The notes under the pieces were generated by a model. That model had not been told where the DNA came from. It saw nothing but the letters and a program-made list of their open reading frames with translations, and searched no databases. Below, one piece after another: positions 1-64,000 of a DNA stretch of 64,000 bases; position 1 is the first letter of the stretch, and each line of letters begins with the position of its first letter. Source of the stretch: Maridesulfovibrio salexigens DSM 2638 (GTDB lineage: Bacteria; Desulfobacterota; Desulfovibrionia; Desulfovibrionales; Desulfovibrionaceae); contig NC_012881.1 in NCBI RefSeq assembly GCF_000023445.1, forward strand, positions 1,927,501 through 1,991,500. Direction: 5' to 3'. The translations under genes and the position numbers were made by a program.

Positions 1-143
1 TAGCCGATGTCGTCAGCCCTGAAGAATACATCACAACCATTGTGCGGAATATTTGCGATGAAATCATCCCACCAGAGATCAAAGGATTCTGTGAGGGTGG
101 AAAGATTGTTTTTCCAGATTGCTGAAACGGGTCTGCAGGACAT
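1..143 (-). CDS. Partial CDS, possible polysaccharide-deacetylase-like protein (N-terminus)
   Basis: An open frame starts at an ATG (143-141) and runs leftward for 47 codons off the window edge without a stop. The visible part ends in FFRADDIG. An Arg-Ala-Asp-Asp motif like this resembles the first metal-site motif of polysaccharide deacetylases, but the fragment is too short to be sure. The ATG shares one base with the stop of the neighbouring glycosyltransferase (TAATG), so it is probably translationally coupled and belongs to the same surface-glycan operon. The function is inference; the existence of the gene is well supported by the coupling. Confidence 0.55.
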   Translation of the reverse strand, partial: MSCRPVSAIWKNNLSTLTESFDLWWDDFIANIPHNGCDVFFRADDIG

Positions 144-1300
144 TAAATTTTCCTTAGATTTCTGATTAAATCTGCCGATTTATTCGCGCCTTTCAGATTG
201 ATGCCGTGATCTGATCTGTTGCGGTTTTGGCCTAGCAGGTCACTTATGGCTGTTGTCATTATCAGCATGTCAGTTGAATCAAGAATTTTCAGCGGTATAT
301 ACTTAGCAAGTCTTTCCGCGCGCATACGTTGTTCATGATTCTGGGCAAATGGAAACACTGCAGAGGGAATACATGAGGTAAGGATGTCCATACAAGTATT
401 ATATCCGGCCATGGAGATCATAGCATCCCCGGCGGTTAACAGATCGGTGAAGTCGCTGGCAAAGCGTTGAATGGTTATATTCTTGTATGGTTTTGCAGTG
501 GCACAGAGAGCAGCGTATTTATCGTCATCCAAAAATGGACCGCTTAGCATTAAAAGTCTGCATTTCTCTGAGTTAAGTCGAATGAAAGATTCCAGTGTTG
601 CCTGCATCAGCGGTCCGCCGACTTTGCCTCCACCGGCACTGGCGATTAGTAATTTTTCGTCTGCGCTTACTTCCAAATCTGCACGGATTTTATCACGCTT
701 ATTTTCTGCCGGTTTTCGGGCTGCAAAACCAGTGTATTCACATGGAATTTCAATTTGTTTGAAAGCCTGAAATGTTTCATCCAGTGCGGCAATCTTCGGG
801 TCGGCGTGGATAAGCAGTAGATCGAAATATTTATTCAGGTATTTTACAACGCGGGCTTCGTGTTTGCCTCCATCGTTGCGTTCAACAAGGATGTCCCGCA
901 GGGAGCAGACTACCTTTACATCCCCGAATCTACCTTCTTTGACAGCATCAAGGACAGGCAGCAGTTCAAAACGGAAGGCTTTGCGTCCAAAGGGAAAAAG
1001 TTCAATGAGGAATACATCCGGTTTTTCCTCTTCGAATATTTTAAAAAGGGTAGCGCTGCGCTCTGTTTTGACCTCTTCAAGCTCACGACCTTCTTCGGTG
1101 GGCATCAGTCCTCCGAAATTCTCATTCATGCATAGTCCGGGTAACTGCCGGTATTCCACATTGGGCGGCAGAGGTTGGTTCGGGCGTTCTCCTCCGGCTA
1201 CAAAAAGGACTTCTTCCTTGTCTAAAGCCTTGGCTATTTCAAGGCTGCGGAAAAAATGGCTCATACCCAGCACGTGCTGGCAGTAATGAATTATTTTCAT
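143..1300 (-). CDS. MurG-like glycosyltransferase (COG4671-type)
   Basis: This 385-residue protein has a two-lobed GT-B look. The N-terminal motif VLGMSHFFRS (about residues 10-19) sits where MurG-like enzymes have their glycine-rich acceptor loop. The C-terminal lobe carries SAGGGKVGG and the donor-site-like AGYNTCMDIL near residue 300. It probably transfers a sugar from a nucleotide-sugar during cell-surface polysaccharide or lipid-linked glycan synthesis; donor and acceptor cannot be read. Its start overlaps the end of the phosphatase gene by four bases (ATGA). Two more proteins of the same family lie at 4523-5689 and 5939-7108. Confidence 0.8.
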   Translation of the reverse strand: MKIIHYCQHVLGMSHFFRSLEIAKALDKEEVLFVAGGERPNQPLPPNVEYRQLPGLCMNENFGGLMPTEEGRELEEVKTERSATLFKIFEEEKPDVFLIELFPFGRKAFRFELLPVLDAVKEGRFGDVKVVCSLRDILVERNDGGKHEARVVKYLNKYFDLLLIHADPKIAALDETFQAFKQIEIPCEYTGFAARKPAENKRDKIRADLEVSADEKLLIASAGGGKVGGPLMQATLESFIRLNSEKCRLLMLSGPFLDDDKYAALCATAKPYKNITIQRFASDFTDLLTAGDAMISMAGYNTCMDILTSCIPSAVFPFAQNHEQRMRAERLAKYIPLKILDSTDMLIMTTAISDLLGQNRNRSDHGINLKGANKSADLIRNLRKI

Positions 1301-1914
1301 AACTCGTCATTCAACCTTGCAATGGAAAGTTTGCCATTCCAGTTCAACCAATGCAGTCTGCGTCTTTTTAGCAGTTTTCTTTCTTCGGGCATGAAGTCGT
1401 GGTCCAGCAATTTATAGATTACGGATTTTATGACACCTTCGTGCGCAACTGTCAGAATTTTTATTTCGTCTTTGTCTATGGTCTTGAGAACTTCGGTTAT
1501 CCCTTCTTCGAGGGCTTTAAGGCCGCGCTCGGCACATTCAGTACGGTTCTCGCCGTTGTTAGGCGTAAAATGCCAGCCTTTGGCTACTTCTTCATCCAGT
1601 TTACCGGGAAATTTAGCATGCAGCTCGTCCATGGTTAACCCGGACCATTCTCCCCAATCCTGTTCGCGCAGGCCGGGAAGTTGAATAGTGGGAAGCTCCA
1701 AGCCTTCAGTGATAATATTAGCGGTCTCGATTGTCCTTCCCAGATCGCTTGTCAGCACCGCATCAAAGGTGTGCGGTTCAAGGGTCTCTCTCCAGCCTGC
1801 AGCCAGTTCCCGACCATGTTCAGTAAGCGGTGAATTAAAATGGCCTTGAATACGTCCTTCTTCATTCCATTCAGTAACCGAGTGGCGGATAAATGCGATT
1901 TTTACTGTTTTCAT
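1297..1914 (-). CDS. Histidine phosphatase superfamily protein
   Basis: This 205-residue protein is a phosphoglycerate-mutase-like phosphatase. The catalytic RH motif appears near the N-terminus as IRHSVTEWN (RHS rather than the commoner RHG). The arginine/glutamate features follow in LTEHGREL and LREQDWGEWSG, and the second catalytic histidine lies in VAHEGVIKSVI (about residues 157-167). Members remove phosphate from small metabolites or sugars through a phosphohistidine intermediate; the substrate here is unknown. It overlaps both neighbours (TAATG with the GT4 gene, ATGA with the MurG-like gene), which suggests a sugar-phosphate role in glycan assembly, but that is inference. Confidence 0.85.
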   Translation of the reverse strand: MKTVKIAFIRHSVTEWNEEGRIQGHFNSPLTEHGRELAAGWRETLEPHTFDAVLTSDLGRTIETANIITEGLELPTIQLPGLREQDWGEWSGLTMDELHAKFPGKLDEEVAKGWHFTPNNGENRTECAERGLKALEEGITEVLKTIDKDEIKILTVAHEGVIKSVIYKLLDHDFMPEERKLLKRRRLHWLNWNGKLSIARLNDEL

Positions 1915-3038
1915 TAATCTCTCCCGTAGCTGATGGTGATTAGTTTCTTTTCAACTTCATGAAGGTTTCTGTTCAGGTCGAAATTATTTCTTACGTGTTC
2001 CGGAGCTGCTTTTGCCAATTGTTTTCGCAAGCCGTTGTCTGTGAGAAGTCTGTCTAGATTGGCAGACATGGCCGCAATATCCTTTTCCGGGGATAACAAA
2101 CCTGTTTCTCCGTGGACAACCGCCTCTTTAGGTCCTCGTGTCGAGTAGGCCACCACCGGAAGTCTGGCACATTGGGCTTCAAGGTAAACCATGCCCAGCG
2201 CCTCATTGATCCCCGGGTAGGCGAAAATATCCGCTGCACTATAGTATTTGTAAAGTTGATCGCGGTTTACCTGACCGAGGAATATTATTCGGTCTGCGGC
2301 TTCTTGTGCTGCCAGCTTTTCAAGGCGCAGACGGGCTTCTCCGTTTCCGGCAATGAGCAACACAGAATCAGGTACTTTTCTGCTCACAGGAGCAAAAGCA
2401 TTAATCAGATCAGTGATGCTTTCTGCTTTTACATCTTCACGGAGCATGGCTGCACTGAGAATTATTTTTTTTCCGTTCAGCTTGTATTTATTGCGTATCT
2501 CTTCAGCGCCCTGTGAGCAATAGCTGAATTTATCCGGCTCAATACCGGGGTATGTGCGTGAAAGTTTTTCCGGAAGAATGATCCGAGAAAGATTTTGGAA
2601 GTCTATATCCTTGTTGGCAAAGACATGGTCAGCATGAAGCAGGGCATGTTTGTTCGCCATATAACCGGCCCATGTTTTGTAATTGCGGCGGTATTTTGTG
2701 GCAAACACTCCCTGATAGATCGCGTAGGGAATGCCTGTTCTTTCGGAAATATAAGGGCCCAGCAGGTCCGGTGATTTGTAATAGCTGTGGTAGGTCAGCC
2801 AGAGATCTGGTTTAAATTCTTCAATCCGTTTTAAGGTGCGTTTAAATTCAAGGTAGAGAGCAGGCCATTTTAAAGGCTTCCGAGTGATATGGCGAAGCCT
2901 GAAGCGGCTGGCGATGAGCAGTTCATGGCCTTGGGAACGCAGGAAATCATGCAGAGTCTTCCCGATGATCAAATCCCCGGAAGGAAGCGGATGATCAATG
3001 GGTTTATGAGGAGCAAAAAAAGCAACTTTCATCTGCAT
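1914..3038 (-). CDS. Glycosyltransferase family 4
   Basis: This 374-residue GT-B glycosyltransferase begins MQMKVAFFAPHKP. In its C-terminal lobe it shows the GT4 donor-binding region FAYPGINEALGMVYLEAQCARLP (here EALGMVYLEA replaces the usual E-G-F-G-x3-E-A pattern) followed by STRGPKEAV and GETGLLSP. The enzyme should transfer a sugar with retention of configuration onto a lipid-linked or surface glycan. It is coupled to the downstream phosphatase by a one-base overlap. About 220 bases containing two copies of a dispersed repeat separate it from the next upstream gene, so it may have its own promoter or depend on read-through. Confidence 0.85.
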   Translation of the reverse strand: MQMKVAFFAPHKPIDHPLPSGDLIIGKTLHDFLRSQGHELLIASRFRLRHITRKPLKWPALYLEFKRTLKRIEEFKPDLWLTYHSYYKSPDLLGPYISERTGIPYAIYQGVFATKYRRNYKTWAGYMANKHALLHADHVFANKDIDFQNLSRIILPEKLSRTYPGIEPDKFSYCSQGAEEIRNKYKLNGKKIILSAAMLREDVKAESITDLINAFAPVSRKVPDSVLLIAGNGEARLRLEKLAAQEAADRIIFLGQVNRDQLYKYYSAADIFAYPGINEALGMVYLEAQCARLPVVAYSTRGPKEAVVHGETGLLSPEKDIAAMSANLDRLLTDNGLRKQLAKAAPEHVRNNFDLNRNLHEVEKKLITISYGRD

Positions 3039-3057
3039 GGCTCCCGTTCAATTATTA

Positions 3058-3137
3058 TGATGCGCTGCGCGCTTTGAGGCGATTTGAATTCGCCCCCGGC
3101 GGCCAAAGGGAATAATTCCCTTTGGAATCCCTATTAG
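3058..3137 (+). repeat. Dispersed intergenic hairpin repeat, form A (copy 1)
   Basis: A GC-rich segment contains the core CCCGGCGGCC (from 3094) followed by a perfect hairpin, CCAAAGGGAAT (3103-3113), one base, then ATTCCCTTTGG (3115-3125). It ends GAATCCCTA. A second copy with the same flanks (TTTGA..., CCGGCGGCCAAAGG, CCTTTGGAATCCCTA) lies at 51413-51482. Neither shows a coding frame. It sits between two minus-strand glycosyltransferase genes and could act as an mRNA stability or termination element. Confidence 0.7.
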
Positions 3138-3164
3138 TTAATTTTTGTTCAATAAAATTTTGAT

Positions 3165-3258
3165 GCGAAGCGGCGAAGCCCTGATAAAAGTTTTAGGAGA
3201 GTCCAGAGAACCCATTTTCAAAAGGGTTATTTGGTCCCCGAAGGGCCGCCGGAGGCAT
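3165..3258 (-). repeat. Dispersed intergenic hairpin repeat, form B (copy 1)
   Basis: The segment opens GCGGCGAAGCCC and closes GCCGCCGGAGGCAT (3245-3258). Between them is an imperfect long hairpin centred near 3215 (CCAGAGAACCC pairing with GGGTTATTTGG). The same opening and closing motifs frame a different hairpin at 28082-28176. On the minus strand it begins CTCCGGCGGCC, the same core as form A, so both forms belong to one family. It starts two bases after the stop of the glycosyltransferase at 3261-4523. Confidence 0.7.
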
Positions 3259-3260
3259 TC

Positions 3261-4523
3261 TTATGCTTTAATACCGTACTGTTCGTATACATCCGCCAGC
3301 TTGTTGATCCAGTAGCGGTTGTCGAAAATTTCGTGAACCCTTTCTTTGGCTGCAGGGATCAGGCTCTTGCGCAGTTCCTGATCGGTGAGCATGCGTTCCA
3401 TTGCATCAGCCATGGAGTCAGAGTCTCCCGGCTCAACCAGCAGACCTGTTTTGCCATTCTCGATCAGTTCGGGAATACCGGAAACTGTGGTGGCAACAAC
3501 GGGTACGGACATTGCCATACTTTCGGCCAGTACGTTAGGAATACCGTCACGGTCGCCGTTGGGGGCAATTTCACAACCAAGGGCGAAGAGGTCTGCCGTG
3601 CGATAATGTTCAAGTACTTCCTCGTGAGGTTTGGTACCCAGCCAGTTGCATCTGCCGTTCAGCTCAAGCTCATCCAACAGTTTAAGGGTCTCTTCGCGCT
3701 CGTCTCCGTCTCCGACTATATTATAGTTGAAGTCGACTCCTTTTTCTTCAAGCTTTTTGAGGGCCTTGAAAACTGTAGGGAGACCTTTTTTAGTGGTGAA
3801 GCGGGCTACGGTGAAAATTTCATAAGGTCCGGAACAAGTGAGTTCCTTATCGGAACTGAACAGATTCAGGTCAATGCCGTGGTAAACCTTGTGAATCGGC
3901 TTGCCTTCCGGTGCGATGGATTGCAGGTAATCGCAATTGTATCCGGTGCAGGTTACCGCGAATTTGGCTTCAGAAATCTTGGCGGTGATTTTTTCCGGCT
4001 TTTGAGTGTAAATATCCTTGGCATGCGCAGTAAAACTGAAAGGCAGGCCGGAAAGACGGCTTGCGTTTCTGGCTACAGAGCAGGGTGAATGCGCGAAATG
4101 GGCATGGAAATGAAAAATATCTGATCCGGGCAGAATTTTTTCAACGATATACTGGCCTTGCAGCATGTGTTTGAATGATGCTTCGCTTCCTGTTTCGCGA
4201 TATACGTTCCATATTTCGTCAACGCGTGCTGTAAATTCATCGTCTTTGCCGTAGCGGGGATCTTTGAGGCCCGCATCCATGTCCTCGGAACCGAAAAGTT
4301 CTTCAAGGCAACCTTCAAGAGTGGAAGGCAGGTATGAAACTTCAGCCTTGATTTCAGAGATGGACTTGTGGGTAAAGTTTTCACGCGGTTTACGCATGGA
4401 AATGATATGAATCTTTACTCCTCTCTGTTCGAGAAGTCTGATTTCATTAGAAATAAAAGTCTCAGAGATACGCGGGTATCCCTTGAGAATCATCGCAAGG
4501 ACGGGCTTTTTGGAATGTGTCAT
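3261..4523 (-). CDS. Glycosyltransferase family 4 (WcaL-like)
   Basis: This 420-residue protein starts with LKGYPRISETFISNEI, a pattern typical of exopolysaccharide GT4 enzymes of the colanic-acid WcaL type. It continues with HFHAHFAHSPCSVAR and FTAHAKDIY, the acceptor-lobe histidines. The donor lobe shows TVARFTTKKGLPTVFKAL, then NGDRDGIPNVLAESMAMSVP with the conserved E-x7-E type donor site, and GKTGLLVEPGD. It probably adds a hexose to an exported polysaccharide. Its ATG overlaps the stop of the gene at 4523-5689 by one base, so the two are translationally coupled. Confidence 0.85.
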   Translation of the reverse strand: MTHSKKPVLAMILKGYPRISETFISNEIRLLEQRGVKIHIISMRKPRENFTHKSISEIKAEVSYLPSTLEGCLEELFGSEDMDAGLKDPRYGKDDEFTARVDEIWNVYRETGSEASFKHMLQGQYIVEKILPGSDIFHFHAHFAHSPCSVARNASRLSGLPFSFTAHAKDIYTQKPEKITAKISEAKFAVTCTGYNCDYLQSIAPEGKPIHKVYHGIDLNLFSSDKELTCSGPYEIFTVARFTTKKGLPTVFKALKKLEEKGVDFNYNIVGDGDEREETLKLLDELELNGRCNWLGTKPHEEVLEHYRTADLFALGCEIAPNGDRDGIPNVLAESMAMSVPVVATTVSGIPELIENGKTGLLVEPGDSDSMADAMERMLTDQELRKSLIPAAKERVHEIFDNRYWINKLADVYEQYGIKA

Positions 4524-5689
4524 TAGCAGTTGTCTTTAAAGTAGCCCACACGGTCATGCATGACCTCAAGGCCTGTGAAGTTGAAGTTATTAATGGCTTC
4601 CCGGATGGAATTGGAATTGTTCAGCAGATGGTTGACCTTTTCCATAATTGCGTCAGGTCCGAGCTGGTGCCAGGGCAGAAAGTCGGCAAGGTTTTGCTCT
4701 TTCAGTACATTGGCGCGAATAGTCTGCTCCAGGCGCGGAGTCTCGCGGGGTACGATAAGGCTGACCTGCTTGTGCGAAAGAATTTCGCAGATAGTGTTGT
4801 AACCGCCCATGCTGACTACGAGGTCGGCATTGCTGAAAAGCTTCTCCATTCTTCTGTAGAAATGGTAGAAGGTTACGGAAAGGTTCTTAGCCCTTTTGGA
4901 AAGATCAAGACGCTGTTCTTTGGACATGAAAGGTCCGGTGACCATTACAGTCCTGAAGTCCTGCGGATTATATTTTTCAAGGGCTTTCAGATAGGCATCC
5001 ATCATGGGATAGCCGTCACCACCGCCACCGGCAGTAATTACTACCAGCTTTTTGCCGTTCTTCCTTTTATCCGGGCAGGAGCGGTTGTGGACTTTACGGG
5101 GTATGTATCCGGTGAAAACCATCTTTTTGCTGATGGATTCAGGGATAGCGTATTCCTTGATGGGATCGTAATACTCTTGATGTCCGTAGACCCAGATTTC
5201 TGAATACAGATTATCCAGAACATCATAAATGCCTTTGTCAGTCCAATCCTTGATAGTGCTTTCTGCGTCATCCATTATATCACGCAGGCCGAGGATGGTT
5301 CTGGTCTGGCCGATTTGTTTCATCCATTCAAGAGTGGGCATTATCTCATGCTTCATTCCTTTAGGCGCCTTGTCTACAATGAAAAGGTCCGGGCGGAAAC
5401 TTTTGGCTGTGGCATCAATGATAGACTGTCTGATGGACATGGCATGAACAGGTTCGATTTTGATGGAATGCGGAACATAAAGATCGTTGGATTTTTTGAT
5501 CATTCCGGGTACACGGACAAAATCTATCTGTTCGGGAAATTCAAAGCGTCCCACAATCGGGGAGCCGGTAAGGATGAGTATGTTTACCCCTTTGCATTTC
5601 AGCTGTGACGCGATTGCCATCGTACGACGGATATGCCCAAGACCGTAGGTGTCGTGGGAGTACATTAAGATGTTGTAAGTCTTGTCCAT
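4523..5689 (-). CDS. MurG-like glycosyltransferase (COG4671-type)
   Basis: This 388-residue protein has the N-terminal signature YSHDTYGLGHIRRTMAIA (about residues 10-27), the glycine-rich loop of MurG-like GT-B enzymes. The C-terminal half contains ITAGGGGDGYPMMDAYLKAL and SMGGYNTICEIL, the donor-nucleotide site. It is probably a soluble or membrane-associated cytoplasmic glycosyltransferase of surface glycan synthesis. It is the first gene of the minus-strand run and is divergent from the related gene at 5939. The 249-base AT-rich gap between them should hold both promoters. Confidence 0.8.
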   Translation of the reverse strand: MDKTYNILMYSHDTYGLGHIRRTMAIASQLKCKGVNILILTGSPIVGRFEFPEQIDFVRVPGMIKKSNDLYVPHSIKIEPVHAMSIRQSIIDATAKSFRPDLFIVDKAPKGMKHEIMPTLEWMKQIGQTRTILGLRDIMDDAESTIKDWTDKGIYDVLDNLYSEIWVYGHQEYYDPIKEYAIPESISKKMVFTGYIPRKVHNRSCPDKRKNGKKLVVITAGGGGDGYPMMDAYLKALEKYNPQDFRTVMVTGPFMSKEQRLDLSKRAKNLSVTFYHFYRRMEKLFSNADLVVSMGGYNTICEILSHKQVSLIVPRETPRLEQTIRANVLKEQNLADFLPWHQLGPDAIMEKVNHLLNNSNSIREAINNFNFTGLEVMHDRVGYFKDNC

Positions 5690-5938
5690 TTATCGTACCG
5701 ATTCTCAGGGGTTAAATCGTTTCCGCAAAAGGCGGAAATTATATTGCATCGTTTTAGTCGTTGGCATATCTAGCGGAAAGGATAATATATGTAAATCCTT
5801 AAAAGCGACGATTGCATGCGTGCTAATTTCTATTATTTTTTTTAATCAGAATCAATCCCTTTTCTGTATTTTTGTTGATATGCTAAATGTTTTTCATTTT
5901 ACTGAAATAATTGTGATTAATTTTTATAAGGTTGTCTG

Positions 5939-7108
5939 ATGGATTCGAATTTGGATGTTTTGATTTATGCCCATGATGGACGGGGGCTGGGACATGTTAG
6001 CCGCAGTGTAGGGATCGGTCTTGCATTGCGCCGATTATATCCTGAACTTTCAGTGCTTTTAATTACAGGGTGTTCTACCACTGCTGAGTTGATTGGCGAC
6101 GGGTCTTTAGATTGGATTAAATTGCCATCTTATAAAACCAACGTCACTGCCGGGAAATCTTCCGGAGTAAAAGGCGACTCCAACATTGACGATAAGCTGC
6201 TTGGGGAACTTAGAGCACAAAACATCCGAGATATTATAGAGGCATACAAGCCTAAGGTTTTTCTTGCAGACCACACGCCTCAGGGTAAACACAAAGAATT
6301 GCTGCCGTCACATGATGTTTCGCCGGAAACTGTACGTGTTTTAGGAATCCGTGCTGTTGTCGGGGAAGTAGGCAAGGTCTGGTCTGATTTCTCTGCCGAT
6401 GTTTTTGCCGCTACCTATTCAAACATTTTTTGGTATGGAGATTCATCCGTAGCCGGGGCAGGAGAACTTGAACGTTTGAATGAACACTATGGTGTTAAGC
6501 CGCATGAGGTCGGTTATGTGTCCCGTTTATCCGAGTTGCGGTTTTTGAATAACGGCAATGATGACAGCAGCAGACTTGCCGGAGTTATTTCTGTGCCTTG
6601 GTCCGGTGAAGGTTCTTCTGTGCTTTTGGATAAATTGGCGCAGGCTCTCGGTAATGTCGATGTGTCCCATGGTGATTGGAAAATTTATATGAATATGCGT
6701 GAGCGCGAAGCTATGGCGGCGGTCGATAGTTTCAATGGGCTTGAGCATGTCAGGTTTGAGCAGGTTGGGCCGCAATTTCTCAGCGATTTACGCAATTCTC
6801 GCAGCGCGGTTATCTATGGCGGCTACAACAGTCTGACTGATGTGATGGTTTGTAATGTTCCTTCGCTTGTTTTATTGCGTGGGATGAAGGATGGCGAGCA
6901 GGAAGATCACGCAGCAGTGCTGGCCGGAAGGTCATCTGCAATCCAGAATGTGTTTTCCGATCAGACAGTAACTGTTGAGGAGCTGCGCGAATCACTGCTT
7001 AAATGTTTGAATGCGGATGTGGATGAGTCTTTAATAAATTTAGATGGAGCTGAAAATGCGGCCCGTTATCTGGCGGAGCTTGCAGGAGGGTGTAGTGCTG
7101 ACCGCTAG
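5939..7108 (+). CDS. MurG-like glycosyltransferase (COG4671-type)
   Basis: This 389-residue protein opens with YAHDGRGLGHVSRSVGIG, nearly the same signature as the divergent neighbour (GLGHIRR). In the C-terminal lobe it has VIYGGYNSLTDVMVCNVPS, the counterpart of GGYNTICEIL. The middle region differs clearly from the two minus-strand paralogues, so this is an old duplication, not a recent copy. An SD-like stretch (AAGG) lies just before the ATG. The downstream methyltransferase start lies inside its last codons, so the pair is one transcription unit. Confidence 0.8.
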   Translation: MDSNLDVLIYAHDGRGLGHVSRSVGIGLALRRLYPELSVLLITGCSTTAELIGDGSLDWIKLPSYKTNVTAGKSSGVKGDSNIDDKLLGELRAQNIRDIIEAYKPKVFLADHTPQGKHKELLPSHDVSPETVRVLGIRAVVGEVGKVWSDFSADVFAATYSNIFWYGDSSVAGAGELERLNEHYGVKPHEVGYVSRLSELRFLNNGNDDSSRLAGVISVPWSGEGSSVLLDKLAQALGNVDVSHGDWKIYMNMREREAMAAVDSFNGLEHVRFEQVGPQFLSDLRNSRSAVIYGGYNSLTDVMVCNVPSLVLLRGMKDGEQEDHAAVLAGRSSAIQNVFSDQTVTVEELRESLLKCLNADVDESLINLDGAENAARYLAELAGGCSADR

Positions 7109-7808
7109 TCCCGAATTGAGGAAGAAATTGCGCGGGTTGACTAAGGAATTATCCCGCCATGAAATGAAACAGTGGAAGAAAATCCTAGAGCCGCTTGATC
7201 GTAATATGCGTATCCTTGAGGTCGGTTGCGGACGGGGCGGAAAGACCGATTTCTTGCGGGCGCAGGGGTTCAGCAATATTCTCGGAGTTGAGAAAAATGA
7301 ATTTCAGGTCCGTGAATGCTGTAAGCGTGGTTTGAACGTTGTTACCCTTGATGAATTCGCAGAGCAACACAGCTCGGATAAATTCGATTTTATAGTTCTT
7401 TCTCACATTATCGAGCATTTTGATTTCGCAAGGCTTGTTGAATTTATTGATGGTTATCTGGCTCATCTTAAACCGGACGGTTTGTTATTGATTGCCACTC
7501 CTATGCTTCATCCTCATTTTTGGTTGGATCTGGATCATCAGAAACCTTATTATCCGCAAGGTATAAAGAATTTTTACAGTGGTGCGAATGAGCAGGTAGG
7601 GTTTACTTCAAAGTATTGCCTTAAGCTTAAAGATATCCGCTTCAGGAAAAGTCCGTTTCGGGTAAAGAATGACCGTAGCCTACTATTAAAGAAGAACGAT
7701 CTGCCGATGTTGCTGTTAAATGTGGTTGGTGCAGCATTATTTAAAGTAAGTTTTTCCTTGCTGGGATTTAAAAGTGGATGGGTTGGACTATATAAGATGC
7801 GTACCTGA
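7095..7808 (+). CDS. Class I SAM-dependent methyltransferase
   Basis: The protein contains motif I of class I methyltransferases, ILEVGCGRGGKTDFL, then the acidic post-I residue in GVEKNEF and motif IV-like FDFIVLSHIIEHFD with an H-I-I-E-H signature shared with UbiG/Methyltransf_11 enzymes. I chose the GTG at 7095 because a strong Shine-Dalgarno GGAGG (7085-7089) lies five bases upstream, giving 237 residues and a 14-base overlap with the upstream gene. An ATG at 7044 is in frame but would overlap by 65 bases without a ribosome site. It probably methylates a sugar or lipid-linked glycan; the substrate is unknown. Confidence 0.8.
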   Translation: MLTASPELRKKLRGLTKELSRHEMKQWKKILEPLDRNMRILEVGCGRGGKTDFLRAQGFSNILGVEKNEFQVRECCKRGLNVVTLDEFAEQHSSDKFDFIVLSHIIEHFDFARLVEFIDGYLAHLKPDGLLLIATPMLHPHFWLDLDHQKPYYPQGIKNFYSGANEQVGFTSKYCLKLKDIRFRKSPFRVKNDRSLLLKKNDLPMLLLNVVGAALFKVSFSLLGFKSGWVGLYKMRT

Positions 7809-7848
7809 GTTGCATTTATTGAAAAAAGTGCTTGCGTATGATTTATAG

Positions 7849-7877
7849 TTGGACTATTGCTTTTTGAACGTTTTAAT
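7849..7877 (+). promoter_or_regulatory. Candidate sigma-70 promoter of the ilv leader
   Basis: TTGGAC (7849-7854), a 17-base spacer and TTTAAT (7872-7877) lie about 33 bases upstream of the leader-peptide start. The placement suits transcription of the leader, attenuator and ilvBN. It was found by eye in AT-rich DNA, so other hexamer pairs nearby are possible. Confidence 0.4.
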
Positions 7878-7909
7878 TTTTATACGGATTTTTTAAGAGA
7901 AGAACTGAA

Positions 7910-8029
7910 ATGCTACTATCTACCCTCGACCATATGAACGCCGTCGTCGCAACCGTCACCAACGTGGTGATGGTCGTGATTTCTGTCGTGGTCGTGCGAG
8001 GCTTAAGTGAGCCGGAGGGAAGGTTGTAA
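7910..8029 (+). CDS. ilv operon leader peptide (39 aa, valine-rich)
   Basis: A short frame starts at ATG 7910, preceded by AGAGAAGAA, and ends at TAA 8027-8029. It encodes 39 residues, of which 11 are valine, 5 leucine and 1 isoleucine. Four valine codons in a row (7985-7996) follow pairs at 7943-7948, 7964-7969 and 7973-7978. It is followed by a strong intrinsic terminator and then ilvB. This is the organisation of enterobacterial ilvB and ilvG leaders, where stalling at branched-chain codons under amino-acid starvation stops the terminator forming. The peptide itself need have no function. The mechanism here is inferred from codon content and RNA pairing. Confidence 0.85.
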   Translation: MLLSTLDHMNAVVATVTNVVMVVISVVVVRGLSEPEGRL

Positions 8030-8095
8030 GCAGCAGTTTACATTCACAAAGTGTAGTTGTAACCCCCCACCGGCTCAGCCGGTGGGGGGTTTTTT
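8009..8095 (+). promoter_or_regulatory. Transcription attenuator of ilvBN (antiterminator plus terminator)
   Basis: The terminator arms are CCCCCCACCGGCT (8063-8075) and its complement ending in GGGGGG at 8089, followed by six T. Upstream, GAGCCGGAGGG (8009-8019), inside the last codons of the leader peptide, is almost identical to the terminator's 3' arm and can pair with CCC-ACCGGCTC (8066-8076) with one mismatch. A ribosome stalled on the Val run at 7985-7996 would leave 8009-8019 free to act as antiterminator. A ribosome reaching the stop at 8027 would cover it and allow termination. Confidence 0.8.
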
Positions 8096-8126
8096 ATTAT
8101 CATCAGGAAATTGTGAGGGTGCGAAA

Positions 8127-9791
8127 ATGGAAATCAGCGGTGCTAAATTGGTTATTAAACTCTTGGAACAACAGGGGATTGAAATTGTTTGCGGTATCCC
8201 CGGTGGTTCCAACCTGCCCATCTACGATGCCTTAAGGGATAGCTCTATCAAGCATATCCTTGCCCGTCATGAGCAGGGGGCTGGGTTTATGGCTCAGGGT
8301 ATGGCTCGAACTACCGGAAAGGCTGCCGTATGTATGGGCACTTCCGGTCCCGGCGTAACCAATCTACTCACCGCCATTGCCGATGCAAGGCTTGACTCCA
8401 TTCCCGTGGTCGCAATTACCGGTCAGGTAACCAGTACTCTCATTGGGACGGATGCTTTCCAGGAGGTTGATACTTACGGCCTGACCATTCCTATTACCAA
8501 GCATAATTTTCTGGTTCAGTCCGCAGCCGATCTGCTGGAAATTATTCCCGAAGCTTTCAGGCTTGCTGAGTCCGGCAGACCCGGTCCTGTTGTTGTTGAT
8601 ATTCCTAAAGATGTTCAAAAAGAAATCATCGAGATTTCCGAAATTCCGAATGCTATTTTTCGGAAGCCGGAGAGAGCTGAAGGTGATGCAGAGTTGATCG
8701 AGAAAGCAGTAAGCATGATCAATAATGCCCGCAGGCCTATCATTTATGCCGGGGGTGGTGTTGTTGCTGCTGATGCTTCTGCCGATCTGCTTAAGTTTGC
8801 GCGCAGAAACTCCATTCCGGTTGTAACGACTCTTATGGGCCTTGGCGCATTTCCTCACGGAGATTCCAACTATCTGGGCATGCTCGGAATGCATGGTTCC
8901 CGTTCTACGAACATGGTTATGGAAGAAGCGGATTTGATTATTGCACTGGGCGTTCGTTTTGATGATAGGGCAGTTGGTAAAGCCTGCGAATTCTGCAAGC
9001 ATGCCGATATACTGCATATTGATATCGACCGCTCTGAAATTGGGAAAATCAAGTCTTCCAACCTTTCCATTGTTGGTGATGTTGGACATGTTCTGCACGA
9101 ACTGGTTGAAAAGGTTGAAGTTTCAATCAGGATCGGATGGAGTGCACGCATTGCGTCCATTCGGATGATGTACCCGGATATCCGTCCTGATGAGCAGGAT
9201 ACTTTCCACCCGCTCAACTTGATTCGGGTAATGGGCGAGACACTTCCCGATGATGCTATTATTACCACTGACGTAGGCCAGCACCAGATGTGGGTTGCGC
9301 AGGGGTATCCCTTCCGCAAGCCTCGGACTTTGCTGACTTCCGGCGGGCTCGGAACTATGGGCTTCGGTTTGCCTAATGCAATTGGTGCGGCTTTGGCTAA
9401 GCCGGACAAGAAGGTTGTCTGTGTTAGTGGTGACGGTTCTTTTCTTATGAACATTCAGGAGCTTGCCACCCTTGCTGAGCAGCGTTTGAACGTTAAGGTT
9501 CTGATCATGAACAACAATCGGTTGGGACTGGTTCGTCAGCAGCAGGAGTTGTTTTTTGAAGAGCGTTTCTTTGCTTCAACCTTTGAAAGCAATCCCGATT
9601 TTGCATCTATCGCCAGAGGGTTCGGGCTTCCTTCATTTGATCTCGGAGAGCAGGAAAATCCGGAATTGTTCCTGCGTAAGGTTCTGGGACAGGATGGACC
9701 GTGCGTAATCAATATCCCCATTAATTTTGAAAACAAGGTTCTCCCCATGGTTCCGCCTGAGTGCGCCAACAGGGAAATGATAGGAGGCTAG
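8127..9791 (+). CDS. ilvB: Acetolactate synthase large subunit
   Basis: This 554-residue thiamine-diphosphate enzyme condenses two pyruvates, or pyruvate and 2-oxobutyrate, in the first common step of valine, leucine and isoleucine synthesis. The N-terminal domain has CGIPGGSNLPIYDAL and RHEQGAGFMAQG with the cofactor-activating glutamate near residue 49. The C-terminal domain has the diphosphate/Mg site VSGDGSFLMNIQELATL with the following NNN near residue 463. I chose ATG 8127 because GAGGGT lies upstream and homology starts there; the longer open frame crosses the attenuator. ilvN follows after two bases. Confidence 0.95.
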   Translation: MEISGAKLVIKLLEQQGIEIVCGIPGGSNLPIYDALRDSSIKHILARHEQGAGFMAQGMARTTGKAAVCMGTSGPGVTNLLTAIADARLDSIPVVAITGQVTSTLIGTDAFQEVDTYGLTIPITKHNFLVQSAADLLEIIPEAFRLAESGRPGPVVVDIPKDVQKEIIEISEIPNAIFRKPERAEGDAELIEKAVSMINNARRPIIYAGGGVVAADASADLLKFARRNSIPVVTTLMGLGAFPHGDSNYLGMLGMHGSRSTNMVMEEADLIIALGVRFDDRAVGKACEFCKHADILHIDIDRSEIGKIKSSNLSIVGDVGHVLHELVEKVEVSIRIGWSARIASIRMMYPDIRPDEQDTFHPLNLIRVMGETLPDDAIITTDVGQHQMWVAQGYPFRKPRTLLTSGGLGTMGFGLPNAIGAALAKPDKKVVCVSGDGSFLMNIQELATLAEQRLNVKVLIMNNNRLGLVRQQQELFFEERFFASTFESNPDFASIARGFGLPSFDLGEQENPELFLRKVLGQDGPCVINIPINFENKVLPMVPPECANREMIGG

Positions 9792-9793
9792 TC

Positions 9794-10066
9794 ATGTGTA
9801 AGCATAATTTTGTTATTGATCTGTTGGTACGCAACCATGCGGGGGTAATGAGTCAGATTACCGGTCTTTTTTCCCGTAGAAACTTTAACCTTGAGGGAAT
9901 TATCTGTGGCCCTGTTGGAGATGGCGGACAGAGCCGGATGATTCTTACCGTTGCCGATGACAGCAAGCTTGAACAGATCATGCTGCAACTTGAAAAATTA
10001 TACGATGTGCTAAAAGTGGAGCAGGTTGAGGGGCATCCGCTCACTGAGGTTTTGAGTCAGCTTTAA
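9794..10066 (+). CDS. ilvN: Acetolactate synthase small (regulatory) subunit
   Basis: This 90-residue protein is essentially a single ACT domain: LLVRNHAGVMSQITGLFSRRNFNLEGI carries the conserved glycine and asparagine that bind valine in IlvN/IlvH. It is close in length to the short IlvN type and lacks the C-terminal extension of IlvH. It activates the large subunit and confers feedback inhibition. ATG 9794 is set by GGAGG at 9783-9787; ilvB stops at 9791, so the two are tightly coupled. Confidence 0.93.
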   Translation: MCKHNFVIDLLVRNHAGVMSQITGLFSRRNFNLEGIICGPVGDGGQSRMILTVADDSKLEQIMLQLEKLYDVLKVEQVEGHPLTEVLSQL

Positions 10067-10071
10067 AAAAC

Positions 10072-10103
10072 AAATAAGGCCGGAGGTTATCCGGCCTTAT
10101 TTA
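10072..10103. terminator. Bidirectional terminator between ilvN and the convergent gene
   Basis: AATAAGGCCGG (10073-10083) pairs with CCGGCCTTATT (10091-10101), with A-rich and T-rich flanks on both sides. It can end ilvN transcription rightward and the convergent substrate-binding gene leftward. Confidence 0.85.
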
Positions 10104-11017
10104 TTCGTCATAAGAAAACTTTTGCTGTTTAGTATTTTCCAATCTTTAGTGGCTTTGCAGTAGAACCCGCCTTGGGTAAGCAGCTTTTTTATTAACCCGT
10201 TTTGGCGCATTTGTTTTATGCCCATTTGTAGAGCCTCGAATATCTTTTCACCATCAGGATGCTGTTTTGAAACAATAAAATGCCTGCTTTCAGTTAATGA
10301 AAATTTAATTCCCTCAACTGGGACAAGGGTTATCCCGTTTCGGGTTACGCTCAGGTCTTTTGAGTTGTGAAATCCCAGAGGAATCCAGTCAGCACGTCCA
10401 GCCTTGATCATTCTGAACAGGCAATCCATGGTGGGGCCTTTTTCAATTTCTTTTATTCCTAAATCCTTTAAGGTCTGACATTCATTTGACCAATGAATTC
10501 CAATTAAGGGTTTTCCTGCCTTTTTTAAGTCTTCAACCGTACGGACATTCAGGACTTTGTGATTGCCGGGAAGACAGAATATCCCTTTTTCAAATTCACC
10601 GTCTTTGATAACCGGGTCACTGACATATATTTTGTCTTTATATTTAAGGTGTTCAATAGAACTGAGGTTGAATAAATGTGAGCTGACAATTGCATTTCCT
10701 TTGATGAGTTCATCCTCTTCACGCCTTACATTGGGCGTTTGTATAAAATTCAGTTGCGCATTAACGCCACCTAGTTTGAGGGCATTTTTCAAGATCATCA
10801 GACTGGCAATACATCTGGTCTTTATTTCCGGCGGAAGCTGTCTTTCTGAAAGTGGAACTGATTTGGCTGAGTCGGGAAGGTTGTCGTATTTTTCAACTGC
10901 GTTTTTGGTTGTAGCAACTGCAACTAGCATTTTCCCCTTAGCTAATGCAGGGAAAGAGTAGACAACAGCCAGAAGGAAAGCTGTGCTAAATATGAGAGTT
11001 GCGTGATTCCTGCTCAT
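10097..11017 (-). CDS. Solitary periplasmic substrate-binding protein-like
   Basis: This 306-residue protein has a signal peptide (hydrophobic run, cleavage likely after PALA near residue 26). The rest resembles family-3 type binding-protein domains used by ABC importers and sensor proteins: ILKNALKLGGVNAQLNF, VEDLKKAGKPLIGIHWSN and the C-terminal LQMGIKQMRQNGLIKKLL. No permease or ATPase gene is adjacent, so it may be an orphan receptor or pair with distant components. The ligand is unknown. Its 3' end shares the terminator with ilvN. Confidence 0.65.
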   Translation of the reverse strand: MSRNHATLIFSTAFLLAVVYSFPALAKGKMLVAVATTKNAVEKYDNLPDSAKSVPLSERQLPPEIKTRCIASLMILKNALKLGGVNAQLNFIQTPNVRREEDELIKGNAIVSSHLFNLSSIEHLKYKDKIYVSDPVIKDGEFEKGIFCLPGNHKVLNVRTVEDLKKAGKPLIGIHWSNECQTLKDLGIKEIEKGPTMDCLFRMIKAGRADWIPLGFHNSKDLSVTRNGITLVPVEGIKFSLTESRHFIVSKQHPDGEKIFEALQMGIKQMRQNGLIKKLLTQGGFYCKATKDWKILNSKSFLMTNK

Positions 11018-11226
11018 TTGCCTGAAACCATTTTATTTTGTTAGTGCTGTTTGGTTAATGTTTGAATAATTTAATTAGTTTTGGTTTTGCACTAATGTCT
11101 GATGATAATCAAGTGTAAAATGTATATGGCTTGTGGGTTTTATTGTTTTGTTTTGTTATTACAGTGTGTAACATGTTAATATTTATTATGTCGATTTTGA
11201 TACAATATGCATTGGAAGGACTTCAG

Positions 11227-12657
11227 TTATTCCATGTTCCAGTCCTTAAATGTAGGCGGAGTTGTGACGCATGCAAAGAGTTGTTTCCATTCACAGACGG
11301 CTGTCAGCTCAACTCCGCGTTGAATTATCGAAACAGGTTTGTCTGAAGACACAACGATAACGATTAGGTTATCGTGCTCGGCAGTGAATCGTAGTGCGGA
11401 GTTAAAACGTGCTCCTCTGGCCCTGTTTTCTCCTGATACGGCTTTACCGTCCAAAAGGCATGCGAAACCGTGCAGCTTTAAGTCCTTACAGATATGAACC
11501 GCTCCATCCAGTCTGGTCAATGACCGGGCAAGACCTCGTATTTCAGGTTCTCGCAGATTTAGTGGGGCTTCTATCGTCTGTCCGGCGATGGTTACCGGAT
11601 CATCATTAAAGTCGATAACCAGCGTGCAGCCGTGGCTGCGATGGTTTGCAGTGGTAATCATCTGGGTGACCAGTTGGAAAAGGCTGTGACGCGTATCCGC
11701 ACTGAGGTCCTGCTCCAGAAGGAATTCTTCTAGATGAACAAGGTTAGGCTTATAGTTAGTGGAAGAAAATTTAGCGTCAGCAAAACTGCATATTGTCTCA
11801 GTTCCTAGATAGACCATTCCCCAATCGCCCTTGAATTGCACGGAAATGGAATTGTTCGTTGGCGGAATTGCTGCAATTCCGACTATACATTTTCCGTCAG
11901 AAACCAGTTTACGGCTGGAGCTTTCCACGGACTGTAGTAATTTGCGGACATGCTTATGGTTTTTAAGGGAAGGCCTTTCATTTTCCGGGAATTTGGCCAT
12001 GTATTTGATTGAATCAAGTTCCGAAGGTTCAATGAAGATCAGCTCCCCGCGTGCCCATGCACCTTCCTCGCGGGTTTTGGAAATGCCCAGAACTGAATCC
12101 AGAATCGGGTAAACTCGCAGCTGTGTGTCCCAGCCCATAATACGGTTACGCTGGTCTACAATGTAATCGCGCACAGCATGAGTGGAATATTCACGCAAAA
12201 GGTGACCTGAACTGTCTATGCGCAGAATGTTTTGGGTGGCAAAATCCTGCGAAAGCAGCAGGGCCGCATATTCCATCCAGCTCTCAGTGGGGCCGATAGA
12301 ACACATATCCGGATGCTGCTCTGTAAACCAGCATTGGTAAAAGATACTGCTGGAACGGGCGCTGCATGTGATTAACCCTGCAAGAGCAAGGTCTTTGGTG
12401 CGGACAACTTCTATGAGTTTTGTGTTGTCATCATGGTTGCCGCCTTTGCGCCAGTCTTCGGAGTCGAGGTAATACTCCTTGAGTTTTGGCTGGTGTTCCC
12501 TGAGTAGGTCCTGCGGATCATAGATACGCAAAGGATCATCAGGTGTCACCGCATAAATAAGTGCTGTACGGCTATTGGATGAAAAGTGGGAAAGTCCGTC
12601 CCGCAGTCCGTCCATAATGTGAAAGATACACAGGTTGGCAAATGATTCTGAGCTCAT
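11227..12657 (-). CDS. DisA_N/DAC-domain protein with degenerate active-site motif
   Basis: This 476-residue cytoplasmic protein has a C-terminal region matching the diadenylate cyclase (DAC) fold. LDGAVHI (D about residue 383) corresponds to the metal/substrate DGA motif, and RGARFNSAL (about 413-421) lines up with GTRHRAAL of canonical enzymes, followed by LIVIVVSSDKPVSII in the place of ALVVSEERGTMSA. The usual R-H-R triad is reduced to R-F-N. The N-terminal 370 residues are not recognised; large N-terminal sensor-like domains are known in non-DisA, non-CdaA DAC families. It may make a cyclic dinucleotide, bind one, or be inactive. The canonical CdaA is at 44335-45081. Confidence 0.65.
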   Translation of the reverse strand: MSSESFANLCIFHIMDGLRDGLSHFSSNSRTALIYAVTPDDPLRIYDPQDLLREHQPKLKEYYLDSEDWRKGGNHDDNTKLIEVVRTKDLALAGLITCSARSSSIFYQCWFTEQHPDMCSIGPTESWMEYAALLLSQDFATQNILRIDSSGHLLREYSTHAVRDYIVDQRNRIMGWDTQLRVYPILDSVLGISKTREEGAWARGELIFIEPSELDSIKYMAKFPENERPSLKNHKHVRKLLQSVESSSRKLVSDGKCIVGIAAIPPTNNSISVQFKGDWGMVYLGTETICSFADAKFSSTNYKPNLVHLEEFLLEQDLSADTRHSLFQLVTQMITTANHRSHGCTLVIDFNDDPVTIAGQTIEAPLNLREPEIRGLARSLTRLDGAVHICKDLKLHGFACLLDGKAVSGENRARGARFNSALRFTAEHDNLIVIVVSSDKPVSIIQRGVELTAVCEWKQLFACVTTPPTFKDWNME

Positions 12658-12726
12658 AGAGTAATCCGCTGTTGAAGTTCAGGTTAGGCATATCTTATAT
12701 TAATTGCCTCCCGTTTCCAACAGGAA

Positions 12727-14643
12727 TTACTTCGTTTTTTTCTTCTTGGAGAACCTTTTGCCGTTGTCTTTACGGTTAAATTTTTTCCCTTCTCCGGAAG
12801 CATTTAGCCCATCATGGCGTTTGGTATTTTTCTTCCCCTTTTTATGTCTGGGGCTGGACTCCTGCGGTCTATCTGAGGACGGTTTTCTTTTACCCTGCTT
12901 ACCTGCGCGCGGGTCCCGGCCCGGATCGGGAATGAGGATGCGGTGCTGCTTCAGACGCTGTGCATCTGTCTTTGCTACGTAAATTTTATTGCCCGCAGGG
13001 TCGGTTTCGCAATAGAACATGGCGGTGGCAACAGTGCCCGGAGTCGGGATGAAGCATTGCACCTGACGAGGCTTCCAACCGCGCGCGGCCAGCCATGAAG
13101 CCAGATGGCGCATGTCATTATCCGTACAGCCGGGAAAGGCGCTCATCAGGTAAGGGATTACGTATTGTTCTTTGCCAGCTTTTTTTGATTCTACGGCGAA
13201 CATTTCCAGAAAGCTTTCAAAGATGGGCAGGTCCGGTTTGCGCATATGCTTGAGCACGGAAGGCGCAATGTGTTCCGGGGCAACTTTCAACTGACCGCCG
13301 ACAAATTCCTTGAAAATATCCTTTAGGCTGGTCTTGTCCTTTTGACCCAAGTCGTAGCGTACACCGCTGGCAACACGCACATGTTTGATGCCGTCCATTT
13401 TCTGCGCATCACGTAATAGTTTCAGGTTTGCCTTCTGGTCATATTTGAAGTTGGGGCAGACCTTGGGAACGAGACAGCTTTTGCGTTTGCATTTACCTCG
13501 TTCAAGTGTGCAGTTCGCATTCCACATGTTGGCGCTGGGGCCGCCGATATCGGAAACGGAACCACGAAAATCAGGATGTTCCTGCATGCGCTTAAGCTCA
13601 TTCATGATCGACTTTCTGCTTCGGGAACGGATATGCCGACCCTGATGCATGGCGATTGAGCAGAAGGAGCAGCCACCGCCGCAACCTCGGTGGGAGGTTA
13701 TGCTGAATTCAATCATGTCCGCAGCCGGAATTCGGCCTTTATCTTTATAGATAGGGTGGGGCAATCGGGCGTAAGGCAGGCTATACAGCCAGTCCAGCTC
13801 CTCAGTGGAAAGATATTGTGAAGGCGGTGTAAGGACAACGTGGCGTTTATCAACCGGCTGAATAGCCCATGAATCACCGAAATGCACCTGCTCTTCAAGG
13901 GCGAGGGTGGCGGTCATCAGCTGATTGGCTTCTTCAACTATCTCTTGATGCGAGGGAAGTTCGATCAATTCTGCTTCGGAGTCTACATCTTCGGGGTTGC
14001 CCATGAAGGCAGTACCGGCAATGCCTTTCAGGTCCGCAGCAGAAGGCTCTTCCGCTTTGGATAGACGAATAGCTGCATCAAGCATGGCCCGTTCACCCAT
14101 TCCGTAGACCAGCAGATCAGCTTTGCTATCCATAAGGACAGGTTTGCGGATTTTATCGGTCCAGAAATCATAATGAGAAATTCTCCTGAGGGAAGCCTCA
14201 ATTCCTCCGATGATTACCGGGAGCCCCTTGAAGGCTTTTTTGATCAGGTTTGTATATATGATACATGCACGGTTGGGGCGTGCTCCGGCTTTGCCGCCGG
14301 GGGTGTAAGCATCATCGCTTCTTTTTTTGCGGAAAGAAGTATAGTGGGCGACCATGGAGTCCAGTGCACCGGCAGATACTCCTGCATAGAGACGCGGGCG
14401 TCCCAGTTCTTCCAGTGCCTTGGGATTGTTCCAATCCGGTTGGCAGACTATGGCTACTTTGAAACCGTGTGCGGAAAGAACTCTTCCCAGCAGCGGGATG
14501 CCGAAGCTTGGGTGATCGATATAGCTGTCACCGGATACAAGAATAATGTCCGGTCTATCCCATCCCAGCTTGTCCATTTCCTTTTTGGTCATGGGCAGGA
14601 ATTCAGGCTGGGGCTGCTTTTTTGCGATAATGCTTTTTGTCAT
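12727..14643 (-). CDS. ygiQ: YgiQ family radical SAM protein
   Basis: This 638-residue protein belongs to the YgiQ/UPF0313 group. Its N-terminus (LPMTKKEMDKLGWDRPDIILVSGDSYIDHPSFG) is the family signature, split here by small changes. The radical-SAM cysteine triad is RGCGGGCSFCSIAM near residues 320-330, which binds the 4Fe-4S cluster that cleaves SAM. A lysine/arginine-rich tail (last ~80 residues) resembles an RNA- or nucleic-acid-binding extension. The reaction is not established for the family. It stands alone on the minus strand between the DAC-domain gene and thiDN. Confidence 0.9.
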   Translation of the reverse strand: MTKSIIAKKQPQPEFLPMTKKEMDKLGWDRPDIILVSGDSYIDHPSFGIPLLGRVLSAHGFKVAIVCQPDWNNPKALEELGRPRLYAGVSAGALDSMVAHYTSFRKKRSDDAYTPGGKAGARPNRACIIYTNLIKKAFKGLPVIIGGIEASLRRISHYDFWTDKIRKPVLMDSKADLLVYGMGERAMLDAAIRLSKAEEPSAADLKGIAGTAFMGNPEDVDSEAELIELPSHQEIVEEANQLMTATLALEEQVHFGDSWAIQPVDKRHVVLTPPSQYLSTEELDWLYSLPYARLPHPIYKDKGRIPAADMIEFSITSHRGCGGGCSFCSIAMHQGRHIRSRSRKSIMNELKRMQEHPDFRGSVSDIGGPSANMWNANCTLERGKCKRKSCLVPKVCPNFKYDQKANLKLLRDAQKMDGIKHVRVASGVRYDLGQKDKTSLKDIFKEFVGGQLKVAPEHIAPSVLKHMRKPDLPIFESFLEMFAVESKKAGKEQYVIPYLMSAFPGCTDNDMRHLASWLAARGWKPRQVQCFIPTPGTVATAMFYCETDPAGNKIYVAKTDAQRLKQHRILIPDPGRDPRAGKQGKRKPSSDRPQESSPRHKKGKKNTKRHDGLNASGEGKKFNRKDNGKRFSKKKKTK

Positions 14644-14806
14644 GGGGCATACATATAGCCGAACCCTGAAGCTGGCAAGGAACTTAATGCGTTATTTAAA
14701 GAGTAGGTTGATGTTTATATCTGCCAAGATAGCATAAGTTGACCGGAAGGTGGTCGGTGGGTAAAATCCCCAAATCAAAATTATAAAAATTGCCCAAGGA
14801 GGCATA

Positions 14807-16168
14807 ATGAAACCGCTTCCATGCGTTTTGACTATTGCAGGTTCTGACTCCGGCGGGGGGGCCGGGATTCAGGCCGACCTTAAAGCTATTTCCATGGCCG
14901 GATGTTACGGTGCCAGCGCTATTACCGCGCTTACCGCCCAGAATACAACCGGGGTAACCGGAATTGAAGCTGTCTCTCCTGAGTTTGTAGCCCTCCAGAT
15001 CGAAACGGTTTGCAGTGATATAAAAGTAAGTGCCGCTAAAACCGGAATGCTTTTTTCCGCTCCCATTATCAGGGCTGTTGGCGAAAGTTTGAAAGATAAA
15101 GACTTCCCGCTGGTTATCGATCCGGTATGCGTTGCAACCAGTGGAGCCAAGTTGCTGAAAGATGATGCAGTTGAGGCTATGAAGGAGATTTTTCCGCTGG
15201 CAGAGCTGCTCACTCCCAATGTGCCTGAAGCTGAACTTTTCACAGGGATGGAAATCAAGAGCCGTGAAGATGTGTTCAAGGCGATTGAAATTCTGCTGGA
15301 GATGGGACCGAAGGCCGTGCTTGTAAAGGGGGGGCATTTTGATTCCGTTGCAGCAACTGACTGGCTCGGTATTAAAGGGCAGCAGCCGATCCCTCTGATG
15401 CAGCAAAGGGTAAAGACCAAGAATAGCCACGGTACCGGATGTACGCTTTCCGCCACCATCGCTTCCGGTTTGGCAAAAGGTTATGATATGGTAACAGCCG
15501 TACGCAAGGCTCAGGAATATCTCAACCTTGCTTTGCGGGCCGGATTTGATCTCGGTGAGGGAAGCGGGCCGCCGAACCATCTTGCTCCCATGTTGATTGA
15601 AGAGATGAAGCAAGGGATTCTGTCTGATCTGCATGAATTCGGTTTACGCCTTGAATGTATGCAGGGCTTAAATGAATTAATCCCTGAGGTTCGCATGAAT
15701 GTGTCTGCAGCCCTGCCGCATGCCGGGGATATCAACGATGTTGCTGCATTTAGCGGAAGAATTTCATGTACCCGCAAGGGCGAGGTAATGGTTTGCGGAC
15801 ATCCCGAATTCGGTGCCTCCAGCCATATTGCCAAAGTTCTGCTTTGTGCCCGTAAGTCGAACCCTCAAGTGAATTGTGCCGCCGGATTAAGACTAAATGA
15901 ACGGATAATGGCCTCTGTTGCCGAGTGCGGATTTGTCGAAGCATGGTTTGACCGTGCAGACGAACCCGGAGAAATCCCCGGAACCGAAGAGAACACCCTT
16001 GAGTGGGGGACCTGCAAAGCCATGTCCGAACATCCCGAGCCGGAGATGATTGATGTGGTCTGCGATTCAGGCGCAAAGGGCGTTGAGCCGTGTCTGCGTC
16101 TTTTAGCAAAGGATTTTGAAGACATGGAAGCAAAGCTCAAAAAGCTGCTTGCGGCCATGTCCGGTTAA
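14807..16168 (+). CDS. thiDN: Bifunctional ThiD-ThiN: HMP(-P) kinase / thiamine-phosphate synthase
   Basis: Residues 1 to about 265 are a ThiD kinase (LTIAGSDSGGGAGIQADLKA at the N-terminus; KNSHGTGCTLSATIA with the GTGC anion hole near residue 212), which phosphorylates hydroxymethylpyrimidine and its phosphate. Residues about 275-450 match the ThiN domain (MQGLNELIPEVRMNVSAALP, then INDVAAFSGRI), an alternative to ThiE for joining HMP-PP with thiazole phosphate. The fusion is known from archaea and some bacteria. Start set by AAGGAGG seven bases upstream. No TPP riboswitch was found in the 163-base leader. Confidence 0.9.
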   Translation: MKPLPCVLTIAGSDSGGGAGIQADLKAISMAGCYGASAITALTAQNTTGVTGIEAVSPEFVALQIETVCSDIKVSAAKTGMLFSAPIIRAVGESLKDKDFPLVIDPVCVATSGAKLLKDDAVEAMKEIFPLAELLTPNVPEAELFTGMEIKSREDVFKAIEILLEMGPKAVLVKGGHFDSVAATDWLGIKGQQPIPLMQQRVKTKNSHGTGCTLSATIASGLAKGYDMVTAVRKAQEYLNLALRAGFDLGEGSGPPNHLAPMLIEEMKQGILSDLHEFGLRLECMQGLNELIPEVRMNVSAALPHAGDINDVAAFSGRISCTRKGEVMVCGHPEFGASSHIAKVLLCARKSNPQVNCAAGLRLNERIMASVAECGFVEAWFDRADEPGEIPGTEENTLEWGTCKAMSEHPEPEMIDVVCDSGAKGVEPCLRLLAKDFEDMEAKLKKLLAAMSG

Positions 16169-16207
16169 TAGAAGTTGCCGTTTCTATAGAATTATTTTCG
16201 ATTTTTG

Positions 16208-16236
16208 TTGACAAGTGATTGCCCTGCTTATATTAA
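16208..16236 (+). promoter_or_regulatory. Sigma-70 promoter of tRNA-Leu
   Basis: A perfect -35 TTGACA (16208-16213), a 17-base spacer and -10 TATTAA (16231-16236) lie 82 bases before the mature tRNA. This is the clearest vegetative promoter in the window and suits a stable-RNA gene. Confidence 0.7.
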
Positions 16237-16318
16237 CGCAACGGCTGCACGGGACAGCGAGCTTTCATTTTTAAGCAATGTGAGCCGTTGTTCATTAAAA
16301 AGCCCATAATATTTGGTT

Positions 16319-16402
16319 GCGAGAGTGGCGGAATTGGTAGACGCACTAGATTTAGGATCTAGCGGCCTAGCCGTGAGAGTTCGAGTCTCTCCTTTCGCAC
16401 CA
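16319..16402 (+). tRNA. tRNA-Leu (anticodon UAG)
   Basis: The acceptor stem GCGAGAG (16319-16325) pairs with CTTTCGC (16392-16398), including one G-T, and is followed by A-CCA, so the CCA end is encoded. The anticodon arm is CTAGA-TTTAGGA-TCTAG with anticodon TAG, which reads CTA and CTG-family leucine codons. The D-loop has AATTGGTAGACGCA and the T-arm GAGAGTTCGAGTCTCTC. A short variable arm (GGCCTAGCC) is typical of leucine tRNAs. Confidence 0.97.
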
Positions 16403-16413
16403 TTGCAAATATA

Positions 16414-16464
16414 AACACCCCCTTACAACATCATCCGCATAGATGTTTTAAGGGGGTGTTTTTG
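16414..16464 (+). terminator. Terminator after tRNA-Leu
   Basis: AACACCCCCTTA (16414-16425) pairs with TAAGGGGGTGTT (16449-16460), with an inner AACATC/GATGTT stem, then TTTTG. It is a strong rho-independent terminator 11 bases after the CCA end. Confidence 0.85.
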
Positions 16465-16488
16465 TGTGTGGGATTGAAAGGGAATGGG

Positions 16489-17136
16489 TTAATATATTTT
16501 TTTTATTATATTGATTGTGACTAAGCTGCATAATGTTAATAGTATAGCATTGATAGCAGTATATCTGATCACAGTGTTTGGTGCAAATTTGATAAGGAAT
16601 CCTGCAGGAACGAATAGTATAGTTGCCGGTATAAAAAGGATGTCTTTTAATAGAAATTTAGCAGTGTTAGTATGAGTAAGTATGTCGCTAGGAAATATTG
16701 TAAATATCATATAAATTAATATAGTTACGAGCAGAGTAATTGCCACTTTATTGTGATTTTTAAAGTTTAGTGCTGGCTTTTTTGTTTTGAATTTGTCTAT
16801 TATTACTTTAATTAATTCAACTTTGGCAATGCATAGAACAGAAGCTGCTAGTGAATATATGGTTAAAGCTGTTGTGAGTTTGATACTTTCATATTTTAGT
16901 TTGTCGGGCTTTGGTGTGATTTCAAATAAATTTTTGCTTATAGTGCTAAATTTTTCAAAGTTGTATTCTAAAAATATCTCTAGCAATAAAGAGTTAGCAT
17001 AGAATACTGCGGAAGTTACAACAATAAAAGCAATAAGGTCTTTTTCGCTATATTGGTAATGCTTAACATCTAGTTCTCCCGTATGTTGACGTTGTTCGAT
17101 TTCTTTTGATTTTTTAGTCTTTTTATTGCGTCCCAT
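16489..17136 (-). CDS. Hypothetical AT-rich multi-pass membrane protein
   Basis: This 215-residue protein is not recognised. It has a charged, lysine-rich cytoplasmic N-terminus (GRNKKTKKSKEIEQRQ) and about five hydrophobic segments (around residues 33-53, 87-107, 130-147, 160-178 and 190-210). The gene is visibly richer in A/T than its neighbours and uses many AAA, ATA and TTA codons, which suggests recent acquisition or weak constraint. AAAGGA six bases before the ATG supports the start. It is convergent with tRNA-Leu and separated from it by the terminator. Confidence 0.6.
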   Translation of the reverse strand: MGRNKKTKKSKEIEQRQHTGELDVKHYQYSEKDLIAFIVVTSAVFYANSLLLEIFLEYNFEKFSTISKNLFEITPKPDKLKYESIKLTTALTIYSLAASVLCIAKVELIKVIIDKFKTKKPALNFKNHNKVAITLLVTILIYMIFTIFPSDILTHTNTAKFLLKDILFIPATILFVPAGFLIKFAPNTVIRYTAINAILLTLCSLVTINIIKKIY

Positions 17137-17365
17137 CTTAAGTCCTTTTTTTAGTATTCACACAAGCCTCCGAACCATGACACCCGGAGCAATTAAACTA
17201 ATCTCATTGGGAATTTGCTGAATATTAAATTGTGGCGACAACTTACTCTATACTCTAACTACCAATAATTATTTAACATGGGTTACTTTTTGTAAAGTGT
17301 GAGTCTGCTCTTGAGCTAATTTTCAATCCTTGCATTTCCTTTCACCTAATGTATCCATACCCCCC

Positions 17366-17599
17366 ATGAACCACCTAAAAAAATACGCAGATCAAGTTAA
17401 ATTCATATCTGATGAAATGAAAGCAGGGCATATGACTATGGCGCAAGGAGCTATTCAGTTGCAGGCGGTGGCAACCCTTGCTGAACAGGATGCAGCTGAG
17501 ACTGAAGATGAGCAGTATGCTGCTCGGCTGCGGAAGTTCGCGGAAATGATTTATGATGTGATTGATAAGATGAACCCGGAGCATCGGGTTATGCAGTAG
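17366..17599 (+). CDS. Hypothetical small soluble protein (77 aa)
   Basis: A short frame encodes a charged, mostly helical protein (MNHLKKYADQVKFISDEM at the start; EQYAARLRKFAEMIYDVI later) with no recognised domain. I used ATG 17366; an in-frame TTG lies 36 bases upstream, and neither has a clear ribosome site. It ends just before a bidirectional terminator, which supports it as a real transcribed gene. Function unknown. Confidence 0.5.
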   Translation: MNHLKKYADQVKFISDEMKAGHMTMAQGAIQLQAVATLAEQDAAETEDEQYAARLRKFAEMIYDVIDKMNPEHRVMQ

Positions 17600-17625
17600 C
17601 GTTTGTCTGTGGAGTGAATATTTAA

Positions 17626-17658
17626 AAAGCCCCTGTCTTGATAGGCAGGGGCTTTGTT
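17626..17658. terminator. Bidirectional terminator between two small convergent genes
   Basis: AAAGCCCCTG (17626-17635) pairs with CAGGGGCTTT (17646-17655). A-rich on the left and TTTG on the right allow use in both directions, for the 77-residue gene and the convergent membrane-protein gene. Confidence 0.8.
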
Positions 17659-18050
17659 TATTCTTGGGTCTGGTTTGATTGCATGATGACCGTCTGCTTG
17701 GTTGCGTTTCCGTTTTGGGGAGGCTCAACATTCTTCATGTGGAGGGAGAGTGAGATTCCCAGAATGATCAGGCCGGGCAGGATGTAGAATAGTCTCTTGG
17801 CTTTCTTGGCGTGCGCTATGATCACGCCGATGGAAGTTGCAAGCACCCCGATCTGGCCGAGTATGTCTACAAGCATAAACGGCTTACCTTCAGGTAGGGT
17901 TACAATATATACGATGATTGAAACTATGCAGTAGAGTGAAAAGAAAACGCCTAGTCCGCTCTGGCCTTTCTTTTTTGCATAAAATGATATTCCGATGATG
18001 CTCAGCAGTGTGAGTCCGGCTAGTACTATTGGAAGCAAGGTTAACCTCAT
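17658..18050 (-). CDS. Hypothetical small membrane protein (130 aa)
   Basis: The protein shows four hydrophobic segments (about residues 5-24, 33-52, 60-80 and 87-104), separated by short basic loops such as AKKKGQSG and HAKKAKR, and a polar tail rich in N and Q. No family is recognised. Base composition is close to that of the surrounding core genes, unlike the gene at 16489. The ATG at 18050 has no convincing ribosome site. Confidence 0.5.
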   Translation of the reverse strand: MRLTLLPIVLAGLTLLSIIGISFYAKKKGQSGLGVFFSLYCIVSIIVYIVTLPEGKPFMLVDILGQIGVLATSIGVIIAHAKKAKRLFYILPGLIILGISLSLHMKNVEPPQNGNATKQTVIMQSNQTQE

Positions 18051-18371
18051 TTTGTTTGTTGTTTATACATCCATTTTTCTGTGAAGTGGGTGAAACTGTC
18101 AAGTTAAGTTGGGAGAGTTGATAATTATGGATAATGTATTTTTGGGAGTGACTGTTTTGAGCGCTACTCTTCGTCTGTAATGATCTTCAAATGAAAATAA
18201 TGATCTTTTTGATACAAAAACTGAATAATTTAATCCGTAATCATGAAATAGCCGTACAATATACGCTGAAAAAAAATATCTTGTACACAATGCACAGGAT
18301 GGTTAAATAGTAGCCCCTTTTTACGTTTTAGGTTGTTTTTGTTTTCTTTACTTGTTCAAAAAGGATTTATT
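18051..18371. other. Intergenic region between divergent genes
   Basis: About 320 AT-rich bases lie between the divergent 130-residue membrane-protein gene and putP. A possible -35 TTGTAC at 18281 with an A/T-rich hexamer 16-17 bases on could serve putP, but the match is weak. No coding frame, RNA or repeat was recognised. Confidence 0.4.
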
Positions 18372-19844
18372 GTGATTCAGACTGAGACTTTGCTTACATT
18401 TGGTGTTTATCTGGTTTTCCTGCTTGCGGTGGGTTGGTATTTCTACAAACGCACTTCTAACATTGAAGGCTATATCCTCGGCGGACGTGGACTCGGCGGA
18501 TGGGTTACCGCTCTTTCCGCACAGGCTAGTGATATGTCCGGCTGGCTGCTCATGGGGCTTCCTGGAGCTGTTTATCTCGGTGGTATGACCGAGGCTTGGA
18601 TTGCTATCGGTCTTTTTGTGGGTACCGCGCTGAACTGGATTTTTGTGTCTGCCCGCTTGCGTGCTTATACCGAGATGACTGACACCCTCACAATCTCATC
18701 CTTTTTTGAAAAACGTTTTAATGATCCAACCAGTCTGCTTCGTGTCGGTTCTGCGGTCATTATTCTGATGTTCTTTACCATTTATTCTTCTTCCGGTCTG
18801 GTTGCTGCTGGTAAGCTCTTCGAATCCATGTTCAACATTGATTACTCTGTGGCTGTTATCACCGGGGCTGTCGTAATTGTTTCCTATACTTTTCTTGGCG
18901 GATTCATGGCTGTGTGCTGGACTGACTTCTTTCAGGGCGGTCTGATGTTCTTTGCCATTGTGCTTGTTCCGGTTCTTGGAACAATTGATAATGGCGGCAT
19001 CTCTGTTATTGAAGCAGAAATGGCAGCCAAGAATATTTCCACCAGCCTTTTCCATAATGGAGCGGGAACACCTCTTTCCATTATCGCAGTAATTTCCACC
19101 ATGGCTTGGGGGCTTGGTTATTTCGGTCAGCCGCATATCCTGACCCGTTTTATGGGTATCAGCTCTATCAAAGAGCTGCCTAAGGCTACAGCGGTCGCTC
19201 TTATCTGGGTTGTGATTTCCCTTGCCGGAGCAGTTGTTGTCGGTATGGTCGCTATTCCCATGTTTGACGGACTCCACGGCGGTGAGCAGGAAAAAGTTTT
19301 CATCTACATGATTTCCAAGCTCTTCAATCCTTGGGTGGGCGGTGTGCTGCTGGCTGCAATCCTGTCCGCGATTATGTCCACCATTGACTCCCAGCTTCTT
19401 GTTTCTTCTTCCGCTCTGACAGAGGATTTTTACAAGAAGATCCTGCGTCGTGATGCTTCTGAAAAAGAACTCATGCTCGTGGGACGCCTTTGCGTTCTGG
19501 TGATTTCAATCATTGCTATGAGTATGGCTCTGACTCCGGGTAACACTGTTCTCGGACTCGTTTCCTATGCTTGGGGCGGATTCGGTGCTGCTTTCGGTCC
19601 GGTTGTTCTCTTCTCGCTGTTCAGCAGGAAAACAACATGGATTTCCGCACTTTCCGGTATGATTGTCGGTACTCTTGTTCTTATTTTCTGGAAGGATGCA
19701 GGTCTTGGCGCAACTATGTATGAGATCGTTCCCGGATTCGTTGCAAACTTCCTGACCATCATGGCTGTGAATATGTTTGCTCCTCAGAAGGATGAACAGA
19801 TTCTGGCTGATTTTGATAAGATGAAAGAGGCTCTTAAGAAATAA
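18372..19844 (+). CDS. putP: Sodium/proline symporter
   Basis: This 490-residue sodium:solute symporter (SSS family, LeuT-like fold, 12-13 membrane helices) matches PutP along its length: YILGGRGLGGWVTALSAQASDMSGWLLMGLPGAVYLGG near the N-terminus, STIDSQLLVSSSALTEDFY with the Na+-site serines, and AWGGFGAAFGPVV. It imports proline with sodium, useful for osmoprotection or as a carbon source. I chose GTG 18372 because AAGGA lies about six bases upstream and homology starts there; the longer TTG/ATG frame adds 13 unlikely residues. Confidence 0.9.
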   Translation: MIQTETLLTFGVYLVFLLAVGWYFYKRTSNIEGYILGGRGLGGWVTALSAQASDMSGWLLMGLPGAVYLGGMTEAWIAIGLFVGTALNWIFVSARLRAYTEMTDTLTISSFFEKRFNDPTSLLRVGSAVIILMFFTIYSSSGLVAAGKLFESMFNIDYSVAVITGAVVIVSYTFLGGFMAVCWTDFFQGGLMFFAIVLVPVLGTIDNGGISVIEAEMAAKNISTSLFHNGAGTPLSIIAVISTMAWGLGYFGQPHILTRFMGISSIKELPKATAVALIWVVISLAGAVVVGMVAIPMFDGLHGGEQEKVFIYMISKLFNPWVGGVLLAAILSAIMSTIDSQLLVSSSALTEDFYKKILRRDASEKELMLVGRLCVLVISIIAMSMALTPGNTVLGLVSYAWGGFGAAFGPVVLFSLFSRKTTWISALSGMIVGTLVLIFWKDAGLGATMYEIVPGFVANFLTIMAVNMFAPQKDEQILADFDKMKEALKK

Positions 19845-19874
19845 GAGCTTGTTGTTTAGCTTAGTTAAGTTTAT

Positions 19875-19909
19875 AAGGCTCTGCCCGCTCTAGGGCAGGG
19901 CCTTTTTTT
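19875..19909 (+). terminator. Terminator of putP
   Basis: AAGGCTCTGCCC (19875-19886) pairs with GGGCAGGGCCTT (19893-19904), allowing one mismatch, and is followed by seven T. It lies about 30 bases after the putP stop. Confidence 0.9.
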
Positions 19910-19989
19910 ATTGAATCAAAGAGTGTAGGCTGATTCTTACTCGTCTGCATAGAATATATTTGGACAGTCATTTGTCCGGTGAGGTTAAC

Positions 19990-21156
19990 ATGTTGGATTT
20001 TGAACGTAAAAGTATTGTGTTGGTTACATGTCCCAAGAACTTCAGCCCGTATCTTGCGGAAGAGATGGGCAGGCTGGGCTACAAGGTCCGGGCAGAGCTT
20101 CCTGCGGGGGTAGAAACCAAGGCATCCCTGAATGACTGCATGCGCCTTAACCTCTGGGTGCGCTGCGGGCATAGGGTTATGTACCAGCTTAAGCGTTTCA
20201 AAGCCGATACTCCGGATCAGATGTACAATCAGGTTAAGGATATGGTCTGGGAGAAAATTCTTACCCCGGATAGCTACCTGTCCGTAACCTCGTCTGTTCG
20301 CACCGAGACTGTTAATGATTCCCGTTTCGCCAACGTAAAGGTTAAGGATGCTATTGTTGACCGCATTCGCGAGAAAACAGGACGTCGTCCTTCCTCAGGC
20401 CCGGATATGTCCGGTATTGTTGTTTTCCTGCATTGGAAAGACGATGAATGTACTGTTTATCTTGATACCTCAGGCGTGCCTCTTTCTCGCCGCGGTTACC
20501 GTAAATTCCCGGCCAAGGCTCCCTTACAGGAAACACTGGCTGCAACCCTGATCCGTGCTGCCAAATGGTACGGACGCGGGAATTTTGTTTCTCCCATGTG
20601 CGGTAGTGGAACCCTTGCTATTGAAGCTGCGCTCGTGGCTTTGAACGGTGCTCCCGGTTTGATGCGTGACAATTACGCGTTCATGAAAATTCCCGGATAC
20701 AATCCTGAGTATTGGGACAACCTCTGCATTGACGCTGAAGACAGGGAACGTGATTCCATTGAAGGCAAGATCATTGCTACCGATATTGATCCTGAAGTAG
20801 TTGAAGCTGCAAGGAAGAATGCCCGTGCTGCCGGGGTAGAGCATCATATTGAGTTTGATGTGTGCGATTTCCGCGAAACTCAGGTCCCTGACGGGGGTGG
20901 TGTAGTTATCATGAACCCTGAATACGGGGAGCGTCTTGGAAGCAAAACCAAGCTTGAAAAGATCTATACAGCCATCGGTGATTTCCTGAAGAACAAGTGT
21001 CAGGGATACAAGGGTTATATTTTTACCGGAAATCTTGAGCTGGCTAAATTTATCGGTCTTAAGTCTTCGCAAAGATTAATTTTCTATAATGCCAAGATTG
21101 AATGCCGTCTGCTGGAATTTGAAATTTTTAAAGGCAGTCGCAAGTCTCGCTATTAA
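19990..21156 (+). CDS. THUMP-domain class I rRNA methyltransferase (RlmL N-terminal type)
   Basis: This 388-residue protein has an N-terminal ferredoxin-like/THUMP region (to about residue 155) and a C-terminal UPF0020 methyltransferase domain: NFVSPMCGSGTLAIEAAL (SAM motif I) and MNPEYGERLG (motif IV, normally NPPYGERL). It resembles the first half of E. coli RlmL, which makes m2G in 23S rRNA. The catalytic-motif proline is replaced by glutamate here. GTGAGG six bases before ATG 19990 sets the start; an upstream in-frame ATG has no such site. Confidence 0.85.
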   Translation: MLDFERKSIVLVTCPKNFSPYLAEEMGRLGYKVRAELPAGVETKASLNDCMRLNLWVRCGHRVMYQLKRFKADTPDQMYNQVKDMVWEKILTPDSYLSVTSSVRTETVNDSRFANVKVKDAIVDRIREKTGRRPSSGPDMSGIVVFLHWKDDECTVYLDTSGVPLSRRGYRKFPAKAPLQETLAATLIRAAKWYGRGNFVSPMCGSGTLAIEAALVALNGAPGLMRDNYAFMKIPGYNPEYWDNLCIDAEDRERDSIEGKIIATDIDPEVVEAARKNARAAGVEHHIEFDVCDFRETQVPDGGGVVIMNPEYGERLGSKTKLEKIYTAIGDFLKNKCQGYKGYIFTGNLELAKFIGLKSSQRLIFYNAKIECRLLEFEIFKGSRKSRY

Positions 21157-21290
21157 GATTTTTTCTTTAAAGTCTTGAAAATAATTTTTTTAGAAGTTAA
21201 TTCCTAGCATGATAGTTGTGTAGTGATGCCTACAGCAGTTATCCGATTTTTTGTCTAAGTAATTATTTTGGGAAGTTAAGGAGATTTTTT

Positions 21291-21659
21291 ATGCCCCGGA
21301 TTCTCGTCGTAGATGATGATCCAATTTCACGTCAGGTTCTTAAAGCAATGCTTGAGAAAGAAGGGCACCTTGTTACGGAAGCCGAAGATGGAGTTAAGGC
21401 TGTAAAGGGGTACGACCGTAATCTGATCGATTTGGTTATCACAGATATTTTTATGCCTGAGAAAGAAGGCGTACAGACTGTCAGGGAATTGATGAAGGAA
21501 AACCCGGATATAAAGATTATCGCAGTGTCCGGCGGCAGTTCTTCTGCAAATTATGATTCGCTTGATTGGATTAAGATGTTTGGGGTGAAATACACTTTCA
21601 CTAAACCTTTTAATGCTAATGCTATTTTGGCCGCTATAGATGACCTTCTCGGATCATAG
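21291..21659 (+). CDS. Single-domain CheY-like response regulator
   Basis: This 122-residue protein is a stand-alone receiver domain. Acidic residues are at the N-terminus (VVDDDP), the phosphoacceptor is Asp52 (VITDIFMP), a Ser replaces the usual Thr in AVSGGS, and the conserved lysine is Lys105 (FTKPF). It has no output domain, so it should work through protein contact, such as with a flagellar switch or kinase. The start is set by AAGGAG just upstream. It is convergent with a chemoreceptor gene, but that does not show that they are partners. Confidence 0.9.
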   Translation: MPRILVVDDDPISRQVLKAMLEKEGHLVTEAEDGVKAVKGYDRNLIDLVITDIFMPEKEGVQTVRELMKENPDIKIIAVSGGSSSANYDSLDWIKMFGVKYTFTKPFNANAILAAIDDLLGS

Positions 21660-21729
21660 TTTTGATTTATTCAGTTAAGGCGTATTCGCTTTATGGATGC
21701 CCTGATCTAAAGCTTGAAAAAATGGATAG

Positions 21730-21758
21730 GGCAGGCTTCGTATTGGAAGAAGCCTGCC
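21730..21758. terminator. Hairpin between convergent regulator and chemoreceptor genes
   Basis: GGCAGGCTTC (21730-21739) pairs with GAAGCCTGCC (21749-21758). The T tract is poor rightward and six T lie nine bases away leftward, so it is a plausible but not ideal bidirectional terminator. Confidence 0.6.
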
Positions 21759-21780
21759 TCCAAATATCTTATCAGTTATT

Positions 21781-23646
21781 TTAATTTTTCATCTCATCAA
21801 TAAGATTGGTCATTATTATGGTCTGGTCTGATAATGTTTTGGCCGCTTCTTCAAAGTGGACCATGCCTTCTGCTGCCTGTTTTGATATTACGTCTACATC
21901 TTCAATACTTTTGTTGATTTCTTCACTGGTAGCTGATTGTTGTTCAGATGCTGTCGCTATCATTCTAACTTGATCACTTGCTTGTTCAACAAGTTTGACG
22001 ATTTCATCCAGAGCTACGCCTGACATACCGGCCCGTTCGGTGACTTCGGCAATAGCTTTTACTGAAGTTTCAACATTGGAGATGTTTTTCTGAGTGCCTA
22101 GTTGAATACCGCGAATTGCTTCTCCTACTTCGGTCGTTGCGGTCATGGTTTTTTCTGCCAGTTTTCGTACTTCATCAGCAACAACGGCAAAGCCTCTTCC
22201 TGCTTCTCCTGCCCGGGCAGCTTCAATCGCTGCGTTTAAGGCCAGTAAGTTTGTCTGGTCCGCAATGTCGGTTATGACATTCATGACTTCGCCAATGCCT
22301 TCAGCTCTATGTCCAAGCGAGGTGACATCCTCTTTGAGTTTCAAAGCATTCTCTTGCACAAGGTTTACACCCTGTACAACCTCGCCTACAATTGCAGCTC
22401 CTTCTTCCGCTTTATCTCTTGCTAGGTTTGCGGTAGTGGCCGTATCCGTCGCATTTTTTGCTACTTCAAACACCGTTGTATTCATCTCTTCCATAGCCGT
22501 AGCTGTCTCACTTATTCGATGTGACTGTTCTCGTATTCCAAGGCTGGACTCCTCGATTTGTTCTCCAAGTTTATGCGACGCGTGATTGATGGTATCCACT
22601 ACTTCTTCAAGTTGGGTGGCAGCTTGGATCATTCCTTCGGTCTTGGCTGTTTCCGCTTTTTGCTTGGCTTCGAGAGCTTCTGCTGTTGCAGCCTGAGCCT
22701 TTTCCTTTTCAATAGCTGCTTCATCTGATTTCCGCTCAGCTTCTCCTATAGTTTTTTTCAGATTGGAAATCATTGATACAAACACGCTGTATACACTTTG
22801 GGTGTCGCTTTGTGGCTGAAGCTCGACGTCCAGATTTCCAGAAGCGATGTGATGACTGACGCTGTATAGGTATCCGGGATCAATGCCAAGTTGTTTCAAA
22901 ACCTTATTGAACAGCCAGATAATCATTATCGTAGCAGCTACAACGATAAGGAGATTGGCAACAAATATTATTTTCCAGAATGAGCTGATCTCCAAAGCAT
23001 CCTGTACAGCTTTGAATGTTCTATTTTCCATTAGTACAAAGAATTCATCTACCGGTTTCATTATATTGGCTTTGTATCGGTGATAAGCAGCATCGTGTGT
23101 GAGTTGTCTGGACATTTCAAGGTCAGGTTCTTTTTTTACGGTAAACTGGCCTCTATCATCTTTGTAGAGGCCTTTTACTGCATTCATGGCGATCGTTTCA
23201 TTTTCGACAAGTCCGTCTGAGTTGTTTTTGGCTTCTTCAAGCTTTTGAAGTTCCTTGTCAGTAAATCCGGCTTCTTTCATTAGGTCCAGCAATGCGATCT
23301 TTTTGGTGTCCGAACGTGGCTTTAAATCTCCAGCAGCAACAAAATCCCAATAAATACGATGGTATGACTCTGGTCGTGGCTTGTTGCCATTGCGGATATC
23401 TAAAATGTCAAAATATTGCTTTTCGTAACTAGGATCTCCCGTAACAACATATGTTCGTGCAAGTCTGGTCAAGTCGTCGGAACTTTGCCTCAATTCATCA
23501 GCAAGTAGATAGGATGTAAAACGTTTTTCATACGCAGCACTTACTTTTTGTTGAGATTGTGTTAGCTGGTGAAAAGAAATCATTAAACAGAGTAACGAAA
23601 ATACAAGAAAACCTAACATAATCAAAAATTTTGAACGGACAGTCAT
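21781..23646 (-). CDS. Methyl-accepting chemotaxis protein
   Basis: This 621-residue chemoreceptor has a first membrane helix (about residues 8-27), a periplasmic ligand-binding region of about 200 residues, a second helix (around 215-240), a HAMP-like linker and a long coiled-coil signalling domain. The CheA/CheW contact tip reads [19 protein letters not shown], with [18 protein letters not shown] after it. The ligand is unknown. I chose the ATG at 23646 because GAGGTG lies just upstream and MTVRSKFL fits a receptor N-terminus; the longer frame adds 22 residues without a ribosome site. Confidence 0.93.
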
Positions 23647-23684
23647 TGCGCACCTCGTTAATGAATGATGGATACAACCTACAG

Positions 23685-23712
23685 AGTATATTATATTAGA
23701 CGATATTTGCAA
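23685..23712 (-). promoter_or_regulatory. Candidate sigma-70 promoter of the chemoreceptor gene
   Basis: On the minus strand TTGCAA (23712-23707), a 16-base spacer and TATACT (23690-23685) lie about 40 bases upstream of the ATG. This is a vegetative-type promoter; no sigma-28 flagellar promoter was found. Confidence 0.45.
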
Positions 23713-24028
23713 CGTGTAATTTTTTTTCGCTACGGTTGTGCTAAGTTTTATTTTAACTGTATATGCTTGAATTTAAACTGCCATAGAGTGGGGGAGGTAT
23801 GTCTGTATATTTTAGGATATTACAAAAGGTTGAGAACGGAGTTCTTTCCAAAAAATAGTGCCTTTATTGCGATGTTTATTGGCAATAATGCCGACTAGGA
23901 TTCATGCTTTTTCTTTTTGAAAGTCTGCGTCAGCAGAATGAGGCATAATTTTAAACTTGCGTTTAATCTGTTGCATCTTCGCTCATCCTGCCGTATTCCA
24001 TCTTTCAAAAAAGAACGGGAAATATTTA
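23713..24028. other. Intergenic region before phoH
   Basis: About 315 AT-rich bases hold no convincing gene. An open plus-strand frame (23665-23898) has no ribosome site and an unlikely composition. The phoH promoter should lie here, but no clear hexamer pair stands out. Confidence 0.4.
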
Positions 24029-25009
24029 ATGGCAGATAAACAAACATTTAGGGTTAAGCTTGAATTTGATGATGTAGGGCTGGCCAGCGTGCTGTTCGGT
24101 GCTCAGAACTCAAATCTTGATCTTATTTCACGTCAGTCCGGTGTCAGGATAGAGAGCAGGGGAAATTCCTTGCAACTCATTTCTGAAAATGAAGAACTCA
24201 TTGATCCGGTAGCAAAGGCATTTAACCAGCTGTATAAGTTGCTGAAATCGGGCAAGGAGGTCTTCCCGCAGGATGTGGAAGCCGCTTACCGTATTCTCTG
24301 CCGTGACCCTAAGGCTGATTTGATCAAAATTTTCCGTGACGAGCTTTTTGCGGTATCGCCCAAAAAGACGCTTACGCCGAGAACTTTGACCCAGCGTGCT
24401 TATTTTTCCGCCATCCGCGAAAACGATATGGTTTTTTCGGTTGGCCCTGCTGGGACAGGTAAAACTTATCTTGCCGTAGCCATGGCTGTTTATGCCTTGC
24501 AACGCAAAGAAGTTAACAGGATCATTCTGACCCGTCCTGCTGTTGAAGCCGGGGAAAAGCTCGGTTTTCTGCCCGGTGACCTCGTGGATAAGGTTAATCC
24601 CTACATGCGGCCTCTCTATGATTCCCTGTACGACATGCTTGATATGGGTAAAGTGCAGGATATGATCGAGGAGAATATCATTGAAATTGCGCCGTTGGCC
24701 TTCATGCGCGGACGGACCCTTTCCAATGCATTTGTCATTCTTGATGAGGCACAGAACACGACACCAGAGCAGATGAAAATGTTCATCACTCGTCTGGGAT
24801 TCGGTTCTAAGGCGGTCGTAACCGGTGATATCACCCAGATTGACCTGCCCAATCGTGAACCTTCCGGGCTGGTTGATGCTATCAATATTCTTCAAGACGT
24901 GCGCGGCATCAGCTTTATCAAGTTTGAGGATTCTGATGTTATCCGTCATCCGCTGGTGGCGCGGATCGTCAAAGCTTACGACTCCTACGAATGCAGAGGC
25001 AGTAAGTAA
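24029..25009 (+). CDS. phoH: PhoH family ATPase
   Basis: This 326-residue protein has an N-terminal KH-like segment and a PhoH P-loop domain: GPAGTGKT (about residues 138-145), TRPAVEAGEKLGFLPGD and the Walker B VILDEAQNT near 237. The family binds ATP and probably acts as an RNA helicase or RNA-processing factor; its gene is commonly next to ybeY, as here, where the two share a base (TAATG). I chose ATG 24029, where homology begins; an upstream GTG/ATG would add a non-homologous leader. Confidence 0.93.
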   Translation: MADKQTFRVKLEFDDVGLASVLFGAQNSNLDLISRQSGVRIESRGNSLQLISENEELIDPVAKAFNQLYKLLKSGKEVFPQDVEAAYRILCRDPKADLIKIFRDELFAVSPKKTLTPRTLTQRAYFSAIRENDMVFSVGPAGTGKTYLAVAMAVYALQRKEVNRIILTRPAVEAGEKLGFLPGDLVDKVNPYMRPLYDSLYDMLDMGKVQDMIEENIIEIAPLAFMRGRTLSNAFVILDEAQNTTPEQMKMFITRLGFGSKAVVTGDITQIDLPNREPSGLVDAINILQDVRGISFIKFEDSDVIRHPLVARIVKAYDSYECRGSK

Positions 25010-25464
25010 TGGGCGTGAACTTGAGTATAGAGTGTTCTTCTGATGCGAATTTTCCCCTTGCGAAAAGGGAATTATTGCATATGGCGGACATGTTGCTCGA
25101 GGTTCTTGGGCTGGAAGGCTTTGACTTTGATCTTAAAATAGTCAATGATGCCGCCATTGCAGAAGTTAATGAAGAATTTTTGGGATGCGTAGGGCCGACC
25201 AATGTGCTCAGCTTCCCTTTTTCCGAGACACCAGATCTGGAAAAGAACAGTTTTTTAGGAGAGATAGTTTTGTCTGTGGATACACTTGCCCGTGAAACCC
25301 GTCTCTACGGCCAGCAGCCGGAAGAGCATACTGTAAGATTGCTTGCGCATGCGCTGTTGCATCTTGCCGGGTACGATCACGGTCCTGAAATGTACTCCCT
25401 TACTGACTCTGCTGTTGAATCCGTATCTCCTGAGGTCCGACAGCGAACCTCGGGTTGGCAATAG
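25009..25464 (+). CDS. ybeY: rRNA maturation RNase YbeY
   Basis: This 151-residue zinc endoribonuclease has the catalytic signature HALLHLAGYDHG (H-x3-H-x5-H) near residue 114, preceded by TNVLSFPF. It trims 16S rRNA 3' ends and takes part in ribosome quality control. It overlaps phoH by one base, so the two are coupled. The stop codon falls inside the loop of a stem-loop (25451-25480) that may end the operon. Confidence 0.93.
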   Translation: MGVNLSIECSSDANFPLAKRELLHMADMLLEVLGLEGFDFDLKIVNDAAIAEVNEEFLGCVGPTNVLSFPFSETPDLEKNSFLGEIVLSVDTLARETRLYGQQPEEHTVRLLAHALLHLAGYDHGPEMYSLTDSAVESVSPEVRQRTSGWQ

Positions 25465-25523
25465 CTTAAAAGCCAACCCGTCCCTTTGCAGCATGATCCC
25501 GTCCGGGATTGTCCATATGCTGC
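25451..25523 (+). other. Two adjacent stem-loops after ybeY
   Basis: CGGGTTGGC (25451-25459) pairs with GCCAACCCG (25472-25480). GCAGCAT (25488-25494) pairs with ATGCTGC (25517-25523), enclosing ATCCCG/CGGGAT (25496-25501 and 25504-25509). No T-run follows, so they may be processing or stability elements rather than a standard terminator. Confidence 0.5.
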
Positions 25524-25579
25524 GCATGAGCAAATCCCGTTTTTGTCCTCTTTCTTAGACCATGATCATATATTTATGG

Positions 25580-25609
25580 TTTACAATGGCGGGTCTTATA
25601 GGCAATAAT
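25580..25609 (+). promoter_or_regulatory. Candidate promoter of argF
   Basis: TTTACA (25580-25585), an 18-base spacer and AATAAT (25604-25609) lie 60 bases before the argF start. It is a reasonable sigma-70 promoter, found by eye. No convincing ARG box was identified. Confidence 0.4.
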
Positions 25610-25670
25610 TCCCGATTGCAATTTTTCATTGTCATTTAAGGCTCACCTCAAATATATCTGGAGTTTTACG

Positions 25671-26648
25671 ATGATCAGACATCTTCTCAAAATTAATGAT
25701 GTTCCCCGTTCAGAACTCGGCCAGCTCCTGCTTCGCGCAAAAGAGCTGAAAGATAATAAAATCAGGAATAACGCCCTTGAAGGGAAAACCGTTATTATGA
25801 TTTTTGAAAAAGCTTCTACCCGTACCCGCGTATCATTTGACGTTGCTATTGAGCAGCTCGGTGGTCACTCTATTTTCATGACCCCTGCTGAATCTCAGCT
25901 CGGCAGAAGTGAGCCGCTGGAAGATACCGCACAGGTTCTTTCCCGCTATGCGGATGCGCTTGTTGTCCGTACTTTCGGACAGGATAAGGTACGTACCCTT
26001 GCTGAGTATGGTTCTGTTCCGGTCATCAACGCCCTGACTGACAGGTACCATCCTTGTCAGGTTTTGAGTGATATGCTGACTATCTATGAAAGAACTCCCG
26101 ATCTTGAGAACGTTCACGTTGCTTGGGTCGGTGACGGTAACAACATGGCTCATTCCTGGATCAATGCTGCCATTTACTTCCCGTTCTACCTGACACTTGC
26201 TTTCCCTAAAGGATATGAGCCTGACCACGATATTCTTTCCCGTGCCTTGTCCATGGGCGCAAAGATCAACTTGAGCTATGATCCGGTTGAAGCTGTTAAA
26301 GGCGCGCACTACGTCAACACTGACGTTTTTGCTTCCATGGGTCAGGAAGAAGAGCAGAAGAAACGTGAACTCGCTTTTGCCGCTTATCAGGTAAATGACG
26401 AGCTGCTCAAGCACGCTGATCCCGATTGTAAAGTAATGCATTGCCTGCCCGCACACCGTGGCGAAGAAGTTACAGCTGAAGTTCTGGACGGTCCCAGATC
26501 AATCATTTTTGATCAGGCTGAAAACAGACTTCACATGCAGAAAGCTATCCTTGAATGGGCAGTTAACGGCATTGAAGTGGATTACGATGCAGTGGAAAAG
26601 CTGCTCGGACCAGTTCAGGCTGTTCCGCACATGCATACTATTGAATAA
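25671..26648 (+). CDS. argF: Ornithine carbamoyltransferase
   Basis: This 325-residue enzyme makes citrulline from ornithine and carbamoyl phosphate. The carbamoyl-phosphate loop STRTR is at about residues 50-54, the HPCQ motif appears as [12 protein letters not shown], and the ornithine loop HCLP lies near residue 257 ([11 protein letters not shown]). CTGGAG before ATG 25671 sets the start. argG follows after 29 bases, and argH lies beyond a repeat-bearing gap, giving the last three arginine steps in order. Confidence 0.95.
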
Positions 26649-26677
26649 GAATAATTATATTTTTAAGGATTTATAAG

Positions 26678-27913
26678 ATGAGTAAGATTGAAAAAGTAGT
26701 ACTGGCATATTCCGGTGGTCTGGATACCTCCATCATTCTAAAATGGATCAAGCAAGAGTATAACTGCGAAGTTATTACCCTTACTGCCGACCTCGGTCAG
26801 GGCGAAGAGCTTGACGGTATTGAGGAAAAAGCACTCAAGACCGGTGCAACCAAGGCTTTTGTTGAAGATCTGCGTGAAGAATTTGCACGTGATTTCATTT
26901 TTCCCGCTTTCCGTGCCGGTGCCATCTACGAAGGTCGCTACCTGCTCGGTACCTCCATTGCCCGTCCTCTGATTGCCAAGAGAATGGTTGAGATTGCTGA
27001 AATGGAAGGCGCACAGGCTCTGGCTCACGGTGCAACCGGTAAAGGTAACGACCAGGTTCGTTTCGAACTGGGTGGCATGGGCATGAACCCAAGACTCAAG
27101 CACATCGCTCCTTGGCGTGAATGGGATCTGAAGTCCCGTACCGATCTCATGAAGTTTGCTGAAGCTAACGACATCGAGATTCCCAACACTCGTAAAAAAC
27201 CTTGGTCCATGGATGCCAACATGCTGCACGTAAGTTTTGAAGGTGCAGAGCTGGAAGATCCGTGGAATGCTCCTTCCCCGGAATCTTACCGTTACTGCCG
27301 TCCCATTGAGGAAGCACCGGATGAGCCTGAAATCATCACCATTGATTTCGAAAAGGGTGATCCTGTTGCAATCAACGGTACTAAGTATTCCCCGGCTGCT
27401 TTGGTTGAAAAACTTAACGAACTGGGTGGTAAGCACGGTATCGGACGTGTGGATATGGTTGAGAACCGTTTCGTGGGCATGAAGTCCCGTGGCGTGTACG
27501 AAACCCCCGGTGGAACCATTATGCACATCGCACACCGCGACCTCGAAGGTCTTTGCATGGACCGCGAAGTTATGCACCTGCGTGACAGCCTGATCCCCAA
27601 ATATGCTGAAATGATATACAATGGTTTCTGGTTCGCTCCTGAGCGTATCGCGTTGCAGGCAATGATCGATGAAACCCAGAAGACCGTAACCGGTACTGTA
27701 AGACTGAAGCTCTACAAGGGTAACGCAATTCCCGAAGGCCGTAAGTCTCCTTACTCTCTGTACCGTGAAGATCTCGCTACTTTCGAAGAAGACGAAGTAT
27801 ACAACCAGAAAGATGCTGAAGGCTTTATCAAGCTGGTTGGTCTGCGTCTGAAAGGCAAGACTTCTTCCGGTTCCGAATGGATTAAAGAAGGCGACGTCGA
27901 AGACTTAGATTAG
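26678..27913 (+). CDS. argG: Argininosuccinate synthase
   Basis: This 411-residue enzyme joins citrulline and aspartate using ATP. The PP-loop is AYSGGLDTS (about residues 9-17), and further family blocks are [13 protein letters not shown] near 117 and the [15 protein letters not shown] region. Full length for the family. AAGGA six to ten bases upstream supports the start. It is cotranscribed with argF (29-base gap) and followed by a terminator. Confidence 0.96.
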
Positions 27914-27928
27914 TAATGTCTTTAATTG

Positions 27929-27958
27929 CCTGGACGGACGCAAGTTCGTCCGGGTTTT
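27929..27958 (+). terminator. Terminator after argG
   Basis: CCTGGACGGAC (27929-27939), GCAA loop and GTTCGTCCGGG (27944-27954), then TTTT. It is an intrinsic terminator 16 bases after the argG stop. Confidence 0.75.
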
Positions 27959-27967
27959 GAATATTTT

Positions 27968-28008
27968 CGCCTGTTCCGGCTCATTCGCTGACGACAGGCG
28001 TTTTCTTT
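27968..28008 (+). terminator. Second terminator-like hairpin between argG and argH
   Basis: CGCCTGT (27968-27974) pairs with ACAGGCG (27994-28000) and is followed by TTTTCTTT. It may be the left part of the repeat block that fills this gap. Confidence 0.55.
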
Positions 28009-28081
28009 GATAAAAGAAAAATCGTGTCGCCTTAAAAAGGGGATACGGAATTAAAAAATTTCGCAACAATAAAGGTCTCCA

Positions 28082-28176
28082 GCGGCGAAGCCCCGTCGAA
28101 TGATTTTGAAAGGGATGGGGTCTGGGGAAGGGAAAACTTTTGCAAAAGTTTTCCCTTCCCCAGCCGCCGGAGGCAT
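28082..28176 (-). repeat. Dispersed intergenic hairpin repeat, form B (copy 2), with 42-base palindrome
   Basis: The element opens GCGGCGAAGCCCC and closes GCCGCCGGAGGCAT (28163-28176), as at 3165-3258. Between them is a perfect 42-base palindrome (28122-28163, two 21-base arms without a spacer, centre TTTTG|CAAAA). It ends 13 bases before the argH ATG, so it would fold in the argH 5' leader. Confidence 0.8.
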
Positions 28177-28188
28177 CCGAGGATCCAA

Positions 28189-29571
28189 ATGGCAGATAAT
28201 AAATTATGGGGTGGCAGATTTGCTGCCAAGACCGCACAGTCTGTTGAAGATTACACTGAATCCGTAAGCTACGACCAGAATCTGTACCGCGAAGATATTT
28301 CCGGCTCTCAGGCTCATGCCAAGATGCTCGCAGAGCAGGGCGTGCTGACCGCTGAAGAAGCCGAAATTCTGGTTAAAGGTCTCGATCAGGTGCTGGAAGA
28401 GATTGAATCCGGCAAATTTGAATGGAAAAAGGAGATGGAAGATCTCCATATGAATATCGAAAGCAGGCTGACTGAGATTGTCGGACCTGTAGGCGGTAAA
28501 CTTCATACTGGCCGCAGCCGTAACGATCAGGTTGCCACCGACTTTCGTTTGCACGTGCTCCGTTCCTTGGAAGCATGGAAAACCGCTCTTGAAAAGCTGA
28601 TCGCATCTTTCACTGCCAAGGCTGATGCAAATAGGGAAGTTCTGCTTCCCGGTTACACTCATCTCCAGCCCGCACAGCCTGTAAGTCTCGCTCATCACAT
28701 GCTGGCTTATGCATGGATGTTCAAGCGTGACCACAGCAGGGTAGTGGATTGCATTAATAGGGCTAACGTTTGCCCGCTCGGTGCTGCCGCTCTTGCCGGT
28801 ACCACTTACCCGCTCAAGCCTGCGACTTCTGCAAAGTACCTCGGTATGGAAGACACCTTCCGTAATAGTCTCGATGCTGTTTCCGACCGTGATTTCGTAA
28901 TGGAAGCCATGTTTACCGGAAGTCTGATCATGACTCACTTGAGCCGTATCTGCGAAGAACTGATCATCTGGGCCAACCCCTGCTTCGGATTTATCAAGCT
29001 GCCTGATGAATTTTCCACCGGATCTTCCATCATGCCTCAGAAGAAAAACCCCGATGTATGCGAACTCATGCGCGGTAAGACCGGACGGGTATACGGCGAT
29101 CTTTTCTCGCTGATGACCACTTGTAAGGGATTGCCGCTGGCCTATAACCGCGACATGCAGGAAGACAAAGAGCCTTTCTTTGATTGTGATAAGACCGTGC
29201 ATGCTTCCGTGGTTATTATGGCTGATATGATGGATGCAATGGGCTTTAATCCCGCAAACATGGAATCCGCCCTTAAGAAAGGTTTTCTCAATGCTACTGA
29301 GTTGGCTGATTATCTCGTGGGTAAGGGAATTCCTTTCCGCGAAGCTCACCACATCACCGGTTCTGCGGTTGCTAAGGCAGAAGCGGAGAGCAGAGGACTT
29401 GAGGATATGAGTCTTGAAGAGCTGAAGACTTTCTCTGATAAAATCGAAGAAGATGTCTTTGAAGTACTTTCCTACGAAGCAGCAGTAAGACGAAGGGTTT
29501 CACCCGGAAGCACCGGACCGGAATCCGTTGATTCTCAGATTGCTGAGCTTAAAGCATGGCTTAAGAAATAG
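28189..29571 (+). CDS. argH: Argininosuccinate lyase
   Basis: This 460-residue enzyme of the fumarase/aspartase superfamily cleaves argininosuccinate to arginine and fumarate. It begins KLWGGRF, has [16 protein letters not shown] and the superfamily signature [11 protein letters not shown] near residue 280, whose serine is the catalytic base. Full length. It completes the argF-argG-argH order but is separated from argG by two hairpins and a large palindrome, so it may have its own promoter within or after the repeat. Confidence 0.96.
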
Positions 29572-29595
29572 CCTGTTTTCATTAATAAGATTAAA

Positions 29596-29642
29596 GGCCG
29601 GAATAATTGTATGATTTTACAATTATTCCGGCCCTTTTTTTT
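29596..29642 (+). terminator. Terminator of argH
   Basis: GGCCGGAATAATTGTA (29596-29611) pairs perfectly with its complement at 29618-29633 and is followed by C and eight T. It is a very strong intrinsic terminator. Confidence 0.95.
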
Positions 29643-29659
29643 GGGACAATTTGAAAAAA

Positions 29660-30061
29660 TTAAGAGTTGTTTTTCACATACTCAAGGTCTCGTTTATCAA
29701 TATTCAGGATATGATTAACAAACCAACTTTCGAGTGTATCAGTCATGTCCTGCACTAAGTCTTCATCTTCTACAATGCATTTCAATTTGAGTTCTTCCAC
29801 TTTTTCAACAAAATCCTGATGAATTTTTTTATGTTCCTCCAGATTGGGAACGCCTGCTTTTTGCATCATGATTTCTTCAGATTCAAAATGATAGAGGGTG
29901 TAAAGGTGTATTTCCTCTATAAAGGAGGATAAATCAGAGGAGTCCCCTTCAAGAGTTTTTTTTCTTATTTTATTAAGAATTGTAAAAAAAGTTTGATGCT
30001 GACTGTCGATGACTCCGATACCAGTATGGAGAGGTTGTCCGGAAGCTGTTTTGCTGCTCAT
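29660..30061 (-). CDS. Bacteriohemerythrin
   Basis: This 133-residue four-helix protein should bind a non-haem di-iron centre that reversibly carries oxygen. The ligands appear in order: an early His (HTGIGVID), QHQTFF, HFESEE (His/Glu), HKKIH and HILNIDKRDLEY (His/Asp). The usual tryptophan after the first proline is absent (GQPLHTGIG). Such proteins help anaerobes or microaerobes handle oxygen or sense it. An exact 19-base inverted repeat 80 bases upstream may be its operator. Confidence 0.9.
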   Translation of the reverse strand: MSSKTASGQPLHTGIGVIDSQHQTFFTILNKIRKKTLEGDSSDLSSFIEEIHLYTLYHFESEEIMMQKAGVPNLEEHKKIHQDFVEKVEELKLKCIVEDEDLVQDMTDTLESWFVNHILNIDKRDLEYVKNNS

Positions 30062-30140
30062 GCTCTGTCCCGATAGAATAAAACATTAAATTTCTAGTTT
30101 AACCCGTGCATTGTCTCTGAAATATATTGGAATATGACTG

Positions 30141-30159
30141 AAATTGTACAGTACAATTT
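30141..30159 (-). promoter_or_regulatory. Candidate operator upstream of the hemerythrin gene
   Basis: AAATTGTAC, one A, then GTACAATTT form a perfect inverted repeat with nine-base arms. On the minus strand its TTGTAC could also be a -35 box with TATTCC 16 bases on. It suits a dimeric repressor or activator, but no regulator is identified. Confidence 0.4.
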
Positions 30160-30176
30160 TTCAAATATTGTTTTGA

Positions 30177-30219
30177 AAACATCCGAGTTTCAAATGGTAA
30201 TCTTGAAACTCGGATGTTT
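30177..30219 (-). terminator. Long hairpin at the end of the efflux operon
   Basis: A 17-base perfect stem (30177-30193 with 30203-30219) and a nine-base loop lie 65 bases after the cusA-like stop. On the minus strand the tail is TTTTCAAAAC, a weak T-run, so it could be a terminator or a 3'-end stabiliser. Confidence 0.6.
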
Positions 30220-30283
30220 GTATTTGCGTAAGTGGGCTGTTGGTTAATTTGGCAAGGGGTTATTCATATGTTCTCTATAATAC

Positions 30284-33200
30284 CTATGTTCTTGAATTTT
30301 TCAAAAACTTGATTTCTTCAACACTGCAATAAAGCACCGGCACTACGAATACGGTAAGTATCGCGATAGTCATTCCACCGAATGAAGGTATTGCCATGGG
30401 CACCATGATGTCTGAGCCTCGGCCTGTTGAGGTCAGGATTGGCAGCAGGGCAAGAATAGTTGTTGCCGATGTCATCAGGGCTGGGCGTATTCTTCGTTGC
30501 GCACCGTAGATGACTGCATGCCTGATTGCGGATACGGAGTTCATTTTGCGGTCCTTTTTACTTTCATCAAGATAAGTTGCCATGATGACTCCGTCGTCGG
30601 ATGCAATGCCGAATAAGGCTAGAAAGCCGACCCAGATGGCAACACTCAGGTTGATGGGGCTGACCTGAAACAGCTCGCGCATATCTGTTCCGAACATGGT
30701 GAAATTCATGAACCACGGCTGACCGTAAAGCCAGACCATGAGGAATCCACCAGACCACGCCACAAAGATACCTGAGAAAACCATCAGGGTGGTGGCGATG
30801 GACTTGAATTGCAAATATAGAATCAGCACGATGAAAAGCAGTGCCAGGGGCAGGATTACCGCTAGTTTTTTCTGAGCCCGAATCTGGTTTTCGTAACTTC
30901 CGGCGAATTCGTATGACACTCCGGCCGGTATAACCAGTTCACCGGATTTCATTTTGGAATCCAGAAAGCTCTGAGCCTGTTCCACAACATCTACTTCAGC
31001 GAATCCGGGCCGTTTATCAAAGAGGACGTATCCCACCAAGAAGGTATCTTCACTTTTGATGACCTGCGGACCGCGTACGTACTTGATTTCGGCAAGCTGG
31101 CTTAAGGGAACTTGCTCCCCGCCGGAAGCACTGACCAGAATATTGCCGATGGCATCAATGTTATCCCTGAGTTCGCGTAAGTATCGTACTCGGACCGGAT
31201 AACGTTCACGTCCCTCAACAGTGGTTGTAACCACCTTTCCACCCACAGCAACTTCGATCACATCCTGAACCTGTGAAAGCATGACTCCGTGCCTTGCAAT
31301 GGCTTCGCGGTCGATGATGATCTCAAGGTAAGGCTTGCCCACAATACGGTCAGCAATTACCGCCTCGGGTTGGACCGAACCGACTTGCTTCAGCAGTCTT
31401 TCAAGGTCAAGTGCGACCTTTTCCAGAGTTTGCAGGTCCGGACCTTTGACCTTTATGCCCATGGGAGCGCGCATTCCGGATTGGAGCATGACAATACGCG
31501 CCGCAATCGGTTGCAGCTTCGGGGCGGAGGTCACGCCGGGAACTTCTGCTGCTTTGACTATCTCATCCCAGATATCATTGGGTGAGGCGATGCCCTTCCA
31601 TGATTTGCGGTCCGGGTTAAGTCCGGGATTGAGTGCTGGACGCCAGATTCTGAACGGTTTTCCGTCAGGATCAGGAATCAGTTTTCCATTTTCATCCCGT
31701 TCAAAATATCCCTGCACAAGATATGGATAGCCATCATTGGCAGGAACCAGTTCTCCAGCAACATTGCGGAAGAAGTCTTTCTGGTCAGGATCAAATTTGA
31801 AGCGGAGCCGTTCACCGGATTGATCCACCATATATTCGGACTTGTAATTGATGACCGTCTCAATCATGGAAATAGGGGCCGGATCAAGGGGAGTTTCTGC
31901 GCGCCCAAGTTTACCAACTGCGGACTCAACTTCCGGGATGGACTGGATCATCATGTCCTGTTTACGCAGTACGTCCATGGCTTCACCGATTGATGCGTGC
32001 GGCATGGTTGTAGGCATGAACAGAAATGCGCCTTCATCAAGGTCCGGCATGAATTCCTTGCCCAGTCCCGGGAATACATGGGCCAGCTTTACATATGGTG
32101 ATGATGTTTTGATTGCTTCAGGCATGAATCCGGTCAGGTTGGCAAATCCAAGCCAGATGGAAAGTCCCAGCGCGACAATGAAAGTCGGCAAGCATAGGAA
32201 CAGCAGCTTATGATTTAAACACCAGCCGAGCATACGGGGATATCCGCGGCGAAATATGTCGAAGAAGAGCATGAGTCCTCCGATGACAAGTGCCACGAAG
32301 AAATAGTTATTACCCATTCCTTTTTCCGGTCCGAGCGGAAGCCATGATTTTGTCAGTACATAGGCAACCATAAGGACTATGATCCATGTTTCAGCATAGT
32401 TTGCATACTTGTGGTTTTTTGCAGGGACAAAAGGAAGCACGAGATGTTTTACGCCGACATAGACAAAGAACAGTCCGGCCCACCACTTGAGCAGCATAGA
32501 GACTGCAATACCGCAAAGCAGGTAAAGTCCGGCGGTGACATATGTGCGCCTGTTTTTGAGGAATTTTTTCCGGGCTGTGAAAAGTAGTTCTGCCATGGGA
32601 GGCAAGATGGTCAGAGCTACGATAATTGAAGCTAACAAGGCGAATGTTTTGGTGTAGGCCAGCGGTTTGAAAAGCTTACCCTCGGCACCGTCCATGGCGA
32701 AAACCGGCATGAAGCTTACGATGGTGGTGGCAACAGCGGTCATAACCGCACTGCCTACCTCAGCCGTGCCTTCATATACGAGCCTTAGTCTGCTTACTCC
32801 TTCCTTGGCGTGTTCGATCTTCTTGAGGATATTCTCGCAGATGATGATGCCCATATCGACCATAGTACCGATGGCAATGGCAATCCCGGAGAGGGCCACA
32901 ATGTTTGCATCTACCTTGAATACACGCATACCCATGAAGCACATGAGTACGGCAAGAGGAAGCAGGGATGAAATCAGCAGGGAACTCTTAAGGTGAATCA
33001 CTGCAATAAGCACTACAATGATTGTGATCAGGATTTCCTCGGTTAGTGCGGTGTTGAGGGTCCCCAATGTTTCATGAATCAGCCCTGAACGGTCATAGAA
33101 GGGAACAACGGTCAGTTTGCTTTCAGTACCGTCAGGTAGGACTTTTGAAGGCAGGCCCGGTGAAATATCTTTAATCTTGTCCTTGATATTTTCAATGACC

Positions 33201-34192
33201 TGTAATGGGTTTTCCCCATAGCGGGCAACAGCCACACCGCCTACAACCTCCGCACCGCCTTTATCAAGCGCACCACGGCGCAGTGCGGGACCTTCGGTTA
33301 CACGGGCTACATCACGTACGTAGATGGGGATGTTGTTGACAACCTTTACTACTGAGCTTTCGATGTCAGACAGTTTCTTGATGAAACCGATGCCGCGAAT
33401 AACGTATTCAGCATTGTTGATTTCAATGGTCCGCGCGCCAACATCAAGGTTGGACATTTTTACCGCGCGATAAACATCATTGAGAGTGACTTTGGCGGCA
33501 CGCATGGCATCGGGGTCAACATCAATCTGGTATTCCTTTACGAAACCGCCCACAGAGGCAACTTCGCTCACCCCATCTGCTGAGAGCAGGGCATAGCGGA
33601 CGTACCAGTCCTGTACGGAGCGCAGTTCATCAAGATCCCAGCCTCCGGTTGGGTTACCCTGCGGATCGCGTCCTTCGAGAGTGTACCAATAGACCTGTCC
33701 AAGTGCTGTTGCGTCAGGACCTAGGGCCGGCTTTACGCTTTCAGGCAATGTCCCGGCAGGAAGGCTGTTCAGTTTTTCGATCAGGCGGGAGCGTGACCAA
33801 TAGAAATCAACGTTTTCGTTAAAGATTACGTAGATGGTGGAGAAACCGAACATGGAATAACTGCGAACCGTTTTTACTCCGGGGATTCCGAGCAGGGCTA
33901 CGGTAAGCGGATAGCTGATCTGATCTTCCACATCCTGTGGTGAGCGGCCCATCCACTGGGTGAAGATTATCTGCTGGTTTTCACCGATATCCGGGATAGC
34001 ATCCACCGGGACCGGGGAGCGCTCCATTCCGCCTACATCCCAGTTAAAGGGAGCGGTAAAAATACCGCCTCCGATAACCATGAGCAGGAGAATCGCCACG
34101 ATAAGTTTTTGTTCAAGGCAGAAAAGAATGGTCTTCTCTGCGAAGTTTTTCGGTTCGGGACGGTTCATATCTTGAGTGTTCTTTTCGCTCAT
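30284..34192 (-). CDS. cusA: CusA/CzcA-type heavy-metal RND efflux pump
   Basis: This 1302-residue inner-membrane proton antiporter is the pump of a CusCBA-type complex, most likely for Cu(I)/Ag(I). It has the RND features PVDAIPDIGENQQIIFTQW and, in the fourth helix, IAIAIGTMVDMGIIICEN with the proton-relay Asp. It is longer than the roughly 1040 residues usual for CusA. Residues about 540-660 add extra hydrophobic segments between the two halves, and about 786-877 insert a periplasmic stretch rich in D, P and G (FERDENGKLIPDPDGKPF). It follows the adaptor gene by 15 bases. Confidence 0.93.
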   Translation of the reverse strand: MSEKNTQDMNRPEPKNFAEKTILFCLEQKLIVAILLLMVIGGGIFTAPFNWDVGGMERSPVPVDAIPDIGENQQIIFTQWMGRSPQDVEDQISYPLTVALLGIPGVKTVRSYSMFGFSTIYVIFNENVDFYWSRSRLIEKLNSLPAGTLPESVKPALGPDATALGQVYWYTLEGRDPQGNPTGGWDLDELRSVQDWYVRYALLSADGVSEVASVGGFVKEYQIDVDPDAMRAAKVTLNDVYRAVKMSNLDVGARTIEINNAEYVIRGIGFIKKLSDIESSVVKVVNNIPIYVRDVARVTEGPALRRGALDKGGAEVVGGVAVARYGENPLQVIENIKDKIKDISPGLPSKVLPDGTESKLTVVPFYDRSGLIHETLGTLNTALTEEILITIIVVLIAVIHLKSSLLISSLLPLAVLMCFMGMRVFKVDANIVALSGIAIAIGTMVDMGIIICENILKKIEHAKEGVSRLRLVYEGTAEVGSAVMTAVATTIVSFMPVFAMDGAEGKLFKPLAYTKTFALLASIIVALTILPPMAELLFTARKKFLKNRRTYVTAGLYLLCGIAVSMLLKWWAGLFFVYVGVKHLVLPFVPAKNHKYANYAETWIIVLMVAYVLTKSWLPLGPEKGMGNNYFFVALVIGGLMLFFDIFRRGYPRMLGWCLNHKLLFLCLPTFIVALGLSIWLGFANLTGFMPEAIKTSSPYVKLAHVFPGLGKEFMPDLDEGAFLFMPTTMPHASIGEAMDVLRKQDMMIQSIPEVESAVGKLGRAETPLDPAPISMIETVINYKSEYMVDQSGERLRFKFDPDQKDFFRNVAGELVPANDGYPYLVQGYFERDENGKLIPDPDGKPFRIWRPALNPGLNPDRKSWKGIASPNDIWDEIVKAAEVPGVTSAPKLQPIAARIVMLQSGMRAPMGIKVKGPDLQTLEKVALDLERLLKQVGSVQPEAVIADRIVGKPYLEIIIDREAIARHGVMLSQVQDVIEVAVGGKVVTTTVEGRERYPVRVRYLRELRDNIDAIGNILVSASGGEQVPLSQLAEIKYVRGPQVIKSEDTFLVGYVLFDKRPGFAEVDVVEQAQSFLDSKMKSGELVIPAGVSYEFAGSYENQIRAQKKLAVILPLALLFIVLILYLQFKSIATTLMVFSGIFVAWSGGFLMVWLYGQPWFMNFTMFGTDMRELFQVSPINLSVAIWVGFLALFGIASDDGVIMATYLDESKKDRKMNSVSAIRHAVIYGAQRRIRPALMTSATTILALLPILTSTGRGSDIMVPMAIPSFGGMTIAILTVFVVPVLYCSVEEIKFLKNSRT

Positions 34193-34207
34193 ATCGTTCT
34201 CCGAACC

Positions 34208-36403
34208 TTACTCTCCGGCCTTGAGCTGACGCTCAACTTCACCGCATTGGAGCATGGCTTCCCCGAAGTAGGGGTTGCGGATGTCTTCATCGGATTGCAT
34301 CCACTTGGCTCCCTTGAAATCAAAGGCCATAGGGCAGAATATTTCGTAGACCGGTTTGGTGGACTTGATACCCAGTTTTTCAACCGCATCAATCATGCCG
34401 TATGAAAGGGGTTCCAGTCCGGCGCGGGCTCCGACAATATCCTTGGCCTCGCGGATGGCGGACATACCGTCATTGATATTCTCCAGCGCATCCATCCAAA
34501 TCTTATGTGCATCACCGGAGAGTGAAGTGTGATCTATTTTTTTCAACTCTTCAGCCATGAGTGCGGATTGCTTTTGAGCGTTTTGCAGATTGTCGGCTGC
34601 GAGAGCTTCAGTAAATGCTGAATAGGCATTAAAGACTTTACCCAACTGCATTTGGAAAGCTTCAGGAGCTTCAGCCTTGTTTGCAGAGTTGGCGGCAAGT
34701 GTTGCAATTCCGAATGTTGTATCCAGCCGTTTGAAGTGGTTCGCTGTTTCAGCTATTATTGATTTCAGTCTTTGTCGATCTTTTACACCACTGCCGAGTA
34801 CTGCATCGTTCCGAAGCAGCATGGACAATTCTTTCCAAGCAAGGGAAGCGTCTCCCTTAAGGCCGGAAGCATCAATCTTGCCGAGACTTTCAAAGAATGC
34901 GGAGAATTGTTTGCGGCTGTTTTCAAGGTTGGCGGACTCTGCAATCTCCATGAGGGAATCAAAATCTTTTTTCAGGAAGACCAGTTTTGATGCAAATATA
35001 GGCGGTAGGGTGCGATCTGCCTTTGCCTGCTTATCCATATTTTCCATGTCAGCAGAATTAGAACCGTGGTCATGGGCAACCGTTTTTACGCCGCTTTCAG
35101 GATTCATCATGCTTGGTTTGGCAATGATCTGGATGGCGCTGTCAATCTTGAAGTTACCTTTGGTAACAACCTGTTCGCCTTCGCTGAGACCGTATTTGAC
35201 TACATAGAAGTCTCCGGCCTTGGGTCCGAGGACTATTTCACGTCCTTCAAAGACGCCTTCCTTACCGGGAACGCCAATGTAAACCACGGCCCGTTTACCG
35301 GTGATGAGCGGAGCTGAAGCAGGGATGACCAGTTCTGTTCCGGCCTGTTTTTCTTCCTTGTTCACTGCACGTACGAACATTCCCGGCTTTAGCTTCAACC
35401 CCTTGTTGGGAACTTCCAGACGCACCCGGACCGTACGGGTTTTTTCATTAACCACCGGGTCAATGTAGACCACCTTACCTTCGAAATTCTTACCGGGATA
35501 AGCCTCAGTGTTGAAACTTACCTTCATACCCATCTTGATCCACGGAAGGTCGGATTCATAAGCCTCAAGAATTACCCAGACCCTTGAAAGGTCGGCAATA
35601 GTATAGATAGGAGTTCCGGTCTTGACGTAAACACCTTCGACAACATCTTTTTTGATAACTATTCCGCTCATGGGCGAGTAGAGGGTGATGTGCTCAGCGG
35701 CTTTTCCCCGTTTGATGATATTTTCGATCTGGCTTTTGGAAAGTCCCAGCAGGCGCAGTTTTTCCCGTGCGGCTTGTTCAGTGCGGGCGGCGGTGTCCTT
35801 AACAACTTTCAGAGAGCTGCCTTTCAGGGCAGACTTGGCCTTGACCGCCTGAATCAACTCAGCCTGCGCCGTTAGTAATTCCGGGCTGTAGATGGAAGCC
35901 ATAGCCTGTCCTTTCCGCACAGAGCTTCCGGTATAGTCGATGTACAGCTTGTCGATGCGTCCTCCGGTCCATGCGGTAATGGTGCCGATACGGGTTTCAT
36001 CGTAGTCGACCTTGCCGAGCATGCGGGTTTGCACATTAACGCTTCGTCTTGCTACCGGGGTAGTGGCTATCCCGGCCAGCTTGCGGGCGGATGAGGTCAG
36101 GCTGATCTGTCGGAGGCTGACAGCTTCATCGCCGGACTCACCACCTTTTTCCAGCGGGATGAGATCCATAAAACATATGGGGCATTTGCCCGGCTCAGGC
36201 AGCTGGATCTGTGGGTGCATGGAACAGGTCCAGACCACTTCTCCAGAGTCGGTAACTGTTGCTTCAAGTCCGTGATCTTCGTGTTCGGCAACTAATTTCT
36301 TTTCTGGCTGATGTCCCTTTGTGCCGGAAAGGATGTATCCGGCTGCAAATGCGGCGACAGCAACAAGGATGACCGGGATCAGTATATGTTTAAATTTGCT
36401 CAT
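34208..36403 (-). CDS. cusB: CusB-type periplasmic adaptor with metal-binding domains
   Basis: This 731-residue membrane-fusion protein links the RND pump to the outer-membrane channel. After an N-terminal anchor helix comes a heavy-metal-binding domain (VWTCSMHPQIQLPEPGKCP and CPICFMDL, about residues 58-85). Barrel-sandwich and hairpin regions with the family motif IYSPELLTAQAEL follow. The last ~280 residues form DUF3347-like helical repeats, ending in FCPMAFDFKGAKWMQ and NPYFGEAMLQCGE, a region typically rich in copper ligands. The metal domains at both ends are known for this subfamily but make it larger than E. coli CusB. Confidence 0.92.
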   Translation of the reverse strand: MSKFKHILIPVILVAVAAFAAGYILSGTKGHQPEKKLVAEHEDHGLEATVTDSGEVVWTCSMHPQIQLPEPGKCPICFMDLIPLEKGGESGDEAVSLRQISLTSSARKLAGIATTPVARRSVNVQTRMLGKVDYDETRIGTITAWTGGRIDKLYIDYTGSSVRKGQAMASIYSPELLTAQAELIQAVKAKSALKGSSLKVVKDTAARTEQAAREKLRLLGLSKSQIENIIKRGKAAEHITLYSPMSGIVIKKDVVEGVYVKTGTPIYTIADLSRVWVILEAYESDLPWIKMGMKVSFNTEAYPGKNFEGKVVYIDPVVNEKTRTVRVRLEVPNKGLKLKPGMFVRAVNKEEKQAGTELVIPASAPLITGKRAVVYIGVPGKEGVFEGREIVLGPKAGDFYVVKYGLSEGEQVVTKGNFKIDSAIQIIAKPSMMNPESGVKTVAHDHGSNSADMENMDKQAKADRTLPPIFASKLVFLKKDFDSLMEIAESANLENSRKQFSAFFESLGKIDASGLKGDASLAWKELSMLLRNDAVLGSGVKDRQRLKSIIAETANHFKRLDTTFGIATLAANSANKAEAPEAFQMQLGKVFNAYSAFTEALAADNLQNAQKQSALMAEELKKIDHTSLSGDAHKIWMDALENINDGMSAIREAKDIVGARAGLEPLSYGMIDAVEKLGIKSTKPVYEIFCPMAFDFKGAKWMQSDEDIRNPYFGEAMLQCGEVERQLKAGE

Positions 36404-36417
36404 GATGGTTCCGTGTT

Positions 36418-37791
36418 TTAATTTTCAGGGATAGAAATTTTCGATTGCGGCATGGTCTGGCCGTGGACGGTGCAGGGGATTTCTCGACCGACCAGATATT
36501 CTATTGTGGCTACGCGCTTGGCTTGTTCGGCAAGGGCTTGATAGTAGGCTAGCTGAAATTCAATGAGAGTTCGTTCGGCATCAATCAGGTCGCTTGACGA
36601 TGCTGTGCCGGACTGGAATGCCTCAATGGAAACTCCGAGGGATTGCTCTGCCTTGGGAGTAAGACTGTCACGGTAAAGGCTGACTTTACGGATGGCATCC
36701 TGATATTTGTATATTTCGAGTTCCAGTTCAGCGGTCAGGTTGCGCTCAAGACCGGCTCTTTTGCGTGATGCCGATTTTACTTTGTTTTCAGCTTCATTGA
36801 GCTGCGCATCCTGCTTGTTCATCCAGATAGGTAGATTGACGGACATTGCAGTGATTATCGGGTCACGGTCCTCGTTGGTGACATTTGGGGATCTAGATTC
36901 TCCGGTTTGAATGTATTCAACACCGAAGGTAAAGTCCGGGTAGTAATCCTTTTTAGCCAGTTCTACCGAAATCTTTTCTCTGTTAACAGAATGGTCGAGC
37001 TCTCTTAATCTGGGGTTTCCGGTTTTGAATTCTTCCTTCAATTGATCTGGAGTCATGCTTATTTGCATAACAGGTATTGATTTGGGAAAGGGCAGGGTCT
37101 GATCGTCAGCCCTGTTCATGGCGGCAAGAAGCTTGGCAACGGTCGGTCCTTTGCGTTCTTCCAGTGAACGCAGCCTTTCTTCAAGCTTGCCCAGTTCAAC
37201 CTGAGTCTTGATCACCCCGTCGTAAGCCCCGGCCCCGGTGGAGTAGCGGGAGCGGGCAACGCTTTCGAGGTATTTCATAAGTTCGATGTTCTCGTGAGTA
37301 ATGCGGATGGCCTGTGCAAGGTAGGCGTAGTCGTAGTAAGTCTTCTTTACTTCGGTGAATATCTTCAGCTTGAGATTGTCGAAACGGGCTTTTTTAATGT
37401 CCGCATCGCGCAGAGCCTGTTCACCTTTGAGGCCGAGTTTCCCGAACCACGGCAGGGTCTGGCTCAGTCCGTATTTGAATTCTTGTGGTCCGGTCCGGGT
37501 TTCTACAGGCTGGATAAACCATGCAAAATTGAATCTGGGGTCCGGCAGGCTTGAGACACTTGCTTCTCGCTGTAAGGCCGCTTTCCAACCATAAAATGCT
37601 GCGTATACATCATCATTGTTACGGGCGGCTTCAACCAGATAATCGGTTAATTCATTAATTTCAGTATGAGGAGCTTGAGTGTCCGAGTTGATTGCTGCTG
37701 AATCTTGAGCAAAGGCAGGGAAGGATTGTGCACATATAAAAGTGCTGAAGAGGATTGTAAGTATATATTTAAAATTGGGTACCTTGGTCAT
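36418..37791 (-). CDS. cusC: TolC-family outer-membrane efflux channel (CusC-like)
   Basis: This 457-residue protein has a signal peptide (cleaved near FPAFA-QD) and two outer-membrane-efflux repeats rich in long amphipathic helices. Recognisable blocks are SLPDPRFNFAW, QTLPWFGKLGLKGEQ and SVNLPIWMNKQD. It forms the trimeric channel of the CusCBA-type pump. It is the first gene of a three-gene minus-strand operon with gaps of 14-15 bases. Confidence 0.9.
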   Translation of the reverse strand: MTKVPNFKYILTILFSTFICAQSFPAFAQDSAAINSDTQAPHTEINELTDYLVEAARNNDDVYAAFYGWKAALQREASVSSLPDPRFNFAWFIQPVETRTGPQEFKYGLSQTLPWFGKLGLKGEQALRDADIKKARFDNLKLKIFTEVKKTYYDYAYLAQAIRITHENIELMKYLESVARSRYSTGAGAYDGVIKTQVELGKLEERLRSLEERKGPTVAKLLAAMNRADDQTLPFPKSIPVMQISMTPDQLKEEFKTGNPRLRELDHSVNREKISVELAKKDYYPDFTFGVEYIQTGESRSPNVTNEDRDPIITAMSVNLPIWMNKQDAQLNEAENKVKSASRKRAGLERNLTAELELEIYKYQDAIRKVSLYRDSLTPKAEQSLGVSIEAFQSGTASSSDLIDAERTLIEFQLAYYQALAEQAKRVATIEYLVGREIPCTVHGQTMPQSKISIPEN

Positions 37792-38288
37792 GAAGCTCTC
37801 CTGCTGAGAAAAAATTGATATTCTACGTTGAGCAAATACTATTCCATGCTAATGATGCTAACGAATACTGTACATTAAGTATCAGTATAATTCATCTATT
37901 GCTGGGGTGTTTTTTTTGTCCTAGAATATATTTGTGCAATATTTGCTTGTGCATCATTAATAATTGCGGCCTGTTGAAGGATTGATTTGCACTTATTTGC
38001 ACATGATGACGATATAAGTGGCAATAAAATCATACTAAATTGGTATAGTAAGTTTTGAATATTTTGTCTAAGAACAATTAAGTGCAATTGTTTTCACATA
38101 GGTTGTTTTTCTGGGTTGGTTAAGATGCTTAGTTTTAGCTTAAGGGTTTGATATTAAATGATTATTTTATGATGGAATGTAATGTGAAAATGTTGACCAT
38201 AATTCTGGGAGTAAAGCGTGTAAAAGTGTATTCTTTAGGCTGCTAGAATTCTCAATTTAGATAAATGCTCATATTCGAAGGTTAATAT
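37792..38288. promoter_or_regulatory. Divergent control region of efflux operon and phosphatase gene
   Basis: About 500 AT-rich bases separate divergent genes. Five TTGCAC/GTGCAA-type hexamers occur: TTGTGCA at 37932-37938 and 37947-37953, TTTGCAC at 37986-37992 and 37996-38002 (ten bases apart), and GTGCAA at 38082-38087. Nearer the efflux operon, ATACTG (37865-37870) mirrors CAGTAT (37883-37888), and ATGCTAA/ATGCTAA direct repeats lie just to its left. These look like regulator sites, but none matches a known consensus. Confidence 0.4.
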
Positions 38289-40412
38289 ATGAAAATACGC
38301 TTTAAACTGCTCTTGCTCCTGCTTACGGTATCAATACTTCCGCTTATTCTGGTTCAGGCCGGGGTGCTTGATTCATTGAGATCTCTTTCCGATGAGATCG
38401 GAGGGGAGGTGCGTAAGGAGCTGGTCAATAAAAGCAGTGTCGAGCTGAAAAGACTCGTAGAGGACCATGCCCGTGTTCTGTCCAAGCAACGTAGGATCGT
38501 AGAGCTTAATTTACAGCAGGTTTCAGCAGAGCTTTCAGCATGGATTGAAGACGGCAATGAATTCAGTCTTCCTGAAGTATTTCTGGGCAGCAATTCAGAG
38601 CAGGGAGATATTGAGAGACTGGAAGAAAAATATGAACAGCGTGATCAAAATATGATGCATGGATCATATGTACTTGATTTTGATTCAGTTCGATATACTG
38701 CGGCGCATAGTTCCAGTCGGAGTTCCATACTTCCTTATGGAACATCGGACGCTGTTTTGCCTTTACTGAAAGCAGTAGAGTTGAAAAATCCTGAACTGAC
38801 TTTGTGGATCAGGGCTGTGTTCAATTCCGGGGAAAGTCTTGTATATCCGGCAACAACCGGAATGCGAATGAGTATGCATAAGACTGTTCCGATAATAAAT
38901 AAGAATCCGGTTCCCTCATGGTCTCTTCCTCAGAAAGATCTTCTAACCGGGCGTACTGTTCTTACTGCTTCCTTGGGGGTATTTGTAAAGAAGGAGGCAG
39001 TTGGGAGCGTTTCCATAGATGTCCCACTTGATACTCTTCTGCACGGCTATAATCATCTTGATGTGTTTTCACATAACATTGATTCCCTGCTGGTGCGTCT
39101 TGAACCGAATGGTAATGGAACCAGCGGTGTTGAAGTGGTTGCAAAAGAGGTTGCCGCTTCCAGCCGCAAAAGTATGATGCATATGTGGGAACCTCCCTCC
39201 ACTCAGATGCTTTTGTCTTCTACTGATGCAACCTTGTTTTCAAGATTTCATAAATTTTTGGAAGCCGGTAAGTCCGGCGTTATGAGTATGCCGTATAATG
39301 GGCGAGATAGTATCTGGGCTTTTTCCGCACCGGATGCGCGCGGTGTCTCACTGGTTTTGATACTTCCTCACGATGATGTAGTGGCCCCGGCTGATAAAGC
39401 AAAATCTTATGTTCAGACAGCAATCAAAGAGCAATATCTGCATACGATCTTTGTCTTGATTATTGTCGTATTGCTAGTGTCACTACTCGCGTTTCTGCTT
39501 TCAAGAAGATTTACTGAAAATATTTTGATCCTTGCCAGAGGGGTTAAGCGTATCGCTTCCGGTGATTTTTCAGCTCATGTTGAAATTACCGGCGATGATG
39601 AAGTCGGCGAACTGGCCCGTGATTTCAACTCAATGGCTCCGTCATTAAGGGAACATATTGAAATCAAGAGTGCCCTTGATGTGGCAATGGAAGTTCAGAC
39701 CAATTTATTGCCGCAAAATTCTCCCTACATTAAGGGTTATGATATTTATGGTGAAAGCAAATATTGTGATGAGCTGGGCGGAGATTACTTTGATTATATC
39801 CGACCTGAACGCGATGGAGAGAACATGCGTTTTGCCATCGGTGATGTCAGCGGACATGGTGTCCCGGCTGCAATGCTTATGGGGTCTGTGCGTGGATATC
39901 TGCGGGCGCGGACACTTAGTGGCGGACAGCTTGGAGAGATTGTGACTGACGTCAATAGGCTTGTTGCTCAGGATACGTATAAAACAGGCCAATTCATGAC
40001 TATGCTCATGGTTGAGCTCGATCCTGCCAAAAGTGAATTGCGCTGGGTCAGGGCCGGGCATGAACCGGCGTTGATTTTTGATTTTGCAAAGAACGATTTC
40101 ATAAGGCTTGAGGGCGAAGGGATTGTTCTCGGTGCATTTGAGGATGTCGAGTATTCCGAGAATTGTTGTGCAGAGCTTAAGGATGGGCAGATCCTTATTC
40201 TCGGTACTGATGGAATTTGGGAAGCATCCAATAAAGATGGTGAATTTTTCGGTAAGAAAAGGCTGTGGGATTTGATTAATTTGAAGAAAAATTCTTCAGC
40301 AGAGTCTATTGCATCCGGTATTTTTGCTGCCGTTCAGGATTTTACCGGAAGAACAAAACAGGAAGATGATCTGACCGTAGTGGTCATAAAAAAAGAAAAC
40401 AACACACAGTAG
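38289..40412 (+). CDS. Membrane-bound PP2C/SpoIIE (RsbU-type) phosphatase
   Basis: This 707-residue protein has an N-terminal membrane helix (residues 5-24), a large periplasmic sensory region to about 385, a second helix (390-410), a HAMP domain (GVKRIASGDFSAHVEITGDDEVGEL) and a C-terminal PP2C-like domain. Metal-site motifs are ELGGDYFDY, AIGDVSGHGVPAAMLMG and LGTDGIWEASN. RsbU-type enzymes dephosphorylate anti-sigma-factor antagonists or act on other partners; no such partner gene is adjacent. It is probably cotranscribed with the next gene (10-base gap). Confidence 0.9.
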   Translation: MKIRFKLLLLLLTVSILPLILVQAGVLDSLRSLSDEIGGEVRKELVNKSSVELKRLVEDHARVLSKQRRIVELNLQQVSAELSAWIEDGNEFSLPEVFLGSNSEQGDIERLEEKYEQRDQNMMHGSYVLDFDSVRYTAAHSSSRSSILPYGTSDAVLPLLKAVELKNPELTLWIRAVFNSGESLVYPATTGMRMSMHKTVPIINKNPVPSWSLPQKDLLTGRTVLTASLGVFVKKEAVGSVSIDVPLDTLLHGYNHLDVFSHNIDSLLVRLEPNGNGTSGVEVVAKEVAASSRKSMMHMWEPPSTQMLLSSTDATLFSRFHKFLEAGKSGVMSMPYNGRDSIWAFSAPDARGVSLVLILPHDDVVAPADKAKSYVQTAIKEQYLHTIFVLIIVVLLVSLLAFLLSRRFTENILILARGVKRIASGDFSAHVEITGDDEVGELARDFNSMAPSLREHIEIKSALDVAMEVQTNLLPQNSPYIKGYDIYGESKYCDELGGDYFDYIRPERDGENMRFAIGDVSGHGVPAAMLMGSVRGYLRARTLSGGQLGEIVTDVNRLVAQDTYKTGQFMTMLMVELDPAKSELRWVRAGHEPALIFDFAKNDFIRLEGEGIVLGAFEDVEYSENCCAELKDGQILILGTDGIWEASNKDGEFFGKKRLWDLINLKKNSSAESIASGIFAAVQDFTGRTKQEDDLTVVVIKKENNTQ

Positions 40413-40422
40413 GAGTTGTAAC

Positions 40423-40884
40423 ATGAAGAAAATTTTGAACATCAGCGTAGTAATGGCCTTTATTCTTGTAATGTCCAGCGCTGCTTTCGCTATGGATATG
40501 AATCATTCCGGTCACGGCAAGGGAGAAATGAAAGGCTCCATGCATGACGGTATCGCCATGATGGAAAAAGGTCTTGCCCATATGAAGCACGGGGCAAAAC
40601 TCATGCATGACCCGGCTACTATGAAAGAAGGTATGGGACTCATGAATAAGGAAATGATGCCCATGCATAACGGCATGAAAATGATTGAAAAGGGTGCCGA
40701 GGGCGGCGAGCATCATTCCATGGTTAAAGGTTCAATGGGGCACGCGAATAAGGGTATGATGGAAATGATGAAAGGTATGGGATTGGTCAAGAAAGGCGAT
40801 GATAAAGGTTTCCAGATGATGGACAGCGGTCTTGAGAAAATGGAAAAGTCCCTTGAGGATGTGAAAGGTATGTCTGGCATGTAG
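40423..40884 (+). CDS. Met/His-rich secreted protein, possible copper-binding protein
   Basis: This 153-residue protein has a signal peptide (cleavage near SSAAFA-MD) and a mature part very rich in methionine (31 Met in the whole chain) and histidine (10), with no cysteine. Repeated GM, MM, MH and KG units (for example MMPMHNGMKMIEKG) resemble periplasmic methionine-motif copper chaperones and silver/copper-binding proteins. It follows the phosphatase by ten bases and lies across a control region from the CusCBA-type operon, which fits a metal role. Metal binding is inferred from composition only. Confidence 0.75.
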   Translation: MKKILNISVVMAFILVMSSAAFAMDMNHSGHGKGEMKGSMHDGIAMMEKGLAHMKHGAKLMHDPATMKEGMGLMNKEMMPMHNGMKMIEKGAEGGEHHSMVKGSMGHANKGMMEMMKGMGLVKKGDDKGFQMMDSGLEKMEKSLEDVKGMSGM

Positions 40885-40910
40885 CCATCTGTTTACTATT
40901 TAAAGATGAA

Positions 40911-40947
40911 AAAGGCTGCCTTCTGGTTATGGAGGGCAGCCTTTCTG
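40911..40947 (+). terminator. Terminator after the Met-rich protein gene
   Basis: AAAGGCTGCC (40911-40920) pairs with GGCAGCCTTT (40935-40944), followed by CTGTTTTCC. It closes the phosphatase/Met-rich unit. Confidence 0.8.
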
Positions 40948-41082
40948 TTTTCCATATTTTATGGATATATATTTACGAATTATATGTGGCTTATGCATAT
41001 ACCATAAACCGTTTGTTTTGTGCTGTGATGTGCGAAAATCGTCCGAATTTGGATTGCGGGAACAGCGCTCCACAGGTATAAA

Positions 41083-41110
41083 AAGAAAACCCCTTGCGTA
41101 ACAAGGGGTT
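41083..41110 (-). terminator. Terminator of tRNA-Sec
   Basis: On the minus strand AACCCCTTG and CAAGGGGTT (41110-41102 and 41096-41088) form a nine-base stem, followed by TTCTTTTT. It lies ten bases after the CCA end. Confidence 0.85.
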
Positions 41111-41119
41111 GGAAATATC

Positions 41120-41213
41120 TGGCGGAAGTGTATAGGAGTCGAACCTACCGACGAGGGTTAACCCGTCCACTGGATTTGAAGTCCAGGCGCAACACCGGTT
41201 ACGATACACTTCC
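41120..41213 (-). tRNA. selC: tRNA-Sec (anticodon UCA)
   Basis: On the minus strand the sequence starts GGAAGTGT (41213-41206) and ends ACACTTCC-G-CCA, giving the eight-base acceptor stem of bacterial tRNA-Sec. The anticodon arm CTGGA-CTTCAAA-TCCAG carries TCA, which reads UGA, and is the same as in E. coli selC. The long variable arm (GGACGGGTTAACCCTCGTC) and TTCGA of the T-loop fit. At 94 bases it is long, as expected. It implies selenoproteins and SelA/SelB elsewhere in the genome. Confidence 0.97.
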
Positions 41214-41282
41214 GCTTCGAAGAAGAATTTGCTAACAATTTTGATGGCAAAGCGCAAGTACAATAATATTTTTGAATATGAC

Positions 41283-41310
41283 TTGCCTTTTGCCAAATTA
41301 GTCTTATTAA
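41283..41310 (+). promoter_or_regulatory. Candidate promoter upstream of ftsH
   Basis: TTGCCT (41283-41288), a 16-base spacer and TATTAA (41305-41310) lie about 100 bases before the ftsH TTG. It is the best hexamer pair seen in this gap and could drive the long ftsH-to-priA run. Confidence 0.35.
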
Positions 41311-41409
41311 TAGCTGATTGAAACTGAAGAAAAAATGTAAATACAGTCCGATGCTTGCCGCATATTGACAGGTTTAGGCAGGCCGGGCGCATATCCAAGG
41401 AGATAGACT

Positions 41410-43479
<2,070 letters not shown>

Positions 43480-43492
43480 GGAATCAGGATTT

Positions 43493-44335
43493 ATGTCCCG
43501 TAATTATTCATGGACAATTAAAGGGGGGAGGGTGTTAGGCCCTGCCCCTTTTTTTATTGCCGGTATTGTTAATGTCACCCCTGACTCTTTTTATGACGGG
43601 GGAAAGAATTATGATCCGCAGCAGGCTATAGAACATGGCCGCCAGCTCGCAAAACAGGGCGCGGATATCCTCGATGTAGGCGGTGAAAGTACAAGGCCCT
43701 TTGCAGATCCTGTTTCGCTTGATGATGAATTGTCTCGCGTAATTCCCGTTATCAGTGAACTCAGTCGTGATTATGTAGTATCGGTTGATACGGTTAAGAG
43801 TGAAGTTGCCAGAAAGGCCGTTGAGGCCGGAGCGGCTATAGTTAATGATGTTTCCGCCTTTGCTCAAGACCCGGCACTGCTTGATGTTGTTGCTGATCTC
43901 AAACCCGGTTACGTTCTTATGCATAGTCAGGGAACCCCGGAAGAGATGCAATTGTCGCCGACTTATGATAATGTCATAGAGGATATTTTGAGTTTTTTTG
44001 AAAAAAGTCTTGAAAAACTCATAAAGTCAGGCTTACCGGAAAATCGAATAGTACTTGATCCCGGCATTGGTTTTGGAAAGACACTTAACCACAATCTTGA
44101 GATTTTACGCAGGATTGACCGATTTATGGGTTTGGGATTTCCTATATATATGGGACTTTCAAATAAGTCTTTGTGGGGCAAGTTACTGGGTCTGGAAGCT
44201 GGAGAGAGACAAAATGCAACTCAGGCAGCAACCGCTGTCCTTGCTGCCCGGGGAGTTCCTATTCACCGGGTGCATGAAGTCGGCCTGACCAGCCAGACAT
44301 TGAGAATAGTGAAGGAGATCGGCGGAGATAATTGA
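43493..44335 (+). CDS. folP: Dihydropteroate synthase
   Basis: This 280-residue TIM-barrel enzyme joins para-aminobenzoate to dihydropterin diphosphate in folate synthesis and is the target of sulfonamides. Motifs are GIVNVTPDSFYDGG, ILDVGGESTRPFA and DPGIGFGKT. I chose ATG 43493 after the ftsH stop; the frame is open far upstream inside ftsH, but that part is in a shifted frame and not coding. The stop overlaps the cdaA ATG (TGATG). Confidence 0.95.
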   Translation: MSRNYSWTIKGGRVLGPAPFFIAGIVNVTPDSFYDGGKNYDPQQAIEHGRQLAKQGADILDVGGESTRPFADPVSLDDELSRVIPVISELSRDYVVSVDTVKSEVARKAVEAGAAIVNDVSAFAQDPALLDVVADLKPGYVLMHSQGTPEEMQLSPTYDNVIEDILSFFEKSLEKLIKSGLPENRIVLDPGIGFGKTLNHNLEILRRIDRFMGLGFPIYMGLSNKSLWGKLLGLEAGERQNATQAATAVLAARGVPIHRVHEVGLTSQTLRIVKEIGGDN

Positions 44336-45081
44336 TGTTTGAATTTCTAGGCTTTCAAATTTCCTGGAAAGAGCTGCTGGATATCGGACTGGTAGCGATT
44401 GTCTATTTTTACATCATCCTGCTGGTGCGTGGAACACGTGCGGCTGCTGTTATCTGGGGATTGTTGCTGGTTCTTCTGGTCTACTATCTTTCCGATGTCT
44501 TCGGTCTTTATACTCTCAACTGGCTTTTAACCAACTTCTTAAGTTCTATCTTTCTTGTAATTATTATTCTTTTTCAGCGTGATATCCGTAAAGGTCTGGC
44601 CCAGATGGGCGCAGGGCGCTTTTGGCGCAAGCAGGATTTTGAGATGGCTGTCATTGATGAAATCTGCACAGCCATGGATTCCATGGCTCGCCAGAAGATT
44701 GGAGCTTTGCTGGTTATCCAGAAAAATGTCCCCTTAGGCGATATCCTTGAGAAGGGAGTAGAAGTCAATGGACGGGTCAGCAAGCAGTTGCTGATAAATA
44801 TTTTCTGGCCTGATACCCCGTTGCATGACGGGGCTGTGGTCATAAAATCTAATATGATTGTTGCGGCCTCCTGTATTTTGCCTCTGGCACATGTTTCTAC
44901 CCGCCAGAGCGCTATTGGTACCCGCCACAGGGCGGCATTGGGCATCAGTGAGGAAACTGATGCTATTGCTCTTGTTGTTTCAGAGGAACGTGGAACTATG
45001 TCTGCGGCTATTGGTGGCAAGTTGACCACCAGTCTCGACATTGTCCGGCTTAAAAGGGTTCTGAAAAACGTTTTGACTTGA
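44335..45081 (+). CDS. cdaA: Diadenylate cyclase CdaA
   Basis: This 248-residue membrane enzyme makes c-di-AMP from two ATP. Three N-terminal helices precede the DAC domain, which has the complete signature: HDGAVVI (Asp about residue 165) and GTRHRAALGISE (about 195-206), then EERGTMS. ATG 44335 overlaps the folP stop; an in-frame TTG three bases upstream is less likely. The order cdaA-cdaR-glmM matches Firmicutes operons, in which CdaR and GlmM regulate the cyclase. Confidence 0.95.
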   Translation: MFEFLGFQISWKELLDIGLVAIVYFYIILLVRGTRAAAVIWGLLLVLLVYYLSDVFGLYTLNWLLTNFLSSIFLVIIILFQRDIRKGLAQMGAGRFWRKQDFEMAVIDEICTAMDSMARQKIGALLVIQKNVPLGDILEKGVEVNGRVSKQLLINIFWPDTPLHDGAVVIKSNMIVAASCILPLAHVSTRQSAIGTRHRAALGISEETDAIALVVSEERGTMSAAIGGKLTTSLDIVRLKRVLKNVLT

Positions 45082-45085
45082 TGGT

Positions 45086-45997
45086 ATGAAAGTACAGCAC
45101 TGGAAAATAGCAGCTTTGGCCGTCATGATGGCCGTTTTAACCTGGTACTTGGTTACCGGGCGTGATCTCGTTGAGACATGGGTGGAATTCCCACTTGAAA
45201 TAATTAATCCCCCTCAGGGAATGATCATCCAGGACGGTATGATCAGCAAGGTTTCAGTGCGTTTGCGCGGGCCCAAGGGCTTGATTCGTAGTCTGGATAC
45301 AAAAAAAGTGGCCTACTCCCTAGATACTGGTCATCTGGTTGTAGGAAATAACCCGGTGACCATTGTGCCGGAAAATCTGGGGTTGGGCAGTGCTCTTGAA
45401 GTCGTGGAGATAAGTCCTTCGCATATAAATCTTGTCATGGATATGTTTGTGAAGAAGCGGGTCCGGGTGGTTCCTTCATGGGAAGGGGATCTGCACCGCG
45501 ATTATACCTTGAAGAAAAAATACAGTGAACCGGATGAAGTTACTCTTCGCGGTCCGGCTTCTGTGTTAAAAAAAATAGAACAGGTCAGAACTCAGCGTAT
45601 CATGCTGGATACGGATTCTCCGGGCAACTGGAGAGGGGAAGTTCCCCTGCAATTACCGGACACTGTGGAGTCCAATCCGGGATTGGTCAGTGTGGGACTT
45701 GATTTTGCGGTTCGCTCAGGAAAGATGTGGGTGAAGGTGCCGTTATATATTTTAGGGCCTGATGATGTTGACTTTGCGGCCAGCCAGAATTACGTCAGGC
45801 TGCTTGTGGAAGGGCCTAAACCCTTCTTCAGGAAGAAAGGATTCAGAGATGAGATTACTGCTTCAATTGATTTGAATGCAACAATCCCTGTTGGGGATAA
45901 CGTTGTTCCCTACGAAGTTACTCTGCCTAGAGGCTGTTCAGTAACAAAGAGAAAACCCGAAGCAATAACTGTAACTATAGCGAGGCAGGAGCCGTAG
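45086..45997 (+). CDS. cdaR: YbbR-domain protein, CdaA regulator
   Basis: This 303-residue protein has one N-terminal membrane helix (about residues 6-24) and YbbR-like repeats outside the membrane: VSVRLRGPKGLIRSL, then PSWEGDLHRDYTLKKKYSEP and EPDEVTLRGPASVLKKIEQV are typical blocks, with a third degenerate repeat to the end. Such proteins bind and tune CdaA. It starts four bases after cdaA and ends before glmM, so it is coupled in the c-di-AMP operon. Confidence 0.88.
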   Translation: MKVQHWKIAALAVMMAVLTWYLVTGRDLVETWVEFPLEIINPPQGMIIQDGMISKVSVRLRGPKGLIRSLDTKKVAYSLDTGHLVVGNNPVTIVPENLGLGSALEVVEISPSHINLVMDMFVKKRVRVVPSWEGDLHRDYTLKKKYSEPDEVTLRGPASVLKKIEQVRTQRIMLDTDSPGNWRGEVPLQLPDTVESNPGLVSVGLDFAVRSGKMWVKVPLYILGPDDVDFAASQNYVRLLVEGPKPFFRKKGFRDEITASIDLNATIPVGDNVVPYEVTLPRGCSVTKRKPEAITVTIARQEP

Positions 45998-46034
45998 ATA
46001 ATTTGATCGGCCTGCATTTTTTTTGGAGAGATGG

Positions 46035-47384
46035 ATGAGTAAACGTTTGTTCGGAACTGACGGCCTGCGTGGTCAGGTTAATATTTTTCCCATGACTGCA
46101 GAGGTGGCTCTGCGTATGGGCCTTGCGGCAGGATCTTACTTTCGTAATGGAAAGCAGCGCCACAAAGTTATTATAGGTAAAGATACCCGCCTTTCGGGTT
46201 ATGTCTTTGAGTCTGCTTTGACTTCAGGTCTTTGCGCTATGGGTATGGATGTCTTTCAAGTCGGCCCCATGCCGACTCCGGCTGTTTCCTTTCTGACTCG
46301 CAACATGCGTGCAGATCTCGGTATTGTTATTTCTGCTTCCCACAATCCGTTTATGGATAACGGCATTAAATTTTTCGATTCCAGCGGTCACAAACTTCCC
46401 GATGCTGTTGAAGATGAAATCGCTGATATGGTTCTTTCGCAGGATACCCAGTGGGATTATCCGCAGGCCGAGAAAGTCGGTCGTGCTTACAAAATCGAAG
46501 ACGCCCGTGGACGTTACATTGTCTATCTCAAGTACAGTTTCCCACAGGATATGACTCTCAATGGCGTAAAGCTGGTTCTGGACTGCGCCAATGGTGCAGC
46601 CTACAGTCTTGGGCATATGTTCGAAGAACTGGGGGCAGAAGTTGTACGTATCGGTGATAAGCCCAACGGTCTTAATATTAATGATAAATGCGGCTCCCTT
46701 TACCCCGATATCCTTGGACAGAGGGTTGTTGAAGAGCATGCTGATTTAGGTTTGGCTCTTGATGGTGATGCGGATCGTCTGATTGTCGTTGATGAAAAAG
46801 GGCAGGTCCTTGACGGGGACGTGATTATGGCCATGTGTGCTGCTGATCTGATGGAGCGCGGTAAGCTCAATCATAATATGCTGGTAGCGACCGTTATGAG
46901 TAACATGGCTCTGGAAAATTTCATGAAAGAGAATGGCGGTTCTTTACTGCGTACCCCGGTCGGTGACCGCTACGTGGTAGAAGCCATGCGCCGTGAGGGA
47001 GCAATCCTTGGCGGGGAGCAGTCCGGCCATCTTATTTTCAAAGAATTCAGCACCACAGGCGATGGCCTGCTTGCAGCCTTACAGTTATTGCGTATACTGT
47101 GTGTCAAGAACAGGCCGCTTTCCGAACTTTCCGGACTACTTGAACTTTATCCGCAAAAATTACAGAATGTTCATGTTAAGCGGAAAAGGCCTTTTGAGGA
47201 AGTTCCTGCTGTGCAGGATGCACTCAAACAGGTAGAGCAGGAATTGGCCGGAAAGGGACGTGTTCTGCTTCGTTATTCCGGGACTGAATCCGTAGCCAGA
47301 GTAATGGTTGAAGCGGAAGACAGTTCCAAAGTCGAACTTTATACTTCCGAGCTTGCAGGAGTTTTGGAAGAGCATTTACGTTGA
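46035..47384 (+). CDS. glmM: Phosphoglucosamine mutase
   Basis: This 449-residue enzyme converts glucosamine-6-phosphate to glucosamine-1-phosphate, feeding UDP-GlcNAc and cell-wall synthesis. It begins [10 protein letters not shown], with the phosphoserine loop [12 protein letters not shown] (about residues 100-111), Mg-site DGDADR near 243 and the C-terminal RYSGTE. I chose ATG 46035 with GGAGAG upstream; an earlier ATG at 46023 has no homologous residues. It links the c-di-AMP unit to envelope precursors. Confidence 0.96.
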
Positions 47385-47436
47385 TAATTAGTTCAGTTGC
47401 TGGTTAAGCACTGATATCATAAGGAGATCGTAACCA

Positions 47437-48306
47437 ATGGTCATCAAGAAAGTTATTGTTCCGGTTGCTGGATGGGGTACAAGATCATTGCCTGCCACCA
47501 AGAACATTCCCAAGGAAATGCTGCCTATTTTCAAAAAGCCGGTTGTGCAGCATGTGGTGGAAGAGGCCATGTCCAGTGGACTGACCGATGTTGTTTTCAT
47601 TAACAACCAGAACAAAAAGATCATTGAAGACCACTTTGACTACAACCTCTCTCTTGAAGACGTGCTTGAGCGCGGCGGCAAGACCGAAGCCCTTGAGGAA
47701 GTTAGAAAGGTTGCGGAGATGGTTAACATCATTTCCGTACGCCAGAAAAAACAGCTTGGTCTTGGGCATGCAGTTCTCTGTGCCAAGGAAGTCTGCAAAA
47801 ACGATCCCTTTGCCGTAATGGTCGGTGATGACCTCATGTTCGGTATGGAGCCGGGTATCAAGCAGCTCATTGATGCTGCCCGTACTGAAAATATGGCTGT
47901 TGTCGGCGTTATTGAAGTTCCTGAGAACAAGGTTAACCGTTACGGTATTATTCAGGGTGAAGAGTTCGCTCCGGGAATGTATCGTGTTCGCTCTCTGGTT
48001 GAAAAACCGGCTATCGGTCAGGCTCCTTCAAGACTGGCAATTGTCGGACGCTATGTCCTGCTGCCTGAAATCTTTGATCATCTGGAAAGCCTTGAGCCCG
48101 GTGTAGGTGGAGAGATTCAGCTCACTGATGCTTTGCAGGGACTCGCTCAGGATAACAAACTGCTGGCCGTGAAACTTCGCGGACAAAGGTTTGACGCCGG
48201 GGACTGGGTAGATTATCTTACCGCAAATATTTACTTCGCCCTTCAGGACGAGGGGCTGCGTGATGACGTTGTAGCCAGATTGCGGGAGCTTTTGTCTTGT
48301 TCGTAA
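47437..48306 (+). CDS. galU: UTP-glucose-1-phosphate uridylyltransferase
   Basis: This 289-residue nucleotidyltransferase makes UDP-glucose. It has the N-terminal loop VPVAGWGTRSLPATKNIPKE, in which tryptophan replaces the leucine or phenylalanine usual in GLGTR, then the KPVVQHVVEEA block and the Asp-containing VMVGDDLM. AAGGAG lies 8-13 bases before ATG 47437. UDP-glucose would serve the glycosyltransferases seen at the start of the window. Confidence 0.94.
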   Translation: MVIKKVIVPVAGWGTRSLPATKNIPKEMLPIFKKPVVQHVVEEAMSSGLTDVVFINNQNKKIIEDHFDYNLSLEDVLERGGKTEALEEVRKVAEMVNIISVRQKKQLGLGHAVLCAKEVCKNDPFAVMVGDDLMFGMEPGIKQLIDAARTENMAVVGVIEVPENKVNRYGIIQGEEFAPGMYRVRSLVEKPAIGQAPSRLAIVGRYVLLPEIFDHLESLEPGVGGEIQLTDALQGLAQDNKLLAVKLRGQRFDAGDWVDYLTANIYFALQDEGLRDDVVARLRELLSCS

Positions 48307-49061
48307 AGAATTTAAATACTTATGTGATACTTTCAGTCCTTGCCGTGTGTCTGTTTATTAGCAGCCCGGCAAGGGCTTTTTTTCCGTCTGATGAGGATGT
48401 AAATGAAACAATGTACCAGAAATATGGTGCTTTGAACTCATTTGAAGCGGAACTGACTTTCCCCTCAGAACCGGGAACAAAACTCGTTATTAAGCGTGGT
48501 CATGATCATTGGCAGCAGACTTTTACCGAGGCTGGGAGCAATGCTACCGTAGAGGCGAAATCTGTCGGGCAGTATTTTAAGACGATCGCCCAATGCCCTG
48601 CCACTGTGGAAATGCCTGTTTCCATGCTTCAGTTCTGGGCTCCTGATGATCCGGTTTCCGACTGGATGTCCATCGGCATGAACAATGCCACCAAAAGCTA
48701 TGGGTTTCATGAAGATACTCCGGCCTTTGTTTTCGGCGCGGAGCAGGGCGATGATCGCTCTCCTCAGATCTGGTTTGATAATGAAAATTTTGCACCGCTT
48801 AAGGTCGTCCTCGGTCCCCAGCAGGAAATCAGTTTTGGCACTTATTCCAAATTTGCCGGTTTTATGCTGCCCCATACCGGAACCTTAAAAATGGGCGAAG
48901 ATGTCCTTGATTTTAATATCCAGTGGAAAAGCATCCGCAAAAAGATGGCCCCGGCAGTATTCTCTCCGGCTGCGATAAAAAAATCCAATGGATGTGGAGT
49001 TCCTTCCGGGCATGTGTATGAATTTTTGAAGAAATGCCTCAGACTTAATAAATCGGAATAG
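48297..49061 (+). CDS. Hypothetical exported protein
   Basis: This 254-residue protein starts at a TTG (48297) inside the last codons of galU. Residues about 6-27 are a signal peptide ending SPARA-FF. The mature part looks beta-rich (KSVGQYFKTI, LKVVLGPQQEISFGTYSKF, GTLKMGEDVLDF), a pattern loosely like LolA-type outer-membrane lipoprotein carriers, but the match is weak. Two cysteines occur late in the chain. It ends two bases before priA. Function unknown. Confidence 0.65.
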   Translation: MFVKNLNTYVILSVLAVCLFISSPARAFFPSDEDVNETMYQKYGALNSFEAELTFPSEPGTKLVIKRGHDHWQQTFTEAGSNATVEAKSVGQYFKTIAQCPATVEMPVSMLQFWAPDDPVSDWMSIGMNNATKSYGFHEDTPAFVFGAEQGDDRSPQIWFDNENFAPLKVVLGPQQEISFGTYSKFAGFMLPHTGTLKMGEDVLDFNIQWKSIRKKMAPAVFSPAAIKKSNGCGVPSGHVYEFLKKCLRLNKSE

Positions 49062-49063
49062 AA

Positions 49064-51406
49064 ATGACTACACTCTGGCAGGCCTGCCTCGCCAGCCCAC
49101 CATATTCAATTTACACTTACGAAGCACCCGCCGACCTTCCCAAACTTATGGAAGGGCAGCGGGTTCTCGTGCCTTTGGGCCGTTCCGTGCGCGTAGCTTT
49201 CCTCATTGAAACAGTGGAAACTCCGCCGGAAGGTGTTGAACTCAAATCTATAATCTGGCCTTTAGAGCGCGACCCCTTACTAAATTCCAATCATTTCAAA
49301 TTGTACCGCAACATCGGTGCCCGACAAATGCAGCCCTTGGGCAAAGTGCTGGAAAATGTAGTTCCCAAGCGGTTTCGCAGTGCTAAAGTTTCTTTTAAGG
49401 TCGCTGATCGAGCATTACCGGCACGGCTTAAGGCATTGGATATCGGGCGCATGCCTGCTGAAAAGCGTATGGAGCTGGTTAAGATTTATGATGAAGGGCG
49501 AATGAATGTCAGCCTGCCTGCCGCTATTGAAAAGGAAGAGTACGTCAGCCTCACTTCCGACCCCCCGTGGCCTGTTCGTCCCAATGCTGCCCGTCAGTTG
49601 CAGATTCTCGAATTTATTTTCGAAAACGGTCCCCGTGAAAAAGGCTTTCTGAAAAACATCATGGGTGACTGGACCACCGGAGTGATCAAGAAGCTTCATT
49701 CCGATTCGTTGGTCAAGATCGGTCCTCCGCCGGAAGAAGAACGTAATCCAGCCGAGAAATGTGCTGCAACTGGGCCTAAGTGGGATTTTACGCCATCTGA
49801 GCAACAGCAGGGAGCCATTGATGAACTTCTTGCAGCTCTTGACGAGCCCAAAAGCACGGTCAAGCTGCTGCATGGGATCACCGGGAGCGGTAAGACTCTT
49901 GTCTACATGACTGCGGCCCGGAAGTGTCTGGAACAGGGTAAATCTGTGATCGTTTTGGTCCCGGAGATAGCTCTTGCTTATGCTCTTTGGAACGGAATCT
50001 GTCCGTTATTCCCCGATGCCCGCAAATATCTTTATCATGGTTACCAGACTCCGGTGCGCAAGGAAGCGATCTTTCGTGCATTAGCTGAGGATGATAGTCC
50101 CGCACTGATTGTGGGGACCCGTTCAGCTCTATTCCTTCCGGTACGTAATCCCGGCCTGATCATTGTGGACGAAGAGCATGACGAATCCTACAAGCAGGAA
50201 GAGCGTTTGCCATATCAGGCCAAGGAAGTTGCCTACGTGCTGGCCCATATGACCGGAAGTCTGCTGGTCCTCGGTTCGGCAACACCCGATATCAAGACTT
50301 TTCATGCTGCGCAGCAGGGTGCTTTTGAAGTTATTTCCATGGAAAAGCGCGTCGGTAAATCCATGCTTCCGGCAGTTAAAGTTGTGGATACCAGCGCCAT
50401 TAAGAACCCTGAACAGCCTTTTGCGCCGGAAACCGAAGCCCGCTTGAAAGAGGTCGTTGCTAAAGGTGAACAGGCGGTGGTCATGCTTAACCGCCGCGGC
50501 TTTTCACCGCTGATTTATTGCACGGATTGTGAAGAGCCCTTCAAGTGTCCGCATTGCAACGTGAGCATGACCTATCATAAGGGGCGTGAGCGGGTGATCT
50601 GCCACTATTGCGGCAATGCATACCACTTCCCTTTACCGTGTTCTATCTGTGGTGGTAGCAATCTTCTGCCGCTCGGTGGAGGTACGGAGCGTCTTGAGGA
50701 GCAGGTTGCCAAGGCTTTGCCGCCGGAAACGAAAATTCTGCGTATGGATCGCGATTCCACCCGCAGACAGGAACGTTTGGATGAAATTCTGAAAAGTTTT
50801 GCCCGTGGTGATGCGCAGGTATTGGTCGGTACGCAGATGCTTTCCAAGGGACATAACTTTCCCGGCGTGACACTGGTTGTAGTTTCCGAGGGCGATCTTG
50901 GGCTCAACCTTCCTGATTATCGTTCAGCAGAGCGCACTTTCCAGCTCTTGGTGCAGGTGTCCGGTCGTGCCGGCAGAGGCGAGAAGCCGGGTGAGGTAAT
51001 TATCCAGACCCGCAACCCGCAGAACCCGATATGGGGAGCGGTTACGTCTGCCGATTACAAAACTTTTTTTGAGAAGGAAATCGAGAAGCGACGCAGGTTC
51101 CGTTATCCTCCGTTCACCAAGCTTACTCTAATCCGCATCAGTCATCCTATGGGCTGGGAGGGTGAGCACCTTTGTCCTCCGTTTTTCAGCCAGATTCGCG
51201 AGGCTGCAAAAGAGTCCGGTATCATGGCTATGGGGCCTGTTCCTGCACCGCTGGCTCAGTTGCGTGGCCGTAAGCGATTCAATTGTCTGCTTAAGTCTGA
51301 TGATTGGATGAAAACCCGAGAACTCTATGCTCAGATATTGCGCCGCAACCCTGATAAGAAACAGATTCGTATCACCATGGACCTTGATCCGGTGAATATG
51401 TTGTAA
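49064..51406 (+). CDS. priA: Primosomal protein N' (replication restart helicase)
   Basis: This 780-residue superfamily 2 helicase reloads replisomes at stalled forks. The N-terminal DNA-binding region is followed by LLHGITGSGKT (Walker A, near residue 270), VDEEHDESYKQE (Walker B, near 368), a zinc-binding insert with eight cysteines from CTDCEEPFKCPHC to CSICGG (about 485-530), and QVSGRAGRG (motif VI). All expected parts are present. It ends the plus-strand run. Confidence 0.96.
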   Translation: MTTLWQACLASPPYSIYTYEAPADLPKLMEGQRVLVPLGRSVRVAFLIETVETPPEGVELKSIIWPLERDPLLNSNHFKLYRNIGARQMQPLGKVLENVVPKRFRSAKVSFKVADRALPARLKALDIGRMPAEKRMELVKIYDEGRMNVSLPAAIEKEEYVSLTSDPPWPVRPNAARQLQILEFIFENGPREKGFLKNIMGDWTTGVIKKLHSDSLVKIGPPPEEERNPAEKCAATGPKWDFTPSEQQQGAIDELLAALDEPKSTVKLLHGITGSGKTLVYMTAARKCLEQGKSVIVLVPEIALAYALWNGICPLFPDARKYLYHGYQTPVRKEAIFRALAEDDSPALIVGTRSALFLPVRNPGLIIVDEEHDESYKQEERLPYQAKEVAYVLAHMTGSLLVLGSATPDIKTFHAAQQGAFEVISMEKRVGKSMLPAVKVVDTSAIKNPEQPFAPETEARLKEVVAKGEQAVVMLNRRGFSPLIYCTDCEEPFKCPHCNVSMTYHKGRERVICHYCGNAYHFPLPCSICGGSNLLPLGGGTERLEEQVAKALPPETKILRMDRDSTRRQERLDEILKSFARGDAQVLVGTQMLSKGHNFPGVTLVVVSEGDLGLNLPDYRSAERTFQLLVQVSGRAGRGEKPGEVIIQTRNPQNPIWGAVTSADYKTFFEKEIEKRRRFRYPPFTKLTLIRISHPMGWEGEHLCPPFFSQIREAAKESGIMAMGPVPAPLAQLRGRKRFNCLLKSDDWMKTRELYAQILRRNPDKKQIRITMDLDPVNML

Positions 51407-51412
51407 TTGATA

Positions 51413-51482
51413 CGCTTCGCGTTTTGATAGGTGATTTCGTCTCCGGCGGCCAAAGGAGCTAAGCCCCTTTGGAATCCCTAAC
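51413..51482 (+). repeat. Dispersed intergenic hairpin repeat, form A (copy 2)
   Basis: CTCCGGCGGC (51441-51450) is followed by a hairpin with arms CCAAAGG (51450-51456) and CCTTTGG (51466-51472) and the tail AATCCCTA. The left flank TACGCTTCGCGTTTTGA resembles the copy at 3058-3137 (GCGCTGCGCGCTTTGA). It fills the gap between the convergent priA and STAS-fusion genes. Confidence 0.75.
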
Positions 51483-51490
51483 AGTTGTTC

Positions 51491-52513
51491 TTACTGTTCA
51501 TCAGAGATTCCGGGATAATCAGCAAAGCATGTCATGGACCCGGAGCGGTGCAGGGCGTTTTGCAGGTTGTCGGATATTTCGTTTATTGTGATTTTTTTAC
51601 CTGCTTCACGGAATCTACGGCTTAGAAAACAGAGAGCCTCCATCCCTTTGACTGAAGCTGAATCAGTTTTGGATAAATCCAGTGTGGGAACGAAGTTCCG
51701 CTCTAGCATACGAATTCCGGTACGAATCAAATCGGGAGCTGTCCCGGTATCAAGAGTTCCTGAAATGGTTATACTCGGTGGAGTGCAGCTTTCATCGAAG
51801 CTGACCGAAGAAGGTAGGGACATGGACGCTGTGCGTTTGATTTCTTCCAGATAGTTGATCTCATCACGTAGAAGAAGCAAAGGGATAAAAATATTATCCA
51901 TTTTATCCGCAATCTTATTCTTATCAATGTCATGCGGAATGCATATTAGCACGCAATCGGGCAACTGCTCATAAATTTTGGGAATAGAACTGCTGATTGA
52001 TTCCGGTGGGGCAGATATCAGCACAATGTCGGGTTGCAGGTTGTTGGCGCTGCCCACAATAGATTGGATATCTATTTCGTCCAGATCACCTGTTGTTTTG
52101 AAATGGGTAAACAGGTCCCAAGAGAGGGGAACATAGCCGTCGCGGACAAGAATATCGGTTTTCAGTGCATTCTCTGAAACGTGGAGCAGGCTGAAACCGT
52201 AGTGGGCGCAGATACGGGCAATTTGTTCCGGGAATTCAAAATATTCCAAGGGCATCTTCAGTTTGATTTCAGCTTTTTGCGCTAAGTTGATAATCTCTGA
52301 ATCCGTTGGGAGAATGAAATCTGCATAAAAAGGGCAGATGTGTGGAGATTTTGCATAATCCAGCATCCATGGGAATGATGGCGCAAAGATCATGGTTTTA
52401 TCTTTTGCGCCGGCCCGTTCTCCCACGGTAAGCATAAGCTCATTGAAATCCATATTAAAAAATGGAATTCCAAAGGCCAGTTTTATGCGATCCGGATTAT
52501 CAAAAATTTCCAT
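51491..52513 (-). CDS. TagA/CpsF-like domain fused to a STAS domain
   Basis: This 340-residue protein appears to join two domains. Residues about 1-230 resemble the WecG/TagA/CpsF glycosyltransferase fold: PFFNMDFNELM, IFAPSFPWMLDYA, ADFILPTDSEIINLA (where the catalytic-Asp loop would be) and NLQPDIVLISAPPESI, in which the usual G-x-P-x-Q-E motif is missing. Residues about 245-335 are a STAS domain (SITISGTLDTGTAP, then TLDLSKTDSASVKGMEALCFL, with Ser near the phosphorylation position). It may be a regulatory rather than catalytic protein. Adjacent to, and just after, the Smr gene. Confidence 0.55.
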   Translation of the reverse strand: MEIFDNPDRIKLAFGIPFFNMDFNELMLTVGERAGAKDKTMIFAPSFPWMLDYAKSPHICPFYADFILPTDSEIINLAQKAEIKLKMPLEYFEFPEQIARICAHYGFSLLHVSENALKTDILVRDGYVPLSWDLFTHFKTTGDLDEIDIQSIVGSANNLQPDIVLISAPPESISSSIPKIYEQLPDCVLICIPHDIDKNKIADKMDNIFIPLLLLRDEINYLEEIKRTASMSLPSSVSFDESCTPPSITISGTLDTGTAPDLIRTGIRMLERNFVPTLDLSKTDSASVKGMEALCFLSRRFREAGKKITINEISDNLQNALHRSGSMTCFADYPGISDEQ

Positions 52514-53257
52514 TTAAATGTCTTTACCCCAGTTTATGCCTTTGTCCCATTTTACCTTGCCCTGAACCTTTTTCTGTTTGCGCAGCAGAATGTATATCGC
52601 TCCGGCACCGCCATCCTTTGGTTGGGCAGTACAAAAGGCAAGTACAACGCGCCTGAAGGGATCACGGGTCAACCATTCCTGAATTTCACGTTTAAGGACA
52701 GAATGACCACCGGGTGAGTTCTTGCCCCGTCCGGTAACAGCCAGAACGCAGCGCTTACCTTGCAGAAATGATTCGCGGATGAAAAAGAGCAGATTGTCGA
52801 AAGCCTGTTCTGAATTCATGCCGTGCAAATCGATATGTGATTCGTAGCTGAATGCTCCCTGTTTTAGTTTCTGAAAAACTTTGGAGTCGGTTCCGCGCAC
52901 GTAGCCGAACATGAATTCATCAGAATATTCAAGCTCAAATTCAATTTTGCCGGAAACAAGGCTGCTCAAATATTCCTTACCTTCGTCTTCTTCTGACATT
53001 TTGGGGGCAGGGGTCGGTTTTGGTTTTTTGGGCGTAACGGTGGAGCGGTCCATGCGCTCAACACCTGCCATGGCATCCATAAATGCCTGATCATCATCCA
53101 CTTCAATTTCCTTTTCTTCCGGTTCCACTGGGGCGGTTTTTTTCTTCACTGCTTCCAGTGCTTTTCTTACCGCCTTCGGCACATGTTCTTCTTTATTATC
53201 TTTTTTGAATTTCAAACCCTTCAGATCTGAAAGGGAACTCATTTTCTTTTTAGCCAT
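52514..53257 (-). CDS. Smr/MutS2-type nuclease-domain protein
   Basis: This 247-residue protein has a charged N-terminal half (K/E-rich, low complexity) and a C-terminal Smr domain: IDLHGMNSEQAFDNLL (D-L-H-G motif, near residue 143), VTGRGKNSPGG and GGAGAIYILLRK. Smr domains cleave or bind nucleic acids and, in some bacteria, collided-ribosome mRNA. It directly abuts the STAS fusion gene (stop immediately before the next ATG), so they form an operon. Confidence 0.9.
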   Translation of the reverse strand: MAKKKMSSLSDLKGLKFKKDNKEEHVPKAVRKALEAVKKKTAPVEPEEKEIEVDDDQAFMDAMAGVERMDRSTVTPKKPKPTPAPKMSEEDEGKEYLSSLVSGKIEFELEYSDEFMFGYVRGTDSKVFQKLKQGAFSYESHIDLHGMNSEQAFDNLLFFIRESFLQGKRCVLAVTGRGKNSPGGHSVLKREIQEWLTRDPFRRVVLAFCTAQPKDGGAGAIYILLRKQKKVQGKVKWDKGINWGKDI

Positions 53258-53485
53258 AAAAATATCTCCTGAAAAAATGAGCTGTCAAATTAGTCATTAT
53301 CCGGTGTGAAGTAAATCTTTGTGTTCAGGAAATTTGAGTTTTTTTATTTTATGGCTTGACTTTTCAGGAGTCGTCACCATTTTTCATAGCGTGCGCGTTA
53401 ATACCAATTCAGGATATTGTGAAATTAATCATTATTTATTCTGGACTTGAAAAGTGAATTTTATTAGCTCTTCAAGGCGTACTTA

Positions 53486-53503
53486 ATTCGACTAAATAAC
53501 TCC
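53486..53503 (+). promoter_or_regulatory. Possible IscR-like site before sufC
   Basis: ATTCGACTAAATAACTCC resembles one half of an IscR type 1 site (GACT followed by an A/T-rich centre); the right half is degenerate (ACTC instead of AGTC). It lies 37 bases before the sufC ATG, where an Rrf2-family iron-sulfur regulator would act. The match is by eye and weak. Confidence 0.25.
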
Positions 53504-53539
53504 ATTTTTGGCTATACGCTTATAAAGTGAGGAATTTCA

Positions 53540-54304
53540 ATGCTTAAGATAGAAGACTTGCACGTCAATATCGGCGACAAGGAGGTCATCAAAGGCCTCA
53601 ACCTGCATATACAAGAAGGTGAGACTTTCATTCTTTTCGGTCCCAACGGTTCCGGTAAGACCTCCCTGCTTATGACCCTGATGGGTTTCAGCAACTATAA
53701 TGTTACCAAGGGCAAGATTACTTTCAAAGGTGAAGACATCACCTACGCCCCCATTTATGAGCGTGCCCGTCTTGGTATCGGCATGTCCTTCCAGCGTCCT
53801 CCGACCATTCACGGCCTTAAGACCCGTCATCTGGTAAAGATGTGTGGTAACGGTTCCGATGTGGATGTCGAGATGCTTGCTGAGCGCGTCAACATGACCA
53901 ATTTTCTCGACCGCGACATCAACTCCGGTTTTTCCGGCGGTGAAATCAAGCGTTCCGAACTTCTTCAGCTTATGGCGCAGAATCCCGGCCTGTTGCTTTT
54001 CGATGAGCCCGAATCCGGCGTTGACCTCGAAAATATGCACCTGATCGGTAAAATGGTCCGCACTCTGCTTGATGGCGAAATCAAGCCCTGTCTTGATTTG
54101 AGCATGAAAGAGCAGAAGATGAAAAAAGGCACTGAGACCTGCGGCCTGATTATTACCCATACCGGACACATTCTGGATTACATCAATGCTGACCGTGGAC
54201 AGGTCCTTTTTAACGGACACCTCTGCTGTGAAGCCAGACCTCGCGACATTCTGGAGCACATCCGCAAGTACGGATACAAAGAATGCGTGAAATGCTTGAA
54301 CTAG
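53540..54304 (+). CDS. sufC: SUF system ATPase SufC
   Basis: This 254-residue ABC ATPase energises iron-sulfur cluster assembly on the SufB/D scaffold. It has LFGPNGSGKTSLLMTLMG (Walker A, about residues 34-41), the family's GMSFQRPPTIHG Q-loop region, FSGGEIKRSELLQL (signature) and LLFDEPESGVD (Walker B). No sufS, sufU or sufE is next to it; only sufB follows after 25 bases. This is the short SufBC type found in many anaerobes and archaea. Confidence 0.94.
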   Translation: MLKIEDLHVNIGDKEVIKGLNLHIQEGETFILFGPNGSGKTSLLMTLMGFSNYNVTKGKITFKGEDITYAPIYERARLGIGMSFQRPPTIHGLKTRHLVKMCGNGSDVDVEMLAERVNMTNFLDRDINSGFSGGEIKRSELLQLMAQNPGLLLFDEPESGVDLENMHLIGKMVRTLLDGEIKPCLDLSMKEQKMKKGTETCGLIITHTGHILDYINADRGQVLFNGHLCCEARPRDILEHIRKYGYKECVKCLN

Positions 54305-54329
54305 CAGTGTAAATCCACGGAGAAATATC

Positions 54330-55490
54330 ATGAAAAAAATTGATCTGAACGATTTTAAATTTGATGGTCTGGAACACGCAGTAATTGAAGATCTTTCCTC
54401 AATTGAAACTGAAGAAAAAGAGCAGTTGATCATGGCTGGTGTTGACGTTGATGCCAAAGACGTCAGTGCTACCTTCATGCAGGTTGACCACTCTAACGTA
54501 CACTGCGGCAGCAACGATAAAGATGTTGAAGTCATGGATATCAAGAAGGCTCTTGAAAAATATGACGGTCTGCCAGATTACTTCTTCAAACTTATTGATA
54601 AAGATAAGGACGAGTTCACCCGCAACGCTGCAGATAATCTGCACGGCGGTTATTTCGTTCGCACTAAAAAAGGCGCGAAGATTGAAAAACCTGTTCAGTC
54701 CTGCCTGTTCCTCAAGGCTGAAAATTCCGGCCAGAACATCCATAACATCGTGGTTGTAGAGGAAGATTCCGAACTGCACATCATCACTGGTTGTGCTGCT
54801 GCTCATGACAAGTTTTCCGGCGGTCATTTCGGTCTTTCCGAATTTTACGTTAAAAAGGGCGGTAAACTCACTTTCACCATGGTTCATAACTGGGGTGAAA
54901 ATACTGTTGTTCGTCCCCGCACCGTGGGCGTTGTCGAAGAGGGTGGATCTCTCATCAACAACTATGTGCTCATGAAGCGCGTTAAGGACCTTCAGTCTTA
55001 CCCGACCATTTTCCTGAACGGTGAAGGTGCGGTTGCTCGTTTCAATTCCGTTCTGGTTGCACCTGAAGGTTCCCATATCGATACCGGAACCCGCATTATC
55101 CAGAATGCTCCCAACACCAAAGCGGAAACCATTTCCCGTACTATCACCACTGGCGGTACCATTATCTCCCGTGGTCATATTCAGGGTAACCATGTCCCCG
55201 CTCGTGGACACATCGAGTGTCAGGGCCTTATCCTCGGCGGTGGACGCATTCATGCAGTTCCCGAACTGGAAGGTACTGTTGAAGGTGTTGAGCTTTCCCA
55301 CGAGGCCGCAGTTGGTAAAATTGCGCAGGAAGAGATCGAATATCTCATGGCTCGCGGAATGGATGAGGACGAAGCAACCTCAACCATCGTACGTGGCTTC
55401 CTGAACGTTGATATCATGGGTCTGCCTGCAAAATTGCAGAAGGAAATCGATAAACAGATCGAGGAACTTGACGCTAACGAATCCATGTAG
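54330..55490 (+). CDS. sufB: SufB/SufD family scaffold protein
   Basis: This 386-residue protein has the beta-helix SufBD core, with IIQNAPNTKAETISRTITTGGT and GHIECQGLILGGG as family blocks and C-terminal LSHEAAVGKIAQEEIEYLMARGMDEDEA. It should form the cluster scaffold with SufC. It is one gene where enterobacteria have separate sufB and sufD, so it probably works as a homodimer. Ends at a strong terminator. Confidence 0.93.
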   Translation: MKKIDLNDFKFDGLEHAVIEDLSSIETEEKEQLIMAGVDVDAKDVSATFMQVDHSNVHCGSNDKDVEVMDIKKALEKYDGLPDYFFKLIDKDKDEFTRNAADNLHGGYFVRTKKGAKIEKPVQSCLFLKAENSGQNIHNIVVVEEDSELHIITGCAAAHDKFSGGHFGLSEFYVKKGGKLTFTMVHNWGENTVVRPRTVGVVEEGGSLINNYVLMKRVKDLQSYPTIFLNGEGAVARFNSVLVAPEGSHIDTGTRIIQNAPNTKAETISRTITTGGTIISRGHIQGNHVPARGHIECQGLILGGGRIHAVPELEGTVEGVELSHEAAVGKIAQEEIEYLMARGMDEDEATSTIVRGFLNVDIMGLPAKLQKEIDKQIEELDANESM

Positions 55491-55512
55491 TCTTTTTACG
55501 CATATGCAACTC

Positions 55513-55549
55513 AAAGAGTGCCTTTCCTTAGGGGAGGCACTCTTTTTTT
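55513..55549 (+). terminator. Terminator of sufCB
   Basis: AAAGAGTGCCT (55513-55523) pairs with AGGCACTCTTT (55535-55545), running into seven T. It starts about 22 bases after the sufB stop. Confidence 0.92.
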
Positions 55550-55646
55550 GGCCGATGGACAATAATTGCGTAATTTCATATACGCATAAACAGAAAGTTT
55601 AGGTTCTGTTTTATGTTTATGTCTTTTAAAAATAAGTGGTTAGAAG

Positions 55647-56096
55647 ATGCCGGGATATAAGGTTCATGTCAGCGGTTCTATTGTGGCCGGCGCGCTGGTT
55701 CTTCTGGGATTGGCTAATATCGGTTTGTATGTGATTGATCCTCAGCAGGTTGTTGTTTTGTTTGTTCTCTGTGTGCTGGGTGCGCTTTTCCCGGATATCG
55801 ATACAGATTCAAAGGGAAAGAGAATCTACTATTCGGGCATGCTGCTTTTGTCGCTTACCCTGATTTATTTTGATCAGTTTCAATGGGCGGCATATCTTGG
55901 GATTCTGGCAATGTTGCCCGGTATAAGCGCGCATCGCGGCTGGACTCATACATGGTGGGCCATGTTAATGGTTCCCATGCCCATGCTGCTTTTGCCTTAC
56001 TATGTTTATGGGCAGCCGTTTCCGACCTTGCTGCCGTATTATGTGGCTTTTGTGACCGGGTATTTTTCGCACCTGCTGCTGGATAGGGAATTATAA
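55647..56096 (+). CDS. YdjM-like membrane-bound metal-dependent hydrolase
   Basis: This 149-residue protein has about four membrane helices and the family's metal motifs: an early His (MPGYKVHVSG), LFPDIDTDSKG, SAHRGWTHTWW and GYFSHLLLDREL. Members of this DUF457/YdjM group are predicted zinc hydrolases, possibly acting on lipids, without a known reaction. It stands between two terminators, so it is a single-gene unit. Confidence 0.85.
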   Translation: MPGYKVHVSGSIVAGALVLLGLANIGLYVIDPQQVVVLFVLCVLGALFPDIDTDSKGKRIYYSGMLLLSLTLIYFDQFQWAAYLGILAMLPGISAHRGWTHTWWAMLMVPMPMLLLPYYVYGQPFPTLLPYYVAFVTGYFSHLLLDREL

Positions 56097-56100
56097 AAAT

Positions 56101-56138
56101 AAACGGGATTGAGCGTATTGCACAATCCCGTTTTTGTT
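56101..56138 (+). terminator. Terminator of the YdjM-like gene
   Basis: AAACGGGATTG (56101-56111) pairs with CAATCCCGTTT (56123-56133), followed by TTGTTGTTTT. It starts five bases after the stop codon. Confidence 0.88.
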
Positions 56139-56195
56139 GTTTTATTCGAAAATTCAGCACATAAAGTTGTACTGATTTTTCAGGAGGAGGGAAGT

Positions 56196-56633
56196 TTAGT
56201 CGTCGTTTTGTTCCAGTGCTTCCATTAGGCTGATGGTCAGCTTGAGGAAGTCAGCTTCGGTCAGGATGCCGATTAACCCGTTCTTTTCATTTACTACGGG
56301 AAAACAGCCGTATTTGTGATCCAGAAGAAGTACAGCTGCTTCTTTCAATGAGGTGTCTTCTGAAATGGTTTTAATGTCTGTCCGCATTATTTCTCCGACA
56401 GGGATTCCTGAATCAATCTCTCCTTGAGTTGCAGGATCAATGTCGGCCAGTTGTGAGATTGTGGCTCGCAGGATGTCGCGGTGGGTTACAAGCCCGATAA
56501 ATTCCCGTTCATCATTTACAATGGGGATATGTCTGATGCGCTGCAGGTCCATAAGTGACCTGGCCATTTTTAAATTGTCAGATTCACTTAAGGTGAAAAG
56601 TTCCGTGGTCATGAGATCGTTGACTTTCAGCAT
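56196..56633 (-). CDS. Tandem CBS-domain protein
   Basis: This 145-residue protein consists of two CBS motifs forming a Bateman module: VNDLMTTELFTLSESDNLKMA with HIPIVNDEREFIGLVTHRDIL, and IMRTDIKTISEDTSLKEAA with GCFPVVNEKNGLIGILTEADFL. Such modules bind adenosine nucleotides and control a partner. There is no fused effector; the target is unknown. AGGAGG upstream of the ATG (minus strand, near 56640) is a strong ribosome site. Confidence 0.92.
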   Translation of the reverse strand: MLKVNDLMTTELFTLSESDNLKMARSLMDLQRIRHIPIVNDEREFIGLVTHRDILRATISQLADIDPATQGEIDSGIPVGEIMRTDIKTISEDTSLKEAAVLLLDHKYGCFPVVNEKNGLIGILTEADFLKLTISLMEALEQNDD

Positions 56634-56870
56634 GTGTTCCTCCTTTTGGCCTTACTTTAATCTCTCTTTATGTCGCTTTTGTGTCAAGATGTATGTGGAA
56701 AAAACAGCTTTAAATGCCAATTCATGCCATTCAGGTTGACTTGGCCGCTAAAATCTGATTTTCAACTGCAAACAATGAATTAATCCGGCTGTGTTATTTG
56801 TTCGGGAATTCATCGTTAAAAATAATTTTTCAGGCCATGCCGTGATCGGTTTTCGGCTGACGGGGGATAA

Positions 56871-57515
56871 GTGCGTATAGACCCAAAGCGCTCCAGATTG
56901 AAAATGGTGGAAGAGCAGATTGCAGCCCGCGGTGTTGCGGATAAGAATGTGCTTGATGCCATGCGTAGAGTTCCGAGACACATGTTTGTACAGGACGCCC
57001 TTGCTTCACGTGCCTATTCTGACAGTGCCCTGCCCATTGGAGAAGGGCAGACTATATCCCAGCCCTATATTGTAGCTGTTATGTCCGAGTTGCTGCAGAT
57101 TGAGTCGGGGCATAAGGTTCTGGAGATCGGAACCGGGTCCGGGTATCAGGCTGCCGTGCTTGCAGAAATGGGAGCCGATGTATTTTCCGTGGAGAGGATT
57201 CGCAAGCTCTTTATTTCCGCTCGCAAACTTCTTTTCGATATGAGATATTTCAACATTCAGCTGAAGTTGGATGACGGGACAATGGGCTGGCCGGAAAACG
57301 CTCCATACGACCGTATAATTGTCACTGCCGGTGGTCCTGAAATACCGCAATATCTCATAGACCAACTGGCTGATCCGGGGATACTGGTGATTCCCGTTGG
57401 CGGACAGAGGCGGGTGCAACGGCTTATGCTGGTGACTAAAACGGACGGAAAAATTGAAACCACCGACATGGGCGGCTGTGCCTTTGTTGATCTTGTGGGT
57501 AAACAGGGCTGGTAG
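56871..57515 (+). CDS. pcm: Protein-L-isoaspartate O-methyltransferase
   Basis: This 214-residue SAM enzyme repairs isoaspartyl residues in aged proteins. Motifs: [25 protein letters not shown] and [19 protein letters not shown] (SAM motif I, near residue 86). It starts at a GTG with GGGGGAT just upstream. Six bases separate it from the DUF368 gene, so they are probably cotranscribed. Confidence 0.94.
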
Positions 57516-57521
57516 GTCATA

Positions 57522-58481
57522 ATGAATTTTATCCAAGCATGGAAGAATGGCCCGGGGCCGGAATCTATTCGTGATTACCTTGTACTTATTCTAAAAGGAA
57601 TTTGTATGGGCGTAGCTGATATCATTCCCGGTGTTTCCGGTGGAACTATGGCTTTCATCACTGGAATTTACGATAATCTTATTGATTCCATCCGTTCTTT
57701 TAACGGAAAGTTTATTAAGAGCCTCTTGAAATTTGATCTGACAGGGGCTGTTGCTGAGGCGCATCTTAGATTTTTGATCCCTCTCCTGTTTGGTATTGTC
57801 GTGGCTATGGTTTCCATGGCCCGAGTTATTCATACTTTACTTGGCACGCATCCGGTACAGGTCTGGTCTTTATTTTTCGGCCTTATTGCTGCGTCCATTC
57901 TGGTTGTTGGCAGAAGGGTCGGGGAATTCTCAACTAAGAATGTGCTCTCCGGTGTTGTCGGTGCTGTTTTCAGTTATTTCCTGGTGGGGCTGATTCCTGT
58001 AACCACTCCTGACACTCTCTGGTTTGTTTTTCTCTGCGCTTCCATTTCCATTTGTGCCATGATCCTGCCCGGCATCAGCGGAGCGTTTATCCTTTTGCTG
58101 TTGGGTAAATACGAATTTATCACCGGAGCCATCCGCAATCCCGCAACCCTTGATAACGGGGCCATTTTGATGGCTTTTGTCTGCGGCTGTGCTTTCGGTA
58201 TTTCTCTTTTCTCCCGTGTCCTGCACTTTCTGCTGGAAAAACATCATGCTTTGACTGTGAGTCTCTTGACCGGCTTTATGGCCGGGGCCATGCGTAAGAT
58301 ATGGCCTTGGAAAGAGGTTCTCGATTCTGTGGTGATTCGGGGTAAAACTCATGTCCTGAGCGAGGCTAACGTTTTGCCTCCTGCTTATGACGGGGAATTT
58401 GCGAGTGCCGTGCTGCTGATGGTTGCCGGATTCGCAGCAGTGATTATCTTGGAATGGGTATCTTCAGCCAAGGACAGCTGA
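57522..58481 (+). CDS. DUF368 family membrane protein (polyprenyl-phosphate transporter)
   Basis: This 319-residue protein has eight to nine membrane helices and the family hallmark GVADIIPGVSGGTMAFITGIY near the N-terminus, split into two GVSGG/GISG repeats (a second copy ILPGISGAFILLLLGKYE near residue 185). DUF368 (PopT) proteins recycle undecaprenyl phosphate across the membrane for wall and glycan synthesis. The internal repeat suggests an inverted-topology transporter. Confidence 0.9.
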   Translation: MNFIQAWKNGPGPESIRDYLVLILKGICMGVADIIPGVSGGTMAFITGIYDNLIDSIRSFNGKFIKSLLKFDLTGAVAEAHLRFLIPLLFGIVVAMVSMARVIHTLLGTHPVQVWSLFFGLIAASILVVGRRVGEFSTKNVLSGVVGAVFSYFLVGLIPVTTPDTLWFVFLCASISICAMILPGISGAFILLLLGKYEFITGAIRNPATLDNGAILMAFVCGCAFGISLFSRVLHFLLEKHHALTVSLLTGFMAGAMRKIWPWKEVLDSVVIRGKTHVLSEANVLPPAYDGEFASAVLLMVAGFAAVIILEWVSSAKDS

Positions 58482-58535
58482 AGTTGACCGGGGATAGGGT
58501 TCCCCGAGTTTTTAATATACAACAAAGGCATAGAT

Positions 58536-59432
58536 ATGAGTTCATCATGTAGTTCCTGTTCTTCTGCTCCGCAGAAGGGCGGCGACAAGAAAGCGAGTGC
58601 TGCGCATGCTCTGCAGAATGAGTTGATTTCGTCAACTTTGCAGAAAATCAAATACAAAATTTTTGTAATGAGCGGCAAAGGCGGTGTTGGTAAAAGTTCT
58701 GTAGCTGTTAACATCGCTGCAGCCCTTGCTGACAAGGGTTTTAAGGTCGGTATCCTTGATGTTGACATCCACGGTCCCAGTGTTCCGCACCTGCTTGGTA
58801 TTACCGGGCAGCTGGATGTTGAGCGCGGAAACCTCGTTGTTCCCAAAAAGGTAAACGACAACCTGCACGTTGTTTCCATGGAATCTTTGCTCAAGGACCC
58901 TGATCAGGCTGTCCTCTGGCGTGGTCCCATGAAGACTTCCGCTATCAGGCAGTTCATCTCCGACGTACAGTGGGGCGAGCTTGACTTCCTCGTAGTTGAT
59001 TCCCCTCCGGGTACCGGCGATGAGCCCATGACTGTGCTTAAAACCATCCCCGAATCCCTTGCTGTGGTTGTTACCACTCCTCAGGAAGTTTCCCTTGCTG
59101 ACGTAAGAAAGGCTATAAACTTCCTGCAGTACGCGAAAGCCAACATTATGGGTGTGGTCGAAAACATGAGCGGACTTGTTTGTCCTCATTGCCATGAAAA
59201 TATTGATCTCTTCAAGAAGGGCGGCGGTGAAGAGCTGGCTGCAAAATACGGCCTGCCTTTCCTCGGCGCAGTTCCTCTTGATCCTACTACTGTTGTAGCT
59301 GGAGATCTCGGCAAACCTGTTGTTCTTCTTGAGGAAGATTCCCCGGCCAAGCTTGCTTTCCGCAAAGTGGCTGACGAGATTGCTGAAGCTGCTGAAAGCA
59401 GTTTTGAGGTTGCTTCCAGCACTCATACCTAA
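58536..59432 (+). CDS. mrp: Mrp/NBP35-type iron-sulfur carrier ATPase
   Basis: This 298-residue P-loop protein carries the deviant Walker A motif VMSGKGGVGKSS (about residues 44-55), VDIHGPSVPHLLG, VVDSPPGTGDE and a C-x2-C motif (LVCPHCHE, near residue 215) that bridges a 4Fe-4S cluster in the dimer. The N-terminus has a cysteine-rich start (SSSCSSCSS), as in NBP35-like forms. It delivers clusters to apo-proteins and complements the SUF system at 53540. Confidence 0.93.
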   Translation: MSSSCSSCSSAPQKGGDKKASAAHALQNELISSTLQKIKYKIFVMSGKGGVGKSSVAVNIAAALADKGFKVGILDVDIHGPSVPHLLGITGQLDVERGNLVVPKKVNDNLHVVSMESLLKDPDQAVLWRGPMKTSAIRQFISDVQWGELDFLVVDSPPGTGDEPMTVLKTIPESLAVVVTTPQEVSLADVRKAINFLQYAKANIMGVVENMSGLVCPHCHENIDLFKKGGGEELAAKYGLPFLGAVPLDPTTVVAGDLGKPVVLLEEDSPAKLAFRKVADEIAEAAESSFEVASSTHT

Positions 59433-59608
59433 GAAAAACGCCTTTTTTTGGGCGTATTCTCATTGCCGGGTTGACATACGGTCATCCTCGGCACAGAATC
59501 ATTCAGTTCATGCAGGGGGCCGCTTTGCGGCTCCCTGTATTATACAAAGGCTTGCTGGCTTCAGGGCAATTGCTCTGACTAAATGAATTTCACGACCCGG
59601 GACTCCTT

Positions 59609-60154
59609 ATGTTCAACCTTGCCAATTCCCTGACTCTTGGACGCATTCTTGCTGTACCTTTAATTGTAGTTCTTCTTTACTATCCGAACAAATTGACCAT
59701 GTTTTTAGCGGCCTTTGTCTTTTTTCTGGCATCGCTGACCGACTTTTTTGACGGGTACATTGCCCGCCGCAGCAATCAGGTTACCAACCTCGGTAAATTT
59801 CTTGATCCGCTTGCGGACAAGCTGCTTATCTGTTCCACCCTGGTCATGCTCAGCTATATGGGGTATGTAAGCGGTTGGATTACTGTTGTTATTATCTGCC
59901 GTGAACTTGCAGTTACCGGACTCCGCGCCATTGCAGTGGATATGGGACTTGTTCTTGCTGCAGACAAGTTCGGAAAACTTAAGACTGTTGTTCAGAGCTT
60001 TGCGCTCGGTCCCTTGCTCCTGCATTTCCCTTATTTCGGCATTGATATGCATCAGCTGGGAATGTGGATTCTCTACGTGGCTGTCTTCCTGACTGTTTTT
60101 TCCGGCGCTAATTATATGTACAATTTGCACAAAGTCTGGTTAACTAGCGAATAA
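59609..60154 (+). CDS. pgsA: CDP-diacylglycerol-glycerol-3-phosphate 3-phosphatidyltransferase
   Basis: This 181-residue membrane enzyme makes phosphatidylglycerol phosphate. It shows the CDP-alcohol phosphotransferase signature D-G-x2-A-R-x8-G-x3-D-x3-D in DGYIARRSNQ and NLGKFLDPLADK (about residues 46-70), and four to five hydrophobic helices. Full length for the family. It is followed by small helical genes. Confidence 0.93.
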   Translation: MFNLANSLTLGRILAVPLIVVLLYYPNKLTMFLAAFVFFLASLTDFFDGYIARRSNQVTNLGKFLDPLADKLLICSTLVMLSYMGYVSGWITVVIICRELAVTGLRAIAVDMGLVLAADKFGKLKTVVQSFALGPLLLHFPYFGIDMHQLGMWILYVAVFLTVFSGANYMYNLHKVWLTSE

Positions 60155-60193
60155 TTAAAAAATATTAGAAAAACGTCACAGACAGGACTATCA

Positions 60194-60472
60194 ATGAACG
60201 GCAATGACCGACATAATCTTGTTCTAAGACTCAATAATTGTCTTGAAACAATTCTTGAGATGGAGCAGGAACTCGAAAAACTTGACTTGAACAACAGGTT
60301 TATTGAAGAACTTGAAGTTCTTAAAGGGTTTATGAGTAAAATGGAAAAAATCATGGTGAGCGAAGCCGAAGTTGAACGGATTGAGTCCGCCACCGATAAT
60401 TTCCTGCATGAACTCCGGGTTCCGCTGGGACAGGTTGAGTCTCCTAGAAAAATATTTACCCGGCTTCAGTAG
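60194..60472 (+). CDS. Hypothetical small coiled-coil protein (92 aa)
   Basis: A charged, mostly helical protein with leucine/isoleucine heptads (LNNCLETILEMEQELEKLDL, then LKGFMSKMEKIM) and no recognised domain. It lies between pgsA and the FtsB-like gene with short gaps (39 and 11 bases), so it may be part of the same operon. Function unknown. Confidence 0.65.
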   Translation: MNGNDRHNLVLRLNNCLETILEMEQELEKLDLNNRFIEELEVLKGFMSKMEKIMVSEAEVERIESATDNFLHELRVPLGQVESPRKIFTRLQ

Positions 60473-60483
60473 GGGCTTAATTA

Positions 60484-60810
60484 ATGCTGCGACGTAGAGT
60501 CTTGCTTGGTTTGCTGGTTGTTATTAATCTCGTGCTGCTAATACGGCTCGGGATGAGCGAGCAGGGATTTTTCGGTTATCTTGAGCTTGATGATAAAGTT
60601 CAGGATCTTGAACGGAAAATTGAAGCTGCTGATAACCGGACTCTTGAGCTAAGCAGGGAGATCAGACGACTTAAGACTGATCGGGACTATCAGGAGAAAA
60701 TCATCCGCAGCAGGATGAATTATGTTAAGGAAAATGAAGTGTTATATATCTTCCCCAAATCCGGGGAACTAAAGACTCAGGGAGCAGGTGCAGATGCAAA
60801 GCAAGATTGA
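60484..60810 (+). CDS. FtsB/DivIC-like septum formation initiator
   Basis: This 108-residue protein has one N-terminal membrane helix (about residues 5-24), a leucine-zipper-like coiled coil (LDDKVQDLERKIEAADNRTL, about 35-70) and a short distal region, VKENEVLYIFPK, typical of FtsB/DivIC family proteins. These connect FtsL and FtsQ in division. It overlaps the start of the TPR gene downstream. Confidence 0.85.
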   Translation: MLRRRVLLGLLVVINLVLLIRLGMSEQGFFGYLELDDKVQDLERKIEAADNRTLELSREIRRLKTDRDYQEKIIRSRMNYVKENEVLYIFPKSGELKTQGAGADAKQD

Positions 60811-61669
60811 GTGGTATCAGGAAGTTCTGGCTCTGGAGCCCAGCTCGAAAGTGTTTTTCCCTTTGGCGCGTCTTTATGTTGAAATGGGCAATCTTGAAAA
60901 AGCTGTAACCACTCTCAGGATGGGACTTGATAGGCATCCTGACTACTTGGAAGCCCGCCTGTTGCTGGTTGAAACCCTTGCTAAACTTGACCGGGATTCC
61001 GAAGCAAAGGCAGCTGTCGCTCCCCTGACCAGACTTTTTTCTTCTTACCCCTCATTCTGGAAAATGTGGGGTGCTTCTGTTTCTGAGGGTAATGATGATG
61101 TTGCCGGCGCTATGGCCTTTCTTTTTTCTGCTCTTCATGGCTCGCCAATGTCATGGTCAGACGTTATGGCTGAAGGCATCAAGCAACTGACCGGAGCCTC
61201 CATTAGCGAACGGGGTCTGAAATCCGAGCCTGCTGTCTCTAAAGATAAATATGAAGCTCCTGGTGATTTTGCCCGTCCCGATCCGGAGGAAAGCGCACTG
61301 CTGGTTGATGAAATTTCCGAAGCCGCTGCTCTTGTTGATTTTGATGGAGATTCCGGCGAAGACTTAACCAATCCTGTGGTTTTGGACAATCTCAAGACCA
61401 AGACTATGGCAGAAGTTCTTGCTTCCCAAGGTGATCTTGAGGGGGCTTTAGAGATTTATCGCGATCTGCTTTGCAAAGCATCGGACGAGGATAAAGAGGA
61501 ATTAATGTCTTTTATGGCAGATATTTCAAGCCGTATCAGCCAGACTCCTATGGAAGATGTCGCTGGTGATGATGCAAGCAAAGACCCTTATTTCAAACAC
61601 GCTAAAAGTAAATTGATGAGCACTCTTGAACTTCTCGCTGAGCGGCTTGAAGCAAGAGCTTCCAGATAA
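60794..61669 (+). CDS. TPR-repeat protein
   Basis: This ~291-residue protein begins with TPR-type helix pairs (IEWYQEVLALEPSSKVFFPLARLYVEMG, split by small gaps; then AVTTLRMGLDRHPDYLEARLLL). A less conserved acidic region (about 140-200) follows, then another repeat (AEVLASQGDLEGALEIYRDLL). I used ATG 60794; a GTG six bases upstream with GGGAG before it is also possible. It overlaps the FtsB-like gene. It may be a scaffold; partner unknown. Confidence 0.8.
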   Translation: MQSKIEWYQEVLALEPSSKVFFPLARLYVEMGNLEKAVTTLRMGLDRHPDYLEARLLLVETLAKLDRDSEAKAAVAPLTRLFSSYPSFWKMWGASVSEGNDDVAGAMAFLFSALHGSPMSWSDVMAEGIKQLTGASISERGLKSEPAVSKDKYEAPGDFARPDPEESALLVDEISEAAALVDFDGDSGEDLTNPVVLDNLKTKTMAEVLASQGDLEGALEIYRDLLCKASDEDKEELMSFMADISSRISQTPMEDVAGDDASKDPYFKHAKSKLMSTLELLAERLEARASR

Positions 61670-61762
61670 GAATTACTCTGATTTTCGGTCTTATTTAAAG
61701 ATATAACTTAATAATATACAGAAGGATTCGTGCTGACTATGCACGGAATCCGGGTATGAGAT

Positions 61763-62563
61763 ATGGAATTTAAAAATTCTGTGCGTTCTGTCGCACTTTT
61801 TGTTTTTCTGGCGGTTATGCTGTGTGCAAGTGGTTGTGAATATGGCAGTAAAGTCTGGCATGATGCACAGCGGACAGTGGACCCCAACCCTGAAATCAAT
61901 CTCGAACACGGTGGGATTGAAAATCCTGACGACAATAAGCTGGCTCTTCTTTTCACTCCGGTTGATGCGAAGATTCTTTCCCTTTGTGAGATTCTTTCCA
62001 CAGTTGATTATCATCCCGATGAAAACTGGTTTAAGCTTCTTTTCATGCGCTTTCCGTGGATCAGTGGCGTATTGACCGTTGATGACGAGGCCAGCATTCT
62101 TGTTAAGTTGCCTGAGGCTGAGATCAAACCGTTTAAGCCCGGTCCGCTCATTGAGTACGAAGGTGATTGGAATGAGATCAACCTGAAGTCTTTTGTCAGC
62201 TATTCCGAGTTTGGTCCTGAAATGTATCTGGCAACACCTTTCTTTAAGGATGCTGAATTTAAAGGACTTGTAGTAGTTCATTTTGATCCCCGGATTCTTT
62301 TAAATTTTTGTCCGGACCCGACTAAGTTGATAATTATGCAGCCTGATGGCGGCGGTGTCTGGACCGGAGCAGAGGATCTGGACAAAGAAGCTCTTCTCAA
62401 AATAGATTGGGATGAACTACTTGATCATCAGGTCAGGGGTGTGGTTTCGGTAGCCGGGGTAAGATATGTCTGGCTGGCGCGCTATGTAGGCGACACCCAG
62501 ATAGTCTATCTGACTAAAGCCGTATCTAAAGAAGATGAGGATGATGGCATACTCTTTTTCTAA
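61763..62563 (+). CDS. Hypothetical lipoprotein (266 aa)
   Basis: The N-terminus has a signal sequence ending in a lipobox LCASGC (cysteine near residue 25), so the protein should be lipid-anchored. The mature part is beta-rich and acidic, with PWISGVLTVDDEASILVKLP and LATPFFKDAEFKGLVVVHFD, reminiscent of single Cache-like ligand-binding domains in topology, but I cannot confirm this. It lies between the TPR gene and fbp. Function unknown. Confidence 0.7.
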   Translation: MEFKNSVRSVALFVFLAVMLCASGCEYGSKVWHDAQRTVDPNPEINLEHGGIENPDDNKLALLFTPVDAKILSLCEILSTVDYHPDENWFKLLFMRFPWISGVLTVDDEASILVKLPEAEIKPFKPGPLIEYEGDWNEINLKSFVSYSEFGPEMYLATPFFKDAEFKGLVVVHFDPRILLNFCPDPTKLIIMQPDGGGVWTGAEDLDKEALLKIDWDELLDHQVRGVVSVAGVRYVWLARYVGDTQIVYLTKAVSKEDEDDGILFF

Positions 62564-62650
62564 AATTTATAGGTCTTATCTGAAAAATCTGGTATTAAAG
62601 CTTAATTCTTTCTGAAAATCGCGCAGCAGGGACATTCCGAAGGAGGATAA

Positions 62651-63667
62651 ATGACCCAGCAGATTACTGTTACTGAACACCTGTTACTGCACCAGAAACA
62701 AATTCCCGGAGCTACCGGGCAGTTTACTCATCTTTTTAACGAACTTGTCCTTTCGGCGAAAATTATTTCCAGGGAAGTAAACAAAGCCGGACTTGTAGAT
62801 GTTCTGGGTTTTACGGGTGAAGTCAATGTTCAGGGTGAGGAAGTAAAAAAGCTTGATGAATACGCTAACCGGATCCTGATTCATCGTATGGCTCGTTCCG
62901 GTGTACTCTGTGCTATGGCCTCGGAAGAGAATGCGGATATTATTGAAATCCCGCACGGCCTTCCGCAGGGAAACTATATTATTATTTTTGATCCCTTGGA
63001 TGGTTCCTCAAATATTGATGTTAACGTCAATATCGGAACGATATTTTCTATTTTCCGACGTAAGAGTAAGCTCGGCACCCCTGTTCAGTCCACTGATGTT
63101 CTTCAGGCGGGCTGTGAGCAGGTTGCGGCTGGCTATATTCTTTACGGCTCTTCTACCATGCTGGTTTTTACTACCGGGGATGGCGTTCACGGTTTTACTA
63201 TGGACCCCGGAGTTGGAGAATTTCTCCTCTCACACCCGAATATGAAGATTCCTGATACCGGTAATATCTATTCCGTTAACGAAGGTTACTGGCCGTATTG
63301 GTCCGAAGCCACCAAAAAGGTCGTCGGGCATTTTAAATCCAGAGATAATATTCATGGAAAACCCTACAGCCTGCGTTATATCGGTTCCCTTGTAGCTGAT
63401 TTTCATCGTAACTTGATTTACGGTGGTGTTTTTATGTATCCGGCCGATGATCGTGATCCCAAAAAGCCGCGCGGCAAGCTGCGTCTGCTCTGTGAGGCTT
63501 CTCCCATGGCAATGCTTATTGAGCAGGCCGGAGGGCGGGCCACTGACGGTACTCAGCGTATCCTTGATATTATTCCTGATGATCTGCATCAGCGTGTGCC
63601 TTTGTTTATCGGTTCAAGGCACGAAGTTGAGACCATCAGCAATATTTATAAGGAGAACGAGGGCTAA
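62651..63667 (+). CDS. fbp: Fructose-1,6-bisphosphatase class I
   Basis: This 338-residue gluconeogenic enzyme has the metal site [11 protein letters not shown] (about residues 113-123), preceded by ASEEN, and the C-terminal family signature [20 protein letters not shown]. It is full length. AAGGAGG five bases upstream gives a strong start. Its stop shares a base with the tsaD ATG (TAATG). Confidence 0.95.
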
Positions 63668-64000
63668 TGCTCTGTCTTGGTATTGAAAGTTCCTGTGATG
63701 AAACAGGTCTTGCCCTTGTCCGGGATGGAAAGTTGGTTGCTGAGAAGCTTGCATCACAAGTTGATGTGCATGCTGTCTTCGGAGGTGTGGTACCGGAAAT
63801 TGCATCCCGTGAACATCTGCGTGTTCTGCCTGTGCTACTTCGCGAATTGTTGAAGGAGCAAAGGCTGACTATTGATGACATTGATGTTGTTTCCGTTGCC
63901 AGAGGTCCGGGATTGCAGGGCTGTCTGCTGATGGGCTTAAGTTTTGCCAAAGGTCTGGTGCTTTCCTGTGGAGCAAAATTAGTAGGTGTAAACCACCTTT
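63667..64000 (+). CDS. tsaD: tRNA N6-threonylcarbamoyladenosine transferase (5' part)
   Basis: The first 111 codons are visible; the gene runs off the window. The protein begins [17 protein letters not shown] (ASKHA ATP-binding fold) and shows [18 protein letters not shown], with the first metal-binding His, then [11 protein letters not shown]. It makes t6A37 in tRNAs reading ANN codons, together with TsaB/E/C elsewhere. Confidence 0.95.

Follow-up and report, generated by a model that had tools for sequence, protein, structure and literature searches.

Positions 7910–8095 of the window, the 64,000-nucleotide stretch of the Maridesulfovibrio salexigens DSM 2638 genome analysed here, very probably form a ribosome-mediated transcription attenuator that responds to the charging of tRNA-Val and stands before ilvBN, which encodes the enzyme that opens valine synthesis. 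A valine-rich leader frame with a run of control codons, two mutually exclusive helices and the conservation of these parts can be read directly from the DNA. The principle is known from gut bacteria, and the same device is widespread among the relatives of M. salexigens: a valine attenuator that matches neither an Rfam family at gathering score nor the IvbL models is nevertheless found before 108 of the 113 AHAS-I genes examined in the order. For Desulfovibrionales it offers a rule for the regulation of branched-chain amino acid synthesis that can be tested, along with many candidate leader genes and comparative data on control-codon choice.

The leader frame (7910–8029, forward strand) comprises 39 codons, 11 of them for valine, and encodes the peptide MLLSTLDHMNAVVATVTNVVMVVISVVVVRGLSEPEGRL, with the stop codon at 8027–8029; it aligns without gaps in 17/17 rows of the genus alignment. 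The control codons, read from this frame as VVMVVISVVVV, span 7964–7996 on the forward strand and end in four consecutive valine codons (7985–7996). The length, the valine content and the fourfold run had been claimed in an earlier sequence-only reading, and the list of open reading frames and the translation bear all three out. The 64-kb window has a single run of four GTS codons, against 0.02 expected. Leaders were detected as short open reading frames with at least five Val codons in 12 and a terminator 5–60 nt after the stop. The leader reaches a count of eight, and none of the 842 control windows taken from this 64-kb stretch fires the detector, a figure that applies to the 5-in-12 level only and not to the looser level of four Val in 12. 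As in peptide-leader attenuators, the run codes for an amino acid to whose synthesis the following operon contributes. The sequence UUGUAA at the leader stop (8024–8029) is repeated just 5′ of the terminator (8057–8062), and GUUUACA (8036–8042), located between the two copies, is able to pair with either; these elements could possibly form another small hairpin that separates the antiterminator from the terminator.

The first gene after the leader, ilvB (8127–9791, forward strand), encodes the large subunit of an AHAS-I-type acetolactate synthase, and ilvN (9794–10066, forward strand) encodes the small subunit, with an ATG start and an alternative open GTG at 9761. The best NCBIfam matches are acetolactate synthase models, NF006016 for IlvB (849 bits, just below the cut-off of 870) and NF006036 for IlvN (98.7 bits, cut-off 128); the scores exceed the cut-offs of TIGR00118 and TIGR00119, and Pfam is consistent with this. 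As in the IvbL family, the gene behind the leader is an AHAS-I ilvB, identified as such by the IlvB tree described below. This genome carries another gene for an AHAS large subunit (L002, G000:C1:2634423-2636102), which belongs to a different IlvB clade; no Val leader was detected in the 450 bases before it. The window also contains a selenocysteine tRNA gene on the minus strand (41124–41213, 82.5 bits).

An intrinsic terminator (8061–8095, forward strand) lies between the leader and ilvB, with a stem of 14 pairs (8061–8074/8078–8091) and a U tract at 8090–8095. The strong hairpin described in the sequence-only reading is present, although the limits given there (8063–8095) were too short and missed two base pairs at the base of the stem. 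The 5′ strand of the antiterminator, GAGCCGGAGGG..GGUU (8009–8025, forward strand), lies inside the last codons of the leader, and its 3′ strand (8061–8076, forward strand) is the left arm of the terminator plus two loop bases. The pairing of 8009–8019 with that arm, proposed in the same reading, holds: 10 of 11 positions of GAGCCGGAGGG pair with 8066–8076, which is part of the left arm plus the two loop bases, with one A–A mismatch, and GGUU (8022–8025) can add four pairs with AACC (8061–8064). The antiterminator excludes the terminator and, assuming a typical ribosome footprint, is placed where a stalled ribosome would expose it and a terminating one would cover it. The coordinates and the pairing likewise agree with the claim that leader, antiterminator and terminator stand at the right spacing. 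A putative protector strand, CCCUC (7923–7927, forward strand), pairs with GAGGG (8015–8019) in the minimum-energy fold and could do so if no ribosome were present; this helix is a predicted one only. Promoter scans before the leader gave nothing convincing. A weak candidate found by eye, TTGCGT-17-TATTGC (7832–7860, forward strand), in which CTTG[C/A] is kept in 17/17 genus rows, was missed by a consensus scan, and another scan picked other, equally weak sites.

The region folds strongly, with −89.1 kcal/mol for 7900–8100 versus −59.1 ± 4.4 kcal/mol for shuffled sequences (z-score of −6.9, 0/200). Folding of the nascent chain was started at 8009, to represent the RNA left free by a ribosome stalled on the Val codons. 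With the 3′ end anywhere between 8076 and 8086 inclusive, the lowest-energy fold contains the complete antiterminator; from 8087 onwards it is the terminator. Because RNA polymerase hides roughly a dozen nascent bases, it would already be at or past the U tract when the terminator takes over. Equilibrium folding gives −41.0 kcal/mol for the terminator versus −32.5 kcal/mol with the antiterminator forced, a difference of about 8.5 kcal/mol; since the terminator is predicted to be the more stable at equilibrium, the model implies that control of the switch must be kinetic and not equilibrium.

From these features we infer that the leader is translated and that the position of the ribosome would set termination in response to valine. 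A ribosome would follow RNA polymerase along the 39-codon frame. With ample valine it would reach the stop codon (8027–8029) with its body over 8009–8025, the terminator hairpin (8061–8091) would form, and most transcripts would stop near 8095. If Val-tRNA were short, the ribosome would stall in the Val run (7964–7996), leaving 8009–8025 free to catch the left arm of the terminator once it is made, and the polymerase would continue into ilvBN. With no ribosome on it, the leader could fold on itself, burying the antiterminator strand and leading to termination.

An orthologous ilvB, with 71–100% identity, is present in 17/17 genus genomes searched (own genome included), and all of these keep the leader, the Val runs, the terminator and the antiterminator core CCGGAGGG, which is invariant. 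Loss of the codons or stems in close relatives, which the sequence-only reading had named as evidence against its proposal, is not seen in these 17 genomes. Codons 35–36 of the leader (CCG GAG) are invariant in 17/17 genus rows, and third positions are most conserved in codons 34–39 (94–100%, with a mean of 73% for codons 2–18 and 86% for codons 19–30), as expected if the tail codons are kept for RNA pairing. In the antiterminator, 93.8% of alignment cells are paired and 2/14 pairs show two-sided change; 8/500 shuffles reach the covariation score and 28/500 the pairing percentage. The terminator likewise has 93.8% of cells paired and two-sided change in 2/14 pairs, with 0/500 shuffles reaching its score; a control slid by +1 gives a covariation score of 0.063 versus 0.057 for the real register. 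Of the two signs anticipated from an alignment of relatives, conserved Val codon runs are clear, and covariation of the stems is modest within the genus because the helices hardly vary.

Beyond the genus, close IlvB homologues (E up to 1e-160) were found in 107/199 genomes of the family and in 133/297 genomes of the order, two samples that overlap; the genus, family and order searches together named 138 genomes, and the loci of 113 were analysed. A Val-rich leader with a terminator precedes the AHAS-I-type ilvB in 108/113 order loci at the 4-in-12 level and in 95/113 at 5-in-12, and Val-containing frames are still present in the five loci that fail the detector (L130, L131, L141, L171 and L172). 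In a sample of the phylum, a stricter IlvB threshold (1e-172) is passed by 20/395 genomes, of which ten belong to other families; leader and terminator are found in 10/10 of the loci from these ten at 4-in-12 (9/10 at 5-in-12). Five loci carry a tandem double attenuator before ilvB, in which each of two Val leaders has a separate terminator (L100, L101 and L191 in the order, f1/g5; L212 in the phylum, f38; and L067 in Breznakibacter); this arrangement is not seen in the present genome.

The pairing of leader tail and terminator arm was compared by swapping in 66 loci dereplicated from 144 (IlvB <80% identical), a set that includes ilvG-type leaders and the doubtful L041. The terminator arm pairs with its own leader tail at a mean of −19.8 kcal/mol versus −16.5 kcal/mol with the tails of others (Wilcoxon p of 4.8e-8, n = 66). 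The difference persists for AHAS-I loci only, leaving out the ilvG-type loci and L041 (p of 5.4e-7, n = 56), and for AHAS-I loci without the genus (p of 2.4e-6, n = 53). The own tail is in the top tenth of partners in 26/66 loci and the single best in only 3/66; it is weaker than the median swapped partner in 8/66 (L129, L148, L150, L158, L162, L165, L174 and L066), or in 9/56 when AHAS-I loci alone are compared.

Conservation within the genus would also suit a small hydrophobic protein that stands alone and has a terminator to itself, with a separate promoter after 8095 serving ilvBN: the frame is ungapped in all 17 rows, and Val-rich peptides can be membrane-active. Across the order, however, the length, start and N-terminus of the peptide vary widely while the Val run, the antiterminator and the terminator stay, as judged by eye; moreover, conservation in the tail is highest in the codons that pair with the terminator, and the Val codons are selectively the disfavoured ones, which makes such a protein very improbable. 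There is next to no likelihood that the terminator merely ends the upstream operon and that the Val run arose by chance. The hairpin does lie about 250 bases past the last gene of that operon (7044–7808) on the same strand, but 108 of the 113 order loci combine a terminator with a Val-rich frame ahead of this gene, and no control window does so at the stricter detector threshold.

The strong fold of the long leader (z-score of −6.9) could be that of another sensor, whether a riboswitch, a T-box or another ligand- or protein-binding leader, to which the Val codons would be secondary. We give this only a very small chance: Rfam searches at gathering score, of the whole window and of 7800–8200, gave no match in the leader region, and conservation falls on the codon run and the two mutually exclusive helices. 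Matches to SECIS_1 (7925–7990, 27 bits versus a gathering score of 35) and to His_leader (7956–8097, 24.3 bits versus 49) are below threshold.

The Val codons of the run differ from those of the genes. In the genus, the run is written with GTG (0.68) and GTC (0.27), versus mainly GTT (0.59) and little GTG (0.08) in ilvB. Codon usage in 34 long frames of the window leans the same way as in the genus ilvB (GTT 0.41, GTG 0.17), and the present leader, with six GTC and five GTG, differs from these frames (Fisher p of 2.8e-5). Elsewhere in the order, ilvB favours GTG (0.61) and the run is mainly GTA (0.50) and GTC (0.37), the GC-rich genera using GUA and GUC. The preferred Val codon of ilvB is under-represented in the run in 32/36 genus-level groups (the exceptions being f20/g130, f20/g73, f108/g290 and f38/g157), many of which have a single locus; the groups are related and their counts small, and ilvB stands in for genome codon usage. 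In the enterics the preferred codon is barely lowered (0.52 versus 0.57). The relative codon usage of leader residues is 0.75 for Val versus 1.46 for the others pooled, and it falls below 1 in 28/36 groups for Val and in 0/36 for the pooled others. Val is the sole leader residue written on average with disfavoured codons; RNA folding may constrain leader codons. General avoidance of GUU was considered and rejected: the GUU share is below that of ilvB in 17/17 genus loci and 7/7 enteric loci, but in only 37/91 loci of the rest of the order, and avoidance of the Val codon preferred by each lineage fits better.

PMC1183508 takes the view that the codons most sensitive to starvation serve as control codons, and warns that rarity alone is an oversimplification; the pattern of Val codons in the leaders agrees in direction with this view. 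The tRNA genes read in this genome (9/78 matches, all of at least 81 bases, were left out) include three for tRNA-Val(UAC) and one for tRNA-Val(GAC). Genus g21 writes its control codons mostly as GUC, and one of its genomes (G141) carries an additional tRNA-Val(CAC) beside a tRNA-Asp (L274/L268), seen in a search of this and four other genomes by similarity to one tRNA-Val(UAC) only; this tRNA might bear on control-codon choice.

The position of the stop codon distinguishes the genus. The stop lies inside the predicted antiterminator in 82/91 order loci outside the genus (5 of 96 left out), in 7/10 phylum loci and in 8/12 others (L032 left out), and in 0/17 genus loci. The motif in these relatives is often GCGCC-N-UAG-CGGG, with a peptide ending ..AP-stop. 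L196 and L197, placed with the genus in the IlvB tree (SH-aLRT of 97), have GCG CCG AUG GGU.. in this register (..APMGVR/..APMGLG), and the genus has AAG/GAG CCG GAG GGA AGG UUG UAA (..KPEGRL). On this reading of the register, the stop would have turned into a sense codon, making the leader four codons longer. Stops outside the antiterminator also occur elsewhere (9/91 order, 3/10 phylum and 4/12 other loci), and the genus form is therefore a variation and not a new principle.

A quick maximum-likelihood tree of 131 IlvB proteins, with SH-aLRT support only, places the loci of the genus, the order and the phylum in one clade of 63 rows with the enteric AHAS-I (L021–L027; SH-aLRT of 99). This clade also holds single loci from Accumulibacter, Treponema, another spirochaete, Fibrobacteres, Myxococcales and Breznakibacter. 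Leader and terminator are found in all of its members except L032, which has a Val-rich frame and a hairpin without a U tract; the order and phylum rows were picked among loci with a detected leader, and rows L020–L099 regardless of leader, as the best 80 among the matches listed. The other 68 rows comprise 23 that group with gamma-proteobacterial genes, which we take to be ilvG-type and of which 14 have mixed Ile/Leu/Val leaders, and 45, including L002, with a leader match in L041 alone (a marginal 4-Val match). In the proteins compared, the valine attenuator tracks the AHAS-I clade across phyla.

The enteric ilvB attenuator of L024, from the last codons to the terminator, was compared with others against shuffles. 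At p up to 0.01, it resembles those of 27/47 phylum representatives outside the genus, 3/3 genus members and Accumulibacter, and 0/14 ilvG attenuators. This likeness makes common descent of operon and attenuator probable for the phylum representatives, the genus, Accumulibacter and the enterics. The sequences give no support for relating the enteric leader to those of spirochaetes, Fibrobacteres and Bacteroidetes (0/4 similar), which may be convergent. It is somewhat more probable than its opposite that AHAS-I ilvBN and its Val attenuator are an old unit passed between phyla together, with control codons re-tuned in each lineage to those that the host ilvB avoids (GUG/GUC in the genus, GUA in GC-rich relatives and GUC in some others). 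If so, the leaders of ilvBN would represent a series of natural experiments on the selective-charging theory of control codons.

The sequence-only reading had considered this layout little documented in Desulfovibrionales. The open-access literature searched, which leaves most subscription papers outside its scope, agrees: it yielded no account of an ilvB attenuator in Desulfovibrio or the deltaproteobacteria. PMC2965389 (2010) states that, ermC apart, no leader-peptide system was known outside Proteobacteria and Actinobacteria before its own hisS case, and its main text mentions neither Desulfovibrio nor ilv. In a 2013 survey that covered ten Desulfovibrionales genomes (PMC3766115), only four amino-acid attenuator motifs were then searchable in Rfam, those for Ile/Val being absent; attenuators were suggested to have possibly arisen in gamma-proteobacteria, with very few horizontal transfers.

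Among known systems, the closest is the ivbL attenuator of E. coli and Salmonella ilvBN (PF08049 IlvB_leader, NF007579), which shares the IlvB clade and a Val-run leader. Both have a C-rich terminator arm, CCCCGCCGGCG in the enteric loci L021–L027 and CCCCCCACCGGC here, and in both the antiterminator overlaps the last codons of the leader. However, the enteric leaders of L021–L027 end in ..AP-UAG, whereas the present leader ends in ..EPEGRL-UAA and its antiterminator lies wholly in sense codons. The peptide matches neither PF08049 nor NF007579 even at E up to 10, compared with 72.6 and 78.7 bits, respectively, for the Escherichia leader of L024. The ilvL attenuator of gamma-proteobacterial ilvGMEDA (AHAS II) also represents ribosome-mediated attenuation before an acetolactate synthase gene. 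The mixed Ile/Val/Leu leaders found with the same detector are presumably ilvL; they differ from the mainly Val codons here, belong to the other IlvB clade, and none of the 14 such attenuators resembles the enteric ilvB attenuator at the same p threshold. Attenuation by ivbL has been measured with reporters, and its UAG stop has been noted, in PMC5373646. Leader-peptide control of ilvBN is also reported (PMC10272879, PMC11857589) for the actinobacterial ilvB-II/ilvBNC attenuator of Corynebacterium. Judged by its sequence features, the attenuator before ilvBN belongs to the known peptide-leader type, with ivbL as its known relative and an ordinary principle.
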